DNA of 64,000 bases, taken from assembly GCA_021790195.1 (NCBI GenBank), contig JAJYIF010000006.1, positions 62,001 through 126,000 of the forward strand. Direction: 5' to 3'. Every line of letters starts with the position of its first letter. Within the stretch, counting starts at the first letter, position 1. The notes under the pieces were generated by a model. It did no database searches and was not told the DNA's origin. It was given only the letters and a program-made list of their open reading frames with translations. The DNA is from Nitrospirota bacterium. GTDB taxonomy: Bacteria > Nitrospirota > Thermodesulfovibrionia > Thermodesulfovibrionales > UBA9159. A program made the translations under genes and the position numbers. Positions 1 to 64,000 of this stretch are shown piece after piece.

Positions 1-236
1 ATTATGACAGGTATCTCCCTCTTTGAAGAGTTGAGCTCCTGGAGGGCCTGAAGCCCGTCCATTTCAGGGAGCCAGACATCGAGGAGGACGAGGTCGGGCG
101 GTTGCTCCCGCACGATCCCGAGGGCCTTCTCCCCGGTTTCAGCGGTGACAACGCTATACCCCTCGTCCTCAAATATCCCGGAAAGACTCTCTCTTATTCC
201 TTCTTCATCGTCGACTATGAGCACAACCGGCTGCAA
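1..236 (-). CDS. ntrX: NtrX-like response regulator, N-terminal part
   Basis: Only the first 78 residues are inside the window. They form a receiver domain: acidic pair D9-D10 and phosphoacceptor D53 in LLDVWLPEMDG. The start is a TTG preceded by AGGAGGG at the usual distance, and that ribosome-binding site overlaps the end of the upstream kinase gene, so translation is probably coupled. Position directly behind an NtrY-type kinase suggests NtrX, normally a sigma-54 activator with AAA+ and Fis-type HTH domains. Those domains lie outside the window, so another response regulator class is possible. Confidence 0.85.
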   Translation of the reverse strand, partial: MQPVVLIVDDEEGIRESLSGIFEDEGYSVVTAETGEKALGIVREQPPDLVLLDVWLPEMDGLQALQELNSSKREIPVI

Positions 237-237
237 G

Positions 238-2265
238 CTAACCCTCCTTGATCGGCATCTCTATAGTAAAGACCGTCCCGTGAGGCTCGTTGTCCCTCAC
301 TCGCAGATAACCCATATGCTCCTTTATGATCTTGCTGGCAATCGCGAGGCCGAGCCCTGTCCCTCCATCTTTCGTGGAAAAGTAGGGAAGGAAGAGTTTT
401 TCCTTGTCTTCCTCCCTGATCCCGGGGCCGTCGTCGGCCACATGTATAAAGACCCGGTTTGCCGGGACGTCAAAGTCGGATGTCACCGTTATGCCGCCGC
501 CGTTTTTCATGGCCTGGAACGCATTTTCGAAGAGGTTTATCAACACACGTTTGAATTGCTCCCCGTCCACGTCTACAAGAGGCCCATCGGGGGGCACAGA
601 GACCCGTATAACAAAGCCCTTGTAATCTCTGTAAAGGTTTACGACCTCATCTATTATACCAGCAAGAGAGGTCGGCGCCTTGGTTATTTCCGGCATCTTC
701 CCGAAGCGCGAGAATTCATCCACGAGATTTCTCAGACTGTCCACCTCTTTGATGATCGTCTTCGTGGAACGCTCAAAGACCTGGGCAAAATCGTCGTCCT
801 TGTGCTCCCATTTCTTGAGCATCCTCTCGGTGGAGAGCCTTATAGGCGTCAGGGGGTTCTTTATCTCGTGCGCTATCCTCCGGGCCACCTCCTGCCAGGC
901 CAGGGCCCTCTGGGCCTTGATAACATTAGTAAGGTCATCGAACACCACGAGAAGCCCGAGGTAGCCGGACTGGTCTCTCAGCCCCATGATCGAGACCCTG
1001 AGCGTTACCCGCTTCCCTCTTATGATCGCAGAGACCTCTTTTTCCACGGTCTGTAAGGTCTTTAGCCTTATGCCGCTGATCATCTCCTGGAGGGAATCGG
1101 ACCTTATGTACGAAAGGATCTCCCTGTAATTCTTCCCCATGACGTCCTGCACGGTCACATTGAGGATAGAGCAGGCAGCGCTGTTGATCGTGATGATAGT
1201 GCCGTCCGCGTCGAGAGAGATGACGCCGCTCTGTATGTTTTCGAGGATGTTCTCCATACAGAGCCTTCTTCTGTCCGATTCCGCATATGCAGACTGCAGG
1301 GATTCCTTGCTGTCCTTAAGCTCTTTGACCATGTGGTTAAAGGAGTCGATGAGGAGCCCCACCTCGTCGTCCCGTTTCAGGCCGACATTTACATCAAAGT
1401 TCCCGGATGCAATCTCTTCCGTGGCCTCGGCAAGCTTCTGGATAGGCTCCGAGATCGCCTTTGCAATCCTGAGAGAGGCCCACAGCGCCGTAAAGATGAC
1501 AATGAGAGTGAAGAAGCCGAGGAAGATCTGATAATTCAGCTTGAGAGGCTGTTTCCATGACTCGAGCTTCAAGTAGTCTTCGTAGGTGTTCTTGATCCTC
1601 TCCACATTTGTGGTGATATCGCGCGGGAGATGAGACTCAACGATCACGACGCCGGTTATCCTGCCCCCCGACTTTTCAGGGACAACGGCCCGAACAATAT
1701 CTCCCTTTTCTCCCGAAACCACCTCCGTCCCCTCAATCCCGTCGAACGCCTCTTTAACAACGTCCGAGGGATTATCCGGTAGCTTCGAGAGGTATCTGAC
1801 GTCGTATTCCATCGGCACGTTCCCTCTCGCCACCAACGATCTTGCGGCTTCGAGGGTCTTCTTCCGTTCGATATCATATATCGCCCTGGCTATATTCAGC
1901 GTGCTCTCGATCGGCTGTCTGAACTGGGGCGTGAACCATCTGTCGATATAGTTCGTAACAAGGCCGCTTGCGGCCAGGAAGAGAAGGACCGAAGGTATTG
2001 ATGTTAGGATCACGAAAATGACTACGATCTTTGTCTTGAAGCGCGAGCCGAGGACCTTCTGTTTTCTCTCGAGGTATAGACGCGTAAGGGCCTTTGCCAC
2101 GAAAAACATGAGAGTCAGAAGCGCAATGATATTGACGTTGAAGAGCACGAGCAGGATCACCCTGGTGATTATCGACAGGCTGCTGATTCTCATGAGGTGA
2201 ATCTCGACGGTCGACAGGAGGATTATGAAGAGCAGAAGTCCGGAGAATACGCCGAACCTTTTCAT
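238..2265 (-). CDS. ntrY: NtrY-like sensor histidine kinase
   Basis: Membrane histidine kinase of 675 residues. Hydrophobic segments lie near residues 7-26, 36-60, 84-106 and 247-269; the last two flank a roughly 140-residue sensor region. HAMP (about 268-320) and PAS (about 340-440) domains follow, then a HisKA domain with H466 in RRIAHEIKNPLTPIR, then an ATPase domain with an N box (NLFENAFQAM) and G boxes DDGPGI and GTGLGLAI. This is the NtrY architecture, classically linked to nitrogen or redox sensing. Its start overlaps the DUF4390 stop by 4 nt and its partner receiver gene follows, so the three form one operon. Confidence 0.92.
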   Translation of the reverse strand: MKRFGVFSGLLLFIILLSTVEIHLMRISSLSIITRVILLVLFNVNIIALLTLMFFVAKALTRLYLERKQKVLGSRFKTKIVVIFVILTSIPSVLLFLAASGLVTNYIDRWFTPQFRQPIESTLNIARAIYDIERKKTLEAARSLVARGNVPMEYDVRYLSKLPDNPSDVVKEAFDGIEGTEVVSGEKGDIVRAVVPEKSGGRITGVVIVESHLPRDITTNVERIKNTYEDYLKLESWKQPLKLNYQIFLGFFTLIVIFTALWASLRIAKAISEPIQKLAEATEEIASGNFDVNVGLKRDDEVGLLIDSFNHMVKELKDSKESLQSAYAESDRRRLCMENILENIQSGVISLDADGTIITINSAACSILNVTVQDVMGKNYREILSYIRSDSLQEMISGIRLKTLQTVEKEVSAIIRGKRVTLRVSIMGLRDQSGYLGLLVVFDDLTNVIKAQRALAWQEVARRIAHEIKNPLTPIRLSTERMLKKWEHKDDDFAQVFERSTKTIIKEVDSLRNLVDEFSRFGKMPEITKAPTSLAGIIDEVVNLYRDYKGFVIRVSVPPDGPLVDVDGEQFKRVLINLFENAFQAMKNGGGITVTSDFDVPANRVFIHVADDGPGIREEDKEKLFLPYFSTKDGGTGLGLAIASKIIKEHMGYLRVRDNEPHGTVFTIEMPIKEG

Positions 2266-2816
2266 TTTTCGGTCCCCGCGGAGAACATGGGAGAGTCCTT
2301 CACTATCTTAAATTCCTTCTCGGGCACAAAGAACAAAAGGTATCCGATCACGGGCGGGAGCTTCCTCAGGCGCGACTCCACCGTGACTTTCACGAAATAA
2401 TCCGAGCGTTCAAGCTCTCTCTCGCGAATGAGCGTGATATCTCTGACATTCAGCGCCCAATTCAGCATCGAGTCGAAGCTCCGGAAACGCTTCTCTATAA
2501 GGGTGGTCCCGTCAAGGGAGGTGGCTGTGTACTCTTTCTTTATCGGGTCACACCTGAGTGTCTTCACGATCTTCTTCCCGGTGATGAATTCGTTCGGCCA
2601 TATGTCCCAGACCCTGAAGAGGTCTAGGTAGAAGGTAATCTCCTTTGATATGCCGTTCTTGAGGTCATGGAGGTTCTTTTCGTCAAGGGAAAGGCCTGTA
2701 GAGACCGATATCTCACTGTTCGCCAATCGCACTTCAGGGCCTATAATGTCGGCGCCGAATGCAGCCGGGGGGAGCAGGAGGAAGAAAAGGGTCAGAAAAA
2801 GAAAGGTCCTCTTCAT
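2262..2816 (-). CDS. DUF4390-type exported protein
   Basis: Protein of 184 residues with a cleavable signal peptide (hydrophobic core about residues 4-18, cut near AAFGA). The rest is soluble, with alternating beta-type segments and no membrane anchor. It matches the DUF4390 proteins usually encoded directly before ntrY; their function is unknown, but the coupling suggests a periplasmic input for the kinase. A possible -10 (TATAAT on the minus strand, complement of 2855-2860) lies upstream, with a poor -35. Confidence 0.75.
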   Translation of the reverse strand: MKRTFLFLTLFFLLLPPAAFGADIIGPEVRLANSEISVSTGLSLDEKNLHDLKNGISKEITFYLDLFRVWDIWPNEFITGKKIVKTLRCDPIKKEYTATSLDGTTLIEKRFRSFDSMLNWALNVRDITLIRERELERSDYFVKVTVESRLRKLPPVIGYLLFFVPEKEFKIVKDSPMFSAGTEK

Positions 2817-2913
2817 CTAATAAGGGCTTGACATCTCCGAAAAAATTTACTTTCATTATAACATAAGGAAGAAATGTAAGACCCGAAATACTTCGATTTC
2901 ACAGGAGGTTCTC

Positions 2914-3399
2914 ATGGAATTCAAGTCAGTCAGCGTGCAGATCCCCGACGGCTGCAATATAATACTCGGCCAGACGCATTTCATTAAAACGGCCGAGGAC
3001 CTTTACGAGATAATGATAACGGCCGTTCCGCAGGCCAAATTCGGTGTCGCCTTTACGGAGGCCTCGGGTCCGTGCCTTGTGAGGACCGAGGGCAATGACA
3101 ACGACCTTATTGGCGACTGCGTGAAGACATTGAAGGACATAGGCGCAGGCCACGTCTTCTGTATCCTTATGAGGGACGCATACCCGATCAATGTCCTTAA
3201 CTCTATAAAGAACTGTCAGGAGGTCTGTCGCATATACTGCGCCACCGCCAACCCCCTGGAGGTCCTGATCGCCTCTACCGGGCAGGGGAGCGGCATAATA
3301 GGGGTGGTCGACGGCTTCCCGCCCAAAGGCGTCGAGACCGATGGGGACAAGACCCAAAGGAAGGATTTTCTCAGGAAGATCGGATATAAATTGCAGTAA
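2914..3399 (+). CDS. Adenosine-specific kinase family protein (PF04008)
   Basis: A 161-residue soluble protein matching the adenosine-specific kinase family (formerly DUF355) along its whole length: the conserved GQTHFIKTAEDLYE region, VAFTEASGPCLVR, and ANPLEVLIASTGQGSGIIGVVDG near residues 112-135. Archaeal members bind AMP/adenosine; the role in bacteria is poorly established. The start has a good AGGAGG upstream. It is a single gene divergent from the ntrYX operon. Confidence 0.85.
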   Translation: MEFKSVSVQIPDGCNIILGQTHFIKTAEDLYEIMITAVPQAKFGVAFTEASGPCLVRTEGNDNDLIGDCVKTLKDIGAGHVFCILMRDAYPINVLNSIKNCQEVCRIYCATANPLEVLIASTGQGSGIIGVVDGFPPKGVETDGDKTQRKDFLRKIGYKLQ

Positions 3400-3443
3400 A
3401 CTCAACATATTCCTTCGGTGAGAAAAAAATCTTCGGGGTCCCC

Positions 3444-3471
3444 TTGACAAGCTCCAAAAGTATTTTAAAAT
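3444..3471 (+). promoter_or_regulatory. Sigma-70-type promoter of slp
   Basis: TTGACA at 3444-3449, a 16-nt spacer and TAAAAT at 3466-3471. The ATG of the next gene is at 3478, about where transcription should start, so the message may be leaderless or nearly so. Confidence 0.6.
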
Positions 3472-3477
3472 TAAGGT

Positions 3478-4041
3478 ATGAAAACATATAGATACATTGT
3501 GGCCGCTTTCCTTTCACTCCTCGTGGTTTCCTGCGCGCCGGTCTTGAAAAAAGAATATATGGAGACGGGCGTCAGGAATGTTCCTCTTTCAGAGGTTAAG
3601 CAAGATCCGGAGCAGTTCAAGGGAAAGCTCTTTATACTCGGCGGAATCATAGTAAACACCAAGGTGACCGACGAAGGATCGCTGATAGAGGCAATCTATG
3701 CCAAGGTCGATTCGAGGGGCTATCTCGAAGGCGGCACCGACGGTAGATTTCTTGCACTGTACCCGAAGGAAGGGGGAATGCTCGATCCCCAGATTTACCA
3801 TAAAGGCAGGAGGATAACTTTGGCAGCCGATTTCGCCGGAACGCGTCAGGGCAAGATCGATGAAGCGAAATATGTATATCCCTTCTTTGTTATAAAGGAC
3901 CTCTATCTGTGGGAAGAGAGGGCGTACTATTATCCTCAGCCCTATTATAACTATCCTTATCCGTATCCGTATGGTTACTGGTGGGACAATCCTTATCCTT
4001 ACTGGTGGTCCTCCTGGAGGTACTCTCCTTACTGGTGGTAA
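3478..4041 (+). CDS. slp: Slp-family outer membrane lipoprotein
   Basis: A 187-residue lipoprotein: signal peptide ending in the lipobox VVSC (Cys19), followed by a Slp-type domain with PLSEVKQDPEQFKGK and an LGGIIVNTK beta strand near residues 38-60. Slp proteins are outer-membrane lipoproteins linked to starvation or stress. The last 35 residues are an unusual run of Tyr, Pro and Trp with repeated Tyr-Pro pairs, which could give an aromatic surface or self-association. The start has no good ribosome-binding site (AAGG only one base before ATG). Confidence 0.82.
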   Translation: MKTYRYIVAAFLSLLVVSCAPVLKKEYMETGVRNVPLSEVKQDPEQFKGKLFILGGIIVNTKVTDEGSLIEAIYAKVDSRGYLEGGTDGRFLALYPKEGGMLDPQIYHKGRRITLAADFAGTRQGKIDEAKYVYPFFVIKDLYLWEERAYYYPQPYYNYPYPYPYGYWWDNPYPYWWSSWRYSPYWW

Positions 4042-4228
4042 TAGGGTCCCTGCGCCCGGAATCCTGAATCCGGGATAACAATTCGGAAGTGAAAGAGAGC
4101 GTTTTCCGTTATATCTGTTTCCGTCTCCCCTGCCGCGAATCATTTCTTTCTTTTGAGGCGACCTTTTCAGGTCGCGGCATGTACTGCAAAATATTGAAAA
4201 ATCTCTTTCTCATCTGGTAATATTTCCA

Positions 4229-4672
4229 ATGTCCGATGAGATGAAGAGAGCCGGACTTCTGCTCAGGATATTTGCAAAGGTTCTTGATTTTATTCTCATC
4301 GCCGCTGCTGCCGAGATAGTCCCCAGGGCAGGTTTTTATGCCGGTCTGTCCTATCTCCTCATCAGTGACGGCCTTTTCGAAGGCAGGAGCATCGGGAAGG
4401 TGCTGATCGGTCTGAGGGTTGTCTCGATAGAGCATGGTGAGCCCTGCACGGTTAAGGAGTCTATAGTTCGGAACGCCTTCTTGGGCGCAGGACTTCTGCC
4501 TTTCAAGCTGCCTTTGGTCGGCTCATGGATCGGCTGGATATTTATCCTGCTTGTCTGTGTCCTGGAGTTTCTGATTCTTCTCGGCAGTAAGGAAGGGATG
4601 CGACTGGGAGACGAATTTGCACGGACCACAGTTATCGAAACGGTCAGAAGCAAGATGACACAGGAGGCTTGA
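4229..4672 (+). CDS. RDD-family small membrane protein
   Basis: A 147-residue membrane protein with an R-x-x-A-x-x-x-D segment at its start ([13 protein letters not shown]), the pattern after which RDD proteins are named, and three to four hydrophobic helices. [14 protein letters not shown] near residues 51-65 is the second conserved RDD block. Function is unknown beyond suspected transport or envelope roles. Its stop overlaps the mreB start (TGATG), so it is probably co-transcribed with the rod-shape genes. The second ATG at 4241 is an alternative start. Confidence 0.75.
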
Positions 4673-5703
4673 TGCTTTTTCATAAAGTTGTAGGAATGTT
4701 TTCGAATGACCTTGCCGTGGACCTCGGTACGGCAAATACGCTTGTTTTTGTCAAGGGGAAGGGTATTGTCTGCAATGAACCTTCCGTTGTCGTGGTGAGG
4801 AAGGAGGACAAGAGGACCATAGCGGTCGGGGTGGATGCGAAAAGGATGCTTGGCAAGACCCCTTCCAATATCATCGCCATAAGGCCCATGAAGGACGGAG
4901 TAATTGCCGACTTCGACGCCACCGGCGAGATGCTGAAGTATTTTATCAAGAAGGTCCACAACCGAAAGAGTTTTCTCTCCCCGCGGGTCATCATAGGCGT
5001 CCCGTCCGGAATCACGCAGGTGGAGCAGAGGGCGGTTAAGGATGCGGCGCAGGCCTCCGGGGCCCGGGAAGTCTATCTCATCGAAGAGCCGATGGCGGCC
5101 GCCCTCGGCGTAGGGCTTCCGGTGGGGGAGCCTTCCGGCAACATGATTGTAGATGTGGGCGGAGGGACCACCGACATCGCGGTCATTTCCCTTGACGGCA
5201 TTGTCTACAGCAAGGCGGTGAGGGTCGGCGGAGACAAGATGGATGAGGCTATAATCGCATACATAAAGCGCAAATATAACCTGCTCATAGGCGACAGGAC
5301 CGCTGAACAGGTGAAGATAGAGATCGGCTCTGCGTGCGTGTCTGACCCGGACGTCACGAAGACGATGGAGATAAAGGGAAGGGACCTGATATCGGGCATT
5401 CCCAAGACTATTGTGGTGACCGAGACTGAAATAAGAGAAGCCCTGCACGAGCCTGTGAGTGTTATCCTCGACACGATAAAAGTTACCCTGGAAAATACCC
5501 CCCCTGAACTGGCAGCCGATATTGTCGACAGGGGCATAGTCCTTGCGGGAGGCGGGGCCTTATTGAGAGGCCTCGACATACTCGTAAGAGAAGAAACCGG
5601 ACTTCCCGTCGTCGTCCCCGATGATCCCTTGACGGCAGTGGCGAGGGGAGTCGGCAAGATGCTCGACGAACTGGAACTGCTTAAGAAAATTGCCATAACC
5701 TGA
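4672..5703 (+). CDS. mreB: Rod-shape actin homologue MreB
   Basis: 343-residue actin-fold ATPase that polymerises under the inner membrane and positions the elongation machinery. ATP-site motifs are clear: phosphate 1 loop [15 protein letters not shown] near the start, phosphate 2 [14 protein letters not shown] around residues 160-173, and the adenosine motif [15 protein letters not shown] near 288-302. The ATG at 4672 follows AGGAGG by four bases; the preceding TTG is too close to it. First gene of a tightly overlapping mreBCD-mrdA-rodA operon. Confidence 0.97.
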
Positions 5704-6485
5704 TGTCCATTAGGCGTCTTTTTCCTTTTTTCTTACTCTTGGTTGTTTCCGTAACCCTCATGACTTACCAGAGCAACAAAGGGAGAATTGCGCCCTTTAA
5801 GTTCCTCTCCGGTCCTCTTAACACCCTGAACAACGCTATACATTCCCTGTCCGTTTCGGTCAGAGAGCCGTTCCAGCGGGCGATGCTGAGGGAGGAGGAA
5901 AACCGCAAGCTCAGGGAGGAAGTAAATAAACTCCGTATGGAACAAGAAGAATACAGAGAAACATTCTTTGAAAACCAGAGACTAAGGGACATCCTTTCCC
6001 TCAAGGAAAGAGAGAAAAGATACGTTGCCACGGCGCGGATAATCTCGCGAGGAGAAGACCCGTGGTCGAACACGCTTGTTGTCGAAAAAGGGAGTCGCGA
6101 CGGCATCGCAAAGGACATGGCGGTCATAACCCCCATTGGGCTAATCGGGAAAGTGTCCTCTGTAAGCGACCGTTATTCCCATGTCCTCCTCGTCACCGAC
6201 ATGAACTTCTCGGCTGCGGTGAAGATCCAGGAAACGAGGGAAGACGCCATCCTTTCGGGGACCGGCGCCGGGTATTGCATACTGAAATATGTCCCTGAGG
6301 AGGAGAAGGTCAAACCGGGAGATATTATTGTTACATCGGGGTTCGACGATTTGTTCCCTCAGGAGTTGGTAATCGGATATGTGACAAGGGTTGCAAAAAA
6401 AGGGGCGAGCATTTTTCAGCAGGTGGAGGTGGCCCCGGCCCAGGACCTGACCAAGCTTGACGAAGTGGTGATTGTGAAGCGATGA
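5703..6485 (+). CDS. mreC: Rod-shape protein MreC
   Basis: 260 residues: one N-terminal transmembrane segment (about 5-22), a coiled coil rich in Glu, Arg and Lys (about 55-100), then the periplasmic beta domain with RIISRGEDPWSNTLVV and KGSRDGIAKDMAVITP. MreC binds PBP2 and activates elongation-specific peptidoglycan synthesis. ATG overlaps the mreB stop (TGATG). Confidence 0.95.
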   Translation: MSIRRLFPFFLLLVVSVTLMTYQSNKGRIAPFKFLSGPLNTLNNAIHSLSVSVREPFQRAMLREEENRKLREEVNKLRMEQEEYRETFFENQRLRDILSLKEREKRYVATARIISRGEDPWSNTLVVEKGSRDGIAKDMAVITPIGLIGKVSSVSDRYSHVLLVTDMNFSAAVKIQETREDAILSGTGAGYCILKYVPEEEKVKPGDIIVTSGFDDLFPQELVIGYVTRVAKKGASIFQQVEVAPAQDLTKLDEVVIVKR

Positions 6486-6934
6486 AAGCGGTTTTCCTCA
6501 TAATCGCCATGGTTCTTGCGTTCGTCATCCAGATGAAGATAAGAATCTTCGGTGTCTCCCCGGATCTGACGGCCGTCGTCGCCTATTATTTCGGACTCAG
6601 GGGAGGGGCGATGAAAGGGATCCTGGGGGGATCTCTCGTCGGGATCATCGAGGACAGCGTCGAAGGCATTATCCTCGGTCCCAACCTCCTCGGAAAGGGA
6701 ATGATCGGTTTCTTTTCTTCTTTTCTCTCAGGCAGCCTGTTCAGATGGACGCCCCTGCTTGGGACTGTTTCGCTCTTTGCCCTCACGGTCCTGGGCGGCG
6801 CCGCAGTCGTCTTCTCCAGGTCCATATTCGAATCCGTTCCCTCTTCGATGTCAAGGCTTGTCTTTGTGCTTCTCGGGCAGGGAGTAATAAATATGTTCCC
6901 GGGCGTGCTTATAAGGCCCCGAAATGTCGACTGA
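6482..6934 (+). CDS. mreD: Rod-shape protein MreD
   Basis: A 150-residue integral membrane protein with about five hydrophobic helices and the typical N-terminal stretch with FGVSPDLTAVVAYYFGLRGG, followed by a G-rich segment (GGSLVGIIEDSVEGIILG). It belongs to the elongasome with MreC and RodA. Its start overlaps mreC by 4 nt and its end overlaps mrdA by 11 nt. Confidence 0.92.
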   Translation: MKAVFLIIAMVLAFVIQMKIRIFGVSPDLTAVVAYYFGLRGGAMKGILGGSLVGIIEDSVEGIILGPNLLGKGMIGFFSSFLSGSLFRWTPLLGTVSLFALTVLGGAAVVFSRSIFESVPSSMSRLVFVLLGQGVINMFPGVLIRPRNVD

Positions 6935-8705
6935 CGGCAGATCATCCGAAAAGGTCCTTGCGGCAGGCTACATCATTGTAGCCCTTTTTTTTGTGCTGGC
7001 TATACGGCTCTGGCAGCTGCAGATACTGGAGGGAGACGAGTACAGGAAGATATCTGAAGAGAACAGATTGCGCATTGTCAGGGTGGCCGCGCCCCGGGGT
7101 ATCATTTATGATAGAAACGGCACCCCTCTTGTGAGAAACACGCCCTATTATTACGTGTCGATAAATTCCCAGAACCTCCGGAACATCGATGTGCCGGCCC
7201 TTGCGGATCTCCTCTCAATGGACCGCGATTCTCTGATTGAAAAGATAAAGGGGAGAAACCAGCAGAACAAATATGAGCCTATAAGGCTTAAGGATGGTCT
7301 ATCGATGAAAGAGGTGGCGCGCATTGAGGCCAGACGCTCGGACTTCCCCGGCCTCGAGGTTGACGTGGATGTGAGCCGGGATTATCTCTTCGGCGAAACG
7401 GGGGCGCATCTCATCGGTTACCTCGGCAAGCCCAATCGCTTCCAATACAAGAATCCCGATTTCAGGGACGTACCCTCGGACGCGTTTATCGGACAATGGG
7501 GTGCGGAGAGGCTCTATGACAAGGTATTACGCGGCACTTCGGGAGAGCGGGTAATTGAGGTGGACGCCCTCGGCAGGGAATTAAGGCTCCTGAGCGAAAA
7601 ACCACCTGTCAGGGGGGAAGATATAAAACTTGCCATGGATATAAACCTTCAGAAGCAGGCTGAGGAGGCATTTGGAGATAAGACGGGCGCCCTCGTTGCG
7701 ATAAAACCGGATACGGGAGAGATTATAGCCCTCGTGAGCAAGCCGTCCTTTGATCCCAATCTTTTTGCCAGGGGAATAAAGTATAAGGAGTGGGAAGAGT
7801 TAAGTGAGAACCGTAAGCTCCCCATGTTGGACCGGGCAATGCAGAGCCAGTACCCGCCGGGGTCCACGTTCAAGATCATCACAGCGATTGCAGCGCTTGA
7901 ACAAGGGGTCGCAGATACGAATACTAAGGTCACCTGCGACGGGAGCATATCTTATGGAAGATGGCGGTTCGGCTGTTGGCTGAAGACAGGACATGGGACC
8001 CTGAATATGCACAAGGCGCTGGTCGAGTCGTGCGATGTCTTTTTTTATGAGATGGGTAGAAGGCTCGGCATAGATAAAATTGCGGCATACGCCCGCATGT
8101 TCGGCCTCGGCAGGGAAAGCGGGCTGCAGCTGGTCAAGGAGCGCAGCGGCCTGATTCCAGATACCAAGTGGAAGCTGGAAAAAAAGAGGCAGCCGTGGTA
8201 TCTGGGCGAAACGTTCAACGCAGCCATAGGTCAGGGGTACGTCGCCGCGACGCCCTTTCAGATGGCCGAGGTAACAAGTATTGTCGCCAACGGGGGATAT
8301 GTGTACAGGCCTTCGCTGCTCGCGCTGGCGAGCGCGCCTCAGCCTGTGGAGAAGCTGAACATAAGGCCTGAGACTTTTGAGGCGGTGAAGAGCGGTCTTT
8401 TCGGTGTGGTAAACGAAAAAGGGGGAACCGGCTCCGCTGCGCGGTCCTCAATGGTCAATATCTGCGGCAAGACCGGGACGGCCCAGGTGGTAGGCACGAG
8501 ACGGGATTCTAAATATGTTCCCGAGAAGTACAGGGACCATGCATGGTTTGTGGCGTTTGCTCCCTACGAAGCGCCGAAGATAGCCCTATCGGTCTTTATC
8601 GAGCACGGCGGCCACGGAGGAGAAGCAGCCGGTCCAATAGTGAAAAGGACTATAGAGGCGTATATGAGGATCGAGAAGAATGAAAATCGACAGGCGCCTG
8701 ATTAA
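6924..8705 (+). CDS. mrdA: Penicillin-binding protein 2 (elongation transpeptidase)
   Basis: 593-residue class B PBP. It has an N-terminal membrane anchor (about 12-31), a dimerisation domain starting at RGIIYDRNG, and a transpeptidase domain with all three catalytic motifs: S314 in PPGSTFK, SCD in the SxN position (ALVESCDVFFYEMG) and K516 in KTGTA. It cross-links side-wall peptidoglycan, working with RodA, whose gene overlaps its 3' end by 26 nt. Confidence 0.97.
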   Translation: MSTDGRSSEKVLAAGYIIVALFFVLAIRLWQLQILEGDEYRKISEENRLRIVRVAAPRGIIYDRNGTPLVRNTPYYYVSINSQNLRNIDVPALADLLSMDRDSLIEKIKGRNQQNKYEPIRLKDGLSMKEVARIEARRSDFPGLEVDVDVSRDYLFGETGAHLIGYLGKPNRFQYKNPDFRDVPSDAFIGQWGAERLYDKVLRGTSGERVIEVDALGRELRLLSEKPPVRGEDIKLAMDINLQKQAEEAFGDKTGALVAIKPDTGEIIALVSKPSFDPNLFARGIKYKEWEELSENRKLPMLDRAMQSQYPPGSTFKIITAIAALEQGVADTNTKVTCDGSISYGRWRFGCWLKTGHGTLNMHKALVESCDVFFYEMGRRLGIDKIAAYARMFGLGRESGLQLVKERSGLIPDTKWKLEKKRQPWYLGETFNAAIGQGYVAATPFQMAEVTSIVANGGYVYRPSLLALASAPQPVEKLNIRPETFEAVKSGLFGVVNEKGGTGSAARSSMVNICGKTGTAQVVGTRRDSKYVPEKYRDHAWFVAFAPYEAPKIALSVFIEHGGHGGEAAGPIVKRTIEAYMRIEKNENRQAPD

Positions 8706-9801
8706 GAATTTCGACTTCGTCACCTTCCTTCTTATAATCGGCATGGCCGTCATAGGGATCATGACCATTTATAGCGCTACGCGTCACCCTATCCCCGGCG
8801 GCGACATGCCGACTTACTACATGAGGCAATTGTACTGGCTTTTCGTCAGCATACTTTTCCTTGTAGCAATTGTCAGCTTCGATTACATCTGGCTTAAGAG
8901 GCTTGCCTACGTCTTGTACGGTGCGGGCATATTCCTCCTCCTTCTCGTTCTTTTCCTCGGAAAGGCAGGCATGGGAGCGCAGCGCTGGCTCAACCTCGGC
9001 ATATTCTCTTTTCAGCCCTCCGAGGTCTTCAGGCTTCTCTATCTGATTACCATTTCAAGATACCTGAGCGAGCTTCAGGGCGAGGTGACGCTTGTGTCTT
9101 TGCTGAGGACATTTATGATGCTGACCTTCGTTCCTGTAGCTCTGCTGATAGAACAACCGGACCTCGGGACGGCCATTATGCTGATGCTTGTGTTCTTCTC
9201 CATGGTCTCGATCAAGGGCCTGCACAGAAGAGCGCTGGTGCTGGTTGTGCTTATAGGTCTCGTCTCTATCCCTTTCCTCGGTCATATCTTCTGGGCGGGA
9301 CTTAAGGATTATCAAAAAAACAGACTCGTTGCTTTTATAGAGCCGGAAAGCGATCCCTCGGGTATCGGTTATCACATAAGCCAGTCGAAGATCGCGATAG
9401 GATCGGGCTGCTTCGCCGGAAAGGGCTATCTGAAGGGCACTCAGGGGCCTTTCAGGTTCCTTCCCGAAAAACATACGGATTTTATCTTTTCAGTCTTTGC
9501 TGAAGAATGGGGCTTTGCCGGAAGCTTTGTCCTTTTGTTCCTTTATCTATCCCTGATCCTCAGGGGACTTGACACGGCCAGGAAGGCGAAGGACGAATTC
9601 GGCAGTCTGCTGGCCTTTGGGATATCTTTTATGTTCACAATATACTTCTTTGTAAACGTAGGAATGACCCTGGGCATTATGCCTGTCGTTGGAGTCCCCC
9701 TTCCTTTCATGAGTTACGGCGGCACTTCGCTCCTTGCGAATTTCGTAGCCGCCGGCATTCTCATCAATATAAGAACGCGCCGCTTCGAGCTGTTCTATTA
9801 G
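8680..9801 (+). CDS. rodA: RodA, SEDS peptidoglycan glycosyltransferase
   Basis: 373-residue SEDS-family polytopic protein with about ten membrane helices. It polymerises lipid II glycan chains for side-wall growth with PBP2. Diagnostic segments: IEQPDLGTAIML (the catalytic-site loop region), the periplasmic loop with KGTQGPFRFLPEKHTDFIFS, and VGVPLPFMSYGGTSLLANF near the C-terminus. The predicted start lies inside mrdA, typical for this gene pair. Confidence 0.97.
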   Translation: MKIDRRLIKNFDFVTFLLIIGMAVIGIMTIYSATRHPIPGGDMPTYYMRQLYWLFVSILFLVAIVSFDYIWLKRLAYVLYGAGIFLLLLVLFLGKAGMGAQRWLNLGIFSFQPSEVFRLLYLITISRYLSELQGEVTLVSLLRTFMMLTFVPVALLIEQPDLGTAIMLMLVFFSMVSIKGLHRRALVLVVLIGLVSIPFLGHIFWAGLKDYQKNRLVAFIEPESDPSGIGYHISQSKIAIGSGCFAGKGYLKGTQGPFRFLPEKHTDFIFSVFAEEWGFAGSFVLLFLYLSLILRGLDTARKAKDEFGSLLAFGISFMFTIYFFVNVGMTLGIMPVVGVPLPFMSYGGTSLLANFVAAGILINIRTRRFELFY

Positions 9802-10020
9802 TCCACATTAAATATCACTCATAAAATATGGGCAGGCGCGGCGTAAAACTTTATTGTTTCGACACCTTAATGTGATTTCCAATAAGCCAGCTTTCAACGG
9901 CAAAGAGATATGCCAAGCACCACAATGTTGTGAAGACTCTTGACCGGAAAAGGGCAAGAAAGGCATGAGCTCGTTGCACGATTATCACGATTTTATCACT
10001 TGGGCGGTTTTGAAAGTCAA

Positions 10021-10049
10021 AAGGGGCTGGAGAAAGCTCCTAACCCCTT
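10021..10049 (-). terminator. Intrinsic terminator of the tRNA-Lys remnant
   Basis: Two-part stem on the minus strand: AAGGGG pairs with CCCCTT and GGAG with CTCC around a 4-nt loop, followed in the minus direction by a TTTT run. It lies 8 nt beyond the encoded CCA of the tRNA fragment, where a tRNA terminator belongs. Confidence 0.7.
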
Positions 10050-10057
10050 GATTTTCA

Positions 10058-10098
10058 TGGTGAGCCGTGCAGGAGTCGAACCTGCGCCCCGCTGAGTT
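10058..10098 (-). pseudogene. 3' half of tRNA-Lys (probable attachment-site remnant)
   Basis: On the minus strand this holds, from the 3' end, CCA (10058-10060), discriminator A, acceptor strand ACGGCTC, a perfect T arm (GCAGG-TTCGACT-CCTGC), a 5-nt variable loop and the 3' anticodon stem. The sequence matches the usual bacterial tRNA-Lys 3' half. Beyond the anticodon loop the similarity stops: no 5' anticodon strand, D arm or 5' acceptor strand (GAGCCGT) is found. Such 3'-end copies arise when integrases use tRNA genes as targets. Confidence 0.75.
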
Positions 10099-10483
10099 TA
10101 TGAGGCTTGAAGAGGCAAAGGCAGTTGGGATATTCTAATTATGATTGGCACAAAGGATGGGGGTAGGTCCAGAAGAGGTCTATCCGGCTATTGCATTTGC
10201 GCAACTGAATGAATGAGTTATAATGTGGGCTAAAATGGAGTGAGAGCCTGGTGTAAATTCTTATGACGTTTTGGTTAAAGCCCTGAAACCGGGGGAAGTG
10301 GGAACTCCAATCAGAATAGAACTTGTACCGCAGCGGCCGAGCAAATAACGCATCGAGATGGTTCGTATTTGGTCTTCCGGGAGATAGGTCTGCAAGGAGA
10401 ACCGGACAAGGGCAATTCGGGATCAGAAGATTGGAGCATAACTGGGAAATGAGGAACCAAGGACCCGCCGGGGCCAATAGCGT

Positions 10484-11581
10484 ATGAAGATCTGCTATCT
10501 CCTCGAATCGACCGAGTTATGGGGTGGGGTGAGGACTGTATTCGATGAGGTGCGGGCACTCAGAAAGAGGGGCCACGATGTCAGTATAAGGGCGCTCGGT
10601 GGCGACCACAGATGGTACCCCCATAAGGTCTCTATCCATTATGTGAATGACCTCTCGGTGCCTTTTAGAAACCGGAAATGCCTGCCCGATGTCGTCATCG
10701 CAACGTTCTGGACAACAGTCAAGGCCGCTCTGCATTTGAGGTGCCCTTTAACCTTCCATTACTGTCAGGGCTATGAGGGAGACAGTATCGAATTTTCATC
10801 ATTAAGGGAGGCGATCGCTGAGGCATACAGGCTCCCGCTCCCAAAAGTGACTACCGGCGAGTGGCTGGCAAAGCGGCTAAGGGAAGGTTTTGGCCCTGAC
10901 GCTTTCAAAATATACTCGGTAGGTCAGATTGTGGATCTCGATATCTTCAGACCCCTGCGCTTCAGCCCCCTGCCTTTTTGGAAGAAGTTGTTGTCGGGAA
11001 AAGCAGAGGGAAAAGTCCGGATACTAGTATCCGGACTTTTTGAGGCCTCGGTAAAGGCCATCCCCGATGCCCTTCACGCCGTTGCGATTTTGAAGAAGAA
11101 GGGCCACAAGGTTCATCTCACAAGGGTCTCCACTGTCGATACTTCTCATCAAGAACGAGGGATCACCGAGATTGATGAATACCACGTGTATGTCCGTTCT
11201 GCTCGGATGGCGAAGATATATCAGTCAAGCCACCTGTACATCGCCCCCTCACTTGCCCATGAGGGCTTTGGTTTGCCTTTTGCCGAAGCCCTCGCATGCG
11301 GGATCCCCTCAGTAGCGACTGCGATTCCCTCTCATCTTAGCTTCGATGAGAAACACGATTATGCTCTCTTTGTTTCTGAAGGGGACCCTACTTCCATTGC
11401 AGAGGCGGCGTTGAAGATCATGCACAACAAAACTCTCCGCGAGAATCTCTCAAAGCGAGGCATCGAGGTGGTGAACAGGAATTGCAGCAGCGATCTCGTT
11501 GCCGCACGATGGGAAGAGGCGGTGCTGTCCGAGGAACTGGCCTGCTCTCGGCATGCAGAGGCGGAGAGGACTGAGAGATGA
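10484..11581 (+). CDS. GT4-type glycosyltransferase
   Basis: A 365-residue GT-B-fold glycosyltransferase. The N-terminal half starts MKICYLLESTELWGGV with the glycine-rich acceptor-side loop. The C-terminal half carries the GT4 nucleotide-sugar motif HEGFGLPFAEALACGIPSVA near residues 259-278, with the E-x7-E pair. It presumably adds a sugar to a surface glycan; donor and acceptor cannot be told. It overlaps the following acyltransferase-like gene by 4 nt, suggesting joint action on lipid-linked glycans. Confidence 0.88.
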   Translation: MKICYLLESTELWGGVRTVFDEVRALRKRGHDVSIRALGGDHRWYPHKVSIHYVNDLSVPFRNRKCLPDVVIATFWTTVKAALHLRCPLTFHYCQGYEGDSIEFSSLREAIAEAYRLPLPKVTTGEWLAKRLREGFGPDAFKIYSVGQIVDLDIFRPLRFSPLPFWKKLLSGKAEGKVRILVSGLFEASVKAIPDALHAVAILKKKGHKVHLTRVSTVDTSHQERGITEIDEYHVYVRSARMAKIYQSSHLYIAPSLAHEGFGLPFAEALACGIPSVATAIPSHLSFDEKHDYALFVSEGDPTSIAEAALKIMHNKTLRENLSKRGIEVVNRNCSSDLVAARWEEAVLSEELACSRHAEAERTER

Positions 11582-12501
11582 CTCGCGAGGCGTTTCTCAC
11601 ATGGAGATACTATTTCATGGACCTACCACTTTTCTCTTGCGGTAGCCGGTCGACTTCTCTTGAAAGACGCTTATACAAAATATACGAGCGGGAGATTGGT
11701 TTCATGAAAAGCGGGTTTACCTCTCTCTGCGATTATCTGAAAAGACCTGTGAACGTACAGGATATGGAGACATTTATCCGAAGAGCGTTCTGGGTAAAGG
11801 TTGTGCGAGAAAGTGACACCTTCACGTCACTTAGGATGTCGAAGAACAAAGTATCCCGATACTTCGATATAGAGGGGATCGGAAACCTTGCCTCTGTTGC
11901 GGACGGACAGCGCCCAATTATTCTCCTGAGCGGCCACTGCGGGAGTTATTATACTGCGGCCATCGCCCTTGCCCATCTCGGATATAAAGTCTATCCGGTC
12001 GCGAGATCCGCCGATACCTCTCCTGCAACGCCTCGCTTGACACGGTATTATGTTAAGTTGAATTACCAATTTTCCGAGATGAGATTATCATCGCGGTATA
12101 TCTACACAAATTATTCGGGAAAGATCGACAGGGAAATTGTAGCTATTGCTAAGAACGGAGGCGTGTTCTGGGCCGCCATAGACCATCCCGGGCGGTTGTA
12201 TAACATTAAGCGCCGCCCGGTCACCTTCTTTGGCATGGAGGCGACTCTGCCTGCAGGGCTCATCTCTTGGGCGCTAAGGAGGGATGCCGTTTTCCTGACC
12301 GCCTGGAACAGTGTAGAGGGGATAGACGAGAAACGATTTTATCGCCGCTTGGTAATCGATGGTCCGATCTTGGAGACCAATACCGATTCGATCCTGCAGC
12401 AGTATGCCGACAGACTCTCGAAGCGCGTTGCCGCCGAGCCTTGGCAGTGGCTGGCCCTGCAGGTGATACACCAATTTTTCGAAAATGAGCAGGATAATTG
12501 A
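11578..12501 (+). CDS. LpxL/HtrB-like lysophospholipid acyltransferase-fold protein
   Basis: 307 residues. The segment IILLSGHCGSYYTAAIALA near residues 117-135 corresponds to the H-x4-(D/E) catalytic block of lipid A late acyltransferases, here H-C-G-S-Y-Y. The second block FWAAIDHPG fits the substrate-site strand, and TLPAGLISWAL matches the third. The acidic partner of the catalytic histidine appears replaced by Tyr, so activity is uncertain. There is no obvious N-terminal membrane anchor. It may acylate a glycolipid together with the glycosyltransferase upstream. Confidence 0.7.
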   Translation: MTREAFLTWRYYFMDLPLFSCGSRSTSLERRLYKIYEREIGFMKSGFTSLCDYLKRPVNVQDMETFIRRAFWVKVVRESDTFTSLRMSKNKVSRYFDIEGIGNLASVADGQRPIILLSGHCGSYYTAAIALAHLGYKVYPVARSADTSPATPRLTRYYVKLNYQFSEMRLSSRYIYTNYSGKIDREIVAIAKNGGVFWAAIDHPGRLYNIKRRPVTFFGMEATLPAGLISWALRRDAVFLTAWNSVEGIDEKRFYRRLVIDGPILETNTDSILQQYADRLSKRVAAEPWQWLALQVIHQFFENEQDN

Positions 12502-12767
12502 TAAACGGTAACTACATTAACGGTGAAGGTGCCGAGGAGTTGAATTTTTTGATCTTGCGGTCAGTTTTGCACTACGGTTGGCCTTCCTAATAACTCGCTT
12601 GTACCTGAGGATAAGTAGAATGTCCAACACTCTCGTATGTGAGACATTGCGGCAACTGAATCTTTTTGATTCTCTGCGGAGTAGAAGAAAGATTAAACAA
12701 GTATGAATGATCTAAGCTGATGCGGTGTTCAGGAAGGACCCTTGTTTTAACAGTAGGTTCGATATTC
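12502..12767. other. Intergenic, nothing clear
   Basis: 266 bases between the acyltransferase-like gene and the convergent lipoprotein gene. There is a small hairpin (GAATC, T5 loop, GATTC) around 12658-12672, not clearly a terminator. No gene or RNA recognised. Confidence 0.5.
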
Positions 12768-13271
12768 TCACTGGATAGCGATTGTTATCGGCTGCGTTGA
12801 GAGGTCAGTTTGTGGTGTGACCTTAACGCCGTCCACGCTTTGAGCATCGAACCAAGCGGTGATTGTGTAACTCCCGCTTGGCACCTGATTGCCCTCGTTG
12901 TCCTTCTCATCCCAACTGCGGGAATATGTCATCGAATCGCCAGGTGCAAGTAACGAACCCGCTCCGCTGCAAGCAAACACTTGCCCAAACGACCACTGCC
13001 ATATTATCGTATAGCCTTGATTAACTTGGACGTCTGCGTCTGGACAATCGTATACTACCCAAACACTTGTATCCCCGATATTCTTAATAGAGAAAGTCAT
13101 TGGAACCGTGTCGCCAAGGCGATTGACGGATTGTGCTGTCAAGGAAACCTGTAGCGACGCATATTGCCCTGTGCCTGTTACATGTCCAATGCCGGTTTCC
13201 CCACCATTTCCACATGATATAAAGAAGGATACACAAAGAAATAAGATTAGCAGAGCATTTAACCTTCTCAT
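12768..13271 (-). CDS. Lipoprotein with BsuPI-like domain
   Basis: 167-residue lipoprotein; the lipobox ends FFISC. The mature part is an all-beta domain resembling BsuPI (intracellular proteinase inhibitor family): MTFSIKNIGDTSVWVVYD, then LLAPGDSMTYSRSWD and VPSGSYTITAWFDA. The start is the ATG at 13271 behind GAGGGG; an upstream in-frame TTG has no ribosome-binding site. Two CAGTATAC copies (13324-13331 and 13340-13347) lie upstream and may be an operator. Function unknown; protease inhibition is only a possibility. Confidence 0.7.
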   Translation of the reverse strand: MRRLNALLILFLCVSFFISCGNGGETGIGHVTGTGQYASLQVSLTAQSVNRLGDTVPMTFSIKNIGDTSVWVVYDCPDADVQVNQGYTIIWQWSFGQVFACSGAGSLLAPGDSMTYSRSWDEKDNEGNQVPSGSYTITAWFDAQSVDGVKVTPQTDLSTQPITIAIQ

Positions 13272-13478
13272 AGGTTTCCCCTCGCTCAATTAGTAATTAT
13301 GATGTGTATTCAGCTGACCCACTCAGTATACCATGACCGCAGTATACAGGAAGCAAGTATTCTCTGCCAATAGACTTCTGGCATATGAATAAGATGGCGA
13401 TCAGGGCAGATTGCTTATTCGCATTTGTCTTGCCGCGTTCCATTATGGTAGTATTTATTCATACCAGGAGGATTTGAG

Positions 13479-13715
13479 ATGGCTATCGCCGTGAAGAAGA
13501 CAATATCGTTGCCGCCTGACCTCGCGAGAGAGGCAGAGGAGATGGCGGCTGAAGAGGGCAAGACACTTAGCGGAATTATCCAGGACGCCCTCCGGATATC
13601 GAGAAGAGAAAGGCTTAAGGGAGGACTAAAGGATATCCAGGGCTACTGGTCGAAAAGGGCCAAAGAAAAGGGAATCCTTACCGAGAAAGACCTTCGCAAA
13701 TACCTCAAGGGATGA
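13479..13715 (+). CDS. Antitoxin, ribbon-helix-helix type
   Basis: 78 residues. The N-terminal VKKTISLPPDLAREAEEMA followed by EGKTLSGIIQDALR is a ribbon-helix-helix DNA-binding fold; the C-terminal tail (about 45-78) would wrap the toxin. Start: ATG at 13479 behind CAGGAGG. It overlaps the PIN toxin gene by 4 nt in the usual antitoxin-first order. An inverted pair TGGTA (13445-13449) / TACCA (13464-13468) just upstream could be the autoregulatory operator. Confidence 0.85.
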   Translation: MAIAVKKTISLPPDLAREAEEMAAEEGKTLSGIIQDALRISRRERLKGGLKDIQGYWSKRAKEKGILTEKDLRKYLKG

Positions 13716-14104
13716 AGGTCGTCTTCGACGCAAACATATTCATTTCTGCCATTGTTATACCCGGAGCGCGGTCGGAAAGAGCGCTTCTCAGGATATCAGA
13801 GGGCAGAGACATCCTTATTATATCGAAACCCGTAATAGACGAAATTCTCTCCATCCTGTCGATGAAAGTCGGCCGTGATAAAGAAGAGATAAGCCGCGTT
13901 GCCGTGTATTTGACCGACCTTGCAACGCTTGTGTATCCCACAAGAAAGGTAAGGATATTGAGGGCCGGGCCGGACAACAGGATTATCGAATGCGCCGTGA
14001 GCGGAAGGGCTGACGCCGTTGTGACAGGCGATAAGGAGATGCTCGCTTTAAAAGAGTATCTTGGGACAAAAATCATCAGTCTCAGGGAATATCTGGAGAC
14101 GTGA
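13712..14104 (+). CDS. PIN-domain toxin
   Basis: 130-residue PIN-domain ribonuclease of the COG1569 type. The acidic metal-site residues are visible: D6 in VVFDANIFISA, E45 in PVIDEILSIL, and the C-terminal pair in GPDNRIIECAV and ADAVVTGDKEML. Such toxins cleave tRNA or other RNA when released from the antitoxin. Four-base overlap with the antitoxin gene. Confidence 0.88.
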   Translation: MKVVFDANIFISAIVIPGARSERALLRISEGRDILIISKPVIDEILSILSMKVGRDKEEISRVAVYLTDLATLVYPTRKVRILRAGPDNRIIECAVSGRADAVVTGDKEMLALKEYLGTKIISLREYLET

Positions 14105-14157
14105 TAAAAGCGATCAATGCAAAATATGAAGTCATACAGTCTTAGCCGCATTCTAAC

Positions 14158-15684
14158 GTGATACTCCTCATCCATCCCCCTGTCTCAAAACCGTGCGAGC
14201 CGCCTGCGGGTATTGCGAGACTTTCAGCGGCGCTCTCAAGACACGGTGTCGAACACCGCCTCCTCGATGCAAATTTGGAAGGTCTTCTGTATCTCCTTGA
14301 GATGCCGCTGCCTCCTGCAAAAGCCGCGGATACATGGACGAGGAGGGCATTTCGCAATCGAGGGCGAAATCTTTCTTCCATGAGGGAAGCCGGACTATAC
14401 CGGAATATCGCCCGCTACGAAAGGACGGTCAGGGACATCAGCCGCGTTCTCGCTGAAGTGACACCGGATGGAATCACGGTGGGTCTTGCGAATTACGAGC
14501 ATGAAACTCTTTCTCCGCTCAAGAGCAGGGACCTTCTGTTTGCGGCGGAGCATCCCGAACTGAACCCGTTCTATCATTATTTTCGCCAGCGATTGGAAGA
14601 GATATTCTCTTCCAACGAACCCTCAGCTGTGGGCATATCCTTAAACTTTCTTAGTCAGGCCTTATGCGCCTTTTCAATGATCGGTTTTATCAAACGGGAA
14701 CTTCCTAAGGTCAAGGTCATTCTCGGCGGAGGGCTTGTCACCTCGTGGCTGAGCAACCCGCAATGGAAGAACCCCTTTGAAGGACTGGTGGACCATCTCG
14801 TTGCCGGTCCGGGTGAGCATCAGCTCCTCCGTCTCCTCGGGCTGGACCAATATGAGGGGAAAACACCGAGACCCGATTACGGTATGTTCCAAAAAGACCG
14901 CTATCTCGCGCCGGGTTTCATATTGCCCTACAGCGCTTCTTCAGGATGTTACTGGAACAGGTGCTCTTTCTGCCCTGAAAAGGCGGAGGGCAACCCCTAT
15001 ATTTCCATTCCGCCTGAACAGGTCGTTTCCGACCTGAAGACACTCACGGACGAAACCAATCCGGCCCTCGTACATCTCCTCGACAATGCGGTAAGTCCTG
15101 CGGTCCTCGATGCCCTCGCAGCTGAGAACATCGGTATCCCATGGTATGGTTTTGCGCGGGTAGGGTCCCGTCTGGCTGATCCTGATTTCTGTACTGTTCT
15201 CAAACGCTCAGGCTGCGTTATGCTGAAGCTCGGCATCGAATCGGGCGACCAGGGCGTGCTCGACGCCATGTGTAAAGGCATCAGTGTCGAAATGGCCTCC
15301 GCTGTACTTCGGAACCTGAAAAGAGCGGGCATTGCCTCTTACGTGTATCTCATCTTCGGGACACCGGCTGAAACAGAGGGACAAGCGAAGAACACTCTAG
15401 AATTCACAGCAAGACACAGCGACTGTATTGATTTCCTGAATCTTGCGGTATTCAATATGCCTTTTTGTGGCGCAAAGGCTCCGGGACTCGAAGTGCGAAA
15501 ATTCTATGAAGGCGACCTGTCTCTCTACACTGATTTTGACCATCCGGGAGGCTGGGACAGGAGACATGTGAGGTTGTTCCTCGAAAATGATTTCAGGAGA
15601 CATCCGGCAATCTCGTCTATCCTGAAGAACGAGCCGCCGGCATTCACCTCCAACCACGCGCCTTTTTTTGCGATGGGACCTTAG
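14158..15684 (+). CDS. B12-binding-type radical SAM protein
   Basis: 508 residues. The N-terminal 230 residues resemble a cobalamin-binding Rossmann domain (MILLIHPPVSKP start, later VILGGGLVTSW), and the radical SAM part has its cluster cysteines as C264-x4-C269-x2-C272 in SGCYWNRCSFC, a spacing known in this subgroup rather than the canonical CX3CX2C. Later blocks (KLGIESGDQGVLDAM, YVYLIFGTPAETEGQ) fit the barrel. Substrate unknown. GTG start without a clear ribosome-binding site. Its end faces atpI. Confidence 0.8.
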   Translation: MILLIHPPVSKPCEPPAGIARLSAALSRHGVEHRLLDANLEGLLYLLEMPLPPAKAADTWTRRAFRNRGRNLSSMREAGLYRNIARYERTVRDISRVLAEVTPDGITVGLANYEHETLSPLKSRDLLFAAEHPELNPFYHYFRQRLEEIFSSNEPSAVGISLNFLSQALCAFSMIGFIKRELPKVKVILGGGLVTSWLSNPQWKNPFEGLVDHLVAGPGEHQLLRLLGLDQYEGKTPRPDYGMFQKDRYLAPGFILPYSASSGCYWNRCSFCPEKAEGNPYISIPPEQVVSDLKTLTDETNPALVHLLDNAVSPAVLDALAAENIGIPWYGFARVGSRLADPDFCTVLKRSGCVMLKLGIESGDQGVLDAMCKGISVEMASAVLRNLKRAGIASYVYLIFGTPAETEGQAKNTLEFTARHSDCIDFLNLAVFNMPFCGAKAPGLEVRKFYEGDLSLYTDFDHPGGWDRRHVRLFLENDFRRHPAISSILKNEPPAFTSNHAPFFAMGP

Positions 15685-15740
15685 CGGACATTATTCATGA
15701 ATTTTGTCGCACCTGCCCACATTTTATGACTTAGTGCGGA

Positions 15741-16169
15741 TCAGCTGTTTTCCTCTTTGCCCTGTTCCTTCGCCATCTTTACAGCTTCCATTATTAGGAT
15801 AACGAAGACAACGGTCATTCCGACAAGGAGCCCCAGGAGGTTTATGAGCCGCAGGGCCACGAGGACGATGATAACGGCAAAGAGAAGGCCAAGCCGGAAC
15901 AGGCTCAGGAAGACGAGTTTGGTATTTGCCTTGTAAGTCCCGAGCAGACTGTCGATCCCCCACACAAGACCTCTTAGATTGGCGATTCCGAGGATTCCGC
16001 CGATGACTATGCTCATCGCCATGGATATCCTTATGTTCACAAAAGCGGGATTCCCGAAGAGGGCAACAAACTTTAGAGGTCCCACGCGCCAGTTCACAAA
16101 CAACGACAGCAAAACCAGCGGAAAGATCACGAAGAGACTTTTCTTAGTCACCTTTTTTGTCAGATTCAT
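15741..16169 (-). CDS. atpI: ATP synthase subunit I (AtpI-like)
   Basis: 142-residue membrane protein with four predicted helices in two pairs and the AtpI-type motif GGILGIANLRGLVWGID near residues 57-73. AtpI helps c-ring assembly or Mg2+ uptake of F-type ATP synthase. It overlaps atpZ by 26 nt. Normally atpB, atpE and the F1 genes follow; here the next gene downstream is on the opposite strand, so the operon is cut short. Confidence 0.8.
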   Translation of the reverse strand: MNLTKKVTKKSLFVIFPLVLLSLFVNWRVGPLKFVALFGNPAFVNIRISMAMSIVIGGILGIANLRGLVWGIDSLLGTYKANTKLVFLSLFRLGLLFAVIIVLVALRLINLLGLLVGMTVVFVILIMEAVKMAKEQGKEENS

Positions 16170-16383
16170 CCTGTTTCCTTGCCACTCTGAAGAGTTCGCG
16201 AAAAGCGGCTATAATACCCAAAATGAGGAATATGGCCGTGAGCCACGGGAAGGTCTTGAGCCACTTGTCCAAGTAATACCCTATGGCGAAGCCCACAAAG
16301 ATGGAGAGCGCAAACTGTATCCCGACCATGCTGACTTCGAAAAACTGCCTGAAAGGAGATCTGTTTTCCGGACCCTTCGTCAT
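16144..16383 (-). CDS. atpZ: AtpZ/AtpI-type F0F1 accessory protein
   Basis: 79 residues with two membrane helices; VGIQFALSIFVGFAIGYYLD is the typical AtpZ first helix, followed by a tryptophan-containing turn and ILGIIAAFRELFRV. AtpZ works with AtpI as an ATP-synthase-associated accessory. It is 12 nt behind the TorD-like gene. Confidence 0.8.
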   Translation of the reverse strand: MTKGPENRSPFRQFFEVSMVGIQFALSIFVGFAIGYYLDKWLKTFPWLTAIFLILGIIAAFRELFRVARKQDESDKKGD

Positions 16384-16395
16384 CAGTTCACCCGC

Positions 16396-16935
16396 TTATT
16401 CACTCATCGACTCATGCTCGGACAATATAAATTCTTTCAGGAGATTTGCCGCCTGCTTGAAGAAGGCCGTGGACGCGTGCCTCTGAACCTCGTCGCAGTA
16501 CCCCGGCACCCACTGGAAGAGGTGACTCTCTATGAAGTCCTTCTGCTCTTCAAAACGGCCGTTATCTATCAGATAGCTCATAAACAGGAGCTCCACCGAA
16601 AGGTGGTCCGGCATAAAGTTCATCTCTTCGGCGAGCGTAAGCCCTGTAGCCTCATAAAAGGACTGGACCTCGCGCGCGGTCTTTCCGCCTAGACCCGGCT
16701 TCTCGCCGGGAGCAAAGATATACAGGGATTCGTACGGAGACATGTGGAGGTCCGGTCTCAGGAAAACAGCCGCGAAATCTTTTCCTATCTCCTCGGACGG
16801 TTCCTGCGGCTCTATGCGGAACACCTCCTTCACTTCTTCGACGATCTCTGGTGTCGGTCCTTTCATAAAAAGGGCGGAAAAAAGCTTGTAGATTTCAGCC
16901 CGCTCCGCTTCCTGATTTTCATATATGTCCAGCAT
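16396..16935 (-). CDS. TorD/DmsD-family molybdoenzyme chaperone
   Basis: 179-residue helical protein. The family signature E-x-P-D-H is present as EMNFMPDHLSVELLFMSYL around residues 108-126, together with PYESLY upstream. TorD-type chaperones bind twin-arginine leaders and help insert the molybdenum cofactor into exported oxidoreductases. No molybdoenzyme catalytic gene lies in the window; the NrfD/Fe-S module 3 kb away is the only respiratory partner in view. Placement ahead of atpZI is odd. Confidence 0.82.
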   Translation of the reverse strand: MLDIYENQEAERAEIYKLFSALFMKGPTPEIVEEVKEVFRIEPQEPSEEIGKDFAAVFLRPDLHMSPYESLYIFAPGEKPGLGGKTAREVQSFYEATGLTLAEEMNFMPDHLSVELLFMSYLIDNGRFEEQKDFIESHLFQWVPGYCDEVQRHASTAFFKQAANLLKEFILSEHESMSE

Positions 16936-17089
16936 GCCGCCTCGAAAGATTGTATAATCGCACCGTAGACATTATAGAAGTTATGGGTGAAGAGATCAAT
17001 CACCGCGCTCGTATGGTTGCGAGAATTAGATTATAATAAAAAGTATGTCCGCCAAGACCCGGCGCAGTTGTGCTTAATATGATGAGGCT

Positions 17090-17866
17090 ATGATGATAGA
17101 GAGATTTCTTAGGATAGTGGGCTCGCACGCCATTTCAGTCCTGAGGACGATGGGCCACATGCTCCTCTTCCTCCTGAATGCCTTGTATTTTGTCTTCACC
17201 CCACCATTTAAACACAGGCAGCTGCTTAGAGAAATCAGGTTTATAGGCGCAAAATCGATGACGGTGATTCTGCTCATGGGGTCTTTTACCGGGATGGTCC
17301 TCGCCCTGCAGATATTTTATACTTTGAGAAAGGTCGGCTCTGAGGCGATGCTCGGTCCGGCGATAGCCCTCAGTCTTATCAGAGAACTGGGGCCCGTGCT
17401 GTCGGCCCTGACCATCACGGGCAGGGCGGGCTCGGCCCTCACCGCCGAGATCGGGATTATGAGGATCACCGAGCAGATCGATGCGCTTTCCGCTATGGCG
17501 CTCAATCCGGTGAGGTACCTTATCACTCCCAAAATAGTCGCTGCGATAATAGTCTTCCCGCTCCTTACCTCGATATTCGATGTGATCGGCATTTACGGCG
17601 GATATCTTGTCGGGGTGAAACTCCTCGGACTCAGTTCCGGCACGTATTTTTCCGAGATGGAGCATTTTGTGGACATGCAGGACATCCGTATCGGTCTGTA
17701 TAAGGCCCTTACTTTCGGAATACTCGTGCTCTGGGTCTGCTGTTACAAGGGCTTCTATACAGGGTACGGCGCCGAGGGCGTCAGCAAGTCGACAACGAAC
17801 GCGGTCGTCATGTCCTCGGTATTGATTCTTATATCGGACTATGTCCTCGGATCTTTCTTCATGTAG
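17090..17866 (+). CDS. mlaE: MlaE, phospholipid ABC transporter permease
   Basis: 258-residue permease with five to six helices and the MlaE signature: MGSFTGMVLALQ, SLIRELGPVLSALTITGRAG and AEIGIMRITEQIDALSAM. It forms the inner-membrane core that moves phospholipids between membranes to keep the outer membrane asymmetric. Two adjacent ATGs (17090, 17093) are possible starts. First gene of mlaEFDC, facing away from the TorD-like gene. Confidence 0.95.
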   Translation: MMIERFLRIVGSHAISVLRTMGHMLLFLLNALYFVFTPPFKHRQLLREIRFIGAKSMTVILLMGSFTGMVLALQIFYTLRKVGSEAMLGPAIALSLIRELGPVLSALTITGRAGSALTAEIGIMRITEQIDALSAMALNPVRYLITPKIVAAIIVFPLLTSIFDVIGIYGGYLVGVKLLGLSSGTYFSEMEHFVDMQDIRIGLYKALTFGILVLWVCCYKGFYTGYGAEGVSKSTTNAVVMSSVLILISDYVLGSFFM

Positions 17867-17885
17867 ATGAAAAGGAGCCTTAGAG

Positions 17886-18632
17886 TTGATCGAGGTCGTC
17901 AATCTTCATAAATCCTTCGGCGGACAAAGGGTCCTGAACGGAGCGAACCTTAAGGTCTCGGACAAGGAGCTGATAGCCATAATGGGCGAAAGCGGGGGGG
18001 GCAAGAGTGTGCTGTTAAGGCATCTCATCGGCCTCGTGAAACCCGACAGGGGAAAGGTGGTAGTCGAAGGCGAAGACATAACAAGGGTGAGCAGGAAGGA
18101 GCTCGACAAGATAAGAGAAAAATTCGGCGTCGTCTTCCAGGGCGGCGCTCTTTTCGATTCCATGACCGTTTACGAGAATATCGCCTTCCCGCTCAGGGAG
18201 AAGACGAGACTGACGAAGGGAGAGGTCCGTGAGAAGGTCGAGGAGGCGTTGGAAGATGTCGGGCTCGGGGGCGTGGAGCACAAATTCCCCGCGGAGATCA
18301 GCGGCGGTATGAAGAAAAGGGTGGCGCTTGCCCGTGCGCTGATAACCGAACCGAAGATAGTCCTGTTCGATGAGCCCACTACGGGCCTCGACCCTATTAT
18401 ACTTCACGCAATACACAAGCTAATAATGGACACCCACAAGAAGTACGGCTTTACCGGCGTGATGATAAGCCATGACATCCCGGAGATATTTGAGGTAGTG
18501 GACCGTATCGCATTTCTCTACAAGGGAGTCATAGAGGTGGTCGGGACTCCGAAGGAAATAAGAAGGTCGTCCGACCCCGTGGTGAGGCAGTTCATAAAGG
18601 GAAGTCTGATTGGTCCCATCGAAATAACATAG
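17886..18632 (+). CDS. mlaF: MlaF, phospholipid ABC transporter ATPase
   Basis: 248-residue ABC ATPase: Walker A GESGGGKSVLLRH, Q loop VFQGGALFD, signature EISGGMKKRVALARAL and Walker B IVLFDEPTTGLDP. The start is a TTG eight bases behind AGGAG. ATP hydrolysis drives MlaE/MlaD. Confidence 0.95.
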   Translation: MIEVVNLHKSFGGQRVLNGANLKVSDKELIAIMGESGGGKSVLLRHLIGLVKPDRGKVVVEGEDITRVSRKELDKIREKFGVVFQGGALFDSMTVYENIAFPLREKTRLTKGEVREKVEEALEDVGLGGVEHKFPAEISGGMKKRVALARALITEPKIVLFDEPTTGLDPIILHAIHKLIMDTHKKYGFTGVMISHDIPEIFEVVDRIAFLYKGVIEVVGTPKEIRRSSDPVVRQFIKGSLIGPIEIT

Positions 18633-18643
18633 CGGAGGTTCCA

Positions 18644-19087
18644 ATGAAAAAGTTTGATCTCGAACTGGCCGTCGGTTTTTTCCTGCTGATCGGCATTGTC
18701 TGCCTCGGGTACATTTCCATAAAACTCGGGAGGCTTGAATTGGTCGGAGTCAAGCACTATGTAGTTTATGCCGATTTTTCGAAGGCGGGAGGTATCAAGC
18801 CGGGTTCGAGCGTCGAGATAGCAGGTGTGGACGTGGGACGGGTAAGGTCGATAGCGCTCGATAAGGACTATCAGGCACTTGTCGGACTCGAGATTGAAGA
18901 AAAGGTAAAGATCCAGGAAGACGCGATAGCATCGATCAGGACCAAGGGGCTGATCGGAGAGAGCTACATCGAGATCACACCCGGGGCCTCCGACAAGTTT
19001 GTCCCAAAGAACGGAAAGATACGCGAGACCGAGTCGGCCATAGACATCGAGGACTTGATCGCAAAATATGCATTTGGAAAGGTGTAA
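18644..19087 (+). CDS. mlaD: MlaD, MCE-domain lipid-binding subunit
   Basis: 147 residues: one N-terminal helix (about 8-27), then one MCE domain with YVVYADFSKAGGIKPGSS and SIRTKGLIGESYIEI near residues 40-110. MlaD hexamers make the periplasmic channel for phospholipid. A good GGAGG lies upstream of the ATG. Confidence 0.94.
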   Translation: MKKFDLELAVGFFLLIGIVCLGYISIKLGRLELVGVKHYVVYADFSKAGGIKPGSSVEIAGVDVGRVRSIALDKDYQALVGLEIEEKVKIQEDAIASIRTKGLIGESYIEITPGASDKFVPKNGKIRETESAIDIEDLIAKYAFGKV

Positions 19088-19137
19088 GAAGAAATGTTAT
19101 CGGGTCAAGAGTTCCAACAGGTAGAAAGGAGGAATAT

Positions 19138-19776
19138 ATGGAGCCCGCATGTTCAAGGAGCAGAAGCATAATGTCGTTGACTATGATCCTTATGTCGTTC
19201 TTCTGTCTGTCCCTTGTCTGGCTGCCTTCTCGCGCTTTGGCGGGCGAGCCGACGGACATGGTAAAGAAGACGGTGGACGAGGTCCTGGATGTCCTGAAAA
19301 ACAAAGAGCTCAAGAAGCCGGGGAAGGCTGCCGAGAGGAGGGCGGAGATCCTGAAGATCGTGAGCAGGAGGTTTGATTTTGCCGAGATGGCGAAGCGCTC
19401 GCTTGCCCAGAATTGGAGAAAGAGAACGCCGGAAGAGCAGAAGGAATTTGTTCCCCTCTTTACCGACCTTGTGGAGGATACGTATGTGAATAAGGTCGAG
19501 AAATACGAGGATGAAAAGATTACTTACTCCGGGGAAAAGGTGGAGGGGACATACGCGTCTGTCAAGACGAACGTGGAAACGTCCAGGGGGATCGAGACCC
19601 CGATAGAATACAGACTAATGAAGGAAGGGAACCAGTGGATGGCTTACGATGTCCTCATAGAGGGCGTGAGTCTTGTGAACAACTACAGGAACCAGTTCAA
19701 CAGCATAATCAGGTCGAGCTCTTACGAGGAGCTTGTGAAACGGCTTAAGAAGAAGGCCATCAAATCGCCGACATGA
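19138..19776 (+). CDS. mlaC: MlaC, periplasmic phospholipid carrier
   Basis: 212-residue exported protein with a signal peptide (core about 12-33, cut after SRALA) and the MlaC/Ttg2D fold: VDEVLDVLKNKEL, RRFDFAEMAKRSLAQNW and the C-terminal DVLIEGVSLVNNYRNQF. It shuttles phospholipid between MlaD and the outer membrane. No mlaA is seen; the operon ends in a strong hairpin. Confidence 0.93.
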   Translation: MEPACSRSRSIMSLTMILMSFFCLSLVWLPSRALAGEPTDMVKKTVDEVLDVLKNKELKKPGKAAERRAEILKIVSRRFDFAEMAKRSLAQNWRKRTPEEQKEFVPLFTDLVEDTYVNKVEKYEDEKITYSGEKVEGTYASVKTNVETSRGIETPIEYRLMKEGNQWMAYDVLIEGVSLVNNYRNQFNSIIRSSSYEELVKRLKKKAIKSPT

Positions 19777-19787
19777 TCGGAAAGGCA

Positions 19788-19827
19788 GAGAGTTACGGGG
19801 AAGTGTCTCCACTTCCCCGTAACTCTC
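19788..19827. terminator. Bidirectional hairpin between mlaC and the NrfD gene
   Basis: An 18-bp perfect stem (19788-19805 against 19810-19827) with loop TCTC, between two convergent genes. It ends transcripts from both sides. Neither side has a long U tract. Confidence 0.85.
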
Positions 19828-19832
19828 ATTTC

Positions 19833-21092
19833 CTAATGAGCGGTCTTTTCGAACCCGAAGACCGGAAATATCTTGCTCAGTATCCAGAAAAGGATAAACG
19901 GCAGCGCCGCAACCGTAAGCACCCCTCCCAGACCTTCCTTGAAGGTTTCGATGCTCGTCGGGATAATCGGCATGACATAGTGCATGTAACCGTCGAAAGT
20001 CAGCGAGAAAGACTGCCCGCCTATGACGACATTCCACCTCATCATGAACACCCCGAAAAGGACGAGGATGCTCGCAACCGCTGAGCGCCTGACCGTCAGC
20101 CCGGGTATCAGGAAGAGTATGAAGGGCAGAAGGTTTCCAACCCCGTATTGAAGGACGAATATGTCCGTGAAATCCCTGCCGTAGATGACGCTCCTCAGTA
20201 TGTCCCATGTCTTCACTGCCGTGTACCCTCTGAATATAAGATCGAGCAGCTCAAGGCTTATCGCGAAGATCATGAAGAAGACGAGGTATTTTGATGTCAT
20301 CCTTATCTCATGGAGCTCGACGCCTTTTATCTCTTCCTTGGATTGATATAGCGCGTAAGAGCTCTTGCTTCTAGTCGCCCGGAATTTCTTTATTTCCATC
20401 GTGATTGTGTAGGTAAGGATACAAAGGGCGATACCGGAGACGACGGCCGACATAATGAATATGACCGGCATCAAAGGCGTCATCCAGAGAGCGTTTGCCT
20501 TGACCGACCCGAAGATGAACCCGGCATACCCGTGAAGGAAGCATGCCACGGGGATGCCGATGCCGGCCAACACCTTCACCGCCTTCTCGTCCTTGTGCAA
20601 GGCCTCTTCGCTTATGTCGTATGCGCCGAGCGTAAGGACCGTGTAGACGAGATGCAGGACCTTTTCAGAGAGGGTTTTGTCCATCTTCTTCCGCAGTGAA
20701 AGGGCCATTTCTACAATATACTTCCGGTAAACGAACCAGATCTCACTTGCCACGATCGCGCCGTATGTGCTGAACACGATTCCGAAGGCGGCGATCGCAG
20801 AGGTGAAATGTGGCGTCATAAAGACCTCTATGCCCCTCTGCGGCTGCTGAAGGTGCATCTGCAGCGGGACCATTGCAACCGGAAGAAGCGCAAAGGAAAA
20901 GACAAGGGCAAAACGCGCCATGTCTTTAAGCTGTTTTATCCCGAAGACGTGGTAGAGGGACGACAGGACGAAGGCCCCTGCCACGAGCCCCGTCATGAAG
21001 GGGTACATGACAATCTGCACGCTCCAGTAAATGTACTCGTTAGGCAGAACGAAAAATTCTTTCAGTGTCCAAAGCTCTCCGTGAACGTGCAT
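19833..21092 (-). CDS. NrfD/PsrC-type quinol-reactive membrane subunit
   Basis: 419-residue polytopic protein with eight to ten hydrophobic segments, of the NrfD/PsrC/HybB type that exchanges electrons with menaquinone. N-terminal FVLPNEYIYWSVQIVMYPF and MTGLVAGAFVLSSLYH are family-like, and the protein ends with a short cytoplasmic tail. It is the last gene of the cytochrome/Fe-S module, two bases behind the ferredoxin-type gene, so the two surely form a complex (Fe-S protein outside, NrfD in the membrane). Confidence 0.88.
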   Translation of the reverse strand: MHVHGELWTLKEFFVLPNEYIYWSVQIVMYPFMTGLVAGAFVLSSLYHVFGIKQLKDMARFALVFSFALLPVAMVPLQMHLQQPQRGIEVFMTPHFTSAIAAFGIVFSTYGAIVASEIWFVYRKYIVEMALSLRKKMDKTLSEKVLHLVYTVLTLGAYDISEEALHKDEKAVKVLAGIGIPVACFLHGYAGFIFGSVKANALWMTPLMPVIFIMSAVVSGIALCILTYTITMEIKKFRATRSKSSYALYQSKEEIKGVELHEIRMTSKYLVFFMIFAISLELLDLIFRGYTAVKTWDILRSVIYGRDFTDIFVLQYGVGNLLPFILFLIPGLTVRRSAVASILVLFGVFMMRWNVVIGGQSFSLTFDGYMHYVMPIIPTSIETFKEGLGGVLTVAALPFILFWILSKIFPVFGFEKTAH

Positions 21093-21094
21093 GA

Positions 21095-21880
21095 TTATCT
21101 CACCTCCTCATCCAGGCCGATGTAATAGACCTGCGGTTCTGTTCCGTATTCGCTTTTCAAGACCCCGACCCTCTGGGTCCTTATGATTTTCGTCACAGGG
21201 TCGTCGGGGTCTTTGATATTGCCGATCATTCTCGCCCCAAAGGGACAGGCGCCGACACAGGCGGTCTTCAGGCCCTTCTTTATCCTGTGGTAGCAGAAAG
21301 TGCATTTCTCCGCCACGTGGTAAACCGGGTGGAAAAACCTGACGCCGTAAGGACAGGCCATGATGCAGTATCCGCAGCCGATGCACCAGGTCCTGTCCAC
21401 GAGGACCACACCGTCCTCGGTCTGGTAAGTCGCGCCTACCGGACAGACCTGCGCGCACGGGGGTTTTTCGCACTGATTACAAAGCTTGGGGACAAAGAAC
21501 GCCTTCGTGATGTCCTCCGCCTTTATGTCTTCGAAGCCGCGGTCGCCCAGGTCGATCTTGCTGGTAGTAAAGCCGTCCCTCGCGGCCATGGGAGAATCCG
21601 CATGGAGCTTTCCGTCTTTGGTTATGACATATCTTTCAACCCATGTCCTTGAGACTTTTGCGTCATAGGGCACCTCGTTTTCGATCTTGCACGCCTTTAC
21701 GCAGAGACCGCATCCCACGCACTTGTAAGTGTCCACAAGGAAGGCCCATCTCAGACCCGGCTTGCCGCCTTTATCCGCGAAGAGCTTCTTGGGATCGATT
21801 ATTTCGAAAGCTGCGGCCGGCAGGGCCAAGCCCGCGAGCCCCTTGGCCGTATTCGCCAAAAACTGTCTTCTCGTGATCAT
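21095..21880 (-). CDS. Tat-exported ferredoxin-type Fe-S subunit
   Basis: 261 residues starting with a twin-arginine leader (ITRRQFLANTAKG, then a hydrophobic LAGLALPAAA). Cysteine clusters for four 4Fe-4S clusters follow: CVGCGLCVKACK, CNQCEKPPCAQVCP, CIGCGYCIMACP and CTFCYHR with CVGACP. This matches DsrO/NrfC/HybA-type subunits. The start is the ATG at 21880 behind GGAGGG, overlapping the tetrahaem gene stop (ATGA); an earlier in-frame start would lie inside that gene. It passes electrons between the cytochromes and NrfD. Confidence 0.92.
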   Translation of the reverse strand: MITRRQFLANTAKGLAGLALPAAAFEIIDPKKLFADKGGKPGLRWAFLVDTYKCVGCGLCVKACKIENEVPYDAKVSRTWVERYVITKDGKLHADSPMAARDGFTTSKIDLGDRGFEDIKAEDITKAFFVPKLCNQCEKPPCAQVCPVGATYQTEDGVVLVDRTWCIGCGYCIMACPYGVRFFHPVYHVAEKCTFCYHRIKKGLKTACVGACPFGARMIGNIKDPDDPVTKIIRTQRVGVLKSEYGTEPQVYYIGLDEEVR

Positions 21881-22353
21881 TTCAGGCCCTCCAATGTGGG
21901 ATTGTGCGGATTGTGACACATCACGCACTCGACCCCGGGGTTATGCTTTTCCGGGTCTATACCCATGATATTCGCCCTTCCGCTCGTCGGATAAGGAAGT
22001 TGATAATGACATCTGAGACACAACTCCCTGCGTTTGTCGACCGTGAGCTTGGGCGGATCGTTTGGATGGTCCAGTTCAGGCCCATGACAATTTTCGCATT
22101 TTATGATCGCATGGGGCGTCTTGATGATGCTTTCGTACTTGTCGCTGTGGCAGTCCTTGCAGTCCTCGTTATCGAACTTGTACTTGACCTTGAACGCCTT
22201 CCAGTCGTTCTCGCTTCCCTTCCGGTGGAAGCCATACATGTAGCCCCGCTCCCAGATTCCGAAGTCCTTCGGGACATAGAACATCCTCACAGCCAGTATG
22301 AGGATTACCAGGGCGACCACCACGTAGAGCGGCCGCCAGACGTGACTCTTCAT
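21877..22353 (-). CDS. Membrane-anchored tetrahaem cytochrome c
   Basis: 158 residues with an uncleaved N-terminal helix (about 8-24) and four CXXCH haem sites: CKDCH, CENCH, CLRCH and CVMCH. The arrangement resembles small periplasmic multihaem electron carriers. A ribosome-binding site AAGGGAGG precedes the ATG. It sits between the 11-haem cytochrome and the Fe-S gene, so it likely bridges them. Confidence 0.9.
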   Translation of the reverse strand: MKSHVWRPLYVVVALVILILAVRMFYVPKDFGIWERGYMYGFHRKGSENDWKAFKVKYKFDNEDCKDCHSDKYESIIKTPHAIIKCENCHGPELDHPNDPPKLTVDKRRELCLRCHYQLPYPTSGRANIMGIDPEKHNPGVECVMCHNPHNPTLEGLK

Positions 22354-22380
22354 AAGTTTGCGTTACCTCCCTTGAGCTAA

Positions 22381-22415
22381 GGTGGTCAAGGCAACGGGAG
22401 GTTGCCTTGACCACC
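22381..22415 (-). other. Intercistronic stem-loop in the cytochrome operon
   Basis: A 15-bp perfect stem (22381-22395 with 22401-22415) around loop GGGAG, in the 71-base gap between the 11-haem and tetrahaem genes. No U run follows on the minus strand, so it is more likely an mRNA-stability or processing element, or an attenuator, than a simple terminator. Confidence 0.75.
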
Positions 22416-22424
22416 ACCGAATAT

Positions 22425-23426
22425 TTATTCCAAGAACTTCTTCGGTTCTCTGTATTCGTGGCACTTGGTGCAATCTTTTTTGGCGCTGTCTTTCGTCACT
22501 TTCCACGCGTGCGGTTTGTGACATTCCTTGCACTTCATTCCCACGACTTTGATGTGTAGGTTATGTTTTCCCACTTCAGTGATGTTGTTATGACAGGTGA
22601 GACATACTCCCCAGTCCGGCCTCGCCTGAGAGTGGGGCTTGTGACAAGTATAGCAGTAGAACTGCATCGGCGCATCAACAGGCACATCGATCTTGATCGC
22701 CCTGTTGATCGTCTCCTGGCTGGGCTGATAGTGCTTGACGTCTATGGTACCGTCGGCCAACAGCTTTTTTCTAACGTCAGGGCCACCGTGACAGAAGAGA
22801 CATTTCTCTCTTCCGGGTATAAGGTTCGTTGTCCTGTCAGTGTGGCAATTGAGACAGGCAAGCCCGGTCATCCCGATCCCATGGACCACCTTGCCCTGAT
22901 GGCATTTCACGCAGAACGTTGGGTCCGGAGTAAACTTATGAACTATGTACCCATGGCACTTGGAGCATTCCGTCTGTTCCATGAAGACGTGCCTCGCATG
23001 AAGAGTGGATTTGTTAATCATCGGCGCGTTCGGATATCTCGGGTCCTTTTCCCAGTGGCATTTGATGCAGAATTTCCAGGGAACGATTATCTTCCCGTGC
23101 CTCGGCGGGACGACTGTCGGCCTTTTCAGGACAAAATTTATGAGCAGTGCGTTCATTTCCGGCACCGAAAGGTGATGGCACTCGTGGCAGTTGATGTTCT
23201 TGTGCTCGCTCTTGTCCCACGCATCGAAGGCGCTCTTCATAAGGTGACAACTGACGCAGAATTTGGGGTTGTTCTGCGTGAAATCGTAAAATCTGAAAGA
23301 GCCATATCCTGCGCCTACAAGAAGTACGAGGAGAAGCACGGCTATGATTATCTTGCCCTTAAGGGGCATGCCGGTCTCCAGCCATCTGAACGGTCGAAGT
23401 ATTAGATCAATTATTCTGCGGAACAT
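22425..23426 (-). CDS. 11-haem NapC/NirT-type membrane cytochrome c
   Basis: 333 residues: one N-terminal helix (about 24-46), then eleven CXXCH motifs (CVSCH, CHECH, CIKCH, CSKCH, CVKCH, CLNCH, CLFCH, CYTCH, CLTCH, CKECH, CTKCH). The first two with the intervening SAFDAWDKSEH look like the NapC/NirT quinol-oxidising head; the remainder is an extended haem wire. No extra catalytic haem motif (CX2CK or CX15CH) was seen. GGAGG lies before the ATG. First gene of the module. Confidence 0.92.
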   Translation of the reverse strand: MFRRIIDLILRPFRWLETGMPLKGKIIIAVLLLVLLVGAGYGSFRFYDFTQNNPKFCVSCHLMKSAFDAWDKSEHKNINCHECHHLSVPEMNALLINFVLKRPTVVPPRHGKIIVPWKFCIKCHWEKDPRYPNAPMINKSTLHARHVFMEQTECSKCHGYIVHKFTPDPTFCVKCHQGKVVHGIGMTGLACLNCHTDRTTNLIPGREKCLFCHGGPDVRKKLLADGTIDVKHYQPSQETINRAIKIDVPVDAPMQFYCYTCHKPHSQARPDWGVCLTCHNNITEVGKHNLHIKVVGMKCKECHKPHAWKVTKDSAKKDCTKCHEYREPKKFLE

Positions 23427-23441
23427 CCTCTATCCTCCTTA

Positions 23442-23479
23442 ATTAAGATCAATATTCTTTATTAAGATCAACATTCTTT
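23442..23479. repeat. Tandem 19-bp direct repeat upstream of the cytochrome operon
   Basis: Two adjacent 19-bp copies (23442-23460 and 23461-23479) differing at one position, read ATTAAGATCAAYATTCTTT on the plus strand. The right copy contains the last hemL codons and stop. A looser third copy (ATTAGATCAATTATTCT, 23401-23417) lies inside the first codons of the 11-haem gene. Either slippage of the hemL tail or a tandem protein-binding site. Confidence 0.7.
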
Positions 23480-24751
23480 AAATGCCTCGTAAGCAGCTCT
23501 CACGGTCTTTTCGATATCTTTTTCCGAATGCGACAGGGAAATGAATCCCGCCTCGAACTGGGAAGGAGCGATATTTATTCCCCTCGTGAGCATTCCCGTG
23601 AAAAATCTGGCGAACCTATTGGTATCCGCCGTCTTTGCAGTAGCATAATCAACGACTTCAGTCTCTGTGAAATAAGTGCAAAACATGGTGCCGGCCCGGT
23701 AGAACCTCGTTCTGACCCCCGCGCGCCTTGCGGCGTCCCTCAGGCCTTTTTCGAGGCTGCGCATGGTCTTTTCGAGCTTCTTGTAGGTTTCTTCCTTCGC
23801 GAGGATTTTCAATGTCTCAATGCCCGCGGTCATCGCGACCGGGTTTCCGGAGAGCGTGCCGGCCTGGTATACCGGACCCTCCGGCGCGACGAGAGACATA
23901 ATGTCCCTTCTCCCCCCATACGCTCCGACCGGCATGCCCCCGCCGATGACCTTTCCGAGGCACGTCATATCAGGCCGTATACCGTAATAGGCCTGTGCGC
24001 CGCCGTAAGCCACCCTGAAGCCGGTCATGACTTCATCGAATATAAGGACTATGCCGTACCTCCGGGTTTCCTGCCTTAGCGCATCCAGGAACCCTTCTTT
24101 CGGCAATACGCACCCGATATTGCCGACCACGGGTTCGAGTATAACGCAAGCTATCGACTTCCCCTCTCTTCTCAGGAGAGATTTGAAGGCCTTGATGTCA
24201 TTGAAGGGAACGGTGAGGGTGTCTTTGGCGTAGGACTTGGGGACGCCCGGACTGTCCGGGACGCCAAAGGTTGTGGCGCCTGAGCCCGCCTTTACCAGAA
24301 GTCCGTCGGCATGACCGTGATAGCACCCCTCGAATTTAACTATCTTGTCCCTTCCGGTAAACCCGCGGGCGACCCTTATGGCGCTCAGGGTGGCCTCAGT
24401 GCCGGAATTGACCATGCGGATCTTTTCACAGGAGGGATAAACGTCTATAACCCTTCGGGCGAGTTCCACTTCCAGCGGCGTAGGCGCTCCAAAACTAGTA
24501 CCTTTGTCGATAGCGGAATGGAGGGCCTTTAAAACGGAGGGGTGGGAGTGCCCGAGTATCATCGGCCCCCACGACAGGATATAGTCGATGTACTCATTGC
24601 CGTCTACATCGTAGATCTTCGAGCCCTTCGCTTGTTCGATAAACAGAGGATTGCCCCCGACCGCCTTGAACGCCCTTACGGGGCTGTTGACGCCCCCGGG
24701 GATCAGATCAAGCGCCTGCCTGAAGAGCAATCTCGATTTTTTCCAGTTCAT
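23468..24751 (-). CDS. hemL: Glutamate-1-semialdehyde 2,1-aminomutase
   Basis: 427-residue PLP enzyme making 5-aminolevulinate, the first haem precursor, from glutamate-1-semialdehyde. Family blocks: [17 protein letters not shown] at the start, [33 protein letters not shown], the PLP aspartate in [11 protein letters not shown] and the PLP lysine in [17 protein letters not shown]. It lies directly ahead of genes needing fifteen haems, so its position makes functional sense. Confidence 0.97.
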
Positions 24752-25052
24752 ATTATCATGCGAAGAGCAGCAAGGAGGCGGTCTACGGTATCAAACCCAT
24801 GCAGACAGACAAACAACCTGAAGCAAAAGACACACTGCAAGACAAGCCCCATTACCTCTCGTTTTAAACAGCTTTAAAGCCTAACATAAAAAATAAACTA
24901 TTGTAAAGAAGATTCTGTACAAAACCCGCACTGGTCCACAACCAACAAAAAACAGCGAGCACTTGACGATTCCAACTTGTCTCCATTGCTCCTTGTTAAT
25001 TCTAACACAGAAGGCATCGGCATTTGTTATGGTGGTAGCGATGTCGACGTTG
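24752..25052. other. Intergenic AT-rich stretch
   Basis: Divergent gap between hemL and the SurA-like lipoprotein gene. It is AT-rich with a small palindrome GCTTTAAAGC near 24868-24877, but no gene or RNA was recognised. The lipoprotein promoter lies just to the right. Confidence 0.5.
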
Positions 25053-25081
25053 TTTACATACCCGCGACCAATATGGTATAA
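25053..25081 (+). promoter_or_regulatory. Sigma-70-type promoter
   Basis: TTTACA at 25053-25058, 17-nt spacer, GTATAA at 25076-25081, about 30 bases before the start codon of the SurA-like lipoprotein gene, which has its own GGAGG. Confidence 0.6.
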
Positions 25082-25111
25082 AAAAGTATTAAATTCCAAT
25101 CTGGAGGAAAG

Positions 25112-25765
25112 ATGAAAAGACCGTTAGCATTGATTGTGGTCGTTATGTTGTTTGCCCTCTTGTTTTCCTGCGCAAAGAAGGCAGAGCAGATGTCGGCATC
25201 AGGGTATGTTGCGAAGGTGGGCTCCGTGACGATCACCCAGGATGATGTAACCAGGGAACTGAAGGGGCTCCCTCCACAGATACAGAGTATGTTTGTAGGA
25301 CCTGAGGGCATGGACAGGTTCGTGGATGAACTTGTGAAGAAGGAGATCCTATACCAGGAGGCGAAGAAGAAGGGATTGGAGAACGATCCCGAGTATAAGA
25401 AAAAGATCGAGGACTTCAAGAAGATCAGCCTGATAAGCTTGCTCCTTGAAAAAGAGGTCGAGGGCAAGGTAAAGGTAACCGATGATGATGTGAAGAAGTT
25501 TTATGAGGCCAACAAGAATAAACTCGTAACCAAGGAAGGCAAGGCCTTAGACTTCAATATGATGAAGGATCTACTTACTCAGCGTGTGACTGCGGAAAAG
25601 CAGAAAGAATTATTTGATTCTTATCTCGAAGGACTGAAAAAGTCCTATCCGGTTGAAAAGAACAAAGACGCCATAGCAAAACTCGCAAGCCTTGAGCAGA
25701 GCCAGACCCCGACAGGCACGGCAGAACAGGCTGCTCCGGCCGTCCCGGCCCACGGCGCCAAGTAA
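25112..25765 (+). CDS. SurA-N-like lipoprotein
   Basis: 217-residue lipoprotein, lipobox LFSC near residue 20. The mature protein resembles the N-terminal helical domain of SurA/PpiD chaperones: VAKVGSVTITQDDVTREL, RFVDELVKKEILYQEAKKKG and VTDDDVKKFYEANKNKL. It lacks the following parvulin domain, so it is likely a chaperone-type fold without isomerase activity. The tail is Ala-, Pro- and Gln-rich. It is transcribed alone and ends before a hairpin. Confidence 0.78.
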   Translation: MKRPLALIVVVMLFALLFSCAKKAEQMSASGYVAKVGSVTITQDDVTRELKGLPPQIQSMFVGPEGMDRFVDELVKKEILYQEAKKKGLENDPEYKKKIEDFKKISLISLLLEKEVEGKVKVTDDDVKKFYEANKNKLVTKEGKALDFNMMKDLLTQRVTAEKQKELFDSYLEGLKKSYPVEKNKDAIAKLASLEQSQTPTGTAEQAAPAVPAHGAK

Positions 25766-25789
25766 GCGGGAAATTAGCTATAATCTCTT

Positions 25790-25826
25790 CGGGCCGTCGT
25801 CCCTTTGCAGCCGGAATGACGGCCCG
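25790..25826. terminator. Hairpin between convergent genes
   Basis: Nine-base stem CGGGCCGTC (25790-25798) with GACGGCCCG (25818-25826), loop of 19 nt, followed on the plus strand by a short T-rich run. Probably a shared terminator. Confidence 0.6.
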
Positions 25827-25860
25827 ATTCATTTTCCTGGGGTAATTTATAAACGAAGAC

Positions 25861-26511
25861 TTAACTGGAGAGACCTTCGGGACCTTTTTCCACTACGTAT
25901 ATGCATGCCTGTCCGCCGTTTGAAAGGCACTGCTGGCGGGTGACATTTCTTCCGGTAATTTCCCTCAGAAGCTGAAGATCGTGGTCGCAGGCCTCGCTGA
26001 AGCGGACTGCTATCTTGGATATGGGGCAATTAAATTGCTTTAGCCTGAAGGAGTTGGCATTTTCTTCGAGCTCGATGATTCCCCCTTCTTTTTGCATCCG
26101 GTCCGCTACTACGCGAAGCCGGTCAGAAAGGCCGTTTGCTGACGAAAGAAGGCCGTCCATGCCGGCCATTATACGCTCCCTCCTTCTTCTGAACAGGCGG
26201 TCTATCCTGTCTCTTCCCTCGGTACTTTCAAGGTCCATGAGAATGCCCATGGCAAATTCCTGATAAGACTTCGGGAAGAGGTTGTCGGCCTTGTCTGTCA
26301 GCCTGTAGCGGAAACCGGGACGACCCACGCCGTGTTTTTCTACGACATATTCAACTATGCCGCTTCTCTCCATGACCAGGAGGTGCTGTCTTACGCCCAT
26401 GGGCGTGATATTCACTTCCTTGCTCAGACCCTCTACAGACATGCTGCCCTTCTTCTTCAGCGTGAGGAGTATCTTCCCTCTTGTCGCGTTATCAGAGTGA
26501 ATCCGATGCAT
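25861..26511 (-). CDS. SufR-like Fe-S winged-helix regulator
   Basis: 216 residues. The N-terminal winged helix (about 10-75) includes GSMSVEGLSKEVNITPMGVR and the wing KHGVGRPGFRYRLT, as in SufR/DeoR-type regulators. The C-terminal half has cysteines C162, C175, C195 and C203; the CX12C spacing of the first pair matches SufR, which binds a 4Fe-4S cluster and represses suf genes. No suf genes are nearby, but an isc operon is 32 kb away in the window. It may sense redox, nitric oxide or Fe-S status. Confidence 0.75.
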   Translation of the reverse strand: MHRIHSDNATRGKILLTLKKKGSMSVEGLSKEVNITPMGVRQHLLVMERSGIVEYVVEKHGVGRPGFRYRLTDKADNLFPKSYQEFAMGILMDLESTEGRDRIDRLFRRRRERIMAGMDGLLSSANGLSDRLRVVADRMQKEGGIIELEENANSFRLKQFNCPISKIAVRFSEACDHDLQLLREITGRNVTRQQCLSNGGQACIYVVEKGPEGLSS

Positions 26512-26563
26512 AGAGAGAAGTTACCACAATTTGAACTATTTGTAAATAGCCGCGAGACGGGTT

Positions 26564-27904
26564 TTATAGACGGTAGCAGGCCTTTCTGGCCCTTGCTCTT
26601 TCGACTTCTTCGCGCCTTTCCTCAAACCCTTTACGGCCCATCATTCCATATGTGAAGCTCTTGCTTTCCTCCACTCCAGGCTGGTTAAAAGGGTTTACGC
26701 CGTAAAGAAAACCGGTAAAGGCAGTCGCCATCTCAAGAAAATGAAATAGCTGCCCCAGGTGATAGGGGTCTACGCAGGGTATATGGACCGTCATATTGGG
26801 TCTTTTGTTCCTCGACAGGGCCAATTCCGTCGCCTCCTGCTCCGAGTTTATAAGCTCGGCAAGAGAGTGTCCTCCCAGATATGCTATTCCATCCATATCT
26901 TTGAAGATCTCGGGGACTTTGACATCGGCCCCGTGGTCTTCGACCCTGAGGAACATGACAGACTTGTCTTCCGGCCCCTCCATCCACAACTGAAGTTGCG
27001 AATGCTGATCGACAGTGCCGAGAGAAGGATAGGGCGTCGTTCCTGCGCCGAGTTTTCCGAGACTTTCCGACCATAACTGGCAGAACCATTCCGCAAAAAA
27101 CTTCAGGCTGTCCGAATACGGAATCATGACGTTGATGTTTCTCTTCTCTTCCCTGTCCATAAGATAAAGGAGTGTTCCGAAAAGATAAGCGGGGTTCTTC
27201 CAGACCTCCGGATCGGAGCATTTCGGGTGAATATCCGCAGCGCCCCTCAATAAGTCTTTGCTCTTCACTCCGATGACCTCCGCAAGCAGGAGGCCGACCG
27301 GGCTCAGAACCGAGTACCGTCCGCCCACGCCCGGCGGGATGGAGAATGTTTTCAGACCTCTGTCGCCGGCAATCTTTCTGAGGTTCCCCTTTTGAGGGTC
27401 CGTGGTGGCGACAATCCTGTCCTTTCCATTTTCGCCCATGGACTTTGAAAGCGCATCCCAGATGATCATGAACGAAGCCATTGTCTCGGCAGTGCTGCCC
27501 GATTTGGTGATCACATTGACTGCCACCTTTTCGATATCGGTCACCGAAAGGATGGAGTTCATTGTCACGGGGTCCGCATTGTCATAGATAAACACCCTCG
27601 GCCTCTTTCTCAGATTATGGAAGGGGCTCAGGGCCTCGAGGATTGCGCGCGGGCCAAGTGCCGAACCCCCGATGCCGAGCACAAGGAAGTCATCCGAGTT
27701 TTCCCTGATCCACTCCGCGATTTCAGCGACGGCGGAGGTGTCCTGAGAGATCAGGTCCTGGAAGGCGAGCTCCGGCCAATTCTTACCCGTAAGCTCACAG
27801 TGGGCCCTGCTGATCCTGTCCCTCATGGCCTCTATCTGTCTTTCCGAGATCCCCTTTTCCTCCAAGACCTCGGTCATCATGTTGGAGAAATTAAGCTCGA
27901 TCAT
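26564..27904 (-). CDS. pgi: Glucose-6-phosphate isomerase
   Basis: 446-residue phosphoglucose isomerase interconverting glucose-6-phosphate and fructose-6-phosphate. Seen: LVLGIGGSALGPRAILEAL near residues 73-91, VITKSGSTAETMASF, VGGRYSVLSPVG, and the C-terminal NPFNQPGVEESK with the catalytic lysine. Length fits the shorter bacterial class. Confidence 0.95.
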   Translation of the reverse strand: MIELNFSNMMTEVLEEKGISERQIEAMRDRISRAHCELTGKNWPELAFQDLISQDTSAVAEIAEWIRENSDDFLVLGIGGSALGPRAILEALSPFHNLRKRPRVFIYDNADPVTMNSILSVTDIEKVAVNVITKSGSTAETMASFMIIWDALSKSMGENGKDRIVATTDPQKGNLRKIAGDRGLKTFSIPPGVGGRYSVLSPVGLLLAEVIGVKSKDLLRGAADIHPKCSDPEVWKNPAYLFGTLLYLMDREEKRNINVMIPYSDSLKFFAEWFCQLWSESLGKLGAGTTPYPSLGTVDQHSQLQLWMEGPEDKSVMFLRVEDHGADVKVPEIFKDMDGIAYLGGHSLAELINSEQEATELALSRNKRPNMTVHIPCVDPYHLGQLFHFLEMATAFTGFLYGVNPFNQPGVEESKSFTYGMMGRKGFEERREEVERARARKACYRL

Positions 27905-27934
27905 TTCAGCGGCACAGTGAGAACTATTGTCATG

Positions 27935-28348
27935 TCAATAGCCGGGTTCATATTTCGTGCTTTCGCAGACCTCCCTCACACGGTCTTTCACCAGGCGGTC
28001 GTCTTCCCATATCTTTTCCCGGACCTTTCTGCACTTTGTGCGCGGGTTGTAGCCCTCCGGTGCGGCATAATATTTCCCCCGCCCGTCTTCCGTCCTGTAT
28101 TCAACAGGTCTTCCGGTCTCGTAAACCTCTTGCGACCCCCTGCTTGAGATATCCGCGATGGTAGCTCCAGCTATAGCGCCGAGGCCAAGGCCGATGACCC
28201 CGCCTCGCCATGGGTTCCTGCTGTCGAGGAACGCTCCCGCGATGCCTCCGATTGCGCCTCCCGTCAGCGCCCCCTTCTCCTGGTATTCTGTGCAGGCGGG
28301 TACGGCAAACACCGCAAGTATTATAAATATTATCAATATCTTTTTCAC
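27935..28348 (-). CDS. Glycine-zipper lipoprotein
   Basis: About 137 residues from the GTG at 28348, behind GGAG at eight bases; the longer frame upstream has no signal-like start. Signal peptide with lipobox FAVPAC, then a glycine-zipper segment (GALTGGAIGGIAGAFLDS and GLGLGAIAGATIADISS) as in Rick_17kDa/YMGG-type outer-membrane lipoproteins. The C-terminal third is charged, with two cysteines. Function unknown; probably envelope-associated. Confidence 0.65.
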   Translation of the reverse strand: MKKILIIFIILAVFAVPACTEYQEKGALTGGAIGGIAGAFLDSRNPWRGGVIGLGLGAIAGATIADISSRGSQEVYETGRPVEYRTEDGRGKYYAAPEGYNPRTKCRKVREKIWEDDRLVKDRVREVCESTKYEPGY

Positions 28349-28521
28349 TGTCTTTTCTCCGTAGTACCTGTTCATCGTATCTGATCTCGATACATTACAT
28401 GGTAGCAGTCGCCGGTCAAAAGTCAATTGCAGACAAAGAAGGTCTAAGAGCGACAGGAGACTGCCGATATAACGCAGAATTATCCGGCAGTTCACGACTG
28501 CCCTTGATGTATACTATTTTT

Positions 28522-30159
28522 ATGGTGAGCAGAAAGATTGCCGAGCGCATAGACTCTCTTCTATCAAAGGAAAGCGGGACTGTTTTCAAGGACCCCGGAG
28601 GCAGGGTCAGCGTCTGTCTCGTATACCCGAATACATACCATGTGGGCATGTCGAACCTCGGTTTTCACGGTATCTATACCCTTCTCAACGAAAGAAGAGA
28701 TGTGGTCTGCGAGCGGGCGTTTCTACCAGGGGAAGAGGACATGAGTGAATATGCAAGGACCGGCATGGGGATGGTCTCCCTTGAATCGAAGAGACCGCTT
28801 GGCCGGTTTGATGTTGTCGCCTTTTCGGTGTCGTTTGAAAACGACTATCCCAATATCCTCAGAATACTGCGGATGTCGGGGATACCCCTCAGGGCAGGGA
28901 ACAGGACGGGGGCTGACCCGCTGCTGATAATGGGCGGTGCGTGCGCCCTTTTCAACCCCGAGCCGGTGGCGGACTTTTTCGATATCTGTTTCATCGGAGA
29001 GGCCGAAGATATGCTCGGGGAATTCGTGGAAGTATATAAGGCTTCTGACAGCAGAAGAGAGATGCTTGAAAGAACGGCGGGGATAGAAGGATGTTATGTG
29101 CCGCGGTTTTATGAAGTTGCGTATGGCGCCGACGGGAAGATAGAGGGGAGGAAGGCCTTTCATGGTGCGCCTGATATATTGAAGAGGAGGTTTGTACAGG
29201 ACATCGCCGGATGCGCTCTGAGGCAATCCATAATAACGCCCGAGACGGAGTTTTCGGGCATGTATCTCATGGAGGCCATGAGAGGATGCCCGTGGAGCTG
29301 CAGGTTCTGCGTTGCCGGCCACATCTATAAGCCGGTGAGGAAGAAGCCCATCGAGGCCTTAAAGGAAGAGATCAGGAGCGCCTCGGCCTCAGGCAGAAGG
29401 ATTGGGTTGATAGCCCCTTCTCTTACCGATTACTCGTATGCAAAAGACGTCCTTTGCTTGGACGGGATCGATTTCTCCATCACCTCTCTTAGGGCTAGCC
29501 GCAAGAGCGCCGAGCTGGTCCGTTTTCTCAGGAACCACAGGAGCGTGTCTATCGCTCCGGAAGCGGGTACGGAGAGATTGAGAAGGGCGGTCGACAAAAG
29601 GATAACAGAAGATGACATTATCGAGACGTCGCGCCTTATCCTTTCCGAAGGGGTCGGGACCCTGAGGCTCTACTTCCTGGTCGGTCTCCCTTCGGAAACA
29701 GACCGGGATTGCGAGGGCATAATAGATCTTGTGAAGAAGATACGCGGAGTTTCGACTAAGGGGCAGATCGTCCTTACGATCAGCACCTTTGTGCCGAAGC
29801 CTTTTACGCCTTTCCAGTGGCACGGCATGGAAGAGATGGAGGTCGTGAAGGGCCGGCTGAAGCTGATAAAGAGCGGGCTCTCGGGATTGAAAAGGGTCAA
29901 GGCGTTTAATGACGTGCCCAAGTACTCATACCTGCAGGGGTTGTTCGCAAGGGGAGACAGAAGGATTTCAGAGGCGCTGGAGATCATGCTGCGAGCCGGC
30001 GATTGGAGGACCGCGTGCGCCGAGGCGGGCGTGGATCCGTCTTTCTATATATTCAGGCGCAGGGAGTTCGGCGAAGTGCTGCCGTGGGATTTTATAGATA
30101 ACAATGTCTCCAGGGAGAAACTTTGGGAAGAATATCAGGAGGCCCTGCGGGGAAAATGA
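28522..30159 (+). CDS. Radical SAM protein, TIGR03960-like
   Basis: 545 residues from the ATG at 28522. A B12-binding-like N-terminal domain (VCLVYPNTYHVGMSNLGFHG; MGGACALFNPEPVADFFD) is followed by a radical SAM core with C256, C260 and C263 in RGCPWSCRFC (CX3CX2C). Later blocks IAPEAGTERLRR and STFVPKPFTPFQWHGMEE match the TIGR03960 family, often found with an adjacent TIGR03936 protein, not seen here. Substrate unknown. The start is uncertain: an ATG at 28507 or further upstream is possible, and no clear ribosome-binding site was found. Overlaps yggS by 4 nt. Confidence 0.82.
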   Translation: MVSRKIAERIDSLLSKESGTVFKDPGGRVSVCLVYPNTYHVGMSNLGFHGIYTLLNERRDVVCERAFLPGEEDMSEYARTGMGMVSLESKRPLGRFDVVAFSVSFENDYPNILRILRMSGIPLRAGNRTGADPLLIMGGACALFNPEPVADFFDICFIGEAEDMLGEFVEVYKASDSRREMLERTAGIEGCYVPRFYEVAYGADGKIEGRKAFHGAPDILKRRFVQDIAGCALRQSIITPETEFSGMYLMEAMRGCPWSCRFCVAGHIYKPVRKKPIEALKEEIRSASASGRRIGLIAPSLTDYSYAKDVLCLDGIDFSITSLRASRKSAELVRFLRNHRSVSIAPEAGTERLRRAVDKRITEDDIIETSRLILSEGVGTLRLYFLVGLPSETDRDCEGIIDLVKKIRGVSTKGQIVLTISTFVPKPFTPFQWHGMEEMEVVKGRLKLIKSGLSGLKRVKAFNDVPKYSYLQGLFARGDRRISEALEIMLRAGDWRTACAEAGVDPSFYIFRRREFGEVLPWDFIDNNVSREKLWEEYQEALRGK

Positions 30160-30857
30160 AGAGCACATTGCTTTTGGAACGTATAAGCAAAATATACAAG
30201 AGGATCTCCCACGCTGCGATGAGGGCGGGGAGGGATCCCGAGGATGTCAGGCTTATCGCGGTCACAAAGACCGTAAGTGCCGGGCAGATAAGAGAGGCTA
30301 TTGATGCCGGGCTGCGCATCTTCGGAGAGAACCGGGTCCAGGAAGCACAAAAGAAGGTGACGAGTGACGAACTGCGACTGGAAAACGAAGAGATCTCGTG
30401 GCATCTGATCGGTCATCTCCAGAAGAATAAGGCAAAGTTTGCGGTGCAATTGTTCGATCTGATCCACTCAGTGGATTCGGAGGATCTCGCCTGCGAGATA
30501 GACCGTCACGCGCAAAAGACCGGCAAGCGCCAGGATGTTCTGGTCGAGGTTAAGCTCTCGCACGAGGGGACCAAGCACGGCGTTTCAAGGGGCGGTCTGC
30601 CCGGCCTCTTAAGAGTGGTCGAAGACCTGAAGCACCTGAACCTCAGGGGACTCATGACGGTCCCGCCCTTCTTTGACGACCCCAAAGAAGCGAGGCCGTA
30701 CTTCAGAGAGTTGCGGGAATTGAGGGACAGGGCGGCGGCAGAGGGCTTTGATCTGCCGGAGCTGTCCATGGGAATGTCCGGAGATTTTGAGATCGCCATC
30801 GAAGAAGGGGCTACGATGGTCCGGATAGGGACGGCTATATTCGGGGAAAGGGAATAG
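30156..30857 (+). CDS. yggS: PLP-homeostasis protein YggS
   Basis: 233-residue PLP-binding alanine-racemase-like barrel protein: the PLP lysine in LIAVTKTVSAGQIREA, FGENRVQEAQKK, WHLIGHLQKNKAKF, LSMGMSGDFEIAIEEG and VRIGTAIFGER. It buffers free PLP. ATG at 30156 overlaps the upstream stop (ATGA). It is normally followed by proC-yggT-divIVA; here two foreign genes intervene. Confidence 0.95.
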   Translation: MKSTLLLERISKIYKRISHAAMRAGRDPEDVRLIAVTKTVSAGQIREAIDAGLRIFGENRVQEAQKKVTSDELRLENEEISWHLIGHLQKNKAKFAVQLFDLIHSVDSEDLACEIDRHAQKTGKRQDVLVEVKLSHEGTKHGVSRGGLPGLLRVVEDLKHLNLRGLMTVPPFFDDPKEARPYFRELRELRDRAAAEGFDLPELSMGMSGDFEIAIEEGATMVRIGTAIFGERE

Positions 30858-30924
30858 GCGAATTTTATATAGAAAAGACGGGCATTTTGGTATAGAATAA
30901 ACAACAATATTGGAAGCATGAATC

Positions 30925-33900
30925 ATGACCTCGGAAAAGAAATACTGGCAGATAAATACGGAAAAGCTTGTAAGGGACATAAATGAAATCGCTGACAAAT
31001 CCGGAACGGAAGAAGATCTCAAGATGGGCGTTGAACCCCTTCTTCAAAGTACGTTCAAGAAGATGGGGATTGATATCGACATTGTGCAATATGAGAAAAC
31101 CGCTACGAGATTCAAAGGGAAAGCTGATGCGGTTTATGGTTATCTTACGATTGAATATAAGCTTCCCGGAAAATTATCAGAAAAAGCCGGCGTTGGAAAG
31201 GCTGTTGAACAACTTCAGCGTTATCTCACCGAGCAGGCAGCGCAGTTCGGGTTGCAAAAGGAAGATTTTCTTGAAAAGGCTGTCGGCGTCGCTGTCGACG
31301 GCAAACACATAGTCTTCATCCGGTTTACGAAGACACCTACGATATTACAGACGCCGATACCAATTCAGAAAGCGCAAGCCGCCCTTTTTTATGAGGTTGA
31401 GGCCAGTTACGGTTTTCAGGTGTCGGGACCGCACGTTATAAGCACGGCAAGCATCAGCAACCTTCTGATTTTCGTCAGGGCGTCGGCCAGGCGCCCTCTG
31501 ACCGCAAAAGACCTTGCCACTGTTTTTTCTCCCGCGTGCGAGGTCACGAGACAGGCGGTCTCCGAGCTTTATTCCGAGGTGATGAGGGCGCAAAGAAGGC
31601 ATGCGCCTTCGAGAGTAAAGACCTTTTTCACAGAGTGGGACAGAATTTTCGGCGTTGTCTATGGAGAGGAGACCGAAAAAGCTGTCAAGTCTGCTGAGGA
31701 GACCGCAACTCTATACCAGATACCCGGCGGCGCAAAACTTAAGTACCTTCTTTTTGCTATTCACACCTTTTATGCTTTTCTCATGAAGCTTATTGCCATA
31801 GAGCTTGTATCATTGCAGCGAGAAAGCTCGATAGAGTCATTTGTCAAGGGATTAGGCGCGATGGATGATGATGAACTATTCGAGAAGCTCACTTATCTGG
31901 AAAGCGGAGCGGATTTTATAGATCGGGGGATTAATAATTTCCTGGAGGCGGATTTCTTTTCGTGGTACCTCGACGGTTGGAGCACCGGGTTCGCTCGTGT
32001 CTTCCGCAATATTGTACGGACGCTGTCTGATTTTGAACCGGCGACCCCGATTCTTGAACCTGAGTGGACGAGAGACTTATTGCAGAAGTTGTATGAGGTC
32101 ATCGTTCCCAAAAAGCTCAGACACGATCTGGGTGAATATTATACCCCTGACTGGCTTGCAGGTTATGTGGTCGAAAAGAGCGGATATACGGGAGAAAGCG
32201 GCAGCCGTTTCCTCGACCCTGCCTGCGGATCGGGCACTTTTCTTGTTCAGGCGGTCAATCGGGCAATAAAATATGCGGAAGGGCAAAAGAGAATCGATCC
32301 GAACGCCTTGGCCCACCACATACTCGACAACATTGGCGGGTTCGATCTAAATCCGCTCGCAGTGCTGGCGGCGCGGACCAACTACCTGATCGCATTTTCC
32401 AGACTCGTTCCCTACATAAGACCTATTTCAATACCTGTTTATCTTTGTGATTCTGTTCTTGCTCCTACGCGCTACGTTGAAGAAGGAAAGCTCTCATTTG
32501 ATAACACAGTGGTTTTCTCCACCACAAAAGGGGATTATATCTTCCCGGTTTTCATGCAGCAGAAAAGTCATATCGACAAATTCACTTCCATGATGGATAT
32601 TGCCATAAGAGGTAAGATTGAACCCGAGATTTTTGTAAAACAGATCAAAAAGGAATTCAACACTTCAGAAGAAGATACCAAACTTCTCGTCCAGGTTTAT
32701 CGGCGCATAAAGGAATTGGACGACAACGGCGAAAACGGCATCTGGGCAAGATACATAAAGAACGCCTTTGCGCCTGCATACCTGGGTAGATTCGATTATG
32801 TCGTCGGCAATCCGCCGTGGATAAGATGGGGCTATCTTTCGGATGATTACAGAAAAAGAACGCTTAAGCTGTGGCATAGATACGGCTTATTTTCTTTAAA
32901 AGGGCATGAGACAAGACTTGGAGCGGGTGAGAAGGATTTCTCCATGCTTTTCACTTACGCCTGTGCAGACAATTACCTGAAGGATAAGGGAATCCTCGGG
33001 TTTGTCATCACTATGGAGGTTTTCAAGTCAAAAGGCGCGGGGGAGGGCTTCAGACAATTTGAACTGAAAGATAAGAAGGTGCCTGTTAAAGTCTTGGGCA
33101 TGGAGGACATGGTCGATTTAAAACCTTTCCAGGCTGCAAATAAGACATCCATTTTCTTTCTCAGGAAAAACGAAAAGACAACTTATCCCGTGCCGGTACT
33201 TGAATGGAAAAGGAAGAAGGGAGTCGGCCGCATTCCTCCTGAATGGCATCTTGAAGAGGTGAAGGCTAATTGCGCGATAAAGAAATCAAGGGCAATCCCC
33301 GTAAATCTTAAGAAGCCATCTTCATCCTGGCAGACTGCTCCAGCCGCTGAAATAAAGATTTTCTCGAGATTGAAAGGAAAGAATCCTTATAAAGCTCATC
33401 TTGGCGCAAGGGTCGAGCCGTACGGCGTCTTCTGGCTTAGCGTGAAAGAGGTCAGGCCCGATGGTCTCCTTGTGGTCGAGAATATGCACGAGAGAGGAAA
33501 GAGGGAGATCAAATCAGTTAGCGCTGCAATAGAGCCTGATCTGGTATTCCCGGCCGTTAGCGGCGGAGATATAGTGAAGTTCGGGATTAAATCTCACTTT
33601 GATCTTCTTATATCGCAGGACCCCGAGAAAAGATGTGGATATGACGAGGAATATTTAAGCGCAGAACTACCTTTGACGTATGCGTATCTGGTTCAGTTTA
33701 GGGATATTCTCACGAAGCGCGCAGCCTATCAAAAATATTTTCATAAGGAAATAAAGAAGGACGGAAAAGTCATAAAGCGAATACCTATCGCTCCTTTTTA
33801 TTCAATGTACAATATCAGTGGGCTGTCATTTGTAAAATATAGAGTTGTTTGGAAACGCATGGCTTCAAGGATGAACGCGGTCGTGCTTTCCGGCATGAAG

Positions 33901-34233
33901 ACGGACTTTGGAACAAAAAAGATAATCTCGACAGATACCACATCTTTTTTTGCAGTCAATGACAAAGACGAAGCCCATTACCTGTGCGCAATATTAAATT
34001 CAGATATTATCGATGATTTCATTAGGAGCTTTTCATCCGCGGGTCGTGGGTTCGGCGCTCCTTCCGTGATGAATAATCTTGCAATTCCGAAATTTAAGGC
34101 CGATAATAAAATCCATATGAGGCTTGCTGAACTGTCGGAAGATGCGCATAGTCTGGCGCAAAAAGGAATATCCGCATTGGATGTCGAGAGCGAGATAAAT
34201 GCTCTATCGAGGAGACTATGGAACATAGAGTGA
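30925..34233 (+). CDS. Fused restriction endonuclease-DNA methyltransferase (type IIG-like)
   Basis: 1102 residues. The N-terminus has a PD-(D/E)XK nuclease pattern: D68 then E77-Y-K79 in ADAVYGYLTIEYK, with an acidic helix before it. A helical linker (about 180-400) precedes the methyltransferase core: GEYYTPDWLAGYVVE, motif I DPACGSGTFLV at 431-441, and motif IV NPPW at 629-632, the adenine-N6 (Eco57I-like) type. The C-terminal 300 residues look like a target-recognition region (PAVSGGDIVKFGI, SVMNNLAIPKF). So cutting, modification and recognition are on one chain. It overlaps the DprA-like gene by 16 nt; the region looks AT-richer than its neighbours. Confidence 0.88.
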   Translation: MTSEKKYWQINTEKLVRDINEIADKSGTEEDLKMGVEPLLQSTFKKMGIDIDIVQYEKTATRFKGKADAVYGYLTIEYKLPGKLSEKAGVGKAVEQLQRYLTEQAAQFGLQKEDFLEKAVGVAVDGKHIVFIRFTKTPTILQTPIPIQKAQAALFYEVEASYGFQVSGPHVISTASISNLLIFVRASARRPLTAKDLATVFSPACEVTRQAVSELYSEVMRAQRRHAPSRVKTFFTEWDRIFGVVYGEETEKAVKSAEETATLYQIPGGAKLKYLLFAIHTFYAFLMKLIAIELVSLQRESSIESFVKGLGAMDDDELFEKLTYLESGADFIDRGINNFLEADFFSWYLDGWSTGFARVFRNIVRTLSDFEPATPILEPEWTRDLLQKLYEVIVPKKLRHDLGEYYTPDWLAGYVVEKSGYTGESGSRFLDPACGSGTFLVQAVNRAIKYAEGQKRIDPNALAHHILDNIGGFDLNPLAVLAARTNYLIAFSRLVPYIRPISIPVYLCDSVLAPTRYVEEGKLSFDNTVVFSTTKGDYIFPVFMQQKSHIDKFTSMMDIAIRGKIEPEIFVKQIKKEFNTSEEDTKLLVQVYRRIKELDDNGENGIWARYIKNAFAPAYLGRFDYVVGNPPWIRWGYLSDDYRKRTLKLWHRYGLFSLKGHETRLGAGEKDFSMLFTYACADNYLKDKGILGFVITMEVFKSKGAGEGFRQFELKDKKVPVKVLGMEDMVDLKPFQAANKTSIFFLRKNEKTTYPVPVLEWKRKKGVGRIPPEWHLEEVKANCAIKKSRAIPVNLKKPSSSWQTAPAAEIKIFSRLKGKNPYKAHLGARVEPYGVFWLSVKEVRPDGLLVVENMHERGKREIKSVSAAIEPDLVFPAVSGGDIVKFGIKSHFDLLISQDPEKRCGYDEEYLSAELPLTYAYLVQFRDILTKRAAYQKYFHKEIKKDGKVIKRIPIAPFYSMYNISGLSFVKYRVVWKRMASRMNAVVLSGMKTDFGTKKIISTDTTSFFAVNDKDEAHYLCAILNSDIIDDFIRSFSSAGRGFGAPSVMNNLAIPKFKADNKIHMRLAELSEDAHSLAQKGISALDVESEINALSRRLWNIE

Positions 34234-35075
34234 TAACGCTGGCCGATCCCCGATACCCCCGCAAGGCAAAGGAACGCCTCGGCAGTGAAGCCCCGAATAT
34301 CTATTATAACGGCCCTCTGAAATTCCTCGACCGTTTTACCATGACGGTAATCTGTTCCGATCAAAGCCACGGACTGGAGCTGCTGGAAACAAACCAGGTC
34401 CTTTTTACGATAAGAGAATATGATTTGAATTATATAGGAAGCTGGCACTCGATAATCGAGAGCGAGATATTCCGCTTGGCGATGTTTCAGGGATACGGCC
34501 GGTACGCAAGCAAGAAAGGCAGGAATATATTATTAGGCGAGAGGACGCTAACATTGTTTTCCGCAAAGGGGCTAAATAACGAGACTTACGAATCATATCT
34601 GCTCGACAGGTTTTATCCGCCGCTGCATGAGTTTCCCGAACGCGACGAATATTTCAGACGAGTCCGGGAAGGGGAACTATTAATGCTCTCCGTGTGCGAC
34701 CCGGAGGAAACAAGACAAAGCAGGAAAAATATAATGCAAAGGAACTGGATGGCCTGCGTGCTTGGAGACATTGTCTTTATTCCTTACGGGCCAAAAGGGT
34801 CAAAGACTTATATAACCGCAAAGAAATTGATTGAGGCAAATATTCCGACTTTTACCCTTGAGCATCCTACTTGTACCGACCTCCACAAAATCGGTATCCA
34901 CGGTTTCAATCGCAAGACCGTTGGGGGATTTCTTGAAGAAAAAGGCGCCAAAAAAGCGATTAGAGAAAATAGTAAGGGAAATGCCGGGTCAAGATATGAG
35001 CTTCCGGAATATAGAGCGCCTGTTGCTAACGAACCGGTGCAGACAAAGATGAGTTTCAAAAAGAATGCTCGCTGA
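34218..35075 (+). CDS. DprA/SLOG-like protein coupled to the restriction-methylase
   Basis: 285 residues. The N-terminus (LADPRYPRKAKERLG, then APNIYYNGPLKFLD) mimics the start of DprA. The Rossmann core then departs from DprA (no GSR or SGLA-GID motif), but the C-terminal half returns to it: ELLMLSVCDPEETRQ, RNWMACVLGDIVFIPYGP at about 175-192, and SKTYITAKKLIEANIPTF, matching the RNR-IAGLSD-VLVVEA, SGSLITA, A-E-GRPVFAVPG blocks. DprA binds single-stranded DNA and loads RecA; SLOG proteins elsewhere bind nucleotides. Its function here is inferred to be tied to the upstream enzyme. Translation is coupled by the overlap. Confidence 0.72.
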   Translation: MEHRVITLADPRYPRKAKERLGSEAPNIYYNGPLKFLDRFTMTVICSDQSHGLELLETNQVLFTIREYDLNYIGSWHSIIESEIFRLAMFQGYGRYASKKGRNILLGERTLTLFSAKGLNNETYESYLLDRFYPPLHEFPERDEYFRRVREGELLMLSVCDPEETRQSRKNIMQRNWMACVLGDIVFIPYGPKGSKTYITAKKLIEANIPTFTLEHPTCTDLHKIGIHGFNRKTVGGFLEEKGAKKAIRENSKGNAGSRYELPEYRAPVANEPVQTKMSFKKNAR

Positions 35076-35087
35076 CAAGGAGATTTT

Positions 35088-35876
35088 ATGATCGGTTTTA
35101 TCGGGGGCGGCAACATGGCGGAGGCGCTTATCAAAGGGATGACCTCTCAGGGCATGAAGGGCATAATAGTTTCCGAGCCCAATGCAGACCGGAGAAGCTT
35201 TCTGGAGGGGGAGTACGGGGTGAAGACGACGCCTTCAAACAAAGAGGTGGCTTCCTTGTGCAGTCTCATACTTATTGCCGTGAAACCCCAGAACATGTCT
35301 GCGGTGCTCGATGAGATAGAAGACGGGGTGACGGAAGAAAAAACCGTCGTCTCCATTGCCGCAGGGATCACTCTTTCATACCTCGGTGCAAAATTGAAGA
35401 CAAGGCGGCTTGTGAGGGTCATGCCCAACACGCCTGCCATAGTCCAGGAAGGCATGTCGGTCCTGTCCTTGTGCGAATGCTTTTCGGATGGAGAGATTGC
35501 CAGGATAAGGGAGATATTTATGTCCGTCGGCAGGGTTCTCACGCTGCCCGAGGAGCAGATGAACGCGGTGACGGCCCTTTCAGGCAGCGGGCCTGCTTTT
35601 GTGGCCCTCTTCGTGGAAGCGATGACCGAGGCGGGGACGGAACTCGGTCTGAACAGGGACGATTCAGCGGAGTTGGCGATACAGACGCTGATCGGCACTG
35701 CTAAACTCCTCGAGACAGGGATGCCGCCGAACCGGCTAAGAGAGATGGTCACATCGCCGGGAGGGACCACGGCTGCCGGTCTCAAGGTATTTGAAGAAAG
35801 AGACCTCGGGGGAGTTATCGGCGCTGCGCTTCAGGCCGCCCGTGAGAGGGCCGAGGAGCTCGGAAGGAGGGAATAA
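35088..35876 (+). CDS. proC: Pyrroline-5-carboxylate reductase
   Basis: 262-residue enzyme for the last step of proline synthesis. NAD(P) Rossmann loop IGFIGGGNMAEALIKGM at the start; VKPQNM, RLVRVMPNTPAIVQEGMS and the C-terminal ALSGSGPAFVALFVEAM and TSPGGTTAAGLKVFE are standard. AGGAG precedes the ATG. It sits 12 bases behind the DprA-like gene and so depends on transcription through the inserted pair or from an internal promoter. Confidence 0.97.
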   Translation: MIGFIGGGNMAEALIKGMTSQGMKGIIVSEPNADRRSFLEGEYGVKTTPSNKEVASLCSLILIAVKPQNMSAVLDEIEDGVTEEKTVVSIAAGITLSYLGAKLKTRRLVRVMPNTPAIVQEGMSVLSLCECFSDGEIARIREIFMSVGRVLTLPEEQMNAVTALSGSGPAFVALFVEAMTEAGTELGLNRDDSAELAIQTLIGTAKLLETGMPPNRLREMVTSPGGTTAAGLKVFEERDLGGVIGAALQAARERAEELGRRE

Positions 35877-36190
35877 TGTTCATATTTGGGAATCTCGTTC
35901 TGGCGGTCGCAAACATCCTCGATATCCTGCTCTCTATTTATATGTGGGTCGTCATTATCGCCGCGCTGATAAGCTGGGTCAGCCCCGACCCGTATAATCC
36001 GATAGTGAGATTCCTCTACTCTGTCACGGAACCGGTGTTCATGAGGATAAGGCGGGTCATCGGCTTTGGTCTCGGGCCTATCGATATTTCTCCTTTGATA
36101 GTTATTCTTGCTATTATATTCACACGAAGGTTCTTGATAAATTCCCTGATAGAGCTCGGCTATAAATTAAAAGGAGGAGCTTTTATATGA
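35876..36190 (+). CDS. yggT: YggT-family membrane protein
   Basis: 104 residues with two long hydrophobic regions and the YggT blocks LLSIYMWVVIIAALISWV, DPYNPIVRFLYSVTEPV and PIDISPLIVILAI. Function not firmly known; linked to envelope and cell-division genes. Overlaps proC by one base and divIVA by four. Confidence 0.9.
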   Translation: MFIFGNLVLAVANILDILLSIYMWVVIIAALISWVSPDPYNPIVRFLYSVTEPVFMRIRRVIGFGLGPIDISPLIVILAIIFTRRFLINSLIELGYKLKGGAFI

Positions 36191-36672
36191 GAATCACGCC
36201 GCTTGATATCCAGCAAAAACAATTCCCCATGAAATTCAGAGGGTTTGACGTCGAGGAAGTCTATGCCTTCCTTGAAGTGGTGAGGGAGGAGATGGAAGAT
36301 CTCCTGAGGGAGAACGCCTCCGTCAAGGAGCAGGTGCACAGGGCCGAGAACCAGATAAAGGAATACAGGGATATGGAGACGACGCTTCGTGAGACTCTTA
36401 TGACCGCCCAGCAGATGGTCGAGGAGTATAAGACCAACGCAAGGAAAGAGGCGGAGCTCCTTATAAGAGAGGCCGAGCTCAAGGCAGACACCCTTATGAA
36501 AGAGGCCCAGGACAAGGTAGTGAAGATCCACGAGGACATAGTCGACCTGAAGGGGATCCGCAGACATTTCAAGGAGGAGCTGAAGAGGCTTGTGGAGAGC
36601 CATATGCGGATGCTCGAATTCGACAAGGAGAGAGAGAGTGAAGGGGAAGAGGCAGGTGGCATCTCGTCGTGA
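36187..36672 (+). CDS. divIVA: DivIVA-domain coiled-coil protein
   Basis: 161 residues: the DivIVA membrane-binding N-terminus (MRITPLDIQQKQFPMKFRGF, with the FRGFD turn) followed by a long coiled coil (about 25-140) with heptad-like Leu/Glu/Lys spacing. DivIVA-type proteins mark curved membrane at poles or division sites. Overlaps yggT by 4 nt (ATGA) and hisS (GTGA). Confidence 0.88.
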   Translation: MRITPLDIQQKQFPMKFRGFDVEEVYAFLEVVREEMEDLLRENASVKEQVHRAENQIKEYRDMETTLRETLMTAQQMVEEYKTNARKEAELLIREAELKADTLMKEAQDKVVKIHEDIVDLKGIRRHFKEELKRLVESHMRMLEFDKERESEGEEAGGISS

Positions 36673-37949
36673 CCCCGCCCCAGCAGTTCAGCGCCCTCAA
36701 GGGTGTTCAGGACATCTTCCCTCCGGATGTGCATCTCTGGCAAAAAGTGGAATCTTTATCGCGTGAGGTCTTTTCCCTTTACGGTTTCGAGGAGATAAGG
36801 CTTCCGATAATAGAGCCGACCGGCCTTTTCGTCCGGAGCATCGGCGAGACGAGCGATATAGTCGAGAAAGAAATGTATACCTTCCCCGACAAGGCGGGTA
36901 GGAGCATAACGCTCAGGCCTGAGGGCACGGCCCCCGTCGTAAGGGCATATATCGAGCACCATCTTTATAATCTTCCGTCTCCCCAGAAGTTCTTCTATTC
37001 GGGTCCCATGTTCAGATATGAGAGGCCGCAGAAGGGAAGGTTCAGACAGTTCTATCAGATAGGCGTCGAGGCGTTCGGCGCCGTCTCCCCGCTTCTTGAC
37101 GCGGAGCTTCTTTCCATGCTGAAGATCCTCCTTGAGAGACTTGGAATGAAGGACCTGAATTTTGAGATCAATTCCGTGGGGTGCGGCAACTGCAGGCCGG
37201 CATACAGGACGGCGCTGAGGGATTTCTTCTCAGCTAAGCTGGGCAGCCTCTGTCCGGATTGCCAAAGGAGATACGAGGCCAACCCTCTCAGAATACTGGA
37301 CTGCAAGGTAGACCGGTGCATCGAGCTCCGCGCGGGCGCTCCCTTCATCACGGACTTCCTTTGCAGCGAGTGCAAGGACCATTTCGAGAAAGTCCTTTCC
37401 GCTCTCAGACGACTGAATATTCCGTACACACTAAATCCGAACATGGTGAGGGGACTTGATTATTATACGAGAACGGCCTTCGAGGTCACGAGCGAGCACC
37501 TCGGATCTCAAAAGGCCGTGGCCGCGGGCGGCCGATATGACAGGCTCGTTGAGGAGTTCGGAGGTCCTCCCACTCCGGGCATGGGATTTGCTTTAGGGAT
37601 GGAAAGGCTTACCGAGCTTTTGAGGGAAACCGGGGAGATTGTTGGGCCATTTCCCGATGTTTATATCGCCCCTTTAGGCGAAAGGGCGATTATGGAGGGG
37701 TTTCTTATGGCTGAAAGGTTGAGGGCCAGGGGGTTTTTGGTCGAGAGCGGTTATGACGGCTCTTCCCTGAGGAGTCAGCTGAGAAAGGCAAACAGGATAA
37801 CAGCGCGTTTTGTGATAATACTGGGGGAAGATGAGCTATCGTCGGGCAGGGCGAAATGGAAGAACCTTGGAGACGGCTCGCAGGGTGATGTGGAAATCCG
37901 GAAGGTCGAGGAGTTTCTTGCTTCAGCGTCTCCTGGTAAGCCGCGGTAG
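36669..37949 (+). CDS. hisS: Histidyl-tRNA synthetase
   Basis: 426-residue class II synthetase charging tRNA-His. Motif 2 region FRYERPQKGRFRQFYQIGVE, motif RGLDYYTRTAFEV, AAGGRYDRLVEEFGGPPTPG and motif 3 MGFALGMERLTELL are present; the C-terminal anticodon-binding domain starts near VYIAPLG. GTG start overlapping the divIVA stop. Confidence 0.97.
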   Translation: MTPPQQFSALKGVQDIFPPDVHLWQKVESLSREVFSLYGFEEIRLPIIEPTGLFVRSIGETSDIVEKEMYTFPDKAGRSITLRPEGTAPVVRAYIEHHLYNLPSPQKFFYSGPMFRYERPQKGRFRQFYQIGVEAFGAVSPLLDAELLSMLKILLERLGMKDLNFEINSVGCGNCRPAYRTALRDFFSAKLGSLCPDCQRRYEANPLRILDCKVDRCIELRAGAPFITDFLCSECKDHFEKVLSALRRLNIPYTLNPNMVRGLDYYTRTAFEVTSEHLGSQKAVAAGGRYDRLVEEFGGPPTPGMGFALGMERLTELLRETGEIVGPFPDVYIAPLGERAIMEGFLMAERLRARGFLVESGYDGSSLRSQLRKANRITARFVIILGEDELSSGRAKWKNLGDGSQGDVEIRKVEEFLASASPGKPR

Positions 37950-37954
37950 AAGCC

Positions 37955-38908
37955 ATGAAGGAAGGTGAAGGTCTTCCTGGAATAATCCTGTCCCTGCTAA
38001 TAGGTATCGTCTCTTTCCTCCTTTCGGGCTTTCACCCCGCTTTCGATTCCCTTGTGGTCTCTATAATCCTCGGCATTCTCCTGGGTAACACGCTTTCGAA
38101 CAGGGAGCGGCTCCAGAAAGGCATAGAAGTCATGCTTAAGTATTGCCTTCCCGTCGGTATAGCTCTTTACGGGACCCAGCTCACCTTCGGTCACAATATT
38201 GAAAGGACATGGCTCTATGTCGTCATGATCTTTCTCTTCTTTCTTGCTGCTACACTTATAATCTCAAGACTGCTGAGATTGCCGGGAACACTCTCCATCC
38301 TGCTGGCCTCGGGTCTCGCGGTCTGCGGAGCTTCCGCCATTGCGGTCATATCACCCCTTGTCGGGGCCAAGAGAGAAGACACGTCGATCTCTATAATCTC
38401 AATCCTTGTCATCGGGCTGCTGTCCGTGGTTTTTTATCCCGTAATCTGGGAAGACCTGGGCTTTACCGTCAGGCAATTCGCCTTCTTTTCGGGGACGACG
38501 ATCCCCATGCTTGGGCAGGTGAAGGTCGCGGTCCTAGAGACGGGGCGTGAAGGCATCAATCTTGCGGTCAGGTTCAAACTAATAAGGATCTCGATGCTCA
38601 TTTTCGTGGCCACTGCCGTTGTGCTTCTGCGCGGCAGACAGGACAAGCGGACTACCATTCCGTGGTTCATGGTCGTCTTCGTGGTCCTGGCCTTTCTCTC
38701 AAACTTCGTTGAGGCCGTCTCGAACATGGTCCCTATATTCGAGCCTGTTTCAAGGTTCTTCCTCTCCTCGGCCCTTGCCGCGATAGGTCTTTCCGTCGAC
38801 CTGGATTCCATAATGTCGGAAGGCGCAAGACCTCTGCTGGCGGTCTTCTTTTCGTGGTGTCTCGGATGTCTTCTGGTTTACGCGTGCGTGGAGTTTTTCG
38901 GTGTTTAG
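37955..38908 (+). CDS. YeiH-family putative sulfate exporter
   Basis: 317-residue membrane protein with about ten helices matching the UPF0324/YeiH family: SIILGILLGNTLSN, LPVGIALYGTQLTFG, SGLAVCGASAIAVISPL and SALAAIGLSVDLDSI. Family members are annotated as putative sulfate exporters; direct evidence is thin. It sits between hisS and a kinase gene that overlaps its end by 8 nt. Confidence 0.85.
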   Translation: MKEGEGLPGIILSLLIGIVSFLLSGFHPAFDSLVVSIILGILLGNTLSNRERLQKGIEVMLKYCLPVGIALYGTQLTFGHNIERTWLYVVMIFLFFLAATLIISRLLRLPGTLSILLASGLAVCGASAIAVISPLVGAKREDTSISIISILVIGLLSVVFYPVIWEDLGFTVRQFAFFSGTTIPMLGQVKVAVLETGREGINLAVRFKLIRISMLIFVATAVVLLRGRQDKRTTIPWFMVVFVVLAFLSNFVEAVSNMVPIFEPVSRFFLSSALAAIGLSVDLDSIMSEGARPLLAVFFSWCLGCLLVYACVEFFGV

Positions 38909-41789
38909 GAACAGAATAATCTACAGGCTTTTTCTCGTGCTCCTCATATTTGCCGTCGCCTCGATCTTTCCGATAGTTGTTATGACCAGCAGGGAGATCA
39001 AGGAGCTTATGCAGGGCGTGAACGTCCTCCACGTTAGACAGCATATTACAGACAGTCTGATATCTATATCCTTTTATGTTTTTATCCTCGCATTTCTTCT
39101 ATCCCTCTTCTTTTCGAGGAAGGTGATCCTTCCCGCAAGGGAGCTTCACAGGGGTGCGATGTCGATCAGGGACGGCAATCTCGACACGACCCTTCCGGTG
39201 TTGTCCAGCGACGAGCTCGGAGAGGTAGTCGGCGTCTTCAATGAGATGGCCGCTTCTCTTAAGAACAAGACGGAAGAGCTACAGAAGAAGAACAGCGAGA
39301 TAAGGGAATCAAGGGACTTTCTCGAGACCATAATGGACAGTATCGAGGACGAGATTTTAATTATGGACCTGGATTTTAAGGTAGTCAAGGCGAATCGCGC
39401 CGTATTCGAAAGGATCCAGATGGAAGAGGCAGGAATAGGCGTTTTTCAGAAAGACGAGGGCCGGGTCCTTGGGCAGCCGTGTCATCTGGTCTCACACGGG
39501 GAATCCAAGCCGTGTTTCTTGAGGGGATCGGACTGCCCCGTCAAGGAGGTCCTTGCGAGCGGGAGGACCTTCAGGACGGTGCATGAGCACAGGGGGGCGG
39601 AGGGAGACAGGACAGTGCAGGAGATACTCGCCTGCCCGATAAAGGACGAAAACGACAAGGTTGTGAACGTGATAGAGCTCTTCCGGGACATTACCGAGAT
39701 AAAATTATATGAGGCGGCCCTTTCGCAGAAGAACAAAGAACTCATTGTGGTCAACAGCATAGCGGCGCTACTGAGCCACTCCCTGGACACAAGGGCCACC
39801 ATAAGGAATGTCGTGGCTAAGCTTGTCAATATGCTCAACATGGACGACGGCGGTATTTTCTTTATTGACGATTCCAGAAAGAAGCTCGTCTGCGCCCTTA
39901 CGGGAAGAAAGCTTCCGATGGGAGAGGACATGCTCAGCAGGGCCATAGAAGGTGGGGCGATATATTCCTCTGACGGCGTCAAAGAAAAGGGCGGAGTGCC
40001 GGCATGGCTTTTGGGGACCGACATCAGGAGCTGCTGCTGCGTGCCTCTGAAGGGTAAGGAAGGGATCGTAGGGGTCCTCCATCTGATGAGCTCCAGGCAG
40101 CACGTCTTCACTGGCGAGGAGAGAAGGATACTTTCTTCAGTGGGAGATATGACCGGAATAGCCCTTGAAAATACCAGGCTCTACGACAGGATAAACTCGC
40201 TTTACGAGTATCAGCGGAGCAGAAGAGAGCGGGAGCACAGCAGCCTCCTTTCCCTGAGCTCGCGGCTTACATCGGCAACCGACATCAAGGAAGCGATAGA
40301 CACGACCCTCGGTCTGATCACGGATTCTTTCGAGGCCAATCTCGCGCTGCTTCTTGCCTTTGGGGAAAATAACAGCCTTGCCCTGAAGTCGGTCCTCGGG
40401 GATGCCGAAGAGGCCTCCGGGCTGTCAGGCTATAGTTTCGGCAGGGACTCGATAGAGCGGATCGCCGTCGATACAAGAAAGCCGGTGGTCCTTCCGACCT
40501 TTTCGAGTCATTCCGATGTCGCCTGTCCCCTTCCTTCTTGCAGGTCCGCCGTGGCAGTTCCCATATATACTGCGGAAAAGATCCTCGGGGTCTTCTCTCT
40601 CTATTTCAGGTCGCCCCAGGAATTCAGGGAGGAGGACGTCCATTTCCTCGAAATCGTCTCCAGTATCTTTGCTGTCGCTATGGAGAGGTCAGATTTTTAC
40701 GAGAAGATGCTGGCACAGAAGAGTCTTGCCGGGATTGTGTTCGAGAGCATCAGCGATGGTCTTTACACGGTCGATACCGATTATGTGATCACCTCTGTGA
40801 ACAGGGCCGCGGAAAGGATACTCGGCATCGATGCATCGAGCCTGGTCGGCAGGAAGTGCATGGACGTCATAGTCCACAGGGAGCCCGAGAGCGATCAAAC
40901 GCTTTGCGGTAAGGAGTGCCCTCTTTCCACCGCCTTCGCCGGCGTCGCCGACAGCAGGGAAATGGATTATGTGGGTTCTTCGGGGCGCAGGATCTCCGTT
41001 TCGGTGAGCTGTGCGCCTCTCATTAACGTCGACAAGATGTTGATAGGGGCCGTGCAGGTCTTCAGGGACGTTACGAGGGAAAAGGAGATCGGCAGGATGA
41101 AGACGGAATTTGTTACTACCGTCTCCCATGAGTTCAGGACCCCTCTTTCGGCGATAATCGGCATGACCGAGATGCTCGCGGACGGAGAAGTCGAGGGTGA
41201 GAGGGCCGTCAAGTACGTGAATACGATGCTCAATGAAGGCAGGAGGCTTTCGAGCATGGTCTCCGACCTGCTTGATATTTCGCGCATAGAATCCGGCGAA
41301 GAGTCTTTCAACGAAGCCGAGATTGACTTCCCCGCCTTATTTCGTGACATAAAGAATACGTTTTCGGATATAATAAGACTCAAGAGTCTTCGGGTAGATA
41401 CCCACTTGGATGAAAGTGTCGGGGCGTTCAGGGGCGACAGTGAGAAACTGAACAGACTCCTTCTGAACCTCGTCAGTAATTCCGCAAACTACTCCGACGA
41501 CAACTGTGTTATCAGTATGAGCGTCAGGAAGAAGGGAGAGGGGAGCCTGGTGATCGAGATTTCGGATACCGGATGGGGGATACCCCACGAAGACCTTCCC
41601 TTGCTTACGAGAAAGTTTTTCAGGGGTAAACACGGGATAAAGACCAAGGGCACGGGTCTCGGCCTTTCCCTCTGCAAGGAGATCGTCGAGCTTCACGGGG
41701 GCAGCCTGACTATAAAAAGCAGGCTCGGAAGAGGCACGACCGTAACGGCCGAATTCCCATTCGACAGGAGGAGATCCCAGGTCTTATGA
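38901..41789 (+). CDS. Multi-domain sensor histidine kinase (HAMP-PAS-GAF-GAF-PAS)
   Basis: 962 residues. Two N-terminal helices (about 10-30 and 50-72) enclose a very short periplasmic part. HAMP (about 72-125), PAS (about 135-280, with cysteines in GQPCHLV, SKPCFLRGSDCPVKE), two GAF-like domains (about 290-430 and 455-600) and a second PAS (about 610-730) follow. HisKA has H743 in TVSHEFRTPLSAIIGM, and the ATPase has DTGWGIPHEDLPLL and GTGLGLSLCKEIVE. The sensing part is mostly cytoplasmic. GTG start. Followed by a receiver gene with a 4-nt overlap. Confidence 0.92.
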   Translation: MFRNRIIYRLFLVLLIFAVASIFPIVVMTSREIKELMQGVNVLHVRQHITDSLISISFYVFILAFLLSLFFSRKVILPARELHRGAMSIRDGNLDTTLPVLSSDELGEVVGVFNEMAASLKNKTEELQKKNSEIRESRDFLETIMDSIEDEILIMDLDFKVVKANRAVFERIQMEEAGIGVFQKDEGRVLGQPCHLVSHGESKPCFLRGSDCPVKEVLASGRTFRTVHEHRGAEGDRTVQEILACPIKDENDKVVNVIELFRDITEIKLYEAALSQKNKELIVVNSIAALLSHSLDTRATIRNVVAKLVNMLNMDDGGIFFIDDSRKKLVCALTGRKLPMGEDMLSRAIEGGAIYSSDGVKEKGGVPAWLLGTDIRSCCCVPLKGKEGIVGVLHLMSSRQHVFTGEERRILSSVGDMTGIALENTRLYDRINSLYEYQRSRREREHSSLLSLSSRLTSATDIKEAIDTTLGLITDSFEANLALLLAFGENNSLALKSVLGDAEEASGLSGYSFGRDSIERIAVDTRKPVVLPTFSSHSDVACPLPSCRSAVAVPIYTAEKILGVFSLYFRSPQEFREEDVHFLEIVSSIFAVAMERSDFYEKMLAQKSLAGIVFESISDGLYTVDTDYVITSVNRAAERILGIDASSLVGRKCMDVIVHREPESDQTLCGKECPLSTAFAGVADSREMDYVGSSGRRISVSVSCAPLINVDKMLIGAVQVFRDVTREKEIGRMKTEFVTTVSHEFRTPLSAIIGMTEMLADGEVEGERAVKYVNTMLNEGRRLSSMVSDLLDISRIESGEESFNEAEIDFPALFRDIKNTFSDIIRLKSLRVDTHLDESVGAFRGDSEKLNRLLLNLVSNSANYSDDNCVISMSVRKKGEGSLVIEISDTGWGIPHEDLPLLTRKFFRGKHGIKTKGTGLGLSLCKEIVELHGGSLTIKSRLGRGTTVTAEFPFDRRRSQVL

Positions 41790-42157
41790 GCAAGATAATA
41801 GTCGTGGACGATGAGCCTTTTATCCTTATGATGATCGAGGACAAGCTGAGAAGGGCCGGTATCGAGGTGATCGCACTCAGGGAAAGCAGGAATGCCATGG
41901 CAATAATCAGAAGGGAGAAGCCTGACCTTGTGATACTCGACTGGATGATGCCGGAGGTGAGCGGCATAGAGCTCTGCAGGATGCTGAAGACCGACGCGGA
42001 CCTCAAGAATATACCGGTCTTCCTTCTCACCGCCAAAGGCCAGGACGCCGACAAACAAATGGGGCTGCAGTGTGGAGCGTCAATGTACATCACAAAACCG
42101 TTCAGCCCGCGGGCCCTTCTGGAAATAGTGAATAACGCGATCAGGATGCAAGACTGA
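41786..42157 (+). CDS. Single-domain response regulator
   Basis: 123-residue receiver domain only: D8-D9, phosphoacceptor D52 in LVILDWMMPE and a conserved Lys in YITKPFSP. No output domain, so it probably acts by contact with the next gene product or as a phosphate relay. Overlaps the kinase stop by 4 nt. Confidence 0.92.
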   Translation: MSKIIVVDDEPFILMMIEDKLRRAGIEVIALRESRNAMAIIRREKPDLVILDWMMPEVSGIELCRMLKTDADLKNIPVFLLTAKGQDADKQMGLQCGASMYITKPFSPRALLEIVNNAIRMQD

Positions 42158-42162
42158 GAGAA

Positions 42163-43275
42163 GTGAGCCCGGACCGCACCGTTTTAGAGAAGGACCTTGA
42201 ACTGACCGTCAGGGAGCTCAGCGAGACATACGAGGAGCTTTCTCTCCTTTACAAGCTTACCGAGACACTCTCCGGGATGAGCGCCGACGAGATCACCGAA
42301 CAGGTAGTCGGGGAGGCGATCAATACCCTCGACGTGAAGACCGCGGCCCTCCTGTTCCTCGATGAGGAAAACGGAAGGCTTTACACGAAAAGCTTCAGGG
42401 GGAGGTGGGACGCCGGTATCGTTGTCTCAAAGGGGGATGAGATAATATGGAACGCCGTGCAGAGCAGAAAGCCCGTCGCCTTCTGCAACCTCTACGATGC
42501 TGGTTTCAGGAATTACAGCCATGCCGAGAGATCGATCCTCGTTTGTCCGCTGAAGGGCAAGAGCAGGACGATCGGCGCTCTGGTGCTGGCGGACAAGGAG
42601 AACCAGGAAGAGTTCTATTCCAATGACATAAAGCTTCTGATGGCGATAGCCAACCATGCAGCACTGACGATCGAAAACGCCCTTCTCTACAAAGAGCTTG
42701 AAGACTTTCTGATATCGGCGATAAGGGCCCTAGTGAAGGCGCTTGAGGCATCGTCGCGCTGGACGGCCGGTCATACGGAGCGCGTCACCGAGTACGCCGT
42801 CAACATCGGCGCAATGATGGGCCTGAGCGGCAAGAACCTCGAAAGGCTCAGGATCTGCTCTCTCCTGCACGATATCGGGAAGATCGCTGTTCCGAGAGAG
42901 ATACTCAACAAGAATGACGTATTGACCGAGGAGGAGGAAAAGGAGATCAGGAGGCACCCGCTGATAGGGGCCGAGATACTGGGCGGCTTTGCCCAGCTGC
43001 GGGACGTCGTGCAGGGAATAAAGTATCACCACGAATGGTGGGACGGAGGCAACAGTCTCCTCGGATTGAAGGGCGAAGACATCCCTCTCTGCGCGAGGAT
43101 CCTTGCGGTAGCCGATTCTTTTGACGCCATGTCCTCTGACAGGCCGTACAGGAGGAAGAAGACACAGGACGAGGCTATAGATGAAATCAACAGGCTGGCG
43201 GGGAGGCAGTTCGACCCTACGGTCGTTGAGGCGTTCATGAAGTGGATCAGCCAACATCCAACTTTCTCACCCTGA
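42163..43275 (+). CDS. GAF plus HD-GYP-type protein
   Basis: 370 residues: coiled N-terminus, GAF domain (about 40-180), then an HD-GYP-like domain (about 185-360) with TAGHTERVTEYAV, HDIGKIAVPREIL and YHHEWWDGGNSLLG. In active c-di-GMP phosphodiesterases the last block continues to GYP; here Asn-Ser-Leu-Leu-Gly stands there and the GYP is missing, though the HD and HH metal residues remain. It may hydrolyse c-di-GMP or another substrate, or only bind it. GTG start, 5 bases behind the receiver gene. Confidence 0.88.
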   Translation: MSPDRTVLEKDLELTVRELSETYEELSLLYKLTETLSGMSADEITEQVVGEAINTLDVKTAALLFLDEENGRLYTKSFRGRWDAGIVVSKGDEIIWNAVQSRKPVAFCNLYDAGFRNYSHAERSILVCPLKGKSRTIGALVLADKENQEEFYSNDIKLLMAIANHAALTIENALLYKELEDFLISAIRALVKALEASSRWTAGHTERVTEYAVNIGAMMGLSGKNLERLRICSLLHDIGKIAVPREILNKNDVLTEEEEKEIRRHPLIGAEILGGFAQLRDVVQGIKYHHEWWDGGNSLLGLKGEDIPLCARILAVADSFDAMSSDRPYRRKKTQDEAIDEINRLAGRQFDPTVVEAFMKWISQHPTFSP

Positions 43276-43396
43276 TTCTTAATAGTTTTTCAGTCAGAAT
43301 TTACTAAGAAATTGGACTCGCCGTACTTGAGAGAAGTCTTCCTGTACTCAGTTTCATATAGTATGAAAACTCACATGGTCTGCCCGATTACATTTC

Positions 43397-44197
43397 CTAT
43401 TTTCCGGATCTCTTCAGCCGATAAAGAGAACCCAATCCGGCGATCAGCATGAAAATTAGTGCCCCCCATTGGTTGATGGTCGGCACTGCCGCAGGATCCA
43501 CTGTAATAAGCGCCTGGATATCGGCGGCTGAAAGCGCTTGATCATAGATGCGCACGTCGTCAATAAGTCCATGGAAGAACTCATTATCTCCTGTCGTTCT
43601 TGCGCCGATTGTCAGATTGCCCAACGGGACATAGGGGGTTGCGGTATTGGCCGATGTGACATTCTGTTGTACACCATCAAGATAAATCAGCCACGTCCCG
43701 TTATTTCTTTCGGCTGCAATATGGTGCCACTTATTATCAACAGTAAGCGTAACGTCTGTCCCGATGAAGGTGACGCCTCCGATAAGAATTGAGACATCGC
43801 CGTTATTGTCCATATAAATGCCATATCCGCTGGTTGCAGTGTTGCCGTTATAGACGACTGCTTGTATCCCTCCCGCATTGTTGGGACCTTGCCATTTTAC
43901 CCAGGCAGCAAGGGTCACGTTGTCGGTTGCAGTGGTCACGACCCCGCTCCTCAGGACATAGTCGTCAATTCCATCGAAGGAGATCGAGTGCACGTTTGTA
44001 AATGGCACAATGGGCACATCACTACTCCAGGTCCCGTCGATGAGAGTTGCAGTATTGCTCCCGACTGAGTCCGCAATGGTAGTTCCTGAGCCCTCGTCGA
44101 ATTTCCAGTATGCTACGGGCACCGGCGCCGCAAATGTCTGCCCAACGGTAAAAAGCACTCCTATGAAAATGAGAAGTAAGATTGCCTTGCGGTTCAT
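43397..44197 (-). CDS. LamG-domain exported protein with IPTL-CTERM sorting signal
   Basis: 266 residues: signal peptide (about 1-23), then a concanavalin/LamG-type beta sandwich (VAYWKFDEGSGTTIADSVG, FDGIDDYVLRSG, WHHIAAERNNGTWLIYLDG, LIDDVRIYDQALSAADIQ). The C-terminus is an exosortase-type tag: a PTINQWG motif, a hydrophobic helix (about 240-258) and a basic tail RLKRSGK. Such proteins are handled by exosortase-like enzymes and sent to the cell surface or matrix. No exosortase gene is in the window. Confidence 0.85.
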   Translation of the reverse strand: MNRKAILLLIFIGVLFTVGQTFAAPVPVAYWKFDEGSGTTIADSVGSNTATLIDGTWSSDVPIVPFTNVHSISFDGIDDYVLRSGVVTTATDNVTLAAWVKWQGPNNAGGIQAVVYNGNTATSGYGIYMDNNGDVSILIGGVTFIGTDVTLTVDNKWHHIAAERNNGTWLIYLDGVQQNVTSANTATPYVPLGNLTIGARTTGDNEFFHGLIDDVRIYDQALSAADIQALITVDPAAVPTINQWGALIFMLIAGLGSLYRLKRSGK

Positions 44198-44283
44198 TTC
44201 AATCCTTTCCTGTTAATTTTATTCTCTGCCACAAGGAGGGTTAATGCTCCTTCGCCCTAATTAGTCTTCCACGGTTCATAAAT

Positions 44284-44530
44284 TATAATCTTTACGCTCC
44301 AGGCAAATCCGGTATATATTAATAAAAGTGAATCAAAAAGAACAACGCGCCTGGAAATTGTAAATATTCCATATCAAGGAGTCTCAATCGCTGCTCTTCC
44401 GGCACTGAATTCCTTGGGGAACCGTGAGTTCCTCGACTCTATTCAAGGTGTGAGTGAAACTGAATTTTTGGATCGTAGGATCGTTGCCGCCCGGAAACTT
44501 GGCCATTACTTATCGAACTATTCTAGATAG
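44284..44530 (+). pseudogene. Stop-to-stop coding-like remnant
   Basis: This plus-strand frame is open for about 80 codons and ends at TAG 44528-44530. It reads like protein (LEIVNIPYQGVSIAALPALN, then FLDRRIVAARKLGHYLSNYS) but has no ATG/GTG start behind a ribosome-binding site. No family recognised. It is overlapped in another frame by the IPTL-CTERM fragment. Probably the 3' part of a decayed gene. Confidence 0.35.
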
Positions 44531-44696
44531 ACCGCATCCGGTCCGCAAAATTTATCTCCCTGATTTTCATAACTTTTCGACCAGAAAGACGCCTGCAACA
44601 TCTGTCCCCACGATGAATGAGTGGGGAATGATTATATTTATGGCGCTGGCGGGTCTGGGGGCTGTGTATTATCTGAGGAAACAAAAAAGGATTTAG
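44454..44696 (+). pseudogene. Detached IPTL-CTERM sorting tail
   Basis: The last 30 residues of this 80-residue frame are a complete IPTL-CTERM tag: SVPTMNEWGMIIFMALAGLG and a basic end RKQKRI. The preceding 50 residues have no signal peptide or domain, the GTG start has no ribosome-binding site, and the frame overlaps another remnant. It looks like the tail of a lost surface protein, on the opposite strand to the intact LamG gene next door. Confidence 0.6.
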
Positions 44697-44737
44697 CTTA
44701 AGTTTAGTTTTTGTAGGGGCGAGGGATAGCGTCTCGC

Positions 44738-46174
44738 TCAGCCAACAACATCCAGCTTTCTCACCCTGAGAGGTATTTTCAGGGAGTCCGTTATCTCCCT
44801 GCATTTCTTCACGTCCACTCCGTCTATTTCGACAACCGTGGCCTGAACAGCCGGAATATAATTCCTTGCCTCTCTGATGAAATCGACCACTTCCCGAAAG
44901 GCATTTCTGAAGGAGGGCGCGCATATCCTGTCATACGCCTCTTCGTCATGCGCGTCCAGGCTGACGGAAACTGAATCCACCAGGCCCCTGAGCTCGGGGA
45001 GGATGTTCCTGCCGTGGATGATGTTTCCGTGGCCGTTTGTATTGATCCTCACGAAGCCGCCCTTTTCCTTTATCCAGCGGGCAAGATCTTTCACCGTATC
45101 CAACCTCAGAAGCGGCTCGCCGTATCCGCAAAAGACGATTTCCCTGTAAATCGAGGGGTCTCCGATCGCCGCCCTGAGATCCTCTTCCGTGGGCTCGTCG
45201 GACAGCCTGAGTTTGTGGCCCTTCACGAAGTCTTTGTGAAACCTTACGCAGAAGGAACATCTGTTTGTGCAGCGGTTGGTGATATTCAGATACAGGTTGT
45301 CCCTTATCTTGTACGCGATCTCCCCTTTGACCGGAAGGTCCCCTATCCTGAACAGCCGTCTTGCGTTGACTGTCGTGATCCTTGCTATATCCTCAGGGCT
45401 GACCCCCCTCAGCTCCGCCAATCTGGCAACGGTATGAACCATGCAGGAAGGCTCGTTTCTCCTGCCCCTCAATGGTTCGGGGGTAAGGTAAGGCGCGTCC
45501 GTCTCCACAAGGAGATAATCATCCGGTATCTGTCGCGCGACCCCGGAGAGTCCCCTTGCGTTCCTGAAGGTCACGGGTCCTGCTATGGATATGTAAAGAC
45601 CCATCTCCATGACCCTTTCAGCCATGTCCATGTCTCCGGAAAAGCAATGAAGGACCCCCTTTGTTATTCCCGATTCTTTAAGGATTTCGAGGGTGTCCTC
45701 TTTTGCCTCCCTGCTGTGGACCACGGCGGGCAGTCCATTTTCTTTGGCGAGGGCAAGATGTCTTCTGAAGATGTACTTCTGCACTTCCCTTGGAGAGTGA
45801 TCGTAGTGGTAATCGAGACCGGTCTCCCCGACGGCCACCACTTTCTTATGTTTGAGGAACTCTCTTATCTTCTTGAGAACCTCATCCGAGGCGTCTTTTG
45901 CGTCATGGGGATGTATGCCGACAGAGGCATAGACCATTTCTCTCGTTTCGGCTATGTAGATATTCTTGGCGTTGCTCCCGAAATCTGAGCTGATCGTTAT
46001 GATCGCCTCGAACCCGGCATCCTTTGCCCTTTGGACAGCGGCATCGCAATCTTCACCGAGCATATCGAGGTGACAGTGGGTGTCGATGAGCGAAACACGC
46101 GACCCGGTGTGCTCAGTCCCAGATGCGCAAGGAAGTTCCTCTCTCCCGGCTTCTTTCCTGAAAGCGTTGCTCAT
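44738..46174 (-). CDS. TatD nuclease fused to a radical SAM domain
   Basis: 478 residues. The TatD metallo-hydrolase half (to about 280) shows LIDTHCHLDM, GIHPHDAKD, GETGLDYHYDHS, VVHSREAKEDT and VETDAPYLTPEPLRG. A radical SAM domain follows, with NRCTNRCSFCVRFHKDF (CX3CX2C), FCGYGEPLLRLDTV and SVSLDAHDEEAYDRI. The two are usually separate TatD and TatD-associated radical SAM genes. Start: ATG at 46174 behind GAGGA; an upstream ATG at 46189 lacks one. Substrate of the radical SAM part is unknown; TatD acts as a 3'-5' exonuclease. Confidence 0.9.
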   Translation of the reverse strand: MSNAFRKEAGREELPCASGTEHTGSRVSLIDTHCHLDMLGEDCDAAVQRAKDAGFEAIITISSDFGSNAKNIYIAETREMVYASVGIHPHDAKDASDEVLKKIREFLKHKKVVAVGETGLDYHYDHSPREVQKYIFRRHLALAKENGLPAVVHSREAKEDTLEILKESGITKGVLHCFSGDMDMAERVMEMGLYISIAGPVTFRNARGLSGVARQIPDDYLLVETDAPYLTPEPLRGRRNEPSCMVHTVARLAELRGVSPEDIARITTVNARRLFRIGDLPVKGEIAYKIRDNLYLNITNRCTNRCSFCVRFHKDFVKGHKLRLSDEPTEEDLRAAIGDPSIYREIVFCGYGEPLLRLDTVKDLARWIKEKGGFVRINTNGHGNIIHGRNILPELRGLVDSVSVSLDAHDEEAYDRICAPSFRNAFREVVDFIREARNYIPAVQATVVEIDGVDVKKCREITDSLKIPLRVRKLDVVG

Positions 46175-46195
46175 TAACGTTCCTCGCATGCAGGG

Positions 46196-47212
46196 TTAAC
46201 GGGCCAGTTCATCGATGATCCTCATGATGTTCGCCTCTGTAATGTCGCGGTAGCCTACGAGCGTTGTCATCTTATTGGTCTTAATGTTCCTGATTACCAC
46301 CGTCGGAGTCGCGCTGACTTTGAACTCCCTAGCGAGCGAATCGAAATACTTGATCCCTTTTGTTGCTTCGAGGAAACTGATGGGTTTATAGGTCACATTC
46401 AGGGGCATTATAGCCTTCCGCACCTCTTCAACGCCGGGATCCTTCGTCTTCTTGGTGAGTCCCAGCAAGGCTTTCCTTAATTCTATATATTTGTTCTTGT
46501 CATAGGTGAGGAAAGAGAGATTATAAGGCGAATAGTTGAGTGTTTCGGGATGGATGACAACATCCACAAAGATGATCTTTGCCTTCTTCCCTGCTGCCGG
46601 AACAACCTTCTCTATTTCCTGCTCGGCCTTGGCACATGCCGGGCAGAACCAGTCCGTCATAATAAACAACTCGATTTGGCTGTTCTGTTTGCCCAGGAAT
46701 ATGTTGGGGGCCTTCTCTTCTGCCTCGCCCCTTTGGATTCCCGCGTATGCGAGGAAGAAGCCCGCAATGAAGACAACCGCCACCACGACGAATTTCCTTG
46801 TGAGAGACATAAAAGTGATCCTCCTGTCCTTTATCATTGAAGTCATGTTCCTCATACGTCCGACGGATATTATAACAGCGGCAAAATATACTGTGGCAGC
46901 CACCCCGAGGCAGAGAGGGCACCACTTCTGGATCCTGAATTTCTGGATCAGGATAAAGGCGACCTCGGCACCGGCGGCCCCGAAGACCGAGAGCAGAAAC
47001 AGGGCGTGGAAACTCTCTCTTTTCCTGCCGAGCTCGTTCAGTATCGCGGCAAAAATGAAGAATATTATTCCGACAAGCGGGATAGGGAGCCCCCAGAAGG
47101 TGTATTCATGCACCTTGCTGCACGCCTCTGAAGGACATATATTCATTGCAGAGGCAACGGAAAGCAACAGCCCTGCCGCGACTGAGCATCTCACAAAAAC
47201 CTTTTCAAGCAT
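46196..47212 (-). CDS. VKOR-DsbA fusion, disulfide-forming system
   Basis: 338 residues. The N-terminal VKOR domain has about four to five helices, loop cysteines C26 and C31 (CPSEAC) and the active CXXC C98/C101 (WCPLC). After a further helix, the C-terminal thioredoxin-fold domain has C190/C193 (WFCPACAKAE) and a cis-Pro loop VSATPTVV. Such fusions oxidise exported proteins and pass electrons to quinone, replacing DsbB plus DsbA. Useful here for exported cysteine-rich proteins, though cytochrome c maturation needs reduced cysteines. Confidence 0.92.
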   Translation of the reverse strand: MLEKVFVRCSVAAGLLLSVASAMNICPSEACSKVHEYTFWGLPIPLVGIIFFIFAAILNELGRKRESFHALFLLSVFGAAGAEVAFILIQKFRIQKWCPLCLGVAATVYFAAVIISVGRMRNMTSMIKDRRITFMSLTRKFVVVAVVFIAGFFLAYAGIQRGEAEEKAPNIFLGKQNSQIELFIMTDWFCPACAKAEQEIEKVVPAAGKKAKIIFVDVVIHPETLNYSPYNLSFLTYDKNKYIELRKALLGLTKKTKDPGVEEVRKAIMPLNVTYKPISFLEATKGIKYFDSLAREFKVSATPTVVIRNIKTNKMTTLVGYRDITEANIMRIIDELAR

Positions 47213-47442
47213 GCCGCTCCTCCAGTTCTCTTTGCCTCTGCGGGAATGACGACCGCTGACACTCGAATTTATTCAAAGAAGCTCAGGCCGCACAATAAAT
47301 GATTCTCCGCTATGACTTGTCTTTAATGCCGGGCAATTTATTTATTATAGTGCAAAAGCGATTATGATTAACAAGGACGTATCCCCTTTAAAGAGGAATT
47401 CTGGTATGATATACAATCTTCTGGATGCAGCGAGGAGTCGCC

Positions 47443-48351
47443 ATGAGTGTTCTGGATTCCATATGTAAGACGCCGCTTGTTCTGCTCGAAAGGATCAATC
47501 CCAATCCCGGGGTCAGGCTTTATGCAAAACTCGAAGGCGCAAATCCCGGCGGTTCGGTGAAGGACAGGATCGCGTATTATATGATCAAAGACGCTGAAGC
47601 GGATGGAAGGCTTTCGCCGGGACTTACCATTCTCGAGCCTACGAGCGGGAACACGGGCATCGGGCTCGCAATGGTGGGTGTTTCCAAGGGTTATAAGGTG
47701 AAGCTTGTGATGCCTGAGTGCGTCAGCCTCGAAAGGAGAAAGACCCTTGAGGCCTTCGGCGCTGAATTGGTCCTCAGCCCCGGACGTGAAGGGACCGACG
47801 GCGCAATAAGGCTTGCACACAGGATATATGACGAGGACCGGGAAGGCTATTTCATGCCGGACCAGTTTAACAATCCGTCCAATATCAAGGCCCATTATGA
47901 GACTACAGGCAAGGAAGTCTACGAGGGAACCAAAGGAGAGATAAGTCATTTCGTTGCCGGCATGGGCACCACCGGGACCTTGATGGGCACGAGCAGGAGA
48001 CTCAAGGAATACGACCGCGCAATACAGATCATCGGCGTGGAGCCGAACCTTGGTCATAAGATCCAGGGCCTTAAGAATATGAAGGAATCGATAGTGCCGG
48101 GCATATACGACCCTTCCCGTCTCGACGAAAAAAGGAACGTCGCTGACGAAGACGCCTTTCAGACCGCAAGGAGGCTTGCGCTGGAAGAAGGTCTTTTCGT
48201 CGGTATGAGCAGTGGGGCCGCGATGTGGGCCGCTCTTGAGAAGGCAAGGGAGATCATGGAAGGGACGATCGTTGTGATATTGCCAGACAGGGGAGACCGC
48301 TATCTCAGCACTGCGCTCTTCGCCTCGGTCTGCGCCCACTGCCCGCCTTAG
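47443..48351 (+). CDS. cysM: Cysteine synthase family enzyme (CysM-like)
   Basis: 302-residue PLP enzyme making cysteine from O-acetylserine (or a phosphoserine-type donor) and a sulfur donor. PLP lysine in EGANPGGSVKDR, the substrate loop EPTSGNTGIGLAM, phosphate loop GMGTTGTLMGTS and GMSSGAAMWAAL are all present. The KLEG-NP-GSVKDR form is closer to CysM than CysK. ATG at 47443 follows AGGAG by five bases; the in-frame ATG at 47425 has no ribosome-binding site. Confidence 0.92.
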   Translation: MSVLDSICKTPLVLLERINPNPGVRLYAKLEGANPGGSVKDRIAYYMIKDAEADGRLSPGLTILEPTSGNTGIGLAMVGVSKGYKVKLVMPECVSLERRKTLEAFGAELVLSPGREGTDGAIRLAHRIYDEDREGYFMPDQFNNPSNIKAHYETTGKEVYEGTKGEISHFVAGMGTTGTLMGTSRRLKEYDRAIQIIGVEPNLGHKIQGLKNMKESIVPGIYDPSRLDEKRNVADEDAFQTARRLALEEGLFVGMSSGAAMWAALEKAREIMEGTIVVILPDRGDRYLSTALFASVCAHCPP

Positions 48352-48377
48352 AAGAAGTTCAAAGGATCGTCAGGTCC

Positions 48378-48460
48378 AAGGTTTCAAAAGGTCAAAAGTT
48401 CAAATAAGTTGATAAGAATAACTCTCGACCTATTTTAACTGCTTGAACTGCTGAAACCTT
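48378..48460. terminator. Interrupted hairpin between convergent genes
   Basis: AAGGTTTCA (48378-48386) pairs with TGAAACCTT (48452-48460); inside it GTTCAA (48398-48403) pairs with TTGAAC (48443-48448) and AGTT with AACT. A long imperfect stem between cysM and the PilZ gene, likely ending transcripts from both sides. Confidence 0.5.
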
Positions 48461-48474
48461 CCTGCCTTTGCTTC

Positions 48475-49146
48475 TCAATCCATTTTCCTTCGCACAAACT
48501 CGCTTATAGCGGCGCTCTGCTCGGGATCGAGGTCCAGGAACTTTGCCCCGTAGCGGTAGAGGTCGCCGCCGACTTGCACCACCCTTGTGACTTCACAGTC
48601 GGCGGTGATTATCTGTGAACTGGGTATGAAGAACGAACAGGTGATGGTATCGCCTTTGGAAATGACCTTGTTGGTCTGCAACAGTATGCCGGAAGAGCTG
48701 ATGTTTACCGAGTTGCTGAAGAACCCCTGGTCCTTAAAGTTCCCTTTTACCGAAACCTTCAGCAGCACTCTCATGGAGGCCCTTTTCGAAATATCGATTA
48801 ACGCGCTTACTTTTTCGAGAAGCAGGACTGGATCAAAAGGTCTCGCGACATAGGCGTTTGCGCCGCAGGCTGAGCATCTTTTGAGGTCCGACGCCGTGTT
48901 CCTGCACACCATGATAAACGATACCTTCTTGAGTGAATCATCATTTCGTATGAGGGAGCACAGCTTGTCCCCTGTCCCCCGGATATCGAGATCGGCAACG
49001 ATCAGATCGGCTCCTTCTTTCTTGTGAAGAGAAAGCGCTTCCTCAGTCGATGCCGCGGTGAGCAAGGTCAATCCCCTCCCTTCAAGAATGCGCCTTGTCC
49101 CATCTATCGAAGACTTAAGTCGATCGGCGATAATCACCTTTTTCAT
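48475..49146 (-). CDS. Receiver-PilZ response regulator
   Basis: 223 residues. An N-terminal receiver (about 1-120) has D52 in LIVADLDIRG, but the usual acidic pair is reduced to one Asp (D8), and a C-x2-C pair lies in LKRCSACGANAYV. The C-terminal PilZ domain (about 120-223) has a basic start and VNISSSGILLQ, the D/N-x-S-x-x-G motif that binds c-di-GMP. The two-Arg motif of strong binders is not obvious. Likely links phosphorylation with c-di-GMP in surface or motility control. Confidence 0.85.
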   Translation of the reverse strand: MKKVIIADRLKSSIDGTRRILEGRGLTLLTAASTEEALSLHKKEGADLIVADLDIRGTGDKLCSLIRNDDSLKKVSFIMVCRNTASDLKRCSACGANAYVARPFDPVLLLEKVSALIDISKRASMRVLLKVSVKGNFKDQGFFSNSVNISSSGILLQTNKVISKGDTITCSFFIPSSQIITADCEVTRVVQVGGDLYRYGAKFLDLDPEQSAAISEFVRRKMD

Positions 49147-49246
49147 CGTGCATTATTGTCGTCACAAAAGCGAGAGTTGTCAAGTCAAAATAAAGCTTGA
49201 CATAACGCCGGAAAGAGAGTAGCCTTTAGTCAAAGAGCGGGTATTT

Positions 49247-49377
49247 GATGGTGGTGGACTTGCTCTTCCTTACCGGATTCGGGACGCACGGTCGTTGAAG
49301 CTGGAGACGACACAAAGTTGTGAGACGATTAGTCTCAAACGAATTCCGGGCGAGGAAGAGGCCAAGCACCACCTTTT
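49247..49377. repeat. Long imperfect inverted repeat with internal hairpins
   Basis: The outer arms (about 49247-49282 and 49340-49377) pair over roughly 35 positions in blocks: GGTGGTG, CTCTTCCT, CCGGA, TTCG. The interior adds GTCGT (49291-49295)/ACGAC (49307-49311), CACAA/TTGTG (49311-49322) and TGAGAC (49321-49326)/GTCTCA (49332-49337). It lies between the PilZ gene and a lipoprotein gene, 50 bases before the latter's start. Could be a structured leader RNA, a small RNA or a non-autonomous mobile element. Confidence 0.65.
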
Positions 49378-49427
49378 ATTGTGACGTACGGTCCCGTTAA
49401 TTCTTATTACGGCGCAGGAGGTGTTCA

Positions 49428-50006
49428 ATGGCATTCGATTTCATAAGGTCCGGGGCCAGGCTATTGGTGTGTATTCTATCAGTCTGTGTGATCGGAGGCT
49501 GCGCTGCATCAACCCCCAATGTTTCTCAGGACGTCAATCTCGGTCGTGGCGAGGGTCTGCTGATAACAAAGGTCCACACCAACTGGCGCATGATCGGAAT
49601 CTTTATTTCGGCTGAAAATGATACGGGCTCTTACGTTGCCAAATTGTCCGGACCGGACGGAGACCTGAAAGTCATTCCCGTAAAGAGCGGGCGCGTGTAT
49701 TTCAGCCGGATCGTGCGGTATGGCTTTCCTTATAACTACCGGGTGAGACTGGAACGCTCCTTTTTCTACATCGCCCCGGGGACTATCACGTATATCGGAG
49801 ATTTGTTCATTAACTGGAAATCTGAAGGAAGTCTCGGCGCCGGCACGACTGAAGTGAGTCTTGTCGACAAGGAGGACAGCACTGTGAGTGAAGCCAGGAA
49901 AAAATATCCGAAGCTCTTCGAGAAGTTTCTTTACGGGAAAAACTCATCGGCTATAAGAAAAGAGGATACCGAAAGACTTCCGGAGACAAGAGACCTCCAG
50001 CTCTAA
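49428..50006 (+). CDS. Hypothetical lipoprotein
   Basis: 192-residue lipoprotein: signal peptide with lipobox VIGGC near residue 25. The mature protein is mostly beta-type with aromatic-rich strands (RVYFSRIVRYGFPYNYRV, FFYIAPGTITYIGDLFINW) and a charged, helical C-terminus. No family recognised. GGAGG precedes the ATG; the branched inverted-repeat element is directly upstream. Confidence 0.65.
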   Translation: MAFDFIRSGARLLVCILSVCVIGGCAASTPNVSQDVNLGRGEGLLITKVHTNWRMIGIFISAENDTGSYVAKLSGPDGDLKVIPVKSGRVYFSRIVRYGFPYNYRVRLERSFFYIAPGTITYIGDLFINWKSEGSLGAGTTEVSLVDKEDSTVSEARKKYPKLFEKFLYGKNSSAIRKEDTERLPETRDLQL

Positions 50007-50027
50007 GACAGGCCGCGGACTTCTTTC

Positions 50028-50855
50028 TTATCCAAAGACGCACTCCCTGCAGGCCGGGCCCTTTCCGGACTTGCATATGCCTGAGATGCCGTGGTGGCAG
50101 AGGGCGAAATCGTATCTGAGCGGATCTTCCGGATCGAATTTTTTTAACGCCGCCGTGATCTCCAGCGCAGTCTGCCAGCCGGACGAGGCACGCTTCGTGA
50201 AGCCGAGGCATCGCGAGACTTTGGCTATATGAGTATCCAGAGGGATGACGAGCCTGCTCTTCGGGAACCCCTTCCATATTCCGAAGTCGATGTCTTTGTC
50301 CCTCACCATCCAGCGCAGAAATAGATTCATCCTTTTGCAGGCGCTGCCTTTTTCAGGCGAGGGGAACAACTGCACCATCCCGCGAGGGTGAACATTCTTC
50401 CCGTATACGCTGGTGGTATCGAATGCCATGATCTCTTTTACGAGCCCGGCTATCCCTTTGCCGGTATCCTTATAATCTCTTCCGCAATGGTTCCTGAAGA
50501 CGCTCTCGATAGACGAATGCTCCGCCAGGAGCTTATGTACGACAAAGAGCATGCAGAGCAGGTCTTCTCTTTCGTTGAACCTGTATTTGACCGTGAAATC
50601 ATCCCTCCGCTTCTTTGCGTCGAATTCCATCAGGAATGAATAAGGGCTGCGCCCCATCGGCGAAAGCAGCTTTCCGATCACCGGCTTGAACAGCTCAACC
50701 CTGCCGTACGCAAGGCAGGAGGCGATGAAACCCGAGACCTCTATGTCCCTGGTCTCTTTGTATCTGTGCGGGAATTCGATGGGGTCCTTGCGGACATGCC
50801 CTTCAAAGTCGAAATCGTCATAAAATTTATCGAGAATGCGCTTGAGATGTTTCAT
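50028..50855 (-). CDS. TIGR02757/DUF2400-family protein
   Basis: 275 residues matching the TIGR02757 (DUF2400) family: RYKETRDIEVSGFIASCLAY near the start, RMNLFLRWMVRDKDIDFGIW, and LVIPLDTHIAKVSRCLGFT, the last resembling a helix-hairpin-helix/DNA glycosylase-type core. It ends with a cysteine-rich tail (CHHGISGICKSGKGPACREC) that could hold a metal cluster, as in endonuclease III-like proteins. Function unknown. The ATG at 50855 is preferred over 50933 because conserved sequence starts there. Confidence 0.8.
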   Translation of the reverse strand: MKHLKRILDKFYDDFDFEGHVRKDPIEFPHRYKETRDIEVSGFIASCLAYGRVELFKPVIGKLLSPMGRSPYSFLMEFDAKKRRDDFTVKYRFNEREDLLCMLFVVHKLLAEHSSIESVFRNHCGRDYKDTGKGIAGLVKEIMAFDTTSVYGKNVHPRGMVQLFPSPEKGSACKRMNLFLRWMVRDKDIDFGIWKGFPKSRLVIPLDTHIAKVSRCLGFTKRASSGWQTALEITAALKKFDPEDPLRYDFALCHHGISGICKSGKGPACRECVFG

Positions 50856-50949
50856 TATTGGTATTATCCACAAAAAAGCGATATAGTTACAAGATAAGAA
50901 GACCGGATCGCAGCTTGCTGCGGGGTTCTTCATTAACGCGCTCGTCTTT

Positions 50950-50979
50950 TTGCTTCGCGTGGGACTTTTACTTTATAAT
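50950..50979 (+). promoter_or_regulatory. Sigma-70-type promoter
   Basis: TTGCTT at 50950-50955, 18-nt spacer, TATAAT at 50974-50979, about 44 bases before the start of the small hypothetical gene that precedes ligA. Confidence 0.6.
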
Positions 50980-51022
50980 AAGCAGTCGAGATTCTGTTTC
51001 TTATAGAGAGGACATTGCTTTA

Positions 51023-51415
51023 ATGGAAAAAATGAGTTTCCTGTCGACAGTGACCGAAGTTATGAAAGGCATGGTGTCTCACGACGCTATGCTGCGTTCC
51101 ATTGAGAGGTGCGGTATGAGGTCGGCTGAAGATAACAAGGAACTATTGCACCGGAACGAAGGACGACTGGATGAACTCGTTGCCGGTCTTGCCTGCGTGG
51201 ACAAGATCTGTATCTCCGACGATGATCTGATGGACTCGCTTGTCCTGAGGTATCTCAACAACATGCAGTTTCTCTCCGACGTAGAACAGGAGCGCATAGA
51301 CATTTCTGGTCTTGGCGATGAGCTCAGTTTCTGGAAGAAGACAATGCTGTTCAGGGTTCCGAAGGACTACAGCCCCAGGAAGAAGCGTTCGAAGAAGAAA
51401 GCTGCGCAAGGCTGA
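51023..51415 (+). CDS. Hypothetical protein upstream of ligA
   Basis: 130 residues from the ATG at 51023, the first start downstream of a good promoter; longer in-frame starts would lie upstream of it. Mostly helical with a basic tail (PRKKRSKKKAAQG). Not recognised. Shares transcription direction and a 24-base gap with ligA. Confidence 0.6.
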   Translation: MEKMSFLSTVTEVMKGMVSHDAMLRSIERCGMRSAEDNKELLHRNEGRLDELVAGLACVDKICISDDDLMDSLVLRYLNNMQFLSDVEQERIDISGLGDELSFWKKTMLFRVPKDYSPRKKRSKKKAAQG

Positions 51416-53497
<2,082 letters not shown>

Positions 53498-53607
53498 TCA
53501 GATTTAAATCCGATCTTGATTTATCGAATCCGTTGAGGAGGCCGGATGACATAATGGGTTCCTGCATCGGGGAGATACAATTGAAGAAGGGAAAAGGTAG
53601 TTCGCTA

Positions 53608-54390
53608 TTATTCGGCAGGTTTTTGTTTTTCTATGGGGAGGGATGGAGGGTTGATTTCAGGTCCTGATGAAGAGTCGCCTCCCTCTGTAATCTCGTCGTA
53701 TTCGGGAATGACTATCCCTCTTCTTACCATAATGCTGTAGATCAGATTCGACCTCTTTACGACATAGCGTTGATCTCCCGCCGCATTGTATTTCCTCGGA
53801 TTTGGAAGGACGGCCGCAAGTCTGGCAGCTTCATCCGGAGAGAGATCAAAAGAGGATTTGCCGAAATAATGCCGTGCCGCGGCCTCGGCGCCGAAGATGC
53901 CTTCTCCCCATTCCACAACGTTCAGATAGATCTCCAGTATGCGCTTCTTGGAAAGGACCTTTTCCATTCTCCACGTTATGAGCGCTTCCGCCGCTTTTCT
54001 CAGCAGGTTCTTCGAGGGCGACAGGTAGAGGTTCCTTGCCAATTGCTGACTGATAGTGCTGCCCCCGAGCTTGAACCTCTTTGCCTTTATGTCTTTTTCC
54101 AGGGCCTTCTGAATGGCCTCGTAATCAAAGCCCTCGTGTTTCCAGAACTTGTCGTCCTCCCCTATGAGAACGGCCTTGATAAGATAAGGAGATATCCTCG
54201 ACAGGGGCGTCCATATCTGGATTATCTTCAGTCTCTTACCCTTTCTTTCCCATTCCCGCTCCCTGTATTTCATGAAAGAGGTCTTGCGCGGATTCTCCTT
54301 CTTGAGCGTAGCTATATCCGGCATGAGAAGAAAATATAGGACCGAAAGAGAGATCGCGGACAGCAGGAGAATGAGTATCAGCTTTTTCAT
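53608..54390 (-). CDS. mtgA: Monofunctional peptidoglycan transglycosylase
   Basis: 260 residues: N-terminal helix (about 5-22) and a GT51 domain with the catalytic Glu in GEDDKFWKHEGFD, GGSTISQQLARNLYL and RKAAEALITWRMEKVLSK. It polymerises lipid II glycan strands without a transpeptidase domain. The C-terminus is Pro/Ser-rich. Last gene of an fmdE-argB-lipoprotein-mtgA run. Confidence 0.93.
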   Translation of the reverse strand: MKKLILILLLSAISLSVLYFLLMPDIATLKKENPRKTSFMKYREREWERKGKRLKIIQIWTPLSRISPYLIKAVLIGEDDKFWKHEGFDYEAIQKALEKDIKAKRFKLGGSTISQQLARNLYLSPSKNLLRKAAEALITWRMEKVLSKKRILEIYLNVVEWGEGIFGAEAAARHYFGKSSFDLSPDEAARLAAVLPNPRKYNAAGDQRYVVKRSNLIYSIMVRRGIVIPEYDEITEGGDSSSGPEINPPSLPIEKQKPAE

Positions 54391-54459
54391 AAGAAGCGGA
54401 CGAAAATCAGATTATCGGATTCATGGACGGGATGAATATCTTGTTTTTCATTGCGGCGC

Positions 54460-54999
54460 CTAAACCAAAGGCCCCTTCATCAGATGTATGTCGTCGATCC
54501 AGACAGTCCCTATGCCCTCTATGACAAGATTTAGTTTGACGACGTCAGGCCTTTCGCCTTTTCTGAGGGTGAAAAGAGTCTGCATTGCAGTCCATTTCGT
54601 CGTTCCGGTAAGAAAAGCCCTGGGGCTTGATGAGAAGAATTCCCTGCCGTCCGGGAAGTGGCATCTCATTTCCAGATATGCCATGCCTATAAGATTCTCG
54701 GAGCGGAGTTTTGCCTGGTACGTCAATATTGCGTTTTCGACCCCCAGGTCGTTCACCTCAAACAATCTGATGGTAGAAGCGCTTCTTGTCTTGATGCGAA
54801 GAGACCCCTTCCCATCGCTCGAGTCTTCCTCGTCGAGTTCCGCGCCTGACCGGGTGATGATACCGTCGAGGCTGTCGATAGGGAAGCGCTTGAGCTCGAC
54901 CGACCTCTGGGAGGAATTGGAGCAACTGACAATAGCCGTAACGATCAATAGGGAAATGTAGACGCTTATATTTCTCAAGCGCAAGAGTTTCTTTCTCAC
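54460..54999 (-). CDS. Hypothetical lipoprotein, beta-sandwich type
   Basis: 179-residue lipoprotein: long signal peptide, lipobox AIVSC near residue 26. The rest resembles carbohydrate-binding or discoidin-like beta sandwiches (GKGSLRIKTRSASTIRLFEV; VIEGIGTVWIDDIHLMKGP at the end), with a final strand typical of CBM-like folds. Ligand unknown. Confidence 0.65.
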   Translation of the reverse strand: MRKKLLRLRNISVYISLLIVTAIVSCSNSSQRSVELKRFPIDSLDGIITRSGAELDEEDSSDGKGSLRIKTRSASTIRLFEVNDLGVENAILTYQAKLRSENLIGMAYLEMRCHFPDGREFFSSSPRAFLTGTTKWTAMQTLFTLRKGERPDVVKLNLVIEGIGTVWIDDIHLMKGPLV

Positions 55000-55024
55000 G
55001 GTCAGTGCACCATCAGGCCTGCAA

Positions 55025-55903
55025 TCAACCCACGATTTCAGTGCCGATCCCCTCTTTTGTGAATATCTCGAGGAGAAGGCAGTGAGGGACCCGGCCGTCT
55101 ATGATGTGGGTTTTCCGTACTCCCCCTTCAAGAGCCTGTGTGCAGGCCTGGACCTTGGGGATCATGCCTCCGGAAACCGTCCCGTCGTCTATGATTTTGC
55201 TCACGTCCTTTTTCCGCAAGGTCGCTATCACTTTGCCTTTCTTGTCGCTTATCCCGGAGACGTCGGTAAGGAGTATCAGCTTCTCGGCCTTTAGCGCGGC
55301 AGCTACAGCAGAGGCGACGTAGTCGGCATTGATATTGAAAGTCTCTCCTTCGTTTCCGACCCCGATAGGCGAGATCACCGGAACAAATCCGCTGCTTTCG
55401 AGGGAACTCAGTATCCCCGGATCGATCGACTCCACCTCGCCTACCAGGCCGATGTCGATGGTTTCCTCGTCCTTTGTGCCGGCTGCCTTTCTGAGAAGTT
55501 TCTTCTTTGCACTGATGAGATTGCCGTCTTTGCCGCTCAGCCCCACAGCCTTCCCGCCATGGCTGTTTATCAGGGATATGATTTCCTTGTTGATAAGTCC
55601 GCCGAGAACCATCTCGACAATGTCCATGGTCTCCCTGTCTGTCACACGCTGGCCCTGAATAAACGCCGGCTCCTTGCCCATCTTCTTCATGGTCTCACTG
55701 ATTTTCGGACCCCCGCCGTGCACTATCACCGGCCTGATGCCTATGAAGTTCAGAAGGACCACGTCCTGGGCAAAGGACTTCTTCAGCTCGTCCCTGGTCT
55801 GGGCTGCGCCGCCGTACTTTATTACAAAGGTCTTGCCGTAAAAGGTGCGGATATACGGCAACGCCTCAACCAGTGTGTTTGCCTTCTCGATGAGCTTCTC
55901 CAA
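55025..55903 (-). CDS. argB: Acetylglutamate kinase
   Basis: 292 residues, amino-acid-kinase fold, second step of arginine synthesis. Seen: [35 protein letters not shown]-type segment [26 protein letters not shown] and [14 protein letters not shown] near residue 240. The arrangement is of the arginine-sensitive class. One base behind fmdE-like. Confidence 0.96.
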
Positions 55904-55904
55904 G

Positions 55905-56492
55905 TCACTCCTTCATATAACAGGGAATGCACACCGCCTTACCGTCTCTGACCCTCGCCCGCGGTTCAGCCACTTTTTCGCCGCACAGGCTGCATTTTAT
56001 GCTCCGGTATATTTTGGCTCCCGGGGGGAGGGAGACGTCGACATCGGTGATCTTCAGCAACTTGGCCTCAGGCGCATCCAGGATGGCCCTCGTTTTCTTG
56101 GCCTTCCTGTTGTGAACTGCCCGCAAAACTTCGCGGGAACGTTCCCCGCGAGAATATCGCCTCCACATCTCCTTCTCGGCCTTGGTCTCCTCGGGGGAGA
56201 CGAAATCCACCGAGATCCGGACCGCCCTGCCTGCAGGCCTCTTTATAAACGTGTAGACCTGCTTGCCGTAATCCCTATGGAGGAGATTGCCCTTTCCGAA
56301 AGTGCACCCGGTTATCGCCTGAACAGCATCGACGGCGCACGAGTCATTCTCCACGATCGCCAACAGTTCCTCGTCCTCGGACATGTTGGTCATGTCCATT
56401 TCTCGCAGCGCCGCAAGCGCAACACGGTAGCCCAGGGCAAGTCCCGGACAGCTGTGGCCGTGAAAGCCTACTACGTCCTTATAGCTCTTCAT
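55905..56492 (-). CDS. FmdE-family protein with C-terminal zinc ribbon
   Basis: 195 residues. The FmdE signature [19 protein letters not shown] is at residues 10-28 and [18 protein letters not shown] follows. C-terminally, [19 protein letters not shown] with CIPCY forms a zinc ribbon (CX2C...CX2C). FmdE was named from formylmethanofuran dehydrogenase operons, but bacterial members occur near molybdenum or tungsten enzymes. No such enzyme is nearby, so the role is unclear. It heads the argB run. Confidence 0.85.
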
Positions 56493-56581
56493 ACGGTGAA
56501 TTTTACATTAAAAGGACGGTTTTTGTAAAAGGGCTAAGAGAAAACTATCACGAGGAAAAGTGCCAGAAACTCATGATTTTC

Positions 56582-56671
<90 letters not shown>

Positions 56672-56726
56672 ATTGAAAAGACAGTCAACAGCTATTTAGC
56701 CCGAAATAAGCTTGGCAATAAGCTCA

Positions 56727-57194
56727 CTATCTCCGCTCCTCGAAAAATCTCTTAAGTGTCAGGGCGCACTCTTTTTCGAGAACACCGGATTTTACTTCAG
56801 CCCTGTGGTTCAGTCTCTTGTCATTAAGTATTTCGTAGAGGCTGTCGACGCCGCCGCCCTTTGCGTCTTTGCAGCCATAAACAAGTCTTCCGAGCCTTGC
56901 GTTGATCATTGTGCCGGCGCACATGACGCACGGCTCCTTCGTCACATACAAGGTAGCATTGCTCAACCGCCAACTCTTGACGAGCCTCGCGCCCTCACGC
57001 AGAACAATGACCTCGGCATGCGCGGCAGGGTCGTTGAGCCTTTCCCGCGCGTTGTGTGCTTTGGTCAGCACACTATCATTCACGACGAGCACGGCGCCTA
57101 CCGGGACTTCGCCTTCAGAAAAAGCGAGGCCGGCCTCGTCCAGGGCCAGCCTCATGAAATAAATGTCTTTTTCTTCTGATTCTTTTCCTGCCAC
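56727..57194 (-). CDS. tadA: tRNA adenosine(34) deaminase
   Basis: 155-residue zinc cytidine-deaminase-fold enzyme. H59-A-E61 and C89-x2-C92 (AAHAEVIVLRE; EPCVMCAGTM) are the metal and catalytic residues, and PVGAVLV is present near residue 31. TadA converts A34 to inosine in tRNA-Arg(ACG), whose gene is 20 bases upstream on the same strand. Confidence 0.95.
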   Translation of the reverse strand: MAGKESEEKDIYFMRLALDEAGLAFSEGEVPVGAVLVVNDSVLTKAHNARERLNDPAAHAEVIVLREGARLVKSWRLSNATLYVTKEPCVMCAGTMINARLGRLVYGCKDAKGGGVDSLYEILNDKRLNHRAEVKSGVLEKECALTLKRFFEERR

Positions 57195-57213
57195 TAACGA
57201 TGCCGGTTGGCCT

Positions 57214-57290
57214 TGGCGCGCCCTGAGGGATTCGAACCCCCGACCTGCGGATTCGTAGTCCGACGCTCTATCCAGCTGAGCTAAGGGCGC
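57214..57290 (-). tRNA. tRNA-Arg (anticodon ACG)
   Basis: 77 nt: acceptor GCGCCCT with its complement, D arm, anticodon ACG in an ACTACGAAT loop, T loop TTCGAAT and encoded CCA. It is the known substrate of TadA, encoded next door. Confidence 0.96.
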
Positions 57291-57307
57291 ACCCGTTTAT
57301 ACCTTTG

Positions 57308-57853
57308 TTATCCCTTCTTTATGCCTTCTTTAAGGAACAGGGCGTATTTCGGATGTTCGAAGGGATGGATTGTGGGAAACTTAGAATAAAGCCAGCCCTT
57401 GAATATCTCTTTGCTGCCTTCGAAGACCTTTATTCTGACAGCCGGGTTGTTCGGGGTATTGGATGCCGATGTTATAGTGTCTGCATCCATTCTGAATTCC
57501 GGAAGGAAATCGCCGACGGCAATCTTCAGGTCTGAATTCGGTATCTTGAAATCACTGTTGAGATTAATCGTGTATTCCTGCTGTTTCTTCGTGCTCTTGT
57601 CCTCAACGACCAGCTTCACAGCGGACCATTTACCCTTTACGCTGTCAGGAACGACGATTTTCAGTTCACCTTTGGGCATGCTCATGCCCGCCGGGCCATG
57701 TCCCGGGGGCATCTGACCGGCAGGCATTTCGCCCCCGGGAGGCATCATCTGCTGCCCCTGCGGGACAGGCTGCTGCTCCTTCTTCTTACATGCTCCGAGA
57801 CCCAACGAGAAGACCAGAACGACTCCTGCACTAATCGCCAAAAATTTTCTCAT
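57308..57853 (-). CDS. Lipoprotein, DUF2155-like
   Basis: 181 residues: signal peptide with lipobox LGLGAC near residue 22, a low-complexity Met/Pro/Gly-rich linker (about 27-62), then a beta-rich domain ending KGWLYSKFPTIHPFEHPKY, which resembles the C-terminal signature of DUF2155 proteins. Function unknown; outer-membrane or periplasmic face lipoprotein. Lies between tRNA-Arg and tRNA-Ser genes. Confidence 0.7.
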   Translation of the reverse strand: MRKFLAISAGVVLVFSLGLGACKKKEQQPVPQGQQMMPPGGEMPAGQMPPGHGPAGMSMPKGELKIVVPDSVKGKWSAVKLVVEDKSTKKQQEYTINLNSDFKIPNSDLKIAVGDFLPEFRMDADTITSASNTPNNPAVRIKVFEGSKEIFKGWLYSKFPTIHPFEHPKYALFLKEGIKKG

Positions 57854-57919
57854 TGCGAAACCTCCTTATATGATATATTGTGCTGACTTGTGAACCAATA
57901 TCCTTGCCGGCTCTCCATA

Positions 57920-58009
57920 CGGAGAGGCAGGGATTCGAACCCTGGGTGAGGTTTTACCCCCACAACCGCTTAGCAGGCGGCTGCCTTCGACCTACTCGGC
58001 CACCTCTCC
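57920..58009 (-). tRNA. tRNA-Ser (anticodon GCT)
   Basis: 90 nt with acceptor GGAGAGG/CCTCTCC, anticodon GCT (loop CTGCTAA), long variable arm and T loop TTCGAAT. Unlike the other two tRNAs here, no CCA is encoded after the discriminator, so CCA addition by nucleotidyltransferase is needed. Confidence 0.94.
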
Positions 58010-58072
58010 ATAAAAAACTTGTTATTCTAACACCTTAAATCAGCGTTTGTAAATGAGGCGCAAAACCTGCGC

Positions 58073-58444
58073 TCAGACAGGGTGTTTCGACCTGTAATCC
58101 TCAATCGCCTTTTTGAGGGCGTCGGCCCCGAGGTTGGAGCAATGCATCTTCTGCGGCGGCAGACCGCCGAGTTCATTGGCCACCGCCTCTTTGGAAATGG
58201 CAAGCGCCTCTTCCAGGGTCTTACCTTTCACCATCTCGGTGACCATGCTGCTCACGGCAATGGCGGCCCCGCAGCCGAAGGTCTTGAATTTTGCATCGAC
58301 TATCCTGCCCTCTTCGACCTTGATAGAGATCTTCATAACATCTCCGCATGTCGGGTTGCCTTCCGTGCCGACACCGTCGGCGTCAGGTATCTCACCCACA
58401 TTCCTGGGATTTGTGAAATGGTCCATTACTTTTTCACTGTACAT
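58073..58444 (-). CDS. iscU: Fe-S cluster scaffold IscU
   Basis: 123 residues from the ATG at 58444 behind AGGAGG; the upstream extension has no ribosome-binding site and is not family-like. Scaffold ligands: C33 and D35 in NPTCGDVMKI, C58 in FGCGAAIAVSSM, and H101-C102 in KMHCSNLG. It assembles a 2Fe-2S cluster for transfer. Last gene of the isc operon, after the IscS-like gene. Confidence 0.95.
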   Translation of the reverse strand: MYSEKVMDHFTNPRNVGEIPDADGVGTEGNPTCGDVMKISIKVEEGRIVDAKFKTFGCGAAIAVSSMVTEMVKGKTLEEALAISKEAVANELGGLPPQKMHCSNLGADALKKAIEDYRSKHPV

Positions 58445-58472
58445 CGCTTCGCCTCCTTTATATCCTCGTAAT

Positions 58473-59690
58473 CTATTTCTTCGGGGACTCAGATGATGTT
58501 GTGTAACACTTGCTGCCCGCTTCCTTTTCGTCCCATCCTTTCGCAAAAGGGGATATTTCCCTCAGTCTCTTTATTATCGGCGGGAATTCCTCAAGGAGAT
58601 AATCTATGTCCTCCCCGGAATTGTCTTTCCCCAGGGTGAATACCACAGAGCCCTGGGCAAGACTCGAAGGTATTCCCATAGATAGCAGGACGGGCGACGC
58701 CTTCAGGGCCTTGGAAGAGCATGCCGAGCCGCTCGCCACGTACATGCCCTTGGACGCAAGCAGAAGGAGCATGGATTCTCCCTCGATATACTCTACGGTG
58801 AAACTTGCATGTCCCGGAAGGCGTCCCTCGGGATGTCCCGTAAGGTAAACATTTTCAACTCCGAGTACGCCTTTAATGAGCCTGTCCCTCAGCTTCTTGA
58901 CGTGCTCCGTCCTCCCGGCCATCTCTGCCTTTGCAAGCTCCGCGGCCTTACCCATGCCGACTATAGCCGGAACATTTTCTGTGCCCGCCCTTCTGCCGCC
59001 TTCCTGTATCCCGCCGTAAATAAGCGGGACGATCCTCAGCCCTTCTCTGACGTACAGTGCCCCTGCTCCTTTAGGGCCGTAGAACTGATGTGCGGCCATG
59101 CTCATGAGATCGACGCCCATCTCTTTTACATCAAGAGGTATGTTGCCCGCCGAAGCCACGGCATCTGTGTGGAACACGACTTTGTGCTCTTTCGCGATCC
59201 CGGCTATCTCTCTTACCGGCTCTATGGTCCCGACCTCGCTGCTTGCATGGACCACCGATATCAAGACGGTCTCCTTTGTTATCGCGCCCTTCACCGCGTC
59301 CGGATCGACTACTCCGTATTTATCAGCCGGAAGATAGGTGACCGCAAAGCCCGACTTTTCGAGGAACCTGGCAGCATTCAAAATGGAATGGTGTTCCATT
59401 CTCGATACGATAATATGTTTGCCCTCGGCCTGCCTGGCAAGGGCTATCCCCCTCAGGGCAAAGTTATTCGCCTCTGCTCCGCTGCTTGTGAATATGATCT
59501 CGGAAGGTTTTGAATTGATTAGGGCTCCGGTCAGCGCCCTGGCGTTTTCTATGGCCTCTCTGGCCTTCATCCCCATCTCATAAAGGCTGAGAGGGTTCCC
59601 GAACTCTTCCCTGAAGAAAGGCAACATAGCCTCAAAGACCTGAGGGTGCAGCGGGTTGGTCGCAACGTGGTCAAAGTAGCATTTTCTCAT
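58473..59690 (-). CDS. IscS/NifS-like protein lacking the PLP lysine
   Basis: 405 residues of the class V aminotransferase fold with IscS-like blocks: FYGPKGAGALYV, RAGTENVPAIVGMG and the cysteine loop with C324 in VASGSACSSKA. The lysine that forms the PLP Schiff base (H-K in the GHK/AHK motif) is Gln here: H201-Q202 (codon CAG). The N-terminal DNNATT motif is also changed to DHVATN. Archaeoglobus fulgidus IscS is a known case lacking this Lys (Asp instead). The protein may act as a structural partner of IscU or use another mechanism. The ~25-residue C-terminal tail after PFAKGWDEKEAG is extra. Confidence 0.9.
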   Translation of the reverse strand: MRKCYFDHVATNPLHPQVFEAMLPFFREEFGNPLSLYEMGMKAREAIENARALTGALINSKPSEIIFTSSGAEANNFALRGIALARQAEGKHIIVSRMEHHSILNAARFLEKSGFAVTYLPADKYGVVDPDAVKGAITKETVLISVVHASSEVGTIEPVREIAGIAKEHKVVFHTDAVASAGNIPLDVKEMGVDLMSMAAHQFYGPKGAGALYVREGLRIVPLIYGGIQEGGRRAGTENVPAIVGMGKAAELAKAEMAGRTEHVKKLRDRLIKGVLGVENVYLTGHPEGRLPGHASFTVEYIEGESMLLLLASKGMYVASGSACSSKALKASPVLLSMGIPSSLAQGSVVFTLGKDNSGEDIDYLLEEFPPIIKRLREISPFAKGWDEKEAGSKCYTTSSESPKK

Positions 59691-59692
59691 GT

Positions 59693-59947
59693 CTACCTCA
59701 CTTTTCTGATATACAATTTATAATATTCATCGGAGTCTTCTACGCCGAGAAACTCATTGCCCGTCTTTTGACACCACTCGGGAACATCTTCGAGAGCGCC
59801 GTCATAGTCGGTCAGTATCTCCAGTATCTGCCCCTTTTCGAGTTCTTTCATCTTCTCTTCGAGTTTCAGCAGGTGCATCGGGCACATCATATACACGATG
59901 TCCGTCGTAACATCCGGCTTGATTCTTTCGACAAACTTCAGCGTCAT
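59693..59947 (-). CDS. TusA/SirA-like sulfur carrier
   Basis: 84 residues. The conserved cysteine motif of TusA (CPxP) appears as C22-P-M-H in VYMMCPMHLLKLEEKMKE, and the later IRKVR end and beta-alpha-beta pattern (GQILEILTDYDGALEDVPEW) fit the fold. TusA-type proteins carry persulfide sulfur. Placed between iscR and the IscS-like gene, it may deliver sulfur to IscU. Its start overlaps iscR by 4 nt. Confidence 0.78.
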   Translation of the reverse strand: MTLKFVERIKPDVTTDIVYMMCPMHLLKLEEKMKELEKGQILEILTDYDGALEDVPEWCQKTGNEFLGVEDSDEYYKLYIRKVR

Positions 59948-60402
59948 GCCACGTCAAACCTGTAGATCTTGTCTCTTCTGTCACCCTTAAGCAGGTGTTC
60001 CTGTTCGATCAGGTTATTAAGTGTGATCGTCTCGAGAAAGGCCTCTATCTTTGCGCCCAGAGACCTCCAGAGGAGATGGGTCACGCAGCCCTCGACCCTT
60101 GCGCAGCCTTCCTCGGGATCGAGACAGGACGTAATTGCAACAGGTCCTTCCAGTTCTTTGAGTATGACGGCAATGCTTATCTTGTCCGGCTCTGCCGCAA
60201 GGAGATAGCCGCCGCCCGGACCCTTGACGCTCTTGATAAGGCCTGCCCGCCGGAGTTTGTTCAGTATCTGTTCGAGGTATGCGACCGACACGTCCTGCCT
60301 CTCGGATATCTCCTTGATCGTGACGGGGTTCTCAGGATAGCCCCTTGCAATCTCAAACATCGCCCTAACTCCGTACTGGCCTTTGGTAGAAAGTTTCAGC
60401 AT
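59944..60402 (-). CDS. iscR: IscR-type Rrf2 regulator
   Basis: 152 residues: winged helix (MLKLSTKGQYGVRAMFEIA start; RRAGLIKSVKGPGGGYLL) and cluster ligands C93-x6-C100-x5-C106-x2-H109, close to the C-x5-C-x5-C-x2-H pattern of the 2Fe-2S regulator IscR. It likely represses its own operon when holding a cluster. No ribosome-binding site precedes the ATG, which lies at the expected transcription start. Confidence 0.93.
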   Translation of the reverse strand: MLKLSTKGQYGVRAMFEIARGYPENPVTIKEISERQDVSVAYLEQILNKLRRAGLIKSVKGPGGGYLLAAEPDKISIAVILKELEGPVAITSCLDPEEGCARVEGCVTHLLWRSLGAKIEAFLETITLNNLIEQEHLLKGDRRDKIYRFDVA

Positions 60403-60408
60403 GTTGAG

Positions 60409-60437
60409 AATATATAATACTTTACTAATTTTGTCAA
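60409..60437 (-). promoter_or_regulatory. Strong promoter of the isc operon
   Basis: On the minus strand: TTGACA (plus 60432-60437), 17-nt spacer, TATATT (plus 60409-60414). The ATG at 60402 falls about seven bases after the -10 element, so the transcript probably begins at or near the A of the start codon. Confidence 0.75.
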
Positions 60438-60441
60438 GTAT
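60417..60441 (-). promoter_or_regulatory. IscR type-1-like operator
   Basis: A 25-bp imperfect palindrome matches the IscR type-1 consensus (recalled from E. coli) at 23 of 25 positions, with half sites ATACTTGAC and AGTAAAGTAT. It overlaps the -35 element and spacer, ideal for autorepression by the cluster-bound regulator. Confidence 0.75.
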
Positions 60442-60452
60442 TGTGTCACGGA

Positions 60453-60620
60453 ATGGATTATTCGCATCTCCACATACCGTGGGAGGACTTGGAGGTAGAA
60501 CTTACGGCTGCGTACGAAGGGTATATCGAATCTGCAATCGACCGTTTATTCCCTAAGAAAGGGCCGGATGACCGTTCCAGGATCAGGTCTGATGTGAGAC
60601 CTATGTCTCCAACATCATGA
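60453..60620 (+). CDS. Possible small ORF, 55 residues
   Basis: Plus-strand ORF from an ATG just upstream of the isc promoter, diverging from it; the last 20 bases overlap the rimI end. The translation looks protein-like (HIPWEDLEVELTAAYEGYI) but there is no clear ribosome-binding site and no family match. It is included because the gap is otherwise empty. Confidence 0.3.
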   Translation: MDYSHLHIPWEDLEVELTAAYEGYIESAIDRLFPKKGPDDRSRIRSDVRPMSPTS

Positions 60621-61044
60621 TGATAGCGTCCTCGACGGGCGCCACGTAATAGTTCTTTCTTGTACCGACGATCTTAAACCCGAAGCCCTGGTAAAGCTTC
60701 TTGGCGGCGTAGTTTGAGGCCCTGACTTCGAGATACAGGAACCTGCAGGCATGCAGCTTAAGTTCTTCAAGGATGCGCTCCACTAGCGCCGTTGCGATCC
60801 CCTGCTTTCTGTAGTCGGCATGGACCGCAAGGTTCAGGATATGGCATTCGTCTCCTACATAGTCGGAGCATGCATACCCGACGATAGAGCCGTTGAGCAC
60901 TGCGACCTTCGGCAAGGCGCGGGGCTTGTGGGTCTCGTTAAAAAAAGAGGTCTCGGACCAGGGAAGAGAAAAAGACATTTTTTCAATCCGGGCCACTGCC
61001 GCAACGTCTTCCTCTTTCATATCCCTGATGAGGATTTCTTTCAT
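60601..61044 (-). CDS. rimI: RimI-type N-acetyltransferase
   Basis: 147-residue GNAT enzyme: IRDMKEEDVAAVARIEKMSF start, ILNLAVHADYRKQGIATALV (acetyl-CoA loop) and FLYLEVRASNYAAKKLYQGF near the end. RimI acetylates ribosomal protein S18 or related N-termini. It follows tsaB, a common pairing. Confidence 0.92.
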   Translation of the reverse strand: MKEILIRDMKEEDVAAVARIEKMSFSLPWSETSFFNETHKPRALPKVAVLNGSIVGYACSDYVGDECHILNLAVHADYRKQGIATALVERILEELKLHACRFLYLEVRASNYAAKKLYQGFGFKIVGTRKNYYVAPVEDAIIMMLET

Positions 61045-61101
61045 GGTGTTGTTCGTACAGACAGAAGTCAGAATTCGGAAGCCGGAATTAAAAGACTCCG
61101 A

Positions 61102-61803
61102 CTACTGACTGCCGACTGCTGAATTCTTCTTTAATTCCGCCTCTGACCTTCTTATGTAAAAAGGCACAAGACCCATCGGCTCGGCGAAATCGCCGTTAAC
61201 CGCTTTTCCGAGGCCGAGGAATGCGACATTGGCCGGAGAAGGGACCATGTCCTGCTTCGGCGCAAAAATGGCATTCCCACCGGCGATTTCCAGTATTGAG
61301 TCTTTATAAAGCGAAGCGCCCTCGCCCGCAAAAATGACAGGACCGTCGAGGCCCTTGACAAGATCGGCAGGCTTCACGGACCTCTCTTCCACGACCCTAT
61401 CAAAACCGGAGCCGCTCCATTTAAAGACAGCGGCGTAGACCTCCTTCTTCCTCGCATCCAGCATTACACATACGGGATGCGCCGGGTAAGGGAAATTCCA
61501 TGCGAAGGCCTCGAGGGTAGGGACCGAGACCACCGGCTTACCGGTGGCAAAAGAGAGACCCTTTACAGTGCTCAATCCGATTCTCAGTCCCGTAAACGAT
61601 CCGGGTCCGATCGCAATCCCGAACACATCAATGTCCGGGATTGCCATGCCGGCCTGTTTGAGCGCGTGGTCGATTACGGTCATCAATCTTTCCGAGTGCG
61701 CGGTCTTCACATTGAGCCTCATCTCGGCGACAAGACCTTCGGAGTCGTCCATGATGGCGACACCGCCCAACATCGTGGAGGTTTCTATGGCGAGGATCTT
61801 CAT
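61102..61803 (-). CDS. tsaB: TsaB, tRNA t6A modification subunit
   Basis: 233 residues with the ASKHA fold of the TsaB family: MKILAIETSTMLGGVAI, LNVKTAHSERLMTVIDHAL and IAIGPGSFTGLRIGLSTVKG. TsaB supports TsaD in making threonylcarbamoyl-adenosine in ANN-reading tRNAs. The C-terminal half is variable, as usual. Confidence 0.95.
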   Translation of the reverse strand: MKILAIETSTMLGGVAIMDDSEGLVAEMRLNVKTAHSERLMTVIDHALKQAGMAIPDIDVFGIAIGPGSFTGLRIGLSTVKGLSFATGKPVVSVPTLEAFAWNFPYPAHPVCVMLDARKKEVYAAVFKWSGSGFDRVVEERSVKPADLVKGLDGPVIFAGEGASLYKDSILEIAGGNAIFAPKQDMVPSPANVAFLGLGKAVNGDFAEPMGLVPFYIRRSEAELKKNSAVGSQ

Positions 61804-61845
61804 GCTGAAAAGCCTAATACATCAGGAGACTATTTTCAATAGATA

Positions 61846-63117
61846 TTAAACTTTCCATGGACTTGCGCGGTCGATCTTCTTCAGACGCCCAGAAGAAAGA
61901 AGAATCGCCGAGAGACAGAGGGCCGCCCCGATGGTGATGGCGCGGTCTGTCCCGACTATGTGAGCGATAAAGCCCATGAGGGCGTTGCCGATAGGGGCGA
62001 TCCCGAGAAAGAAGAGGGCGTAGACGCTCATCACCCTTCCCCTGAGACCGTCCGGCGTCGAGAGCTGAATCGAGCTGTTTCCGACAGCCAGGAAACTGAC
62101 CATGCCCCACCCGGCAAAGGCAAGGGCCGCCGCCGACAGGTCATAATTTCTCGAAAGAGAAAATATTGCCAGGGAAACGCCGAAGACAAGGCCGGAGGAA
62201 AACATCAAGCTTCCCCTCTTCTCCACATTGCCCAGATAGGCGATCAGAAGGGCGGCAACAAGTGAACCGACGCCGGACGAACCGGCCAGAAAACCGAGGC
62301 CTCTCGGTCCGACCTTCAATATGTCCTGAGCAAAGACAGGAAGAAACGTGATAAAAGGGATTCCGAAGAGACTGAACATCGCCACAAGGAGCATGATCCT
62401 GAATATGCTCTTTTCGCTATTCACGAAACGGAGCCCCTCATAAACGTCTCTCGCAAGGACGGTTATGTTTACTTTTGTTCTTGTCCCGCCATTGTTCACG
62501 ACTTCACCCTGTTTGCCCTTGATCATTATGAGGGCTATGATCGCCGCGAGGAAGCTCACGGCGTTGATGTAAAAACATGCGGCTATGCCTGCGGCCGCTA
62601 TGGTGATCCCGGCTATGACCGGTCCGACGATCCTGGCCCCGTTGAACGCTGCCGAGTTCAGCGCGATGGCATTCGTCAGATGACCTTCCTGCACCATCTC
62701 GGAAAGAAAGGACTGCCGCCCCGGTACGTCGAAGGCGTTCACCAATCCGAGAAAGAACGCGATGACCACTATCTCACCGACCGTGACAATCTTAAGCTGA
62801 ATCAAGACGCCGAGGAGAAACGCGGGAACCATGGAAAGGGTCTGCGTGACCAGAAGGAGTCTCTTCTTCGGGACCCTGTCTGCGACAACGCCCCCGATAA
62901 GCGTAAACAGAAGGACCGGAAGCGAGGCCGCGGCAGCTACGAGACCGAGATAGAAAGGCGATTTCGTTAATTCGTATACAAGCCATCCCTGTGCGACCGA
63001 CTGCATCCACGTGCCGGAAAAGGAGATCACCTGCCCTATCCAGAAGATGCGGAAATCCCGTACATATAAGGCCGAGAACCTGTCGCGGGGGAGGGGATAT
63101 CTTTCGTGCCCCGTCAT
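61846..63117 (-). CDS. MFS transporter, EntS/DHA3-like
   Basis: 423 residues with 10-12 helices. N-terminal [20 protein letters not shown] and [17 protein letters not shown], loop [18 protein letters not shown] (MFS motif A region) and [14 protein letters not shown] are typical of the EntS-like/DHA3 exporters of small molecules. Substrate unknown. Start overlaps dtd by 4 nt. Confidence 0.9.
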
Positions 63118-63563
63118 ATGCCCTTTTTCGAATCGAGGAGAAATGTCACCGGTCCGTCATTGGTGAGAGCCACTTTCATATAGGCCCCGAATCTCCCTGT
63201 CGAAACCTGGATGCCGAAGCCGGAAAGTCTCTCGATGAACAAGTTATACAGCCTCTGGGCTCTATCCGGAGATTCAGCATTGTCAAAGGAGGGGCGGTTT
63301 CCCTTCCTGCAATCGGCCGAAAGGGTGAATTGTGAGACCGCAAGGATGCTTCCGCCGATATCTCTCACCGACAAATTCATCTTCCCCTCCCTGTCCTCAA
63401 ATATCCTGAGGTTTACGACCTTGGCGCATAGATATTCCGCATCCCTCATCTCGTCTCCCTTCTCGATCCCCAACAAAAGCAGAATCCCCTTGCCGATAGT
63501 TCCCACAATATCCCCATTTACCACTACCGAGGCCTCAGTGACTCTCTGAATAAGCGCCTTCAT
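63114..63563 (-). CDS. dtd: D-aminoacyl-tRNA deacylase
   Basis: 149-residue DTD enzyme: [17 protein letters not shown], the SQFTL motif ([18 protein letters not shown]) near residues 77-96, and the GP cis-proline motif [11 protein letters not shown]. It removes D-amino acids from tRNA. Confidence 0.96.
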
Positions 63564-63608
63564 CCCGCCCCCCTTCTATCGTCATACCGGGGGCGAGGAC
63601 AAATTGCC

Positions 63609-63623
63609 CGGCATGATGCCGGA
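63609..63623. repeat. Short palindrome upstream of dtd
   Basis: CCGGCAT-G-ATGCCGG, a 7-bp perfect inverted repeat in the 84-base gap between the small coiled-coil gene and dtd. Could be a weak terminator-type hairpin or regulator site. Confidence 0.4.
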
Positions 63624-63647
63624 AGAATTTCGTGACCGTTTCCCGAC

Positions 63648-63872
63648 TCACTTCTTCAGCTCATTTATCTTGTCCACACAGTTCTTCAGTGTGACGAGCA
63701 TGTCGTTGGTCAGTCTCTGGATCAGGTCCATCCTTTCCACCGATTTAAGAAGGAGCTTGCGCAGGTCATCTTCGGTGACGGATGCGTCCAGAAGCTCCAG
63801 CGTCCCTTTCACGGCCAATATGTTCTCGTTGAGCTGGACCGATATTTCGTCGAGCTTGTTCTTGTCAGGCAT
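63648..63872 (-). CDS. Small coiled-coil hypothetical protein
   Basis: 74 residues, predicted entirely helical with heptad-like spacing (LDEISVQLNENILAVKGTLE; LLKSVERMDLIQRLTNDM). No family recognised. GGAGGGAG precedes the ATG, and its start overlaps the end of the partial upstream gene, so it is likely co-transcribed with it. Confidence 0.6.
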   Translation of the reverse strand: MPDKNKLDEISVQLNENILAVKGTLELLDASVTEDDLRKLLLKSVERMDLIQRLTNDMLVTLKNCVDKINELKK

Positions 63873-64000
63873 GTTTAACTCCCTCCTTTATTTTTTTCAG
63901 CTTATCTCTTATCTTATCAGCGAAGAACTGGTATTTGTCCATGCCCTCGGGCTTCCCGGAAAGGTCCAGCTCCGACGGATGGAACGGCTTCCCGAAGGTG
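63865..64000 (-). CDS. C-terminal end of a PlsC-like acyltransferase (partial)
   Basis: The last ~44 codons of a gene entering from the right edge. They read KPFHPSELDLSGKPEGMD then QFFADKIRDKLKKI, the kind of end seen in 1-acylglycerol-3-phosphate acyltransferases (GEPF-PSE-DLSGK, helix). The fragment is too short for certainty. Overlaps the next gene start by 8 bases. Confidence 0.45.
   Translation of the reverse strand, partial: TFGKPFHPSELDLSGKPEGMDKYQFFADKIRDKLKKIKEGVKHA

Follow-up and report, generated by a model that had tools for sequence, protein, structure and literature searches.

A type IIG restriction-methylase and an overlapping DprA-like gene inserted between yggS and proC in a Nitrospirota genome

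Introduction

Single-chain restriction enzymes must spare freshly replicated, unmethylated host DNA, and most type IIG enzymes act without any DprA-like gene. Known type IIG systems (PDLC03630; Eco57I-like) unite a nuclease motif, gamma-class N6-adenine methylase motifs, and a C-terminal recognition region in one chain, and their members have been described either solo or with separate methylases or specificity subunits. In other defense settings, DprA homologues act as antitoxins, i.e., in shosTA, syrTA, and rqlHI (PMC9122126), and RqlI, which has homology to DprA, prevents the genotoxicity of RqlH, with which it interacts (PMC4670107). Sensing by DprA has also been proposed for the DprA-PRTase phage defense system (PMC9122126). 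Finally, H. pylori DprA is reported to inhibit restriction enzymes and stimulate a methyltransferase (PMC4489622), and work cited there has this protein alleviating the restriction of incoming DNA.

Here, we analyzed a type IIG gene to which, unlike in the known members of this class, a DprA-like gene is always attached. The pair lies in a 64-kb window, i.e., the whole stretch of Nitrospirota DNA under analysis (64,000 nucleotides). It resembles PsyrTA and RqlHI in having a DprA-like second gene and, in the encoded protein, a weak match to the PsyrA model (27-30 bits) and a PxQxxLxF motif after the DprA domain. However, the toxin of these systems is a RecQ helicase (RecQ-PRTase), while the DprA-like gene of the window is flanked by the type IIG gene and proC; PsyrA retains the GSR and ARG motifs and has additional N- and C-terminal regions; and the window partner reached 27 bits over short stretches of the PsyrA model, compared to 442-577 bits for true PsyrA. 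The likeness to ShosTA is one of fold (Z of 17.3 between ShosA, 8zva, and the partner model), but ShosA is linked to another partner, a PRTase toxin. H. pylori DprA is similar as a DprA-fold protein reported to modulate restriction and methylation, and differs in being canonical and chromosomal with its own C-terminal domain, and PMC4489622 does not describe it as belonging to an R-M operon. DprA-like antitoxins are thus already known; the fixed pair and the tail motif that it shares with some of them are undescribed in the literature searched (most subscription journals fell outside this scope), in agreement with a preliminary description of this DNA in which the pair was not recognized as a described system.

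Results

All window features given here with coordinates are on the plus strand. The methylase gene (30925..34233, 1102 aa) and the gene for its DprA-like, SLOG-fold partner (34218..35075, 285 aa) stand between two housekeeping genes, yggS on the left (30123..30857; Ala_racemase_N) and proC on the right (35088..35876; P5CR_dimer). They overlap by 16 nt (34218..34233), the AGGAG that serves the DprA-like gene as ribosome-binding site lies inside the methylase gene (34210..34214), and the stop of the DprA-like gene is followed after 12 nt (CAAGGAGATTTT) by the proC start. This short gap (35076..35087) holds the proC ribosome-binding site and forms the right edge of the insert. On recheck, the coordinates, the 1102-aa length, the shared direction, the overlap, and the 12 bases to proC were exactly as given in the preliminary description. 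The pair is indeed also AT-richer than its surroundings: GC was 0.461 for the methylase and 0.465 for the DprA-like gene vs a mean of 0.523 (sd 0.024) over the ORFs of the window, GC3 was 0.50 and 0.52 vs 0.63 (sd 0.06), and the line of 60 bases at 34381 contains 19 G/C. Codon-usage distance, calculated with the genes of the 64-kb window as the reference set, was only mildly unusual.

That these genes were inserted between yggS and proC is borne out by empty junctions in two genomes from the same family (G003 and G005), in which yggS adjoins proC at a distance of about 100 bp. A TAGAATA box in the intergenic region of the empty site in G005 aligns with the sequence 5' of the cassette in both the window and G001. 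Given this shared box, the insertion point of the cassette lies between the likely proC promoter (30870..30898; a promoter-like match that probably represents the ancestral promoter and now lies 5' of the cassette) and the proC ribosome-binding site. Judging from this arrangement, the cassette is now probably on the same transcript as proC. The yggS-proC junction was used repeatedly across relatives: it holds an Lcl-domain gene on the opposite strand in G004 and an added DUF433 gene in G001, while in G328, from another family of the same order, the methylase likewise lies directly 3' of yggS and is interrupted near its 3' end by other DNA resembling an insertion element. At other sites, G057 has the pair flanked by KdsD-like and KdsC-like genes at distances of 13 and 1 nt, in G313 an aminotransferase gene follows it after 1 nt, and in G137 FRG and GmrSD_N genes come next. 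L010, a record titled Deltaproteobacteria, has it close to a permease gene; neighbor genes in these loci were named by reading save where a family search was made. One relative recovered in the search came from record JACQXD010000081, titled 'Nitrospirae bacterium'. Integration via a dedicated mobile element was considered as well, and the yggS-proC interval of the window contains no integrase or transposase. Since no relative of the partner was detected in the phage and plasmid collections or among viral contigs, no phage vector was found.

Judged from its sequence, the methylase is an intact type IIG enzyme with all catalytic motifs, and by itself it is already known in kind. It matches the PADLOC type IIG model PDLC03630 (REase_MTase_IIG) over nearly its full length (880 bits, residues 14-1086), and both Pfam Eco57I and N6_Mtase exceed their cut-offs. 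Nuclease and AdoMet-dependent methylase motifs are united in one chain, at the positions previously claimed for them: PD-(D/E)xK-type nuclease residues D68, E77, and K79 (31126..31161; nine relatives all have D68 and E77), an AdoMet motif DPACGSG at residues 431-437 (32215..32235), and a gamma-class N6-adenine methylase motif NPPW at residues 629-632 (32809..32820). Toward the C-terminus, a TaqI_C-like specificity region (residues 929-1041; 33709..34047) scored 21.7 bits for a Pfam cut-off of 26.5, and part of this region differs among the aligned relatives.

The methylase and the DprA-like gene form a real unit. The adjacency first noticed in the window recurs in all six loci with a long DprA-like gene (five Nitrospirota genomes and the record titled Deltaproteobacteria), i.e., 6/6 of these genes lie directly 3' of a methylase of this clade or what is left of one. 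Methylases of the clade found with a partner are 73-84% identical in Nitrospirota and 55% in L010. In contrast, the long partner was found in 0/9 Nitrospirota loci whose methylase relatives are ≤45% identical (Fisher P = 2e-4 for 6/6 vs 0/9, with loci that are not independent), and it was absent from five plasmid loci with 28-29% identical methylase relatives. The overlap between the two genes is also kept in paired relatives, at 16-19 nt (19 nt in L010). Based on this kept overlap and on the recurrence in six loci, the pairing exceeds chance.

Within these loci, the partner can outlast the enzyme. The methylase is split in G057, where about 31 residues including NPPW are gone and the frame is shifted, and most of it is deleted in G001, while the partners in both genomes are intact reading frames 68-76% identical to the window partner. 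Compared to the window copy, these two partners displayed pN/pS of 0.23-0.26, although dN/dS is a rough check only since synonymous sites were saturated in many comparisons. No intact methylase of the paired clade was seen without a partner among the loci found. Loss of the enzyme with retention of the partner would be expected for a toxic enzyme with a harmless restrainer; the pattern is drawn here from six loci only, mostly metagenome assemblies, in which broken copies can be artefacts.

Sequence models identify the partner weakly, with 25.3 bits for PF02481 (under the cut-off of 29.6) and 24.5 bits for TIGR00732 (under the cut-off of 191). An AlphaFold2 model built from six sequences reached a pLDDT of 55, which rose to 77 with the addition of eleven small relatives, the tail at residues 250-285 being unconfident (pLDDT about 40). 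This predicted model aligned to DprA (3uqz) with a Z of 21.2 and an rmsd of 2.6 over 203 residues (VIA-align), in line with the DprA/SLOG fold assigned in the preliminary description. ShosA was also among the closest solved folds, and a weaker likeness was obtained for nucleotide-binding LOG-like and ThsA SLOG domains. With the single partner protein as query, solved structures yielded no sequence match, ShosA and DprA being reached by a profile alone, and a search of viral protein structures gave no meaningful match to the partner.

When aligned with canonical DprA and PsyrA, the partner has CSDQSHG in place of the GSR of DprA and SWHSIIESE in place of ARGID. The latter position is occupied by an HSxxExE signature (residues 77-83; 34446..34466) that all 17 long and small relatives share unchanged, and six residues (H77, S78, E81, E83, R166, and N176) are the same in every long and small form. 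The partner is also devoid of a C-terminal winged helix and ends in a tail predicted to be disordered, while the host genome encodes a separate, canonical DprA elsewhere, with a C-terminal winged-helix domain. With both of these DprA motifs replaced and with HSxxExE, R166, and N176 constant instead, the partner is DprA-like and not a DprA. It has the DprA fold by its predicted model and belongs to a separate subfamily.

The predicted disordered tail of the partner carries a motif, PVQTKMSF (residues 273-280; 35034..35057), that resembles a sliding-clamp-binding motif. A tail of the form PxQxx[LMI]x[FL] was found in 5/6 long partners, the L010 partner having PTQLDLLP, and a relaxed clamp-type motif was found in all six, window included. 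The published clamp consensus, Q-aliphatic-x-[L/M](x)-[F/L] (PMC13254535, PMC11139829), is satisfied in three of the six, namely G057 (QIELNL), G001 (QAQLNF), and L010 (QLDLL). In the window motif, QTKMSF, position 2 is a T, as in the QTSMAF of Pol III epsilon, which binds the clamp only weakly (about 210 uM, PMC11139829). For comparison, the relaxed motif was present in the last 25 residues of 17/375 background ORFs, five of which are long partners, and the strict motif in 3/375, two of which are long partners; this background leaves out the G001 partner, whose ORF was displaced by a longer frame on the opposite strand. The tail motif was also detected in 7/8 PsyrA/RqlI antitoxins, identified via RecQ-PRTase neighbors or model scores, vs 1/23 ordinary DprAs. 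In PsyrA/RqlI, it lies between the DprA domain and a C-terminal HTH (QPELFF on an E. coli plasmid, and QNELSF, QDELSF, QSELSF, QSQLSF, and QNNLPF), while a PsyrA/RqlI-type protein from Nostoc has QLSLL at its extreme C-terminus. The single PRTase-linked DprA-like plasmid protein inspected (L114) has no tail motif.

Discussion

We tentatively favor, at a little under an even chance, the reading that the cassette is a horizontally acquired, mobile two-gene unit in which the DprA-like partner restrains the type IIG enzyme, possibly while docked on the clamp at replication forks. Specifically, the enzyme would mark its own sites and cut unmarked DNA, and the partner, made via translational coupling through the 16-nt overlap, would limit cleavage on the host's own DNA or shift the balance there toward methylation. 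The C-terminal motif of the partner may dock onto the replication clamp, which would place the partner on host DNA that has just been replicated and is still unmethylated. In favor of this reading are the constant pairing, the kept overlap, the retention of the partner upon enzyme loss, the fold match to ShosA, and the tail motif shared with PsyrA/RqlI. Its closest functional precedents are the DprA-like antitoxins RqlI, PsyrA, and ShosA, which restrain a toxic partner, together with H. pylori DprA in its reported effects on restriction enzymes and methyltransferases.

An activator or sensor role seems rather unlikely: the partner would recognize phage DNA or replication intermediates and switch on type IIG cleavage. 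DprA-like genes are found in defense contexts, the sensing proposed for the DprA-PRTase system (PMC9122126) offers a model, and clamp docking would report replication too. However, the survival of the partner beyond the enzyme in two lineages is odd for a pure activator, GSR and ARGID of DprA are not retained, and cleavage by type IIG enzymes generally needs no partner.

The six residues invariant in long and small forms could instead reflect an HSxxExE SLOG protein acting on a nucleotide or nucleic acid, i.e., a second defense arm independent of the enzyme. Such an effector would be consistent with partner retention upon enzyme loss and with the weaker structural likeness to nucleotide-binding LOG-like and ThsA SLOG domains, but the partner displays no known catalytic motif and its closest folds, DprA and ShosA, are not known as enzymes, which makes this role improbable in our view.

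The preliminary description had suggested that the DprA-like partner may guard single-stranded or incoming DNA. Despite a DprA fold (Z 21) and the alleviation of incoming-DNA restriction by H. pylori DprA (cited in PMC4489622), this is very unlikely for a protein with neither GSR, ARGID, nor a winged helix, in a host that has its own canonical DprA. The guard role is thus the part of the earlier reading to be set aside, while the inserted, foreign-looking two-gene unit with a type IIG enzyme stands. An ordinary type IIG gene followed by an unrelated passenger gene is scarcely credible, even though the enzyme's family is known in PADLOC and its distant relatives stand alone, as it is contradicted by the 6/6 pairing and the kept overlap at several different sites.

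Should the partner restrain the enzyme, the theme of DprA as an antitoxin, seen with RecQ and PRTase toxins, would come to include restriction enzymes, and a co-translated protein retained after enzyme breakage would be a direct candidate for sparing unmethylated host DNA. The shared tail motif further provides a handle on whether DprA-like antitoxins across defense systems use the replication clamp. A broader proposal, which we consider unlikely, is that DprA-fold proteins serve generally as safety catches in bacterial defense while docked on the replication clamp. If true, the type IIG partner and the PsyrA/RqlI antitoxins would be held on the clamp by one and the same tail motif, and a DNA-damaging effector would be restrained at host forks until a phage seized the host replisome or worked around it.

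A different type IIG family, PDLC03628, bears on both the pairing and the clamp. It was found in 19 Nitrospirota genomes, and a small DprA-like gene (about 160-225 aa) lay within 6 kb of the enzyme in 10/19 loci. These systems resemble the window pair in having a DprA-like gene 3' of a type IIG enzyme and HSxxExE in the aligned members, but XRE, ImmA, or DarTG genes often intervene and the small partners are without the tail motif. Taken with the window pair, these loci mean that a DprA-like partner joined type IIG enzymes at least twice, while clamp docking would not be general given the small partners without the tail. The small gene is 3' of the enzyme and on the same strand in nine of the 10 loci; in the tenth (G230), one enzyme copy lies upstream of the small DprA-like gene and another downstream.

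Variation within the type IIG enzyme and at its insertion site

Among close relatives of the type IIG restriction-methylase, the C-terminal part occurs with two alternative segments, AAYQKYFHKEIKKDG... or SRVVREFAKNTE..., as seen at alignment columns about 1020-1070 when the window enzyme (30925-34233) was compared with those of three extracted loci (L055, L056, and L061). This alternation in sequence suggests a specificity swap among these enzymes. The yggS-proC junction, which holds the methylase and its DprA-like partner gene in the window, seems tolerant of insertion, since related genomes carry other inserts there: an Lcl-domain gene (L080:5662-7116, genome G004), a DUF433 gene (L075:3392-3718, G001), and ~1 kb without a clear gene (L076, about 5250-6280, G006).

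DprA-like proteins and defence-gene neighbourhoods

A clamp-like motif (PxQxxLxF) was found C-terminal to the DprA domain in 7/8 PsyrA/RqlI-type antitoxins (loci L037, L038, L110, L111, and L115-L119) versus 1/23 canonical DprAs.

In genome G137, the intact methylase-partner pair is immediately followed by defence genes of the FRG-domain (PDC-S15) and GmrSD_N (DUF262-type) kinds (L055:7483-9416). A methylase relative with 35% identity (L105, G386) belongs to a multi-gene cluster that also encodes a DUF6079 ATPase (BREX-like) and another DNA methylase; by eye, L106 (G114) and L058 (G322) hold similar gene sets.

For PDLC03628, a different PADLOC type IIG family, a small DprA-like gene was nearby in 10 of 19 Nitrospirota loci (L068, L070, L071, L072, L074, L154, L155, L156, L158, and L162), downstream in most, and sometimes preceded by XRE and ImmA/IrrE genes. 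Upstream of one PDLC03628 enzyme lies a 1.1-kaa PLD-SNF2 helicase (PADLOC HKD+Snf2/DrmD-like; L150:1917-5303), and similar ORFs are upstream of those at L154, L155, L156, and L160. The small DprA-like gene of L155 comes directly after a DarT plus macro-domain (DarTG-like) pair, with a 4-nt overlap (L155:3681-5871), and another small DprA-like gene follows a macro-domain gene (L069:5504-7293).

Follow-up and report, generated by a model that had tools for sequence, protein, structure and literature searches.

An IscS/NifS homologue of a Nitrospirota bacterium, which we call IscS*, has lost the lysine that forms the Schiff base with PLP together with two further residues of desulfurase chemistry, and it belongs to a bacterial protein family in which the same losses recur. 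Because cofactor anchoring and cysteine binding have been removed while the sulfur-carrying cysteine and the iscU gene were spared, we infer that IscS* very probably does not act as a cysteine desulfurase; this inference rests on sequence and on one characterised precedent, and the activity has not been measured. The gene lies in the window, i.e., the whole stretch of 64,000 nucleotides analysed here, in a run of four minus-strand genes in the order iscR, tusA-like, iscS*, and iscU (Table 1).

Table 1. Genes and diagnostic codons of the iscS* operon in the window.
Feature	Position	Strand	Basis
IscU/NifU_N scaffold, 123 aa, C33, C58, C102, D35 kept	58073..58444	minus	TIGR03419 over cut-off
Lys-less IscS/NifS homologue (IscS*), 405 aa	58473..59690	minus	ORF; PF00266; TIGR03402 sub-cut-off; fold match 4hvk
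Val350, substrate-carboxylate Arg position (E. coli Arg354)	58641..58643	minus	alignment; role from PMC9978102
Codon TGC = Cys324, mobile-loop cysteine (E. coli Cys328), motif SGSACSS	58719..58721	minus	sequence, alignment
Codon CAG = Gln202, PLP-Schiff-base position (E. coli Lys206)	59085..59087	minus	sequence, alignment
Ala179, PLP O3'-contact position (E. coli Gln183)	59154..59156	minus	alignment; role from PMC9978102
TusA-like sulfur carrier, 84 aa, Cys22 (CPMH) + Cys59 (WC)	59693..59947	minus	Pfam TusA domain
IscR/Rrf2 regulator, Cys93, Cys100, Cys106	59944..60402	minus	profile match, alignment

Where IscS and NifS proteins carry His-Lys, the codons CAT-CAG (59090-59085, minus strand) specify His201-Gln202 in the context ...MAAHQFYGPKG... 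(full context: MAAHQFYGPKGAG), exactly as the initial annotation of this DNA had read them. That annotation had also pointed to the retained loop cysteine and to an altered N-terminal motif as the sign of a divergent lineage. The cysteine codon is intact, the motif YFDHVATNPLHP is present, and the joint loss of the residues equivalent to Gln183 and Arg354 fits such a lineage. Residue roles are given in E. coli IscS numbering (Lys206, Gln183, Arg354, Cys328, His104, Asp180, and Glu152). In the E. coli enzyme, PLP is bound as a Schiff base to Lys206 and through its phenolate oxygen to Gln183, and Arg354 holds the substrate carboxylate; the K206A and Q183E variants are inactive and R354K is active (PMC9978102).

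By sequence (254 bits, E 2.7e-75) and by fold, IscS* qualifies as a member of PF00266, the fold-type I / class V aminotransferase family. Its best NCBIfam model is NifS TIGR03402, against which it scores 485.4 bits, under the curated equivalog cut-off of 530.75; a Lys-type paralogue of the same genome (L001) reaches 623.4 bits, above this cut-off. With respect to the features of NifS/IscS desulfurases (EC 2.8.1.7), the loop cysteine is present and the Schiff-base lysine, Gln183, and Arg354 are absent. The predicted monomer has the complete desulfurase fold (pLDDT 88.5, pTM 0.87), with loop 324-328 disordered (pLDDT <50), as expected for a mobile loop. Archaeoglobus fulgidus IscS (PDB 4hvk) is the best structural match (TM 0.88/0.96, rmsd 1.6), followed by human NFS1 complexes and E. 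coli IscS; TM values against IscS/NFS1 chains are 0.88-0.90. The model is silent on PLP.

None of the 119 distinct proteins that share at least 60% identity with IscS* has the lysine (111 Gln, 6 Glu, 1 Ile, 1 Met), and the 30 orthologous loci from the genome itself and from relatives of the same order (72-100% identity) all had Gln. The initial annotation had named as possible refutations a sequencing error hiding an AAG codon and lysine in homologues of the same clade. The former, like the idea of a single-genome oddity, is ruled out by dozens of independent genomes, and no homologue of the latter kind was found at or above 60% identity (n = 119). In a pattern scan of 295 genomes of the phylum, 90 had the Gln motif; they belong to many families within the order, to further families of the class, and to one family elsewhere in the phylum. 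Orthologues missed by this pattern had Glu (family f4), Ile (G021), Met (G023), or an HQM motif (G046), never Lys. Protein-based searches in the phyla to which an Aminicenantes MAG and a Syntrophaceae MAG belong, which are free of the bias of the Gln pattern, returned both Lys-type and Lys-less proteins, the latter with Gln, Pro, Ser, Thr, Ile, or Ala at this position and often without the neighbouring His. The initial annotation had suggested checking whether Gln is conserved in relatives; it is in most close relatives, and Lys is absent from all of these, but a strict need for Gln had to be rejected, as Glu, Ile, Met, Pro, Ser, Thr, and Ala also occur. Since Gln is fixed in most Nitrospirota, the alignments nevertheless suggest a role of Gln202 beyond the mere loss of Lys. 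Six further loci (L267, L276, L346, L348, L357, and L359) form another Lys-less branch, in which the motifs are AANQFYGPSG-like and the loop is altered to ST[RK]SACASGSLR; IscU is encoded upstream rather than downstream in some of these cases, and the branch may be a functionally distinct group.

We aligned 254 distinct proteins, 69 with and 185 without the lysine, A. fulgidus IscS being among the 185. Only three positions separated the two groups (90%/15% criterion), namely Lys206, Gln183, and Arg354. All three residues were present in 69 proteins and all absent from 182, Gln183 alone was present in 3, and no other combination occurred; Arg354 was therefore found in 0/185 and Gln183 in 3/185 Lys-less proteins. 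The equivalent of the loop cysteine, by contrast, was kept in 184 of the 185 Lys-less proteins, and His104 and Asp180 were kept in all 185; Glu152 does not vary within the Lys-less family either. In the Nitrospirota order, the positions equivalent to Thr76 and Asn155 as well as Ser203 have changed in addition, and family f23 retains the HANNE/HSNNE motif and the Ser. As these additional PLP contacts have changed in the order but persist in f23, the alignment looks like the outcome of a stepwise loss that started with the three key residues.

The complete iscR-tusA-iscS-iscU operon described in the initial annotation is present and co-oriented, and its gene order is kept in nearly all relatives examined from the Nitrospirota class and order; family f23 has the variant iscR-iscS*-iscU-tusA. 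This conserved order and the lack of Lys in all 119 close homologues go far beyond what chance would give. Cys22 and Cys59 of TusA, the three cysteines of IscU, and the three of IscR are invariant across the iscS* operons of the home phylum. We saw no hscAB, iscA, or ferredoxin gene in the iscS* operon. The TusA-like protein of the window passed the Pfam TusA domain model (80 bits) and failed the TusA equivalog NF001423 (34.4 bits, cut-off 78). It represents a distinct two-cysteine form (CPMH...WC) that stays under every curated TusA/YedF cut-off, and TusA-like genes near other Lys-less iscS genes in several phyla encode proteins ~55-63% identical to the f23 or the window copy. Outside the home phylum, a TusA-like gene lay within ~1.5 kb of 8 of 25 Lys-less loci and of none of 35 Lys-type loci (Fisher p 4e-4; the loci are not independent), and the wider flanks of Lys-less loci yielded additional TusA cases and one operon with DsrE2. 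The latter (L369, G450:C97, from the Thermodesulfobacteriota search set) encodes in one run an IscS* with Pro at the Lys position, IscU, a short ORF, DsrE2 (PF13686), and TusA, i.e., a sulfur-trafficking pair adjoining Fe-S assembly genes. In an Aminicenantes operon, a stand-alone small Nfu-domain gene (L170:5165-5428) is located immediately upstream of the Lys-less iscS*, and L192 and L376 have similar short upstream matches. Not far from the ISC operon, the window also encodes an FmdE-domain protein fused to a DksA/TraR-type zinc finger (55905-56492).

In trees built from all alignment columns, the bacterial Lys-less proteins formed a single clade (support 91-99), with the Lys-type protein of PDB 9wep as sister or unresolved. 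When the four diagnostic columns were masked, the deep order became weak; 9wep may then nest within the family, and one to three changes are possible. On these trees, we take the bacterial family to reflect one or very few old losses of the lysine. The masked tree grouped A. fulgidus IscS with Lys-type proteins (96/85) and hence does not support its placement in the same clade, although a clade uniting it with the bacterial Lys-less proteins was not rejected (p-AU 0.27). The initial annotation had likened IscS* to this archaeal protein, which has Asp in place of Lys and is reported to lack desulfurase activity and to supply a cysteine ligand to the IscU cluster (PMC7585200). The likeness in the lost lysine stands, but the archaeal loss of the same three residues probably occurred independently of the bacterial one, as judged from the masked tree. 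PDB entries 9wep, 9wer, 9wew, 9wf8, 9wfb, 9wfe, and 9wfy are near-identical, carry the name 'cysteine desulfurase', and are altered at the same pocket positions, one entry of the series having Leu at the Lys position; they seem to be engineered forms of the Lys-type protein most closely related to the Lys-less clade.

Nitrospirota and no fewer than five other phyla harbour the Lys-less family, whose genes adjoin iscU and often that of a two-cysteine TusA-like carrier. Nitrospirota carriers include Thermodesulfovibrionales, Magnetobacterium and its relatives, and a UBA9217 MAG. Among the Gln-motif matches listed from a collection-wide scan were Schekmanbacteria, Aminicenantes, and Thermodesulfobacteriota, most of these matches adjoining IscU, and Chloroflexota (L246) and Actinomycetota (L254) MAGs contributed Lys-less proteins to the alignment and tree. 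A search for a second, canonical desulfurase, as had been suggested, yielded two Lys-type proteins in the genome under study, one adjoining a full-length NifU (L001, SGHKLHAPKG) and one solitary (L003, SHKFCGPKG), both encoded away from iscS*. SufB/D was not found in this genome. Within the order, 4 of 77 genomes with IscS* had a strong SufB/D match versus 19 of 24 without it, a contrast that is confounded by ancestry: SufB/D is present in nearly all genomes of families f9 and f10, which lack iscS*, and most other families of the order have iscS* and no strong SufB/D. Most IscS* hosts possess at least one Lys-type paralogue. No Lys-type desulfurase was found among the PF00266 matches of G051 (96% complete), G069 (95%, same genus), and G055 (98%), though draft gaps could hide one; the strongest other matches were SerC-like proteins and other aminotransferases. 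In these three genomes the Lys-less protein is the sole NifS/IscS/SufS-type protein found, and yet MnmA-type (tRNA 2-thiouridylase-type) genes are present.

We propose that IscS* is a non-desulfurase docking and sulfur-relay (or cluster-ligand) subunit for IscU that is fed by TusA persulfide or by sulfide. This reading we regard as reasonably probable; its chemistry is untested. The initial annotation had already seen in the gene a functional, divergent protein resembling A. fulgidus IscS, for which TusA, sulfide, or another desulfurase might supply the sulfur, and the evidence supports that view. IscS* would form a desulfurase-fold dimer that no longer desulfurates cysteine, having lost the Schiff-base lysine, the PLP-tuning glutamine, and the carboxylate-holding arginine, as well as further PLP contacts in the Nitrospirota branch. 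Its retained function would be that of a docking hub in a minimal ISC system, where it would bind IscU as in other IscS-IscU pairs. Two roles of Cys324 can be inferred: it may accept sulfane sulfur from the two-cysteine TusA-like protein encoded alongside and pass it to IscU, or, as in the crystal of A. fulgidus IscS with IscU, it may serve as a ligand while the cluster forms on IscU, the sulfur then coming from sulfide or TusA persulfide. In the E. coli IscS-TusA complex, the TusA cysteine lies ~4 A from Cys328 of IscS (PMC2854127), so that a reverse transfer from TusA to IscS* is sterically possible. We propose the co-encoded TusA as the most economical sulfur donor, again by inference; it cannot be a universal donor, since TusA was not found beside iscS* in many Thermodesulfobacteriota members. 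Where a separate Lys-type desulfurase exists, as in most hosts, it could charge TusA; in the few hosts without one, TusA would have to be charged by sulfane sulfur or sulfide from other metabolism.

The operon would also be compatible with a scaffold fed by sulfide only, in which IscS* forms no persulfide, Cys324 is merely a cluster ligand, and TusA serves another pathway, e.g., tRNA thiolation or a redox or regulatory function. We consider this unlikely without being able to dismiss it. The A. fulgidus protein, for which such a role has been proposed, offers a precedent (PMC7585200), and the SMS system is able to use sulfide (PMC12192291). A dsrA-type gene above the cut-off in 95 of 101 genomes of the order places sulfide metabolism close at hand, and the presence of MnmA even in genomes without a Lys-type desulfurase means that TusA may be needed there. 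However, dsrA is equally present in the families without IscS* (f9 and f10), and in several phyla the TusA-like gene goes with the Lys-less gene rather than with the Lys-type paralogues. Dissimilatory sulfite reductase was rejected as a simple discriminator between genomes with and without iscS*.

PLP-fold enzymes without the lysine exist, e.g., the dehydratase ColD, and IscS* might bind PLP (or PMP) non-covalently and catalyse a different reaction through His104, Asp180, and Glu152 together with Gln202. These three residues line the PLP pocket in active enzymes and are invariant here, and Gln202 is nearly fixed in one phylum; because an empty pocket would be expected to drift, this one may still hold PLP or another ligand, and retention of a non-covalent ligand is possible. 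The E. coli IscS variant K206A still binds some PLP (PMC9978102), which makes a 'no PLP' assignment for IscS* insecure. We nevertheless judge a different reaction improbable: elsewhere in the family, Gln202 is replaced by Glu, Ile, Met, Pro, Ser, Thr, or Ala and His201 is frequently missing, the contacts to PLP O3' and to the substrate carboxylate are gone, and the gene remains with iscU.

That most hosts have a Lys-type paralogue would allow IscS* to be an inactive subunit that forms a hetero-oligomer with, or regulates, the Lys-type desulfurase of the same cell; given that no such paralogue was found in G051, G055, and G069 and that the Lys-type genes of the genome under study are located elsewhere, this is very doubtful. 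A decaying paralogue that lost its catalytic residues and persists through linkage to iscU is hardly credible and a pseudogene is rejected, because iscS* is under purifying selection (pairwise dN/dS 0.03-0.09 in pairs without synonymous saturation, close to the iscU value) and the family shows full-length frames in several phyla, with 49 positions at least 98% identical throughout; together with the conserved operon and the clade-wide loss of Lys, this agrees with the earlier view that the gene is not obviously a pseudogene.

Extending the proposed relay role, the family may represent an ancient and widespread cysteine-independent ISC system in anaerobes of several phyla, in which a PLP-free IscS homologue is charged by a dedicated two-cysteine TusA, passes sulfur to IscU, and is the sole NifS/IscS/SufS-type protein in some hosts. 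We put this forward only tentatively. The sulfur on TusA would then come from DsrE2, rhodanese, sulfide oxidation, or another desulfurase. In E. coli, sulfur flows from IscS to TusA, a direction that such a system would reverse.

Cysteine desulfurase is regarded as the sulfur source of ISC systems, and two archaeal exceptions have been treated as oddities. The best database matches of the Lys-less family are all named 'cysteine desulfurase', although this multi-phylum bacterial family has lost exactly the residues of desulfurase chemistry and replaces SUF in most genomes of one order. Its hosts probably build Fe-S clusters from sulfur supplied by another route. If so, many anaerobes (magnetotactic Nitrospirota, Thermodesulfovibrionia, Aminicenantes, and Thermodesulfobacteriota) would at this step assemble Fe-S clusters without cysteine as the immediate donor, their genome annotations would be wrong, and the entry of sulfide or sulfane sulfur into ISC would become testable with a four-gene operon. 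A Lys-less IscS is already known as an idea from A. fulgidus and from Methanosarcina acetivorans IscS1. In the literature searched, where the A. fulgidus work was covered by PMC7585200, we came across no description of a Lys-less IscS family in bacteria, of the joint three-residue loss, of the TusA linkage, or of the near-exclusion with SUF.

IscS* shares its fold, the mobile-loop cysteine, and the IscU and IscR neighbours with the NifS/IscS desulfurases (TIGR03402, TIGR02006), from which it differs by the missing Schiff-base lysine, Gln183, and Arg354 and by a score under the NifS cut-off. Besides M. acetivorans IscS1, the previously known Lys-less IscS is that of A. fulgidus (PDB 4eb5, 4hvk; Asp199), which resembles IscS* in fold, loop cysteine, IscU partner, and the same three losses (Asp, Ala, and Leu at the Lys, Gln, and Arg positions). 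The two proteins are only ~45% identical, and A. fulgidus IscS keeps the Thr and Asn contacts to PLP, both of which the Nitrospirota form has lost. We know of no TusA-like partner of the archaeal protein. DsrE2-TusA modules resemble the iscS* loci in the adjoining TusA-like gene and, in L369, in DsrE2; the characterised modules serve sulfur oxidation and not IscU (PMC4175335), and their tie to Fe-S assembly at iscS* loci is inferred from gene order only. The MIS system (MisS-MisU) has a two-component IscS-IscU core like the iscS* operon, but it is described as having a cysteine desulfurase (PMC12192291), whereas in the iscS* operon this function seems to have been lost and TusA added.
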